From the NCBI GenBank assembly GCA_028279315.1, contig JANQNZ010000113.1, forward strand, positions 1 through 33,665: DNA of 33,665 nucleotides, given 5' to 3'. Each line of letters starts with the position of its first letter. The stretch's first letter is position 1. Under the pieces are notes generated by a model, which was not told the origin of the DNA, ran no database searches, and was given only the letters and a program-made list of their open reading frames with translations. The translations under genes were made by a program, and so were the position numbers. Source of the DNA: Rhodophyticola sp. (GTDB taxonomy: Bacteria; Pseudomonadota; Alphaproteobacteria; Rhodobacterales; Rhodobacteraceae). This document shows, one piece after another, positions 1 through 33,665 of the stretch.

Positions 1-24
1 TTGGCATGGACGGGGCTCCCTTGT

Positions 25-1197
25 TTAAGCGGCAGGTAATCGTCGTTCGACCAGTTCAGCGAAGAAGCTGCACCCATAGGGGATCGCCTCATCGTTGAAG
101 TTGTATTCCGGGTGATGGACCTTGGCGCTGTCGCCATTGCCGACATTAATGAAGGCGCCCGGGCGGGCCAAGAGCATGTAAGAGAAATCCTCGGCGCCCA
201 TGCGAGGGGGACGCCCGTAATGAACCTTCTCGGTGCCCGCGACGGCGCGGGCGACCTCTGCCGCGATCTCGGCATTGGCGTCGTGGTTCACGGTCACCGG
301 ATAGCCCCGGTCGAAATCGATATGCGCCTCGCAGCCATAGGCGGCGGCGGTGGAGTGGATCAGGTCTTTCGCCCGCGCCTCGGCCATGGTGCGGATGTCT
401 TCATCAAGCGTGCGGATGGTGCCACGCAGCAGGATGGCGGACGGGATGATGTTGGACGCTTCCGAGCTGGATTTGATCGTGCAGACCGAGACCACAACCT
501 GTTTCAACGGGTCCACATTGCGGCTCGCCACGGTTTGCAGCGCCATAACGATATTGGCCGCCGCCGGCATCGGGTCGATGGTGTTGTGAGGTTGCGCCGC
601 GTGGCCGCCTTTGCCCACAACCTGGACTTCGAATTCATCGCAGGCGGCCATGATGGGCCCGGGGGCCACGCCAAACTCGCCCACGGGCAGACCCGGCTCA
701 TTATGCATCCCGTAAACCTCGTCGATGCCGAACCGCTCCATCATCCCGTCATCGACCATGGCTTTGCCCCCTGCCCCGCCTTCTTCGGCGGGCTGGAAGA
801 TCACCGCGACCGTGCCGTCAAAATTCCGCGTCTCGGCCAGATATTTCGCGGCGCCAAGCAGCATCGCGGTATGGCCGTCATGGCCGCAAGCATGCATCTG
901 CCCCTCGGTCTGAGAGGCATAAGGCAGCCCGGTCTCCTCCCGCATCGGCAGCGCGTCCATATCGGCGGGGAGGCCGATGGTCCGGCCCGAGCCGTCCGAT
1001 TTGCCCCGGATCAACCCGACAATGCCGGAGCGGCCAATGCCGGTGACAATCTCATCAACGCCAAACTCCCTGAGCTTGGCCTCGACCAGGGCGGTTGTGT
1101 TGGGCAGATCATACCCAAGCTCGGGCTTGGAATGGATGTCACGACGCCATTCGGCGATTTCGGGCAGCAGTTCAGCAAGACGATTCTTGATCGGCAT
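25..1197 (-). CDS. M20 family amidohydrolase (hippurate hydrolase / N-acyl-amino-acid deacylase type)
   Basis: ORF 25..1395(-); start trimmed to MPIKNRLAELLPEIAEWRRDIHSKPELGYD. M20 amidohydrolase motifs: MHACGHDGHTAMLLGAAKYL, FQPAEEGGAGGKAMVDDG, GAEDFSYML. Confidence 0.9.
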   Translation of the reverse strand: MPIKNRLAELLPEIAEWRRDIHSKPELGYDLPNTTALVEAKLREFGVDEIVTGIGRSGIVGLIRGKSDGSGRTIGLPADMDALPMREETGLPYASQTEGQMHACGHDGHTAMLLGAAKYLAETRNFDGTVAVIFQPAEEGGAGGKAMVDDGMMERFGIDEVYGMHNEPGLPVGEFGVAPGPIMAACDEFEVQVVGKGGHAAQPHNTIDPMPAAANIVMALQTVASRNVDPLKQVVVSVCTIKSSSEASNIIPSAILLRGTIRTLDEDIRTMAEARAKDLIHSTAAAYGCEAHIDFDRGYPVTVNHDANAEIAAEVARAVAGTEKVHYGRPPRMGAEDFSYMLLARPGAFINVGNGDSAKVHHPEYNFNDEAIPYGCSFFAELVERRLPAA

Positions 1198-1207
1198 CTT
1201 TGGCCAC

Positions 1208-2368
1208 TTAATCCTCACATAAGACATCCAGCAGGCGAGCCATGAAGCGTTCCCCCTGCTGGAATTGATCGATGGAGATAAACTCGTTTGGCTGATGGGC
1301 CTGCGCGATATTGCCCGGCCCGCAAACAACGGCGGAATAGCCGCCTTCCTGGAACTGCCCGGCCTCAGTGCCGAAGCTGACCACATGGGTGGCATTGTCC
1401 CCGGTCAGACGCCTGACCAGCGCCTCTGCCTCCCCATCGGTTTCGGGCGCGAGGCCCGGGACATCCCAAAGCGGATCGGCCTCGATGAAGCAAGAGGGAT
1501 GCACGGCCTGCATCTCTTTTTCCAGTGCATGAACTTCGGCCAGGTAACGCTCTTTCCAGGCTTGCGGGTCATCCGTTGGCACACAGCGGAAGGAGAGGAC
1601 AAAGCGGCAATCCTTGGCGGTGATATTGTGCGCCGTCCCGCCTTCGATCTTGCCCACATGGATGGTGGTGTAAGGCGGATCGAACGGGTTGTCCGGCGCC
1701 GCATTGGCCTTGCTTTCGGCGTTCATCCGATTGGCCCAGTTGATCAGTTTGGCGCCTTCCATGATCGCGGAGACACCCCGGTCTTGCAGGGAGGAATGCA
1801 CCTCATACCCGCGCAGATGCATGTCGAAGCCCACACCGCCTTTGTGGCCGGTGACGGTCTGCATCTGGGTCGGCTCCCCAATCAGGGCAACCGCGGCTTT
1901 GGGCACCACACCTTGCATTGCGGCAATCATCGGCGGGGCGCCGACACAGCCGGTTTCCTCATCGCGCGAGAGGCAAATCTGCAGCGGGCGCTTCAACTCC
2001 CGCTTCAAGGCGGGTGCCACAAGCGACAAGGCCAGCGCATCAAACCCTTTCATGTCGCAGGTGCCGCGCCCGAAAAGCTTGCCGTCTTTCTCCACGACCT
2101 CAAACGGGTTGGTATCCCAGGCTTGACCGTCCACCGGGACCACATCGGTGTGTCCTGACAGGATCACACCGCCATCCACCTCGGGCCCGATATGAGCATA
2201 GAGGGAGGCTTTGTTGCCCTCGTCATTGTAATCCCGGTGGCAGGTCACGCCCAGGCCGGAGAGATACTCCTCAACCCAATCCACCAGTTCCAGGTTCGAA
2301 TCCCGGCTGACCGTTGGGAAAGACACAAGCTTTTCCAACAGATCGCGGGCGCTGAGGGCCGTAGACAT
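1208..2368 (-). CDS. argE: Acetylornithine deacetylase (ArgE-type, M20 family)
   Basis: LLEKLVSFPTVSRDSNLELVDWVEEYL, LSGHTDVVPVDGQAWDTNPFEVVEKDGKLFGRGTCDMKGF, SRDEETGCVGA motifs. Confidence 0.88.
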   Translation of the reverse strand: MSTALSARDLLEKLVSFPTVSRDSNLELVDWVEEYLSGLGVTCHRDYNDEGNKASLYAHIGPEVDGGVILSGHTDVVPVDGQAWDTNPFEVVEKDGKLFGRGTCDMKGFDALALSLVAPALKRELKRPLQICLSRDEETGCVGAPPMIAAMQGVVPKAAVALIGEPTQMQTVTGHKGGVGFDMHLRGYEVHSSLQDRGVSAIMEGAKLINWANRMNAESKANAAPDNPFDPPYTTIHVGKIEGGTAHNITAKDCRFVLSFRCVPTDDPQAWKERYLAEVHALEKEMQAVHPSCFIEADPLWDVPGLAPETDGEAEALVRRLTGDNATHVVSFGTEAGQFQEGGYSAVVCGPGNIAQAHQPNEFISIDQFQQGERFMARLLDVLCED

Positions 2369-2381
2369 GGGGGTTGCTCCC

Positions 2382-4202
2382 TTAATACCCGCTGTCGGTG
2401 GTCAGGATGAAATGACCGGTCTCAACCTCCCGGTATTCCGACGGCTCCGGCACATAGTCGAGATCATGAACCGGCGACGGGATGGGTTTGAAGTTGAGGT
2501 CGGTTTCGCTTTTTCGCTGCGTCGGATCGGCGATGGGCACGGCGCTAAGCAAGGCCTGCGTATAGGGGTGCTGCGGGTTCTCAAAGACCCGCGCCCGTGG
2601 CCCGATCTCCACAATCCGGCCCAGGAACATCACGCCCACATCATGGCTAACCCGCTCCACCACCGCCATGTCGTGAGAGATGAAGAGGTAAGAGAGACCC
2701 AGTTCCGCCTGCAATTCCATCATCAGGTTCAGAACCTCGGCCTGAACCGAGACGTCGAGGGCCGAGACGGCCTCATCGGCGATGATCAGCTTGGGGTTCA
2801 GCGCCAAGGCGCGGGCAATCGCGACCCGTTGGCGTTGGCCGCCCGACAGTTCGTGCGGATAGCGCGACATGAAATCCCGCGGCAGGCGCACCCGGTCGAA
2901 CAACATCGCGACACGGTCGGCGATCTCACTCCGGTTCGCGGTGTGGTAGTTCTGCATGGGCTCAGCCACTTGCGCGACCAGCTGCATCTGCGGATTGAGC
3001 GAGGCAAACGGGTCCTGGAACACCATCTGCATATCCTGGCGCGCCTTGCGCAGGTCGCTTGACCCAAGGGACATGATGTCGGTGCCGTCGAGCTCAATCC
3101 GGCCCGATTGCGGCTCCACCAAACGCAGGATCGAGCGCCCGGCGGTGGATTTCCCGCAGCCTGATTCGCCGACAAGGCTCAAGGTGCGGCCACGGTTCAG
3201 CGACAGCGAGACATCTTCGACCGCATGAACATTGGCGATGGTCCGGCGCAAAAGGCCACCTTTGACCGGAAACCGGGTGACGAGGTTTTCGACCTTCAGA
3301 AGCAGATCATCGCTGCCCTGGATCGGCTCCCGCGCCTCACCTTCCCGGCCGACAAGCTTCATTGGTTCAGGCAGGGCTTTGCCGCGCATCTCCCCCAGTT
3401 TCGGGACCGCAGCGAGCAGAGCCTTGGTGTAATCGTGCTGCGGATTGGCGAAGATCTGTTCGACCGGGCCTTCCTCAACCTTTTTGCCGCGATACATCAC
3501 AACAACCCGGTCAGCCATCTGGGCCACCACAGCCATGTCATGGGTGATGAACATCACCGACGTACCGGTTTCCCGCTTCAGCCGGTCAATAAGCGCCAGA
3601 ATCTCCGCCTGGATCGTCACGTCAAGCGCGGTTGTGGGCTCATCAGCGATCAGAATCTGCGGCTCGCAGGCCAGCGCAATGGCGATCACAACGCGCTGCC
3701 GCATCCCGCCTGAAAGCTCATGGGGATATTGCAGCAGACGCCGCTCTGGCTCAGGGATGCGCACTTGGCGCAGCAGCTCCAACGCCCGCTCCCGCGCCTC
3801 GGCCTTGCTCATGTGTTTGTGGCGGCGCAGGCCCTCGGTCAGTTGCCGCTCAATTGTGAAAACCGGGTTCAGGGCGGTCATCGGCTCTTGGAAGATCATG
3901 CCGATCTCATTGCCGCGAATCTCGCGCATGGAGTCGCCGCTGGCCTTGGACAGATCGACCACGCCGCCATCTTTCCGGTCGAACAGCAATTCGCCACTCG
4001 CGATGGTGCCGCCGCCAAATTCGACAAGCCGCATCAACGACAGAGAGGAGACCGATTTGCCCGACCCCGACTCGCCCACGATGCAGACCGTTTCACCGGC
4101 GGCCACCTCGAACGAGACGTCTTCGACACCAACAACCGTGCCGCCTTTTGTCTGAAATTCGACGCGCAGTTGGCGCACCTGAGCAATCGGCTGGTCGAGC
4201 AT
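2382..4202 (-). CDS. Peptide-type ABC transporter ATP-binding protein with two fused ATPase domains (DppD-DppF/GsiA-like)
   Basis: 606 aa with two Walker A motifs (GESGSGKS, GESGCGKS), two signature motifs (LSGGMRQRV, LSGGQRQRV) and oligopeptide-type C-terminal extensions (NPQHDYTKALLAAVP, NPQHPYTQALLSAVP). Confidence 0.93.
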   Translation of the reverse strand: MLDQPIAQVRQLRVEFQTKGGTVVGVEDVSFEVAAGETVCIVGESGSGKSVSSLSLMRLVEFGGGTIASGELLFDRKDGGVVDLSKASGDSMREIRGNEIGMIFQEPMTALNPVFTIERQLTEGLRRHKHMSKAEARERALELLRQVRIPEPERRLLQYPHELSGGMRQRVVIAIALACEPQILIADEPTTALDVTIQAEILALIDRLKRETGTSVMFITHDMAVVAQMADRVVVMYRGKKVEEGPVEQIFANPQHDYTKALLAAVPKLGEMRGKALPEPMKLVGREGEAREPIQGSDDLLLKVENLVTRFPVKGGLLRRTIANVHAVEDVSLSLNRGRTLSLVGESGCGKSTAGRSILRLVEPQSGRIELDGTDIMSLGSSDLRKARQDMQMVFQDPFASLNPQMQLVAQVAEPMQNYHTANRSEIADRVAMLFDRVRLPRDFMSRYPHELSGGQRQRVAIARALALNPKLIIADEAVSALDVSVQAEVLNLMMELQAELGLSYLFISHDMAVVERVSHDVGVMFLGRIVEIGPRARVFENPQHPYTQALLSAVPIADPTQRKSETDLNFKPIPSPVHDLDYVPEPSEYREVETGHFILTTDSGY

Positions 4203-4476
4203 GCAGTTCCCCTATCGCCCAAGAATGACCCCGTGACGCTAAGGGCATGTGCAGGGAAGTGTCAAATGCCCCTTTTGAGACAACCGGGATGCATTCCCTG
4301 ACGGCATCGGGCTTGCATTTTCCCAGATATCCGCGTTCGATACGCGGGTTGAGGGTCAATGGGTTGGGGAACACTCTCCCAAACTGCGACCCTGGCGAAA
4401 TAAGGGCGGGGCCCAGAATGCCCCGCGCATTTCACTGGAACCAGTGAGTTCAACAAGGAGAAAGAGAGTTACTGCC

Positions 4477-6183
4477 ATGACATCCAGAACGCTATTGTTG
4501 GGGACAGCGGTCGCCGTGCTTTTGGCACCCGTCGCCGCGCTGGCCGAGCGCGGCTCGTCCGGACATCTCAACATCATCTATTGGCAAGCGCCCTCGACGC
4601 TGAACCCGTATCTGTCGGGTGGCACGAAGGAAGTGGAATCGGCCTCGCTGGTTTTGGAAAGCCTCGCGCGGTTTGACGATACCGGGACGATCACGCCCTG
4701 GCTCGCCACCGAGATTCCAACCGTGGAAAACGGCGGCGTGGCCGAGGATCTGACCTCGATCACCTGGACCTTGCGCGATGATGTGACCTGGTCCGATGGC
4801 ACCGATCTGACGCCAGCCGACCTGATCTTCACCTGGGAATACTGCACCCATCCCGAAGGCGGCTGCGCGCAGGCCAGCTTCTTTGACGGGGTGACAAGTG
4901 TTGAGGCCCTGAGCGAAGACCAAGTCCGGGTCAATTTCGACGCCCCGACACCCTTCCCCTACACCGCCTTTGTCGGGTCTGAATCGCCGATCATCCAGGC
5001 CGCGCAATTCGCCGATTGCCTGGGCGCGCGCGCGCCGGAATGCACCGAGGCCAACTTTGGCCCAATCGGCACCGGCCCCTTTGTGGTGGATGAATTCCGC
5101 CCAAATGACGTGATCGAGTTCTCGGCCAACCCGAACTTCCGCTTCCCCGACCGGCCCTATTTCGCCACCGTGACCTTCAAAGGCGGCGGTGATGCGGCAG
5201 CGGCGGCGCGGTCTGTTCTGGAAACGGGTGAGTTCGACTATGCCTGGAACCTGCAGATCGACCCGACGATCCTGGCGCAGATGGAAGCCCAAGGGAACGG
5301 CACGGTTGTGACTGCGTTCGGCACCTCGGTTGAGCGTCTGCACATGAACCAGTTCAATCCCGATCCGGCGCTCGGCGACGCGCGCTCGACCGCGGATGCA
5401 GGTCCACACCCGTTCCTCACCAACCCGGTTATCGGTCAGGCCATGTCGATGGCAATTGACCGCGCGCTTCTGGTGGAAGTGGGTTATGGCGCAGGCGGTC
5501 AGCCGACCTGTAACGTGCTGCCGGCACCGGAGCTTTATGCCTCCACCGCCAATGATGGCTGCCTGGTGCAGGACATCGCGGGCGCCAATGCGCTGCTTGA
5601 TGAGGCCGGTATCCTCGACACCGATGGCGATGGCATTCGTGAATACGAAGGCACGCCGCTTCGGGTTCTCTACCAGACCTCGACCAACGCCGTCCGTCAG
5701 GACACCCAGGCGCTGGTGAAGCAGTGGTGGTCCGAGATCGGCGTTGATGCGGAACTGCGGAACATCGACGCTTCGGTCTTCTTCGGCGGCGATCCGGCAT
5801 CCCCGGACACGTTCCAGAAGTTCTATGCCGATATCGAGATGTACACCAACAACTTCGCCGGTGTGGACCCGCAGGCCTATATGGCGAACTGGATCTGCTC
5901 GGAAATCCCGGGCCCCGACACCCAGTGGCAGGGCTCTAACATCCAGCGCTATTGCGACCCGGCCTATGAGGCCCTGGTCGATGAGATGGCCGTCACCGCC
6001 GATCTGAATGAGCGCGGCCGCCTGGCGCGCGAGATGAACGACATGCTGGTCCAAAGCTACTCGATCATCCCGCTGATCCACCGTGGTGGCGTCTCGGCCC
6101 ATGCGAACAGCCTGGAAGGCATCCGCATGTCCGACTGGGACACCGAGCTGTGGAACATCATGGATTGGCGCCGCGCTGAGTAA
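4477..6183 (+). CDS. Peptide ABC transporter substrate-binding protein (SBP family 5)
   Basis: Start trimmed to MTSRTLLLGTAVAVLLAPVAALAERGSSG (signal peptide); SBP_bac_5-like sequence (VTWSDGTDLTPADLIFTWEY, IGTGPFVVDEFRPNDVIEFSANPNF). Confidence 0.93.
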   Translation: MTSRTLLLGTAVAVLLAPVAALAERGSSGHLNIIYWQAPSTLNPYLSGGTKEVESASLVLESLARFDDTGTITPWLATEIPTVENGGVAEDLTSITWTLRDDVTWSDGTDLTPADLIFTWEYCTHPEGGCAQASFFDGVTSVEALSEDQVRVNFDAPTPFPYTAFVGSESPIIQAAQFADCLGARAPECTEANFGPIGTGPFVVDEFRPNDVIEFSANPNFRFPDRPYFATVTFKGGGDAAAAARSVLETGEFDYAWNLQIDPTILAQMEAQGNGTVVTAFGTSVERLHMNQFNPDPALGDARSTADAGPHPFLTNPVIGQAMSMAIDRALLVEVGYGAGGQPTCNVLPAPELYASTANDGCLVQDIAGANALLDEAGILDTDGDGIREYEGTPLRVLYQTSTNAVRQDTQALVKQWWSEIGVDAELRNIDASVFFGGDPASPDTFQKFYADIEMYTNNFAGVDPQAYMANWICSEIPGPDTQWQGSNIQRYCDPAYEALVDEMAVTADLNERGRLAREMNDMLVQSYSIIPLIHRGGVSAHANSLEGIRMSDWDTELWNIMDWRRAE

Positions 6184-6199
6184 GCGGCACCCCTAGATC

Positions 6200-6237
6200 T
6201 TGCGCCGTCCCGGGCCTTCTTGCCCGGGGCGGCGCAA
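6200..6237. terminator. Intercistronic hairpin (16 bp stem) between SBP and LysE-family gene; attenuator or mRNA 3' stabiliser, no U-tract
   Basis: ttgcgccgtcccgggc-cttctt-gcccggggcggcgcaa; stem complementary with one G:U pair; followed by ccc rather than T-run. Confidence 0.7.
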
Positions 6238-6256
6238 CCCAGGACCTGACCCTCAT

Positions 6257-6892
6257 ATGACGCTTGAGCTTTATCTGGCCTATCTGGCAACCGTGGCGGT
6301 CTTCTTCGCATCGCCCCCGGGGCCGAGCCAGCTTCTGATGATTTCAAACTCGATCCGCCATGGCCCCCGCAGAAGCGGCTGGACGGTGGCGGGCGATCTT
6401 TCCGCAAACGCTTTGCAAATGCTTGCCGCGGGCTTTGGCCTGGCTGCGCTCATCGCAACCGCCGATTGGGCGCTTGGCGCGATCAAATGGGCCGGGGTTG
6501 CCTATCTGGTCTGGATGGGCATTCGCACCTTCCGTGCCGCCCCCAAAGCACCGGGAGAGGCCGCAGCGCTGGTCTCGGCCCGGCAACTCTATTTCCAAGG
6601 CTTCTTCACCTCCGCCTCGAATCCCAAGGCGGTGTTCTTCTTCGCCGCCCTTTTCCCGCAATTCATCACCGCCGGGGCCGCCATCTGGCCGCAGCTTCTG
6701 ATCCTGGGCACGACTTATCTGCTGATCGATGGGATTCTGCTTTTTGTCTACGGCGCCAGCGCCAACCGCCTTCTCGCCCGCCTCGCCTCCCGCGGTCGGC
6801 TTCTGAACCGCCTGTCAGGCAGCGCGATGATTGCCGCCGCCGGGCTTCTCGCTTTGCGTGACGTGCGCGCGCCCCTGACCTCGAACGGATGA
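6257..6892 (+). CDS. LysE/RhtB family amino-acid exporter
   Basis: MTLELYLAYLATVAVFFASPPGPSQLLMISNSIRHGPRRSGWTVAGDLSANALQM, typical LysE N-terminus (PGP motif) and hydrophobic profile. Confidence 0.88.
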   Translation: MTLELYLAYLATVAVFFASPPGPSQLLMISNSIRHGPRRSGWTVAGDLSANALQMLAAGFGLAALIATADWALGAIKWAGVAYLVWMGIRTFRAAPKAPGEAAALVSARQLYFQGFFTSASNPKAVFFFAALFPQFITAGAAIWPQLLILGTTYLLIDGILLFVYGASANRLLARLASRGRLLNRLSGSAMIAAAGLLALRDVRAPLTSNG

Positions 6893-6899
6893 CCGCCTT

Positions 6900-7910
6900 A
6901 TGCTGACCTACACAATCCGACGATTGCTGCTGGCCATCCCGACGCTGATCTTCATCAGCTTCATCATCTTCCTGATCGTGAAGCTCTCACCCTCTGACCC
7001 AACCGCGGGCCTGCCGCTGACTATCCCGCCAGAGGTGCGGGAGCAGATCCGCGAAAGCCTGGGCGTGAACGATCCGGTGATGGTGCAATATGTCAAATGG
7101 CTCCGCCTTATGGTCTGGGATGAGCCATTGCACCTGATCGAAGCCTGGACCGGGTGGGATATTGCCCCTGAGGGCGGGGCGCGCATCATCTCCTACCAAA
7201 CCCGCTCCCCCGTTATGGAGTTGATCGTCCAGCGGATGCCGCAGACCCTTTGGGTGGTTGGCGTCAGCTATATCGTCGGCGTGATCATCGCGCTGCCGAT
7301 CGGCATCATCTCGGCCTATCGGCAGTATTCCTGGTTCGACCAGATCGGCACCTTCATCTCGATGCTGGGCTTTTCGGTCCCGACTTTCTTCACCGGGGTT
7401 CTGTTCATCGTCATCTTCTCGGTCAATCTAGGCTGGTTCCCAAGTGTCTACGACACCACGCATGAGGTCACGGATTGGGACAGTTTCGTGGTGCAGTTAA
7501 AGCAGATCATCATGCCGGTGATGGTGTTGGGCCTGTTTAACGCCAGCCAGATCAGCCGGTTCATGCGCGCCTCGATGCTGGATAATCTCAATCAGGATTA
7601 CGTGCGCACGGCGCGGGCCAAGGGGTTGAGTGAGAAGGTTGTGGTGCTGGTCCACGTCCTCAGGAACTCGCTGATCCCCGTGGTCACCGTGATCGCGCTG
7701 AATGTGCCCGCGGTCTTTGGCGGCGCGATCATCACCGAACAGGTGTTCCGCGTGAACGGCATCGGCCAGCTTCTGATCATCGCGATCCAATCGGGCGATA
7801 TCCCGACGGTGCAAACTGTCAGCTTCATCTTCGCGGTCTTGATCGTGCTCTTCAATCTTATTGCCGATGTGCTCTACGGCATTCTCGACCCGAGGATTCG
7901 CTATGACTGA
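6900..7910 (+). CDS. Peptide ABC transporter permease (DppB/OppB-like)
   Basis: MLTYTIRRLLLAIPTLIFISFIIFLIVKLSPSDP and DYVRTARAKGLSEKVVVLVHVLRNSLIPVVTVI (EAA motif). Confidence 0.93.
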   Translation: MLTYTIRRLLLAIPTLIFISFIIFLIVKLSPSDPTAGLPLTIPPEVREQIRESLGVNDPVMVQYVKWLRLMVWDEPLHLIEAWTGWDIAPEGGARIISYQTRSPVMELIVQRMPQTLWVVGVSYIVGVIIALPIGIISAYRQYSWFDQIGTFISMLGFSVPTFFTGVLFIVIFSVNLGWFPSVYDTTHEVTDWDSFVVQLKQIIMPVMVLGLFNASQISRFMRASMLDNLNQDYVRTARAKGLSEKVVVLVHVLRNSLIPVVTVIALNVPAVFGGAIITEQVFRVNGIGQLLIIAIQSGDIPTVQTVSFIFAVLIVLFNLIADVLYGILDPRIRYD

Positions 7911-8874
7911 CGCGCCGGAACCGAAACAGCCGCTGGCGACCAGCGGTGCGACCCCTGCGGGCGCCGCGCCGATCCTGGAGCCTGAGATCAACACCCCCCA
8001 TCGCAACCAATGGTGGGATGTGTGGGACCAGTTCAAGACCCATAAAGGCGCGGTGCTTGGCCTGGGCTTCTTCGTCTTCGCGCTGCTTTTTGTCTATATC
8101 GGCCCGTTCATCTGGACGATTGACCCGCAATTCATCGACATTCGCGCACGGAATTCAGGCCCCAGCCTGGCGCACCCGCTTGGCACCGACCAATTGGGCC
8201 GCGACACGCTGGCGCGCATGATGGCGGGTGGTCAGACCTCGATTGCGGTTGGGCTGACGGCGATGGCGCTGTCCCTGGTGCTTGGCACGTTGATCGGGGT
8301 GGTGGCGGGATATTTCCGGCGGATGGACGGCATCCTGATGCGGATGACCGACCTGTTCCTAGCGATGCCGCTTCTGCCGCTTCTTCTGGTCATCATCATG
8401 CTGTTCCGGGATCAGCTTCGCGCGGCTTTCGGGCCAGAGGGCGGGATCTTCATCCTGATCGTCTTTGTGATCGGGATCACCTCTTGGATGCAGACCGCGC
8501 GGGTGGTGCGGGGCGACGTCTTGGCTTTGAAAGAACGCGAGTTTGTGATGGCCGCACGCTCCATCGGGACGCCGTCGCGTCTGATGATCCTCCGCCATAT
8601 TCTGCCCAATGTGATGTCGCCGATCATGGTCTCGGCCACGTTGGGGATTGCAAATGCCATCATCACCGAAAGCGCGCTGAGCTTCCTGGGCCTCGGCTTC
8701 CCATCGGATTTCCCGACCTGGGGGCGGCTCTTGTTCGACGCCACGGACTGGTTGCAGCAGAACCCGGAGCGGGTGATTTGGCCGGGATTGGCGATCTCAC
8801 TGACCGTCTTGAGCGTGAACTATATCGGCGACGGGCTGCGCGACGCGCTTGATCCGCGGATTAGGGGGCGGTGA
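7903..8874 (+). CDS. Peptide ABC transporter permease (DppC/OppC-like)
   Basis: Start trimmed to MTDAPEPKQPLATSG; HPLGTDQLGRDTLARMMAGGQTSIAVGL and EFVMAARSIGTPSRLMILRHILPNVMSPIMV motifs; overlaps upstream stop. Confidence 0.93.
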   Translation: MTDAPEPKQPLATSGATPAGAAPILEPEINTPHRNQWWDVWDQFKTHKGAVLGLGFFVFALLFVYIGPFIWTIDPQFIDIRARNSGPSLAHPLGTDQLGRDTLARMMAGGQTSIAVGLTAMALSLVLGTLIGVVAGYFRRMDGILMRMTDLFLAMPLLPLLLVIIMLFRDQLRAAFGPEGGIFILIVFVIGITSWMQTARVVRGDVLALKEREFVMAARSIGTPSRLMILRHILPNVMSPIMVSATLGIANAIITESALSFLGLGFPSDFPTWGRLLFDATDWLQQNPERVIWPGLAISLTVLSVNYIGDGLRDALDPRIRGR

Positions 8875-8880
8875 GCGCGT

Positions 8881-8952
8881 CGTAGGGCGGGACTTGTCCC
8901 GCCGCGCCGGACCGAACCCTTGCTTGAGCGGCGGGACAAGTCCCGCCCTACG
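8881..8952. repeat. Family A copy 1: REPIN-like element, two inverted REP-type hairpins
   Basis: cGTAGGGCGGGACTTGTCCCGCC ... GGCGGGACAAGTCCCGCCCTACg; each arm is itself a palindrome (GGCGGGAC-TT-GTCCCGCC) next to GTAG, and the two arms are inverted copies. Confidence 0.9.
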
Positions 8953-8973
8953 CCAATATCTAAGTATCGCGCC

Positions 8974-9163
8974 GAACCACCATCGTTCTACGCCCCCTGC
9001 CCGAATAGCGCCGAAGGCGCCGGGCATCGACAGGCCGCCCGGGCGGTCTGGCGATTTGGCTGAGTCTGGGTGCTGAGATTGGAGTGAGGAGGGGTTTGGC
9101 CGGGATAAAGCGCGTCGGCTCAGACGTTGGATCGCCAGTCCCCGGCCTGTCGATGCCCGGCTT
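8974..9163 (+). repeat. Family B copy 1: ~190 bp element with internal terminal inverted repeats (TIR) GCCGGGCATCGACAGGCC
   Basis: gccgggcatcgacaggcc...ctggcgat at left, atcgccag...ggcctgtcgatgcccggc at right; aligns to 17921-18119, 26764-26960 and the reverse complement of 32191-32423. Confidence 0.9.
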
Positions 9164-9203
9164 TTGTCGTCCTTGCGTTACCCTCCGAACGCCCTGCCCT
9201 ATC

Positions 9204-9234
9204 AAAAACAAAGGCCCGCGATTGCGGGCCTTTG
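9204..9234 (-). terminator. Rho-independent terminator of groESL
   Basis: CAAAGGCCCGC-GATT-GCGGGCCTTTG (11 bp stem), followed on the minus strand by TTTTT. Confidence 0.85.
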
Positions 9235-9256
9235 CATTGTCAGATTCGGGCCAACT

Positions 9257-9300
9257 CCTCTCGGCATCTTTTCTTACGAAAAGAGCCTGCCAGAGTGACG
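9257..9300. repeat. Family C copy 1: short hairpin repeat downstream of groEL
   Basis: cctctcggcaTCTTTTCttacGAAAAGAgcctgccag; homologous to 32319-32359 with compensatory stem differences. Confidence 0.75.
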
Positions 9301-9302
9301 CG

Positions 9303-9324
9303 CGAATTCGCTCTCGCGAATTCG
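9303..9324. repeat. Hairpin 4 bp after the groEL stop codon
   Basis: CGAATTCGC-TCTC-GCGAATTCG perfect 9 bp stem. Confidence 0.7.
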
Positions 9325-9328
9325 TCGC

Positions 9329-10981
<1,653 letters not shown>

Positions 10982-11018
10982 CTATTCGAATTCTGTCTTG
11001 GATTTTGAAGGGGCGGTC

Positions 11019-11306
11019 TCAGGCAATAATGCCGAGAATGTCGCTTTCCTTCATGATCAGCAGCTCTTTGCCATCCACGGTGACCTCGGTGCCCGACCAT
11101 TTGCCGAACAGGATCTTATCACCGGCTTTGACATCCATGGCGATCCGGTCGCCATCGTCATCTTTGGCGCCTGCGCCAACGGCGACAACCAGGCCCTCGG
11201 CCGGCTTTTCCTTGGCGCTGTCGGGGATGATCAGCCCGCCTGCGGTTTTCTCGTCGCTCTCGACGCGTTCGACCAAGACACGGTCATGCAACGGTGTGAA
11301 AGCCAT
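11019..11306 (-). CDS. groS: Co-chaperonin GroES (10 kDa)
   Basis: ORF trimmed to [38 protein letters not shown]...SDILGIIA (95 aa). Confidence 0.98.
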
Positions 11307-11344
11307 GTTGCGACCTCTCCTTCGGTTTGTGTTTCTCCCAAGTG

Positions 11345-11371
11345 TTAGCACTCGTCTCTCTTGAGTGCTAA
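11345..11371. promoter_or_regulatory. CIRCE operator (HrcA binding site) of groESL
   Basis: TTAGCACTC-gtctctctt-GAGTGCTAA, exact match to the CIRCE consensus with N9 spacer, in the groES leader. Confidence 0.97.
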
Positions 11372-11378
11372 CGGCGGT

Positions 11379-11407
11379 GAGATAGGGAAGGCGGGGCCTT
11401 AAGTCAA
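11379..11407 (-). promoter_or_regulatory. Predicted housekeeping-sigma promoter of groESL
   Basis: Minus strand TTGACT-N17-TATCTC, with the CIRCE site 7 bp downstream of the -10. Confidence 0.75.
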
Positions 11408-11490
11408 CCGACGAAACCCGGAAAACCCCGACCATTCGACATGCGCCCCGGCAGACCCTGAAATCTGGGGCCGCCGGGGCGGGGTTTGCT

Positions 11491-11670
11491 TCACCGCCCG
11501 CCGGTTCGTCCGGGAAAGCGCGGCGGCCGTCCGCCGCTTGGGCGGGAGGGGCCATGGGGCAGCGCGTTTGGCGGCCGCGCCTGGCGGGCGTTGACTTTCC
11601 GGGGCACGCCGCGGGACGTGCGTGTTTGGCCGGGCGCCTTCGGGCGCCGGGGTTTCGATGATTTGGGCAT
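11491..11670 (-). CDS. Small basic Pro/Arg/Gly-rich hypothetical protein (59 aa)
   Basis: [59 protein letters not shown]; upstream aaagagg at SD distance; downstream of the mini-ORF leader on the same strand. Low-complexity GC-rich ORF, so uncertain. Confidence 0.45.
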
Positions 11671-11750
11671 GAGCGCCTCTTTGATCTGAATGGAGGTTTG
11701 GCCCGCACGCAAATCCGCACGGGGCCTCGGGCCACCCGATCACTCGGGTG

Positions 11751-11768
11751 TCAGAGAGGGTTGTCCAT
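11751..11768 (-). CDS. Leader mini-ORF 2: MDNPL-stop
   Basis: AAGGAG-N10-ATGGACAACCCTCTCTGA on minus strand; duplicate of mini-ORF 1. Confidence 0.5.
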   Translation of the reverse strand: MDNPL

Positions 11769-11828
11769 GTTCAGGGCACTCCTTGTCAGAGGGTCCGCCA
11801 TTCCGTGGCGGTTAGGGGCTGTCGGGGA

Positions 11829-11846
11829 TCAGATTTGGTTGTCCAT
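11829..11846 (-). CDS. Leader mini-ORF 1: MDNQI-stop
   Basis: GAGGAG-N10-ATGGACAACCAAATCTGA on minus strand, close to the predicted transcription start. Confidence 0.5.
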   Translation of the reverse strand: MDNQI

Positions 11847-11875
11847 GGTCAGCGCACTCCTCTAAAGGTGCGCGC

Positions 11876-11904
11876 ACTCTACCCAGGCCCCCGCCCCAAG
11901 TCAA
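11876..11904 (-). promoter_or_regulatory. Predicted promoter of the mini-ORF leader transcript
   Basis: Minus strand TTGACT-N17-TAGAGT; same -35 and spacer as the groESL promoter. Confidence 0.55.
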
Positions 11905-11924
11905 AACGCCTCAGGCCCGCGGGG

Positions 11925-11953
11925 GTGACAGGGGGAAACACCAGCCCTATAAG
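11925..11953 (+). promoter_or_regulatory. Predicted promoter of the pyrophosphatase gene
   Basis: GTGACA-N17-TATAAG upstream of the 11975 start. Confidence 0.55.
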
Positions 11954-11974
11954 GCCCGCGACCTCTGGACAGCA

Positions 11975-12913
11975 ATGATGGACGCCCCCATGACAACCCT
12001 CGTTTTCGGCCATAAATCGCCTGACACCGACTCGACCGGCTCGCCGCTGATCTGGGCCTGGTACTTAAGTGAGATCAAAGGCACCGAGGCTGAGGCGGTG
12101 TTGTTGGGTGAGCCCAATACCGAGGCCGCGTTTATGCTGGAGAAATGGGACCTCGACAAACCGCGCATCATCGAGGGCGTGGCAGCGGATCAGCCCGTGG
12201 TCATTGTCGACACCAACAACCCCGCCGAGCTGCCGGATGGGATCAATGACGCGGATATCCAGGCCATCATCGACCATCACAAGCTGGTCGGCGGGCTGGA
12301 GACCAAAGGCCCAATTGATATCCGGATCGAACCGCTCGCCTGCACCGCCACGATCATGCGCAAGATGATCGGCGCGGATTTGGCCAAGGCGCCCGAGGCG
12401 GTGAAAGGCGCGATGCTGTCCTGTATCCTGAGCGATACCCTGGAGTTCCGGTCGCCGACCACCACCGAGGAAGACAAGGCGGTGGCCGAGGAGTTGGCGG
12501 CGGATTTGGGCGTCGATATCCCGTCTTACGCGGCGGAGATGTTCGCGGCGAAATCCGATGTCTCGGCGTTTTCGGATTCCGAGCTTCTGCGGATGGATTC
12601 CAAGGAATATGAGGTGGGCGGCAAAAGCTTCCGGGTGTCGGTGCTGGAGACAACTTCGCCCGAAACGGTTCTGGCCCGCAAAGCCAGCCTGATGGAGACG
12701 ATGCCCACGGTGGCCGTGGAAGATGGCGTTGATCAGGTGCTCCTTTTCATCGTCGATATCCTGAACGAGGAATCGACCATGCTGATCCCGAATGAACTGA
12801 CCAAGCAGGTGGCGGAGAAAAGCTTCTCCACGGTCTGCGGGGACGGGGACACGGTGGTTTTGCCCGGCGTGGTCAGCCGGAAGAAGCAGATCATTCCGAA
12901 CCTGGCGGTTTGA
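11975..12913 (+). CDS. ppaC: Manganese-dependent inorganic pyrophosphatase (family II, DHH/DHHA2)
   Basis: TTLVFGHKSPDTDSTGSPLIWAWYL, VVIVDTNNPAEL, IIDHHKLVGGLET (DHH), C-terminal GVVSRKKQIIPNL. True start may be 11990. Confidence 0.93.
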   Translation: MMDAPMTTLVFGHKSPDTDSTGSPLIWAWYLSEIKGTEAEAVLLGEPNTEAAFMLEKWDLDKPRIIEGVAADQPVVIVDTNNPAELPDGINDADIQAIIDHHKLVGGLETKGPIDIRIEPLACTATIMRKMIGADLAKAPEAVKGAMLSCILSDTLEFRSPTTTEEDKAVAEELAADLGVDIPSYAAEMFAAKSDVSAFSDSELLRMDSKEYEVGGKSFRVSVLETTSPETVLARKASLMETMPTVAVEDGVDQVLLFIVDILNEESTMLIPNELTKQVAEKSFSTVCGDGDTVVLPGVVSRKKQIIPNLAV

Positions 12914-12931
12914 GGGCGTAAGCGGACCGGC

Positions 12932-12966
12932 AAGCCGGGCGTCGGCAGGCCGGAGGTTGGCGATCC
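12932..12966 (-). repeat. Family B terminal fragment (right end, inverted)
   Basis: aagccgggcgtcggcaggccggaggttggcgatcc matches the reverse complement of the right end of 8974-9163. Confidence 0.75.
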
Positions 12967-12984
12967 GGCCTTTAAGTCGTCACT

Positions 12985-13058
12985 CGTAGGGCGGGACTTG
13001 TCCCGCCGTCCAAGGCGATCCACGACCGGGCTTGTGGCGGGACAAGTCCCGCCCTACG
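12985..13058. repeat. Family A copy 2: REPIN-like element
   Basis: cGTAGGGCGGGACTTGTCCCGCC...GGCGGGACAAGTCCCGCCCTACg. Confidence 0.9.
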
Positions 13059-13073
13059 CCCTTCGATCACAGC

Positions 13074-13673
13074 CTAGAGCAGCGCCGCCAGGTCCTCTCG
13101 GGCGCGCGCCAGGCTCCGGTGATCCAGAAATCGCGGCGTCCGGCGCATATACCGCACAAAATCGCGCCCATAGCCGCGTTTGAGCCAGCGCTCCTCATTC
13201 AGCGCGAAGAGGAAATAGATCCCGAAAAGACCAGCCGCCAGGGTCAGGACGGTCCAAGACCCCGCCACAACCGCAAGCCCGAACGCGGCGGCTAGAGAGG
13301 CAACATAGCCGGGATTCCGCGAATAGGCATAGACGCCGCCCGTCACCAGCCCGCCGGCGGCGAAATAGGTGTTCTCCTTGCCAAGCCGCTTATAGGCCCA
13401 AAGCGACATCGCATAAGCCCCGCCCATGATCGGCAGGCCAATCACATATTGCGGCCAACTGCCCGAGCCATAGAGCCACAGCATCAACACCGCCTCCACC
13501 ACCATCGCGGCGCAATAGGTGCGGAAAAGGATCAGCGCGATGGTCTTCTGGCGCGGATTGGCAGCGGGCCAGAACCCGGTTTCGGGCCGAAGGAGATTGC
13601 GTAGAAGGAGCCCCAGAAGCACCCCACCCGCCAACATCGCGACACCCAAGGCGCCGACTTCAATGATCCACAT
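13074..13673 (-). CDS. Integral membrane methyltransferase-like protein (isoprenylcysteine carboxyl methyltransferase / PEMT type)
   Basis: Multiple TM helices and GGLVTGGVYAYSRNPGYVASLAAAFGLAVV ... FALNEERWLKRGYGRDFVRYMRRTPRFL pattern. Confidence 0.75.
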   Translation of the reverse strand: MWIIEVGALGVAMLAGGVLLGLLLRNLLRPETGFWPAANPRQKTIALILFRTYCAAMVVEAVLMLWLYGSGSWPQYVIGLPIMGGAYAMSLWAYKRLGKENTYFAAGGLVTGGVYAYSRNPGYVASLAAAFGLAVVAGSWTVLTLAAGLFGIYFLFALNEERWLKRGYGRDFVRYMRRTPRFLDHRSLARAREDLAALL

Positions 13674-13807
13674 GTGAGTACGTCTCCACACCGCGCAGTT
13701 TACGCGGCGATCCTGCCAAAGAGAGATGACATCTGTGCGACCTTGGGGGAGCGGTTTGCCGATCTGAGCACGGATACTCGCGAAGGGAGCGCATTAGGCT
13801 GGCGTCG

Positions 13808-13840
13808 GATGCCTCCGGCGGGAGTATTTGGGAAGCAAAG
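13808..13840. repeat. Rhodobacteraceae-style intergenic motif (gcctccggcgggagtatttggg...)
   Basis: gatgcctccggcgggagtatttgggaagcaaag; recalled as a frequent intergenic motif in roseobacter genomes; single copy here. Confidence 0.4.
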
Positions 13841-13954
13841 ACCTTGGGGGGTGGACTTCGAGGTGGTTATCGCGAGCTTCGCGACGGGCCGGGTTCAAGC
13901 GGCTCGCCCCTTGCGTTAAGGAGGGCTGAGACCCCAGTTTAGGAGCCGCGACCC

Positions 13955-14827
13955 ATGACGGAGATCATCGAAACCCTGTCCGAGATCTCTGAGCGTTATG
14001 ACGCGCTTCTCTGCGATCTTTGGGGCTGTGTGCATGACGGCATCCGGGCCTTCCCTGAGGCGATTGCGGCCTTGCAAGCCTTCCGGGCGGGTGGGGGCAC
14101 CGTCCTCCTTCTGACCAATGCGCCCCGGCCCCGCGCCGATGTGGCGCGCCAGATCGCGAAGCTGGGCGTGCCCGAGGACGCCTGGGACATCATCGCAACC
14201 TCTGGCGACAGCGCCCGGGCGGCGATGTTGCAAGGCGCGGTGGGCGCCCGTGTCTATTTCATTGGCGAGGATCGGGATCATACCTTCTTTGCGCCGATGG
14301 AGTTGATCGAAGACGCCATTGAGATTGAGCGTGTGCCTCTGACCGAGGCGGAGGGGATTGTCTGCACCGGCCCCTTTGACCCCCATGCCGACCCCGCCGT
14401 GAATCGCCCGGATTTCCTTTATGCCAAGACCAAGGGGCTGAAACTCCTTTGCGCCAATCCCGATATCGTTGTGGATCGGGGCGAGACGCGGGAATGGTGC
14501 GCGGGCGCCTTGGCGCAGCTTTACACCGAGATGGGGGGCGAGAGCCTTTATTTCGGCAAACCCCACCCGCCGATCTACGATCTGGCGCGGCGACGGTTGG
14601 CGCAGATCGGGAAACTGGCAGCCGATGACCGGATTCTGGCCATTGGCGACGGCATCCATACGGATATCCAAGGCGGGATGGGCGAAGGGATCGACACAGT
14701 GTTCATCACGGGTGGGTTGGCGCGCGCGGAAACTGAGACGAAGCGCCAGCCAAACCCCGAAAAACTCAGGGCTTTTCTTGCGGGCGCGCAAGTTGAACCG
14801 ACCTATTCGATGGGCGCCTTTCGGTAA
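13955..14827 (+). CDS. HAD-superfamily hydrolase, TIGR01459/NagD-like
   Basis: YDALLCDLWGCVHDGIRAFPEAIAAL, LLTNAPRPRADVARQIAKLGVPEDAWD, YFGKPHPPIYDLA, ILAIGDGIHTDIQGGMGEGIDTVFITGGLA. Confidence 0.9.
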   Translation: MTEIIETLSEISERYDALLCDLWGCVHDGIRAFPEAIAALQAFRAGGGTVLLLTNAPRPRADVARQIAKLGVPEDAWDIIATSGDSARAAMLQGAVGARVYFIGEDRDHTFFAPMELIEDAIEIERVPLTEAEGIVCTGPFDPHADPAVNRPDFLYAKTKGLKLLCANPDIVVDRGETREWCAGALAQLYTEMGGESLYFGKPHPPIYDLARRRLAQIGKLAADDRILAIGDGIHTDIQGGMGEGIDTVFITGGLARAETETKRQPNPEKLRAFLAGAQVEPTYSMGAFR

Positions 14828-14881
14828 CGAGTGCGCAATATAGTTACCGATTATACGCAATAATTTGGCATTTTGTTACTT

Positions 14882-14892
14882 CTGCATTGCAG
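14882..14892. promoter_or_regulatory. Possible PhaR-type operator upstream of a MaoC/PhaJ-like gene
   Basis: CTGC-ATT-GCAG matches the CTGC-N3/4-GCAG motif described for Paracoccus PhaR. Confidence 0.35.
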
Positions 14893-14944
14893 CATCGCCT
14901 CGATTGCTCTATGACCGTCGCACAGCACGGCAAGGATCAATCAG

Positions 14945-15388
14945 ATGCTCGACAACATGCCCCGCGGAACGATTTGTATAGAAGATATCGAGATCGGGAT
15001 GACCCGGCACCTAATGAAAGAGGTGACGGATCGGGACATTGAGCTGTTTGCTGAGGTCTCCACCGATCGGAACCCGGTGCATCTGGACGATGACTATGCT
15101 CAAGACACGATCTTTGAGGGCCGGATCGCCCATGGCATGCTGACCGCCGGGCTGATCTCTGCCGTGATTGGAGAGCAACTGCCGGGCCATGGCACGGTCT
15201 ATCTGGGCCAGTCCCTGAAATTCATGGCGCCCGTGCGCCCCGGCGACCTGGTCCGCGCTGAGGTGGAAGTGACAGAGATCGATTTCTCCCGCCGCCGCGT
15301 CACCATGGACACTCATTGCGCCGTTGATGGCCAGGTTGTGCTGAAGGGCGAAGCCGTGGTTCTGGCCCCCTCGCGGAAATTCGACTGA
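14945..15388 (+). CDS. MaoC-like dehydratase / (R)-specific enoyl-CoA hydratase
   Basis: FAEVSTDRNPVHLDDDYAQDTIFEGRIAHGMLTAGLISAVIGEQLPGHGTVYLGQSLKFMAPVRPGDLV, hydratase-2 motif. Confidence 0.9.
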   Translation: MLDNMPRGTICIEDIEIGMTRHLMKEVTDRDIELFAEVSTDRNPVHLDDDYAQDTIFEGRIAHGMLTAGLISAVIGEQLPGHGTVYLGQSLKFMAPVRPGDLVRAEVEVTEIDFSRRRVTMDTHCAVDGQVVLKGEAVVLAPSRKFD

Positions 15389-15444
15389 CGAAGGGCGCCC
15401 GCGCCCACCTTGCCCTCCCCCGCCCACCCGGCTAATCGGGTCTC

Positions 15445-16371
15445 ATGCGGATCGTGCGGGACTATCAATATGCTATGGCGGACGACCGGGGTGCCTCTGT
15501 CGCCATCGGGAATTTCGACGGCGTGCATCTGGGCCATCAACATGTGATGGACATCGCGGGGAAATCGGACGCGCCGCTTGGCATTCTGACCTTCGAGCCG
15601 CACCCCCGTGAGTTCTTCGCCCCCGACGCCCCACCCTTCCGTCTGATGAATGCCGAGGCGCGCGCGCACCGGTTGGAGAAGCTTGGCGTGGACCTTCTCT
15701 ATGAGCTGGCCTTCAATCGGGCGCTCGCCGGGCTGGAGGCGGAGGATTTCGCGCGAGAGGTTTTGGCCGACGGCTTGGGCGTCGCCCATGTGGTCGTCGG
15801 CGCGGATTTCTGTTTCGGCAAGGGGCGCAAGGGAAATACCAAATCTTTGCAAGAGTTTGGCGCGCGGTTCGGCTTTGGAGTGACGATTGCCGAGATCATG
15901 GAAGGCCCGCTTGGTGCTGTCTCCTCTACCAATATCCGCAATGCCCTGAGCGAGGGCCGCCCCCGCGACGCCGCCGCGATGCTGGGTCATTGGCACCGGA
16001 TCGATGGGCCGGTGCTGCATGGGGAGAAACGCGGGCGGCAATTGGGCTATCCGACGGCGAATATGTCGCTGGCCGGGCTGCATGTGCCGAAGCTTGGTGT
16101 TTATGCGGTGTTGGTGGACGTGCTGGATGGCAGCCATCAGGGCAGCTACCGCGGGGTTGCCTCGCTTGGCGTGCGGCCGATGTTCGGCGGGGAAGAGCCC
16201 AATCTCGAAACCTATCTCTTTGATTTCACGGGCGATCTCTATGGCGCCGATCTCTCGGTGGCGCTGATCGATTTTCTGAGACCCGAGGCGAAGTTTGACG
16301 GGATCGATGCGCTGGTGACCCAGATGGATGCCGACAGCGCCGAGGCCCGCGCGATCCTGGCCGCCTTGTGA
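15445..16371 (+). CDS. ribF: Bifunctional riboflavin kinase / FAD synthetase
   Basis: ASVAIGNFDGVHLGHQHVMD, LTFEPHPREFF, VVVGADFCFGKGRKGN, SSTNIRNALSEGR, RGRQLGYPTANM. Confidence 0.96.
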   Translation: MRIVRDYQYAMADDRGASVAIGNFDGVHLGHQHVMDIAGKSDAPLGILTFEPHPREFFAPDAPPFRLMNAEARAHRLEKLGVDLLYELAFNRALAGLEAEDFAREVLADGLGVAHVVVGADFCFGKGRKGNTKSLQEFGARFGFGVTIAEIMEGPLGAVSSTNIRNALSEGRPRDAAAMLGHWHRIDGPVLHGEKRGRQLGYPTANMSLAGLHVPKLGVYAVLVDVLDGSHQGSYRGVASLGVRPMFGGEEPNLETYLFDFTGDLYGADLSVALIDFLRPEAKFDGIDALVTQMDADSAEARAILAAL

Positions 16372-16814
16372 GGGACCGGTTCTGGACCCGCGTGCCGATG
16401 CACAGGATGACCGCAGAGGAGTGGGAGGCGCTCTGCGACGGCTGCGGCAAATGCTGTCTAAACAAGCTGGAGGATGACGAGACGGGCGAGGTTGCCCTGA
16501 CCCGCGTCGCCTGCCGCCTTCTGGACGATGCGACCTGCCAATGCGGGAATTACCCCCTGCGCAAGACACTTGTGCCCGATTGCATCCAACTGACGCCGGG
16601 GACGATGAAGGACGTCGCCTATTTCATGCCCGAGACCTGCGCTTATCGCCTGATCCATGAAGGTAAGCCGCTTTATTGGTGGCATCATCTGGTCTCCGGT
16701 GACCCGGAGACGGTGCATGAGGCCGGCATCTCGGCGCGCGGGATCACGGTGCCGGAATTCGAGGTGCCCGAGGAGGAGTGGGAAGATTACGTGATTGAGG
16801 AGCCCGGCGTATGA
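16368..16814 (+). CDS. YcgN/UPF0260 family cysteine-cluster protein
   Basis: WEALCDGCGKCCLNKLEDDETGEVALTRVACRLLDDATCQCGNYPLR; GTG start overlapping the ribF stop. Confidence 0.92.
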   Translation: MRDRFWTRVPMHRMTAEEWEALCDGCGKCCLNKLEDDETGEVALTRVACRLLDDATCQCGNYPLRKTLVPDCIQLTPGTMKDVAYFMPETCAYRLIHEGKPLYWWHHLVSGDPETVHEAGISARGITVPEFEVPEEEWEDYVIEEPGV

Positions 16815-17863
16815 ACTTCGCCTCTGACAATGCCGGGCCTGCCGCACCAGAGATTATGGCGGCGGTGGCGGCGGCCAATGATGGCTATGCCATGCCTTAC
16901 GGCGCAGATGTCTTTATGGAGCGGGCGACCGAGAAGCTGCGGGCGTTGTTTGAGGCGCCGGAGGCCTCGGTGCATTTGGTCGGGACCGGGACGGCGGCCA
17001 ATGCGCTGGCGCTCTCGGTGATGGCCGCACCTTGGCAAACGGTTTTCTGTCACGAGCACGCCCATATTGCGGTCGATGAATGCGGCGCGCCGGAGTTCTT
17101 TTCGGGCGGGGCAAAGCTGTCCCTGATTGCCGGTGATGACGGGAAACTCACGCCCGAGGCGCTCTCGGCGGCGATCGAGAAAACAGGGCAAAAGGACGTG
17201 CATTCCGTGCAGCGTGGGCCGGTCAGCTTGACCCAAGTGACTGAGGCGGGAACGGTCTACACCTTGGGTGAGTTAGAAGCGTTGTCTGAGGTTGCCAAGG
17301 GATTTGACCTGCCCGTCCATCTCGACGGCGCGCGGTTTGCCAATGCTTGCGCCGCGCTTGGGTGCAGCCCGGCGGAGATGACCTGGAAAGCCGGGATCGA
17401 CATGGTGAGCTTCGGGGGCACCAAGAATGGGTGCTTGGGGGTGGAGGCGGTAATTTCCTTTGATCCAGGCCAGGCGTGGGAGTTTGAGCTGCGCCGCAAA
17501 CGCGGCGGGCATTTGTTTTCAAAGCACAAATATCTCTCCGCACAGATGGAGGCTTATGTGACCGATGGGCTGTGGCTGCATTTGGCGGAGCAGGCCAATG
17601 CGGCCTGCGCTCGGTTGGCCGAAGGGCTGGCGCACATCCAAGGCGCGCGGTTCGCCCATACGCCCGAAGCCAATATCATCTATGCTGACCTGCCTCGCGC
17701 GGCCCATGCGCGCGCCTTTGCGGCGGGGGCGGAGTACTACCTCTACGGGCCCGATACGTCGCTGGAGGGGCCGGGCGACACGCCGATCCGGTGTCGGTTG
17801 GTGTGCGATTGGTCTTGCAGCGACGAGAAGATCGCGGCGATTTTGGCGGCATGGGCAGGGTGA
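16811..17863 (+). CDS. ltaE: Low-specificity L-threonine aldolase (PLP enzyme)
   Basis: MNFASDNAGPAAPEIMAAVAAANDGYAMPYGAD, HEHAHIAVDECGAPEFFSGGAKL, VHLDGARFANACAALG, SFGGTKNGCLGVEAV. Confidence 0.93.
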   Translation: MNFASDNAGPAAPEIMAAVAAANDGYAMPYGADVFMERATEKLRALFEAPEASVHLVGTGTAANALALSVMAAPWQTVFCHEHAHIAVDECGAPEFFSGGAKLSLIAGDDGKLTPEALSAAIEKTGQKDVHSVQRGPVSLTQVTEAGTVYTLGELEALSEVAKGFDLPVHLDGARFANACAALGCSPAEMTWKAGIDMVSFGGTKNGCLGVEAVISFDPGQAWEFELRRKRGGHLFSKHKYLSAQMEAYVTDGLWLHLAEQANAACARLAEGLAHIQGARFAHTPEANIIYADLPRAAHARAFAAGAEYYLYGPDTSLEGPGDTPIRCRLVCDWSCSDEKIAAILAAWAG

Positions 17864-17920
17864 AAGCAAACGTCCCCAAATCGGGATGCGCTTGGGTTGA
17901 ACCACACCACTCTTGAGCAA

Positions 17921-18119
17921 AGCGGCGCAGAGCAGCCGTTCTTCTCCTTCCCCTGCCCGAATAGCGCGCCGAAGGCGCCGGGCATCGACAGGCCGCCCGG
18001 GCGGTCTGGCGATTTGGTTGATCTTGGGCTGAGGTCTGAGCGAGGAGGGGTTTGGCTGGGATAAAGCGCACCCGCTCAATCGTTGGATCGCCAGCCCACG
18101 GCCTGTCGATGCCCGGCTT
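17921..18119 (+). repeat. Family B copy 2
   Basis: cccctgcccgaatagcg...gccgaaggcgccgggcatcgacaggccgcccgggcggtctggcgat ... atcgccagcccacggcctgtcgatgcccggctt. Confidence 0.88.
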
Positions 18120-18192
18120 GCGTTTCGGCCCGGAGGCAAACCGTATTGCTGGCGCCCAGTTTCAAGCTGATCTCATCACGATCTAAAAGGCT

Positions 18193-18966
18193 TCACACCC
18201 CCCGGATCAGTTCGGCGATCTCAGCCGCCACCGGTTCGGCATGGGTGATCGGCACCATATGTCCAGCCCCCGGGACCACCGCGCGGCGGGTGTCCCGGAT
18301 ACCGTCTTCCAACCGATCTAGAATCTCCGAAATCACCGAGGGCGAGGCGCCGCCAGACAGAAGCAAGGTTGGCATTGTAACGGCCTCTAACCGGGTCAGG
18401 AGCCGCGCCCGGTCCTCATGCAGCGCCGGGTCGCTGGCGCGGATCAGCCGGATGCGCTCGGCCATATAGCGCTGCTGCGCGGCGGGCATATCGGCAAACG
18501 CCGTGCCGCCGCCCCAGAGGTCGAGGAAATGTGCTGCGGCCTCCGGCCACGCGCCCCGATCAAGCGCCGGTCCCATCTCAGTCAGCGCCGCGCGCGCCGC
18601 CACTTCCCCCGGGCGCCCTTTGGCGGCGGCGAAAAGGACGGGCTCGATCAGCGTAAGAGTTTTGACCCGATCCAGATGGGTCTGTGCAAGCCGCAGTGCC
18701 ACGGTGGCCCCGAAGCTGTGGCCGATCAGGTGGAAGGGCGCGTCTGGCAGGATCCGCTCCACAGCGTCCGTCGCCTGATCATGGTAATCCTGGCGAACAT
18801 CCCAATCGGGCGCGCGGCCATGGCCAATCATGTCAGGCGCGATCAGTGTCAGATGATCCGACAACGCCTCGGCCACGCCAGCCCATGCGCTTGACCGGCC
18901 CAAGGAGCAATGGAGGAGGAGCGCGGTCTCAGACCCCTGCCCCCACTGCCGAACCCAATCCCTCAA
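18193..18966 (-). CDS. Alpha/beta fold hydrolase
   Basis: ALLLHCSLGRSSAWAGVAEALSDHLTLIAPDMIGHGRAPDW, HLIGHSFGATVALRLA nucleophile elbow, VPGAGHMVPITH. Confidence 0.9.
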   Translation of the reverse strand: MRDWVRQWGQGSETALLLHCSLGRSSAWAGVAEALSDHLTLIAPDMIGHGRAPDWDVRQDYHDQATDAVERILPDAPFHLIGHSFGATVALRLAQTHLDRVKTLTLIEPVLFAAAKGRPGEVAARAALTEMGPALDRGAWPEAAAHFLDLWGGGTAFADMPAAQQRYMAERIRLIRASDPALHEDRARLLTRLEAVTMPTLLLSGGASPSVISEILDRLEDGIRDTRRAVVPGAGHMVPITHAEPVAAEIAELIRGV

Positions 18967-19559
18967 AGCTTCCCGGCGAGGTAAAGGTCGAGGTCTTCCA
19001 GCCGGTCCTGGCCCCAGAAATGCGCGTCCCTATCGACGATGAAGAACGGTGCGCCGAAGGCCCCGGCATTGACCGCATCTTCCAGGTTGCGAGCATATTC
19101 CTCCGCCCCCGCCAAAAGCCCGCTATCGGCCAGGCCCGGGTCGAACCCGGCTTCTTCCAGCGCCTCCCGGATCACATCGTCTTCGGCGATGTTCTTCTCA
19201 TCCGCCCAGACCCGGCGCGTGATCGCATGGATCAACCCACCCATATCTCCACCAGCCTTCTGCGCGGCGATAATCGCGTAGGACGCGGGCGCCGGATTGG
19301 TGGGCCAAAAGGCGGGCTGCACGTTCAACGGCATCCCTAGCTTCTTCGACGTCCGCGCGAGGTCTTGCAGCCGATAAGCCTGGCGCGAGGGGTGGCGGTC
19401 TTTCGGCGGTGTGCCCCCGGTCCGCGCGAACAGCGCCATGATGTCGAGCGGCTTATAGGTCACGGCCGCGCCATGGCGTTTCGCGATCTCCTCAAACCGG
19501 AGGCCAGTGAGGTAGGTGAAGGGCGAGATTGTCGCGAAATAGAAGTCGATATGGGCCAT
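18963..19559 (-). CDS. 2-hydroxychromene-2-carboxylate isomerase (DsbA-fold)
   Basis: Start trimmed to MAHIDFYFATISPFTYLTGLRFEEIAKRHGAAVTYKPLDIMALF; GAFGAPFFIVDRDAHFWGQDRLEDLDLYL. Confidence 0.92.
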   Translation of the reverse strand: MAHIDFYFATISPFTYLTGLRFEEIAKRHGAAVTYKPLDIMALFARTGGTPPKDRHPSRQAYRLQDLARTSKKLGMPLNVQPAFWPTNPAPASYAIIAAQKAGGDMGGLIHAITRRVWADEKNIAEDDVIREALEEAGFDPGLADSGLLAGAEEYARNLEDAVNAGAFGAPFFIVDRDAHFWGQDRLEDLDLYLAGKL

Positions 19560-19660
19560 GTGCCTCCCCCGCTGGTTTAAGCTTTGCGCGGAGCCTAGAC
19601 CGATGTTAGGGGGTGTCAACGCCCGCGGGGACGGGCCGCGATAAGAGGGACAAAGCTGCC

Positions 19661-20689
19661 ATGTCTGCCACCGACCCGAAACTGATTTCCGGGAATGCAA
19701 ACCGACCGCTGGCGGACGCCATCGCCCGGCGGATGTCCATGCACCGGGGGATGCAGATCGGGCTGGTCGATGCGCGGGTGGAGCGGTTCAACGATCAAGA
19801 GATCTTCGTCGAAGTGTTCGAGAACGTGCGCGGCGAGGATATGTTCATCATCCAGTCGACCTCAAAACCGGCCAATGACAATCTGATGGAGCTTCTGATC
19901 ATGGCCGATGCGCTGCGCCGATCCTCGGCCAGCCGGATCACCGCCGTGATCCCCTATTTCGGCTATGCCCGCCAAGACCGGCGCACCAAGGCGCGGACAC
20001 CGATCTCGGCCAAGCTGGTCTCAAACATGATCGCCAAAGGCGGGATCGAGCGGGTGTTGACCATGGATCTGCACGCCGCACAGATCCAAGGCTTCTTCGA
20101 TATCCCCGTGGACAACCTCTATGCCTCGCCGATCTTCGCGCTCGATATCTTGCACCAATTCAAGGGCAAGGTGGATGATGTGATGGTGGTCTCCCCCGAT
20201 GTGGGCGGCGTCGGCCGGGCGCGGGAGCTGGCGCAGCGGATCGGCGCGCCGCTCTCGATTGTCGATAAACGGCGGGAGAAGGCGGGTGAAGTGGCTGAGA
20301 TGACCGTGATTGGTGATGTCAAAGGCAAGAAATGCCTGATCGTGGACGATATCTGTGACACGGCCGGCACGCTCTGCAAAGCCGCTGAGGTTTTGATGGA
20401 GCATGGCGCGACGGAGGTCCATTCCTACATCACCCATGGGGTCATGTCGGGGCCCGCCGTGAACCGGGTGTCGAAATCGGTGATGAAGAGCCTGGTGATT
20501 ACCGACACAATTGCACCGACCGAGGATATGGAAGGCTGCAAGAACATCCGCATCATCCCGACCGCGCCGATGTTTGCCCAGGCGATCCTAAATATCTGGA
20601 ACGGGACCAGCGTGTCATCGCTGTTTGAGGCGGCGTCGCTGGTGCAGATTTATGAGGGGCTCTACCCGAAAGGCATGTGGGGCCGGTGA
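19661..20689 (+). CDS. prs: Ribose-phosphate pyrophosphokinase
   Basis: [68 protein letters not shown]. Confidence 0.97.
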
Positions 20690-20728
20690 AGGATGGGCAG
20701 CGGAGGTTTGGACCTCGGTCACCCGGTT

Positions 20729-21076
20729 CTAATATAGCTCCCACTCATCGGAATCGCGGATTTCTCCAATCGCCATCCAATCCGCGCGGACCCGGGCGAT
20801 CCGGCTGTCGCCCCAGGTGCGAAAGACCAAATCGAAGCCTTTCAGTTTGATATCTTCAGCCCTCAAATCCGCGCGCTGATTTGTCTTGCCATCGGTATCC
20901 CACATGGTCAGACCAACCTGCACCATTGGCAAGGTCTTGAATTCCTCAGAGAACGTTACGGGAAACCGAGCTTCGCGCGGGCCGTCGCCGGTCCACATCT
21001 GACCGCCCTCTTCGAAATCGGCAAACACACGGGTGCCTTGGTCAATCCCGATCAGATGGTTTTTCAGCTTCTTCAC
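20729..21076 (-). CDS. H-type lectin domain protein
   Basis: GQMWTGDGPREARFPVTFSEEFKTLPMVQVGLTMWDTD...FDLVFRTWGDSRIARVRADWMAIG, H_lectin-like pattern. Confidence 0.8.
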   Translation of the reverse strand: MKKLKNHLIGIDQGTRVFADFEEGGQMWTGDGPREARFPVTFSEEFKTLPMVQVGLTMWDTDGKTNQRADLRAEDIKLKGFDLVFRTWGDSRIARVRADWMAIGEIRDSDEWELY

Positions 21077-21241
21077 GTCCCCACTCTCACCGCTGTCCCA
21101 TCGGCATCCCGCATCTTATCCAGACCAAGATGGATAAAAAATGGTGAAAATGGGCGCATTTCAAGAGAAACACCGCCGGAAAAGTCCAGCGTTGGCCCCC
21201 TAGCGGGGGTTGTCGGAATAGAAGACAGCCTAGCGCGGGGC

Positions 21242-21640
21242 TCAGACGGAGGCTTGATCGCGAAGCGCCATCAGATCGGCGACCTGTTTGGTGGCGAGAT
21301 CGGCGGCGGGACCCTCAGCTGCGTCACGCTTGGCCTCAGCCTCGGCGATCAGCTCACCAATCCAATCGGCGGTCACCTCATCCAAAGGCACGGCGCGTTC
21401 GGCCAGGATCGTCGTCGCGGGGCCTGAGACATCGGCAAAGCCACCGGTGACCGCAAATTGCATCGGGCCGCTCGCGGCGTCCGCAGTGACCACGCCTGGG
21501 CGCAGCGTCGTGATCGTCGGCGCGTGATCAGCCATGGCGGTCATATCACCATCGGCACCGGGGATTTGCACCGCGCTTGCCTCGACCGAGGCCAAACGGC
21601 GTTCGGGCGAGACCAGATCGAATTGCATCATATCGGCCAT
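21242..21640 (-). CDS. atpC: F1F0 ATP synthase subunit epsilon
   Basis: MADMMQFDLVSPERRLASVEASAVQIPGADGDMTAMADHAPTITTLRPGVV. Confidence 0.96.
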   Translation of the reverse strand: MADMMQFDLVSPERRLASVEASAVQIPGADGDMTAMADHAPTITTLRPGVVTADAASGPMQFAVTGGFADVSGPATTILAERAVPLDEVTADWIGELIAEAEAKRDAAEGPAADLATKQVADLMALRDQASV

Positions 21641-21652
21641 CTTGGCCCTCCC

Positions 21653-23972
<2,320 letters not shown>

Positions 23973-23974
23973 GT

Positions 23975-24288
23975 CTATGACCCCCTGCAGGACGCGTGAG
24001 CGTCGTTGTAGCCTTGCGCGACCGCATCATGGAGATCGACGCTGCGCGCTTGGAGAACGGCCCCGAGCATCGCAAATCGGGATTGGATAGCCGCGAACTG
24101 ATCTGCGACCCCGTCCGTCATGCAGGCGCAATACGCGCTTTCTTCCAGTTGTCCGGCGCAGGGGTCGCCGACATACGAGACGTAGTTGGCTTGGACATAG
24201 GGCGCCCTAATGACCCCCCAGAAGGCCGCCATGAGAAGCGAAGCGCTTCCTAGAACCCCGATGAGTATGGCAAACAGCACAGAGGGCC

Positions 24289-24292
<4 letters not shown>
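23975..24292 (-). CDS. Small membrane-anchored Cys-containing hypothetical protein in the atp operon (105 aa)
   Basis: [66 protein letters not shown]...SCRGS; ATG overlaps the atpA stop (24289-24292) and the ORF ends 2 bp before atpG. Confidence 0.78.
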
Positions 24293-25827
<1,535 letters not shown>

Positions 25828-26388
25828 TTATCCGACCTCTTTCATGGAATTTTGCAGGGCGTTGAGCTTCGAGCGGACCGAGCTGTCGATCATTTTCGAG
25901 CCAACTTTGACAACAAGACCGCCGATGAGGCTTTCATCGACGGTCGCATTCAGGTTCACTTGCTTGCCGACAGAGGCTTTCAGCGCTTGGGCAAGCTTGT
26001 CGGATTGGGCTTGGGTGAGCGGCTTGGCCGATGTCACATCCACCGTCACTTCGCCCTTATGGTCTGCGATTTTCTCGCGGAGCGCGCGCAGAAGCGCAGG
26101 CAGCACAAAGAGGCGGCGCTTGGCGGCCATCAGCTTCAGCGTATTCGCGGTCATCGGGCCGAGGTTCATGGCGGTGGCCACCGCCCCAATCGCCGCTGCA
26201 GATTCCTCGCGGCCATAGATGGGGGAGCTGATCATGTCTTGCAGATCGGCGCTGCCCTGAATGGCGCCTTCCAGGGCCGCGACATCGCCTTCCAGAGCGT
26301 CGAGCGCCTTTGCTTCGGTGGCCAGTTCAAACAATGCGGTCGCGTAGCGCGCGGCAATGCCGGTCGAGATCGAAGCAGGTTCGGACAC
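25828..26388 (-). CDS. atpH: F1F0 ATP synthase subunit delta
   Basis: GTG start proposed at [36 protein letters not shown]-terminus [27 protein letters not shown]. Confidence 0.93.
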
Positions 26389-26677
26389 GTCCACCCTTTC
26401 AGTATTTCGGCCCGGCGCCGCGCGAGGGTCGCGTCCGGGCTGTTCGCGTCTTGGCCGGGCGCGTGTCCCAAAGCCATTCCCCAAAATCGCGCTTCATCTA
26501 GCAGAGGGGGTGACGTGCTGCAACCGCCCTGGCATGGGCGTTGAAGCCGCGCTATGTCTTTGTTTTCAAGGCGTTGCCCGCGGCGTCATTCAGTGCGACG
26601 CTTTGAAGCTCGCAGAGATAGGGCATTTCTATCGGAAATTCGGCGATTCTGGACGGTCGCGTGCATCTTTCACCACC

Positions 26678-26751
26678 CGTAGGGCGGGACTTGTCCCGCC
26701 GCGCGAAAACGATCCAATGCCGGGCGGCGGCGGGACAAGTCCCGCCCTACG
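26678..26751. repeat. Family A copy 3: REPIN-like element
   Basis: cGTAGGGCGGGACTTGTCCCGCC...GGCGGGACAAGTCCCGCCCTACg. Confidence 0.9.
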
Positions 26752-26763
26752 CGGCTTGAGCGC

Positions 26764-26960
26764 CGCCTCGTCGAACCACCGTCCGTCTACGCCCCCTGCC
26801 CGAATAGCGCCGAAGGCGCCGGGCATCGCCAGACCGTCCCGCGGGCTGGCGATTGGGCTAAGCCAGGTTCTCAGATTGGATTGAGGATGTGTTTGGTTGC
26901 CATAAAGCGCGCCGAACAAAGCTTCGATCGCCATCCCCCGGTCTGGCGCTGCCCGGCTTC
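26764..26960 (+). repeat. Family B copy 3 (most diverged right end)
   Basis: gaaccaccgtccgtctacgccccctgcccgaatagcgccgaaggcgccgggcatcg ... ataaagcgcgcc ... atcgccatcccccggtctggcgctgcccggctt. Confidence 0.85.
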
Positions 26961-27002
26961 CCGTTGCTTTCATTGGCAAAGTCGGACCGGCCCTGCCGCC
27001 AA

Positions 27003-27767
27003 TTACTCGGCGCCTCCGACCCGACCCGAAATCCCCGCGGGCTTCGGAACCCCCTCCAAGACCCGCAACGGTCGGCGCACCCGTTCGGCCAAACCAGGCC
27101 TTGTCGGCGCATAGACCTGCTTGGACGCCTCAACCAGGATCACCCCGCCTGCGTAATAGGACGAGAGTTTGCGTCCCAGCTTCTCCACCATCTCCGCCGA
27201 TTTCAGGATCGCGCGACGGTGGCTTGGCGGCGCAAACAGCGCGGCGCTGTGGCGTTCCGGCACAAAATCATGGCGCTTCAACTGTGCCTCCAACTGGCTA
27301 AGCGTATAGGGGCGGCCAAAGCCAAAGGGCGTGGCATCCCGCCTGGCCCACATGCCGGAGCGGTTCGGCACGATGAAAAGCGCCCGACCGCCGGGGCCCA
27401 GAACCCGCGCGCATTCCTCCAACACTGCCGATGGATGCTCAGAAGTCTCCAATCCGTGCAAACAGACGAGCTTGTCGGCGAACCCGGTTTGGATCGGCCA
27501 CAACCCCTCCCGACACAGAACTGAGACATTATCGAGCCCTGAGGGCCAGGGCATCACCCCCTGCTCTGCCGGCATCAGCCCAATCACCCGGCGCGCATCG
27601 GCCAGATAGGGGCGCAAAAGCGGCACCGCGAAGCCGAAACCCAGCACCGTCTGGCCTTTCGCCTCGGGCCAGAGCGCCAGCATCTGATCGCGCACCGCCT
27701 TCTGAGCGATCCGGCCAAGCCGCGTGCGATAATAGAACTGGCGCAAGTCCAGCACATCCAGATGCAT
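27003..27767 (-). CDS. Class I SAM-dependent methyltransferase
   Basis: [35 protein letters not shown]...[64 protein letters not shown]. Confidence 0.85.
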
Positions 27768-27835
27768 TGCAAACCCTCGGTTCCTGGGCGAGGCTTTCGC
27801 CAGCCCTGTCCATATCTAGCCTTGCGAGACCCCCC

Positions 27836-28612
27836 ATGCCAGAGACACGCGCCGAGATTGTCACCATCCCCTGCCTGGCGGATAACTACGCCTTCCTGCT
27901 GCACGACCCAGAGACCGGTGCAACGGCAGTTGTGGATGTGCCCGAAGTGGCGCCAATTGAGGCCGCGCTGAAGGACCGGGGCTGGGCCTTGAGCGATGTC
28001 CTGATCACCCATCACCATTTCGATCATATCGAGGGGGTGGAGCCCCTTCGGGCCGCAACCGGTGCCAAGGTCTGGGGTGCGGCGGCGGATGCGCACCGGC
28101 TGCCGCAGCTTGATCATGCCCTGGCCGAAGGCGACCCCGTTCAGATCGGCGGGCTTACCGGGGCTGTCATCGACGTGCCCGGCCATACGGTCGGGCATAT
28201 CGCGTTCCACTTCCCCGATGCCTCCGCCGTTTTCACCGCCGACAGTCTGATGGCCCTTGGCTGCGGACGGCTTTTCGAGGGCACCGCGGCGCAGATGTGG
28301 GAGAGTTTGCAGAAACTGGCCGCGCTGCCGCCCGAAACCCTGGTCTGTTCCGGCCATGAATACACCGCCGCCAACGCCAAATTCGCGCTCAGTATTGAAC
28401 CGGGCCATGAAGCCCTTATCTCTCGCATGGCCCGGATCGACGCAGCCCGTGCCACCAACATCCCAACCGTCCCGAGTACGCTGGCAGAAGAGCTGGCCAC
28501 CAACCCCTTCCTGCGCGCCAATCTCGACGCGGTCAAAATCGCGGTCGGCCTCCCCGGAGCGAGCGATGTCGAAAGCTTCGCGGAGGTCCGGGCGCGAAAA
28601 GATCGGTTCTGA
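27836..28612 (+). CDS. gloB: Hydroxyacylglutathione hydrolase (glyoxalase II)
   Basis: Start trimmed to MPETRAEIVTIPCLADNYAFLLHDPETGATAVVDVPE; ITHHHFDHIEGV, PGHTVGHIAFHF, CSGHEYTAANAKFALSIEP. Confidence 0.96.
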   Translation: MPETRAEIVTIPCLADNYAFLLHDPETGATAVVDVPEVAPIEAALKDRGWALSDVLITHHHFDHIEGVEPLRAATGAKVWGAAADAHRLPQLDHALAEGDPVQIGGLTGAVIDVPGHTVGHIAFHFPDASAVFTADSLMALGCGRLFEGTAAQMWESLQKLAALPPETLVCSGHEYTAANAKFALSIEPGHEALISRMARIDAARATNIPTVPSTLAEELATNPFLRANLDAVKIAVGLPGASDVESFAEVRARKDRF

Positions 28613-28812
28613 TCCCGCCCTTGCCCGAATTCCGGGCAGAGGCCGTCTGGCCAGGAAAAAAGGGGCGCGCGGGCAAGCATTACAGCCCGGTCACGGAATA
28701 TTTGTTGAAAAATGCCTTGAAACCGTCCCGCAAAAACCGAAGCTTAATAACATGAGGCCATAGTCAGCAGGCGGCTGTCCCCTTCTGCTGCACATGAAAA
28801 GGAGCACCCCAC

Positions 28813-31151
<2,339 letters not shown>

Positions 31152-31155
<4 letters not shown>

Positions 31156-32126
31156 GCCGAGGCTTTATAGCATCTACGGCGGCCCTGATCGGGGCCGCCG
31201 TTTTTGCATTGGGCGCTGCGGCAGAAGATGCGCCGTCCCTCCAATTCCCGGTCCTCTGCGAGTTGGGAGACACCTGCTTCATCCAGCAAACCATGGACCG
31301 TGACGCTGGCCCCGGCGCCCGGGATTTCACCTGCGGGCCAATGAGTTACGATGGCCATAGCGGCACCGATATCCGCCTGCCCGACCGCGCCGCGATGGAA
31401 GAGGGCTGGACCGTCGTCGCCGCTGCGCCCGGCCGGGTGCGGGGCACCCGCGACGGCGTGCCCGATTTTGGGTTAGCCGCGATGCCGGAAGGACAAGATT
31501 GCGGGAATGGCGTCGCGATCACCCATGACGGCGGGTGGGAGACGCAGTATTGCCACCTCCGCCAGGGCAGCGTCCGCGTGGCCGAGGGCGATATCGTTGA
31601 GGCCGGAGCGCCCCTGGGCGAGATCGGGTTTTCGGGTCGGACCGAGTTTCCGCATCTTCACATCACCCTCCGCCGGGATGGGGAGGAGGTTGACCCGTTC
31701 GATCCATCCGATGCCGCGACTTGCGGCGCGGGCGCTAACGCGCTCTGGGCCGAGGCTGTTCCTTTGCAACCAGGCGGGTTCCTGGCTGCCGGGTTCAGCG
31801 ACGGGATCCCCGATTTCGACGCAATCAAAGCGGGCGTGGCTGACGCGCCGATGCTGATGAACAGCGCGCCGGCCTTGGTGTTTTGGGCCAATCTTTTCAG
31901 CGGGCGCGCAGGCGATGAGGTGCAGCTTCGGATCGTGGGGCCGGATGGCAGCGTCTTTCACGAACATACCGTTGCGTTGGAGCGGACCCAAGCTGAGCTT
32001 TTCCGCGCCTCGGGCCGTCGGACGCCCAACCAGGGCTGGCCGCGCGGGGTGTATACGGGCGAGGCCACGCTGTCGCGGGATGGCGAGGTGGTGGACCGGA
32101 TCGCAGCAGAGGTGACGCTGAACTAG
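31152..32126 (+). CDS. Secreted M23 family metallopeptidase
   Basis: Signal peptide MSRGFIASTAALIGAAVFALGAAAE; SYDGHSGTDIRLPD, NGVAITHDGGWETQYCHLRQGSV, PHLHITLRRDG; overlaps the clpA stop. Confidence 0.88.
31176..31205 (+). terminator. Intrinsic-terminator-like hairpin embedded in the M23 gene 5' coding region
   Basis: aCGGCGGCCC-tgatcg-GGGCCGCCG followed immediately by TTTTT. Confidence 0.65.
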
Positions 32127-32190
32127 GCGGAGATGAGATCGGGCCAAGGCAGGCGTCGACCGGCTCAGATCGGTCCCAAGCACAACACAA

Positions 32191-32423
32191 GCCGGGCGTC
32201 GACAGGCCGAGGGCTGGCGATCCAACATCTGAACTGCGGTGCTTTATGGCAGCCAAGCTCCTCCTCGCTCCGATCTCAGCTCCAGGATCAACCCAATCGC
32301 CAGACCGCCCGGGCGGCCCCTCTCGGCAGATTTTCTACGAAAATCGCCTGTCAGCAACGTGTCGATGCCCGGCGCCTTCGGCGCTATTCGGGCAGGAGTC
32401 TAGAATGGTGGTTGTTCGGTGAG
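32191..32423 (-). repeat. Family B copy 4 (inverted) carrying a 41 bp insertion
   Basis: Reverse complement aligns with 8974-9163 except for an extra block at 32319-32359. Confidence 0.88.
32319..32359. repeat. Family C copy 2, nested inside family B copy 4
   Basis: cctctcggcaGATTTTCtacGAAAATCgcctgtcagcaacg, homologous to 9257-9300. Confidence 0.8.
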
Positions 32424-32469
32424 GTTCCCGCTCACAGGCAGCGGCGCATCTACCCAAGGGGATCAGGCG

Positions 32470-33665
32470 TCAACGCTCCGTCAGCTTCAACTCGATCCGG
32501 CGGTTCTGGGCCCTGGCCTCGGGCGTATCAGCAGGGTTGATCGGGCGGTACTCGCCAAACCCCGTGGCCGCCAAACGGCGCGGGGGAATGCCAAGGTTTT
32601 CAGACATATAGAGCACAACCGACAGGGCGCGCGCCTGGCTCAACTCCCAGTTATTGGCAAACTGACCAAAACCCGACAGCGGCTGATCATCCGTATGGCC
32701 ATCGACGCGGATGATCCAATCGATGCTGTCGGGGATCTCATCAGCAACCTCAGAGAGAAGCGCCGCCACATTGGCGATCTGCGCGCGGCCTTCGGGCGAC
32801 AGATCGGCAGAGGCCGGGGCAAACAGCACCTCGGAGGAAAACACAAACCGGTCGCCTTCGATGCGGACCCCATCGCGGCCTTCCAGAAGATCGCGGAGCC
32901 GCCCGAAGAACTCCGATTGATAGCGCTCCAACCGCTCGGCCTCTGTGGCCAACCGCGCGGCTTCCTCGGCCAGGCGCTCCGCCTCTGCCGCTTCGAGCGC
33001 AGCGCGGGCGCTTTCCTCCGCCGCTAGCTGCGCCAAAGCGGTGTTGAGCTGCGCGCCCAAGGTCGCGATTTGCACCTCGGCCTCCGCATCCCTTGCGGCA
33101 GAGGCATCAAGCAGATTCTGAAGCCCGCCAAGCTGCGCCCGAAGCGCCGCGATCTGCTCGTTCAACGCGGCGATCTGGCGTTGGCTTTCGGCAGAGGCGG
33201 CCTCGGCACTTTGCAATTCCAGATTGGCTTGGGCGAGCAAAGCCGCGCGCTGTTCTGCCTCGGTCAATTGGCTGTCGAGATTGGCTTCGGCCAAACGTTG
33301 CGCGGCCAAGGCCGCTGCCAAGGCCTCTTCCAACTCCTCCGCCGATCCGGCTTGGATGTCGGCCTCTGCCAAGGCGGCAGCCAGCCGTTCGGCCAAATCC
33401 TCCCGCGCGACATTCGCAGCGGCCAGGAGCGTCAGCGTATCCTCCGCCTCTTGCCGCCGCGCCTCCAGCGCCAGTGACATCGCGGTGAGTTCTGCATCCG
33501 CATCTTCCAGGCGTTGGCGCAGCGCCTCAGCCGCAGCCGCCTCAGCCAAACGCGCAGCCTCTTCTTGCGAAATCGCCGTCGCCGCCTCGGCGAGGCGTAG
33601 GCGGAGCGCTTCGGCCGCCGCTGCTTCGGCCAAACGCGCCTGTTCCTCCGCGCTCAGATCGGCCT
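32470..33665 (-). CDS. OmpA/MotB-like peptidoglycan-binding protein with long Ala/Glu coiled coil (N-terminus beyond window)
   Basis: C-terminal IDWIIRVDGHTDDQPLSGFGQFANNWELSQARALSVVLYMSENLGIPPRRLAATGFGEYRPINPADTPEARAQNRRIELKLTER; frame open to the window end. Confidence 0.9.
   Translation of the reverse strand, partial: ADLSAEEQARLAEAAAAEALRLRLAEAATAISQEEAARLAEAAAAEALRQRLEDADAELTAMSLALEARRQEAEDTLTLLAAANVAREDLAERLAAALAEADIQAGSAEELEEALAAALAAQRLAEANLDSQLTEAEQRAALLAQANLELQSAEAASAESQRQIAALNEQIAALRAQLGGLQNLLDASAARDAEAEVQIATLGAQLNTALAQLAAEESARAALEAAEAERLAEEAARLATEAERLERYQSEFFGRLRDLLEGRDGVRIEGDRFVFSSEVLFAPASADLSPEGRAQIANVAALLSEVADEIPDSIDWIIRVDGHTDDQPLSGFGQFANNWELSQARALSVVLYMSENLGIPPRRLAATGFGEYRPINPADTPEARAQNRRIELKLTER

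Follow-up and report, generated by a model that had tools for sequence, protein, structure and literature searches.

Tandem five-codon open reading frames in a conserved leader ahead of a small basic protein gene beside ppaC in Rhodobacteraceae

The window, which is the whole stretch of 33,665 nucleotides of Rhodophyticola sp. DNA analyzed here, comes from a genome assembly that is 89% complete and consists of 357 contigs. The gene order at the locus under study is ppaC, encoding a DHH/DHHA2 pyrophosphatase, on the plus strand, then the element described in this work on the minus strand, and then groES-groEL, also on the minus strand, with the groES start at 11306. The features of the element, in the direction of transcription, are as follows.

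11876..11904, minus strand: promoter TTGACT-N17-TAGAGT, the sole promoter-like site in 11300-12000
11829..11862, minus strand: module 1, with the SD GAGGAG (11862-11857), a 10-nt spacer and mini-ORF 1, ATGGACAACCAAATCTGA; layout conserved in 19 loci
11795..11811, minus strand: H1, hairpin CCGCCA-cggaa-TGGCGG in linker 1; linker-1 stems are stronger than chance
11751..11784, minus strand: module 2, with the SD AAGGAG (11784-11779), a 10-nt spacer and mini-ORF 2, ATGGACAACCCTCTCTGA; conserved across loci
11733..11750, minus strand: H2, hairpin CACCCGA-gtga-TCGGGTG directly after the mini-ORF 2 stop, at +19 from the mini-ORF 2 AUG
11491..11670, minus strand: gene for the small basic protein of 59 aa (MPKSSK...), with homologues at 19 loci
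11633..11648, minus strand: H3, a hairpin within the small gene, GGCGCC-cgaa-GGCGCC, with its 5' arm at +23 from the AUG

Module 1 reads GAGGAGTGCGCTGACC-ATGGACAACCAAATCTGA, and its ORF at 11846-11829 encodes the peptide MDNQI; module 2 reads AAGGAGTGCCCTGAAC-ATGGACAACCCTCTCTGA, and its ORF at 11768-11751 encodes MDNPL. When a degenerate 26-mer of the module was searched in the window with up to three mismatches, these two sites were the only matches, and the expectation from shuffled sequence was 0. Transcription is predicted to start ~7 nt past the promoter and thus ~6 nt before SD1, and the small gene has a weak SD of its own (AGAGG, 11680-11676). Most of what a sequence-only reading of this DNA had described was found on the minus strand as it had been claimed: twin SD-ATG-five-codon modules offset by 78 nt with 3 mismatches in the first 26 nt, a TTGACT-N17-TAGAGT promoter whose RNA would begin a few nucleotides before SD1, hairpins at 11811-11795 and 11750-11733, and a 59-aa basic ORF at 11670-11491, which proved to be a member of a real gene family. 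Its description of the modules as duplicated stands for their likeness, which at 82% identity lies at the high end among the loci, and falls for a recent tandem duplication. Over 19 loci, modules of the same locus are 61% identical and modules 1 and 2 of different loci are 60% identical; because same-locus modules are no more alike than cross-locus ones, both are kept to a common consensus. A two-codon frame, GTG-CCC-TGA, inside the SD-ATG spacer was also considered and was dropped, its GTG being conserved in only about half. A CIRCE-type inverted repeat, TTAGCACTC-N9-GAGTGCTAA (window 11345-11371, minus strand), lies between a TTGACT promoter and groES, which suggests that groES-groEL is under separate control of the HrcA type and that the small-gene transcript need not enter this operon.

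The element was found beside ppaC at 19 Rhodobacteraceae loci, in 18 of the 298 sampled genera and in Rhodobacterales bacterium HKCCE2091; the sample comprised 298 Rhodobacteraceae genomes, one per genus, and the number of carriers is a lower bound, divergent copies such as that of G080 having escaped the profile search. The common layout is a promoter, an SD-ATG-five codons-stop module, ~80 nt, a second such module, another ~80 nt and the small basic ORF. A nucleotide BLAST search of the leader against relatives returned mostly chance matches, and seemingly family-wide matches to TGATCCCCGACAGCCCC were rejected as unrelated sequence. One match, L005 (G028), revealed a homologous locus, in which two SD-ATG modules 97 nt apart precede another small basic ORF, unlike that of the window; here too the element and ppaC point away from each other. 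More copies were located by searching for ppaC and inspecting its upstream side, and the carrier set was completed by a small-protein search, a sequence model of the promoter and module 1, and an open-pattern search. In the 298 genomes, the pattern RRGGAGTGCCCTGAMMATGGAC with 2 mismatches gave 15 matches, most of them the same element, and the open pattern AGGAG-N10-ATGGAC-N9-TGA (~1.1 Gb searched) gave 13 matches, all of them at the element; the reversed control gave 0 in both cases. Weak RNA-model matches were inspected and set aside, being mostly ordinary gene starts. The upstream regions of 117 ppaC genes contained no copies beyond the 6 already known carriers among them, a class-wide protein search found only the window's own genome, a plasmid search with the G110 protein found no match, and neither the window nor any of 15 carrier loci matched Rfam 15 at the gathering score.

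The ppaC gene is adjacent to the element in all 19 loci, and in 18 of them the two are divergently oriented; at the remaining locus, G315, which has a single aberrant module, the element lies ~1 kb upstream of ppaC on the same strand. On a tree of PpaC, the carrier label requires 7 changes, compared with 16 when labels are shuffled, and all-carrier groups of 8 rows (support 97/72) and of 4 rows (100/100) were recovered. Together with the fixed genomic position, this distribution of the label points to an old element that has been lost many times. When relatives were inspected for mini-ORFs that are missing or broken in frame, most were found to lack the mini-ORFs and the small gene together. 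An intact small gene always comes with at least one mini-ORF, intact mini-ORFs are in every copy followed by the same small-protein gene, and the copy in G176 has decayed. This decayed copy (L188, from ~position 1500, beside ppaC) retains the promoter and the post-stop hairpin but has lost the small gene; where a mini-ORF would be it reads ACGGACACGCACGCCTTAA, the start codon being replaced by ACG.

One regularity among the loci is the length of the mini-ORFs. Exactly five codons were found in 31 of the 35 mini-ORFs of 18 loci, whereas 2000 shuffles gave a mean of 0.87 and a maximum of 5, and frames +1 and +2 have no stop at the five-codon position. These 35 modules start with ATG (33) or GTG (2) and end in TGA (27), TAA (6) or TAG (1). 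The SD, the start codon, codon 2 and the stop have a high information content, whereas codons 3-5 carry next to none beyond an excess of A in codon 3 and a C preceding the stop; the second residue is Asp in 33 of 37 modules. Since the identity of the stop varies and a GTG start is allowed, it is the translation signals rather than the letters that are conserved, and on this comparative evidence the mini-ORFs are under selection as ORFs. The peptide itself appears to be largely irrelevant, with the conserved Asp2 as a feature that could mean a slight peptide role. Exceptions to the common form exist: of the two frames in G080 one has five codons (MDQRA) and the other 13, G315 has a single module of eight codons, and one longer mini-ORF is present in each of G028, G234 and G080. 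In L170 (G189), the stop of mini-ORF 2 is lost and the frame reads into the small gene, which is either a real fusion or an assembly error. The exceptions in G315, G189, G028, G234 and G080 speak against a strict need for two frames, and across the loci compared two five-codon frames are not strictly required.

These properties place the element among leaders with upstream ORFs. It has SD-bearing short ORFs upstream of a gene, in a fixed promoter-uORFs-gene order in 19 loci, and the ORFs are conserved across relatives with synonymous changes at start and stop. Amino-acid attenuators of the trp or his type are a poor match, as no regulatory codon run was found and codons 3-5 vary freely. Arrest-peptide leaders of the SecM, TnaC or Apd type match no better, with only Met-Asp conserved, and five residues hardly reach into the ribosome exit tunnel. 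The scan of 11300-12000 revealed no intrinsic-terminator-like site, which argues against an intrinsic attenuator. Other short leader ORFs were seen in the course of this work. Single SD-ATG mini-ORFs from ~position 1500 of L189 (G192; MDQRGF-stop) and L193 (G007; MDKRHR-stop) precede an apparent short-chain dehydrogenase gene, perhaps a second gene with this kind of leader. In L199 (G082), from ~position 1500, an apparent ABC exporter gene is preceded by a leader ORF of 10 codons (MYRGIWNIHA-stop) that has a strong SD and is a candidate drug-responsive leader.

The surroundings of the mini-ORFs are also conserved, to different degrees. A TTG-type -35 with a 16-18-nt spacer is located upstream in 19 of 19 loci, and the distance from the -10 to SD1 is 12-16 nt (21 in G080). 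In 15 of 17 loci H2 begins 0-2 nt past the mini-ORF 2 stop, where 6.6 loci were expected and none of 400 shuffles did as well, and the 5' arm of H3 lies at +19 to +23 of the small ORF in 16 of 18 loci, compared with 1.8 expected; the arms of both hairpins change on both sides between loci. Linker 1 (11828-11785 in the window) is C-rich and G-poor, with a C>G bias of 0.154 against 0.00 in the background, present in 15 of 16 loci. It is partly structured: its stems are stronger than chance, with 13 of 16 loci against 6.9 expected, but have no fixed place, and H1 is missing in two loci. Because the loci are related, counts based on shuffles overstate their independence; H3 survives this consideration, and H1 and the composition bias are weaker. 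The position-specific tests are strong, whereas the folding energy of the whole segment is only slightly low (mean z -0.2 to -0.7), a weak signal. A pairing between H2 and H3 was considered and dropped, the arms having no consistent match by eye, and the leader revealed no two hairpins that would exclude each other. In the bare leader, SD3 is predicted to be more open than SD1 and SD2, with a mean unpaired value of 0.64.

The small ORF downstream is, by its pattern of substitution, a real gene under coding selection. Over the last 14 codons of ten members, pairwise differences comprise 339 synonymous and 100 nonsynonymous changes, and third codon positions account for 411 changes in the same alignment against 96 and 91 at the other two. 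Its homologues are 54-65 aa long (77 in G279, in which the usual stop is missing) with pI of 10.7-12, and K, R, P and G abound in the family. The C-terminus is conserved, one variant of it being ...LPGKSRGR. Within the genomes searched, the gene is specific to Rhodobacteraceae. The protein had no match in Pfam, NCBIfam, PHROGs or PDB, and none of 18 members matched DUF1127 in Pfam at E 0.01. AlphaFold2 gave no fold for 18 sequences (pTM 0.16), and the protein is probably disordered. It may possibly bind ribosomes or RNA. The segment GRPPRFPGR resembles proline-rich ribosome-binding antimicrobial peptides, a possible lead, for which a profile search of PDB sequences gave no match. Mini-ORF 2 and the small ORF are 67-155 nt apart, with no frame relation and no overlap. 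The upper end of this range belongs to L144 (G205), where a ~30-nt unit (GACTTTGCGCGGGCCGTGCCGCGTGGACCC) is repeated ~3 times between mini-ORF 2 and the small gene and the linker is 155 nt long, compared with 67-98 nt elsewhere.

Our preferred reading, in which we place middling confidence, is that the element acts in cis as a leader and that expression of the small protein would be set by how ribosomes initiate and terminate on two uORFs, whatever peptide these encode. Comparison between loci establishes the promoter, the SDs, the starts, the stops, the length, H2, H3, the small gene and the ppaC adjacency, and it strongly supports a regulatory role of the uORFs, whose actual translation we infer. 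We likewise infer the sign of regulation, the Rho step, the signal and the role of Asp2. Nascent RNA would present SD1 almost at its 5' end. Under normal growth, ribosomes would initiate, finish within five codons and depart, thereby exposing the C-rich linker to Rho or an RNase, and little full-length message would result. Rho-binding RNA is C-rich and G-poor, and C-richness alone is weak evidence for Rho. If initiation or the first elongation steps became slow, as with antibiotics or few free ribosomes, ribosomes would stay on the AUGs, shield the leader and not disturb H2, which lies just past their leading edge, so that the small gene would be expressed; the two copies of the module could sharpen this response. 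Because SD3 is not predicted to be hidden, control of transcription or of RNA stability is favored over occlusion of the small-gene start.

The fixed length of the mini-ORFs may have a geometric explanation. The front edge of a ribosome held at a start codon is at +16 to +18, as determined by ribosome profiling (PMC12121999). Five codons plus a stop extend to +18, and therefore the mini-ORF equals the cover of an initiating ribosome, with H2 and H3 starting just beyond it. The key events would be a ribosome starting at the AUG and finishing at a stop one ribosome footprint downstream. A ribosome that has reached the stop would cover ~12 nt more and would have to open H2. Such a leader would tell start-held from terminating ribosomes while being blind to the peptide. 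A bolder reading, which we advance tentatively, as a possibility and not as a likelihood, is a sensor of footprint length: a strong start and a stop one footprint away, backed by structure downstream, would report whether a single ribosome is at the start or at the stop, independently of peptide and codons, and would thereby govern a small protein, new to science, that binds ribosomes or RNA.

The sequence-only reading, whose interpretation is partly supported, had offered a translation-sensing leader, a ribosome-loading decoy and an sRNA; the conservation of start, stop and length favors the leader, and the other two are not favored. That the stop is kept while its identity changes among TGA, TAA and TAG argues against a pure decoy or sRNA, neither of which needs it. 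A related proposal, which we regard as rather doubtful, is a leader in which the mini-ORFs recruit ribosomes to the 5' end, shield the RNA from endonucleases and aid translation of the small ORF, with no sensing involved. The strong SDs a few nucleotides from the predicted 5' end and the starts ~80 nt apart would suit it, and a two-codon mini-ORF ahead of txe has been reported to raise expression, possibly by mRNA protection (PMC8708949). However, simple loading requires neither an exact five-codon stop, nor a hairpin abutting that stop, nor two copies, and the distance to the small ORF, given that it neither overlaps mini-ORF 2 nor shares a frame relation with it, is long for re-initiation.

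We consider it unlikely that ribosomes on mini-ORF 2 act as a translational switch, refolding the RNA around H2 and the small-gene start with no premature end of transcription. The positions of H2 directly after stop 2 and of H3 just inside the small gene, as well as the precedents of toiL and mgtQ, are in line with such a switch, but in the bare leader SD3 is predicted to be largely free of pairing, H2 showed no alternative pairing with the small-gene start that is conserved, and module 1 and the C-rich linker would be left unexplained. Very unlikely, in our judgment, is an RNA that acts in trans or as a decoy, titrating ribosomes or anti-SD-type sRNAs or starving peptidyl-tRNA hydrolase, with the small ORF as a passenger; repeated strong SD-AUG modules of minigene-like length would be expected of it, yet the modules never occur apart from the small ORF, which evolves under coding selection, and there would be no need for codons to be free while ORF length is fixed. 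To a chance likeness without function we assign almost no probability: although only ~6% of the sampled genera carry the element, its conservation is far above shuffles and reversed controls and it occupies a single genomic place, so that conservation already refutes chance.

The preferred reading, regulation of the small gene by initiation and termination on the mini-ORFs, can also be viewed against what is known of uORF switches. The best-known bacterial ones read specific codons or the nascent peptide. In the element, the start, stop, length and flanking hairpins are kept and the peptide is not, twice over, which is the expected look of a pure sensor of initiation and termination. The comparison suggests that tandem, fixed-length, peptide-independent uORFs are new, and the idea is directly testable with antibiotics that arrest ribosomes at the start codon. 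The small, very basic and probably disordered protein represents a new family, and the logic of the leader suggests a link to translation stress. No description of the element was found in the literature searched, which covers few of the subscription journals.

The closest precedent is duf1127-1 of S. meliloti, where a small arginine-rich gene is off while the uORF is translated and on when initiation is impaired, and where a C-rich element, a proposed discontinuous rut site, is thought to bind Rho (PMC12218461). The two systems share an alphaproteobacterial host, a uORF near the 5' end and a small arginine-rich product; in duf1127-1, translating the uORF decides whether RNA polymerase gets as far as the gene, as is proposed for the element. 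They differ in that duf1127-1 has one 29-codon uORF with C-rich codons as the signal, whereas the element has two five-codon uORFs, and in that the locus and the bacterial family are other ones and the small product here is not a DUF1127 protein. On this precedent, attenuation under normal translation and expression under initiation stress was taken as the likeliest logic. In E. coli, toiL, located ahead of topAI, senses ribosomes held at the start codon by tetracycline or retapamulin, with Rho acting downstream (PMC12121999). It is a single uORF that frees the ribosome-binding site of an unrelated gene, whereas no hidden site is predicted in the element. Tandem short leader ORFs are also found in Salmonella, where mgtM and mgtP lie in one leader (PMC3641672), and mgtQ, of 8 aa, is likewise very short with a strong SD and Asp2, which together with Glu5 appears to destabilize ribosomes (PMC8092293). 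However, mgtM, mgtP and mgtQ act through their particular codons or residues and through alternative stem-loops, while codons 3-5 of the element are free, and the mgt leaders belong to other genes in another branch of the phylum. The two-codon minigene of axe-txe (PMC8708949) resembles the element in being an ultra-short translated frame, as the mini-ORFs are presumed to be, that acts in cis on a downstream gene. It is one frame in a toxin-antitoxin operon, for which frame and distance to txe matter, and unlike the element it has neither a fixed five-codon length nor a tandem copy. Although no homology to the DUF1127 or toiL leaders was seen, the element may, by analogy, work like the leader ORFs of duf1127-1, toiL and mgt.
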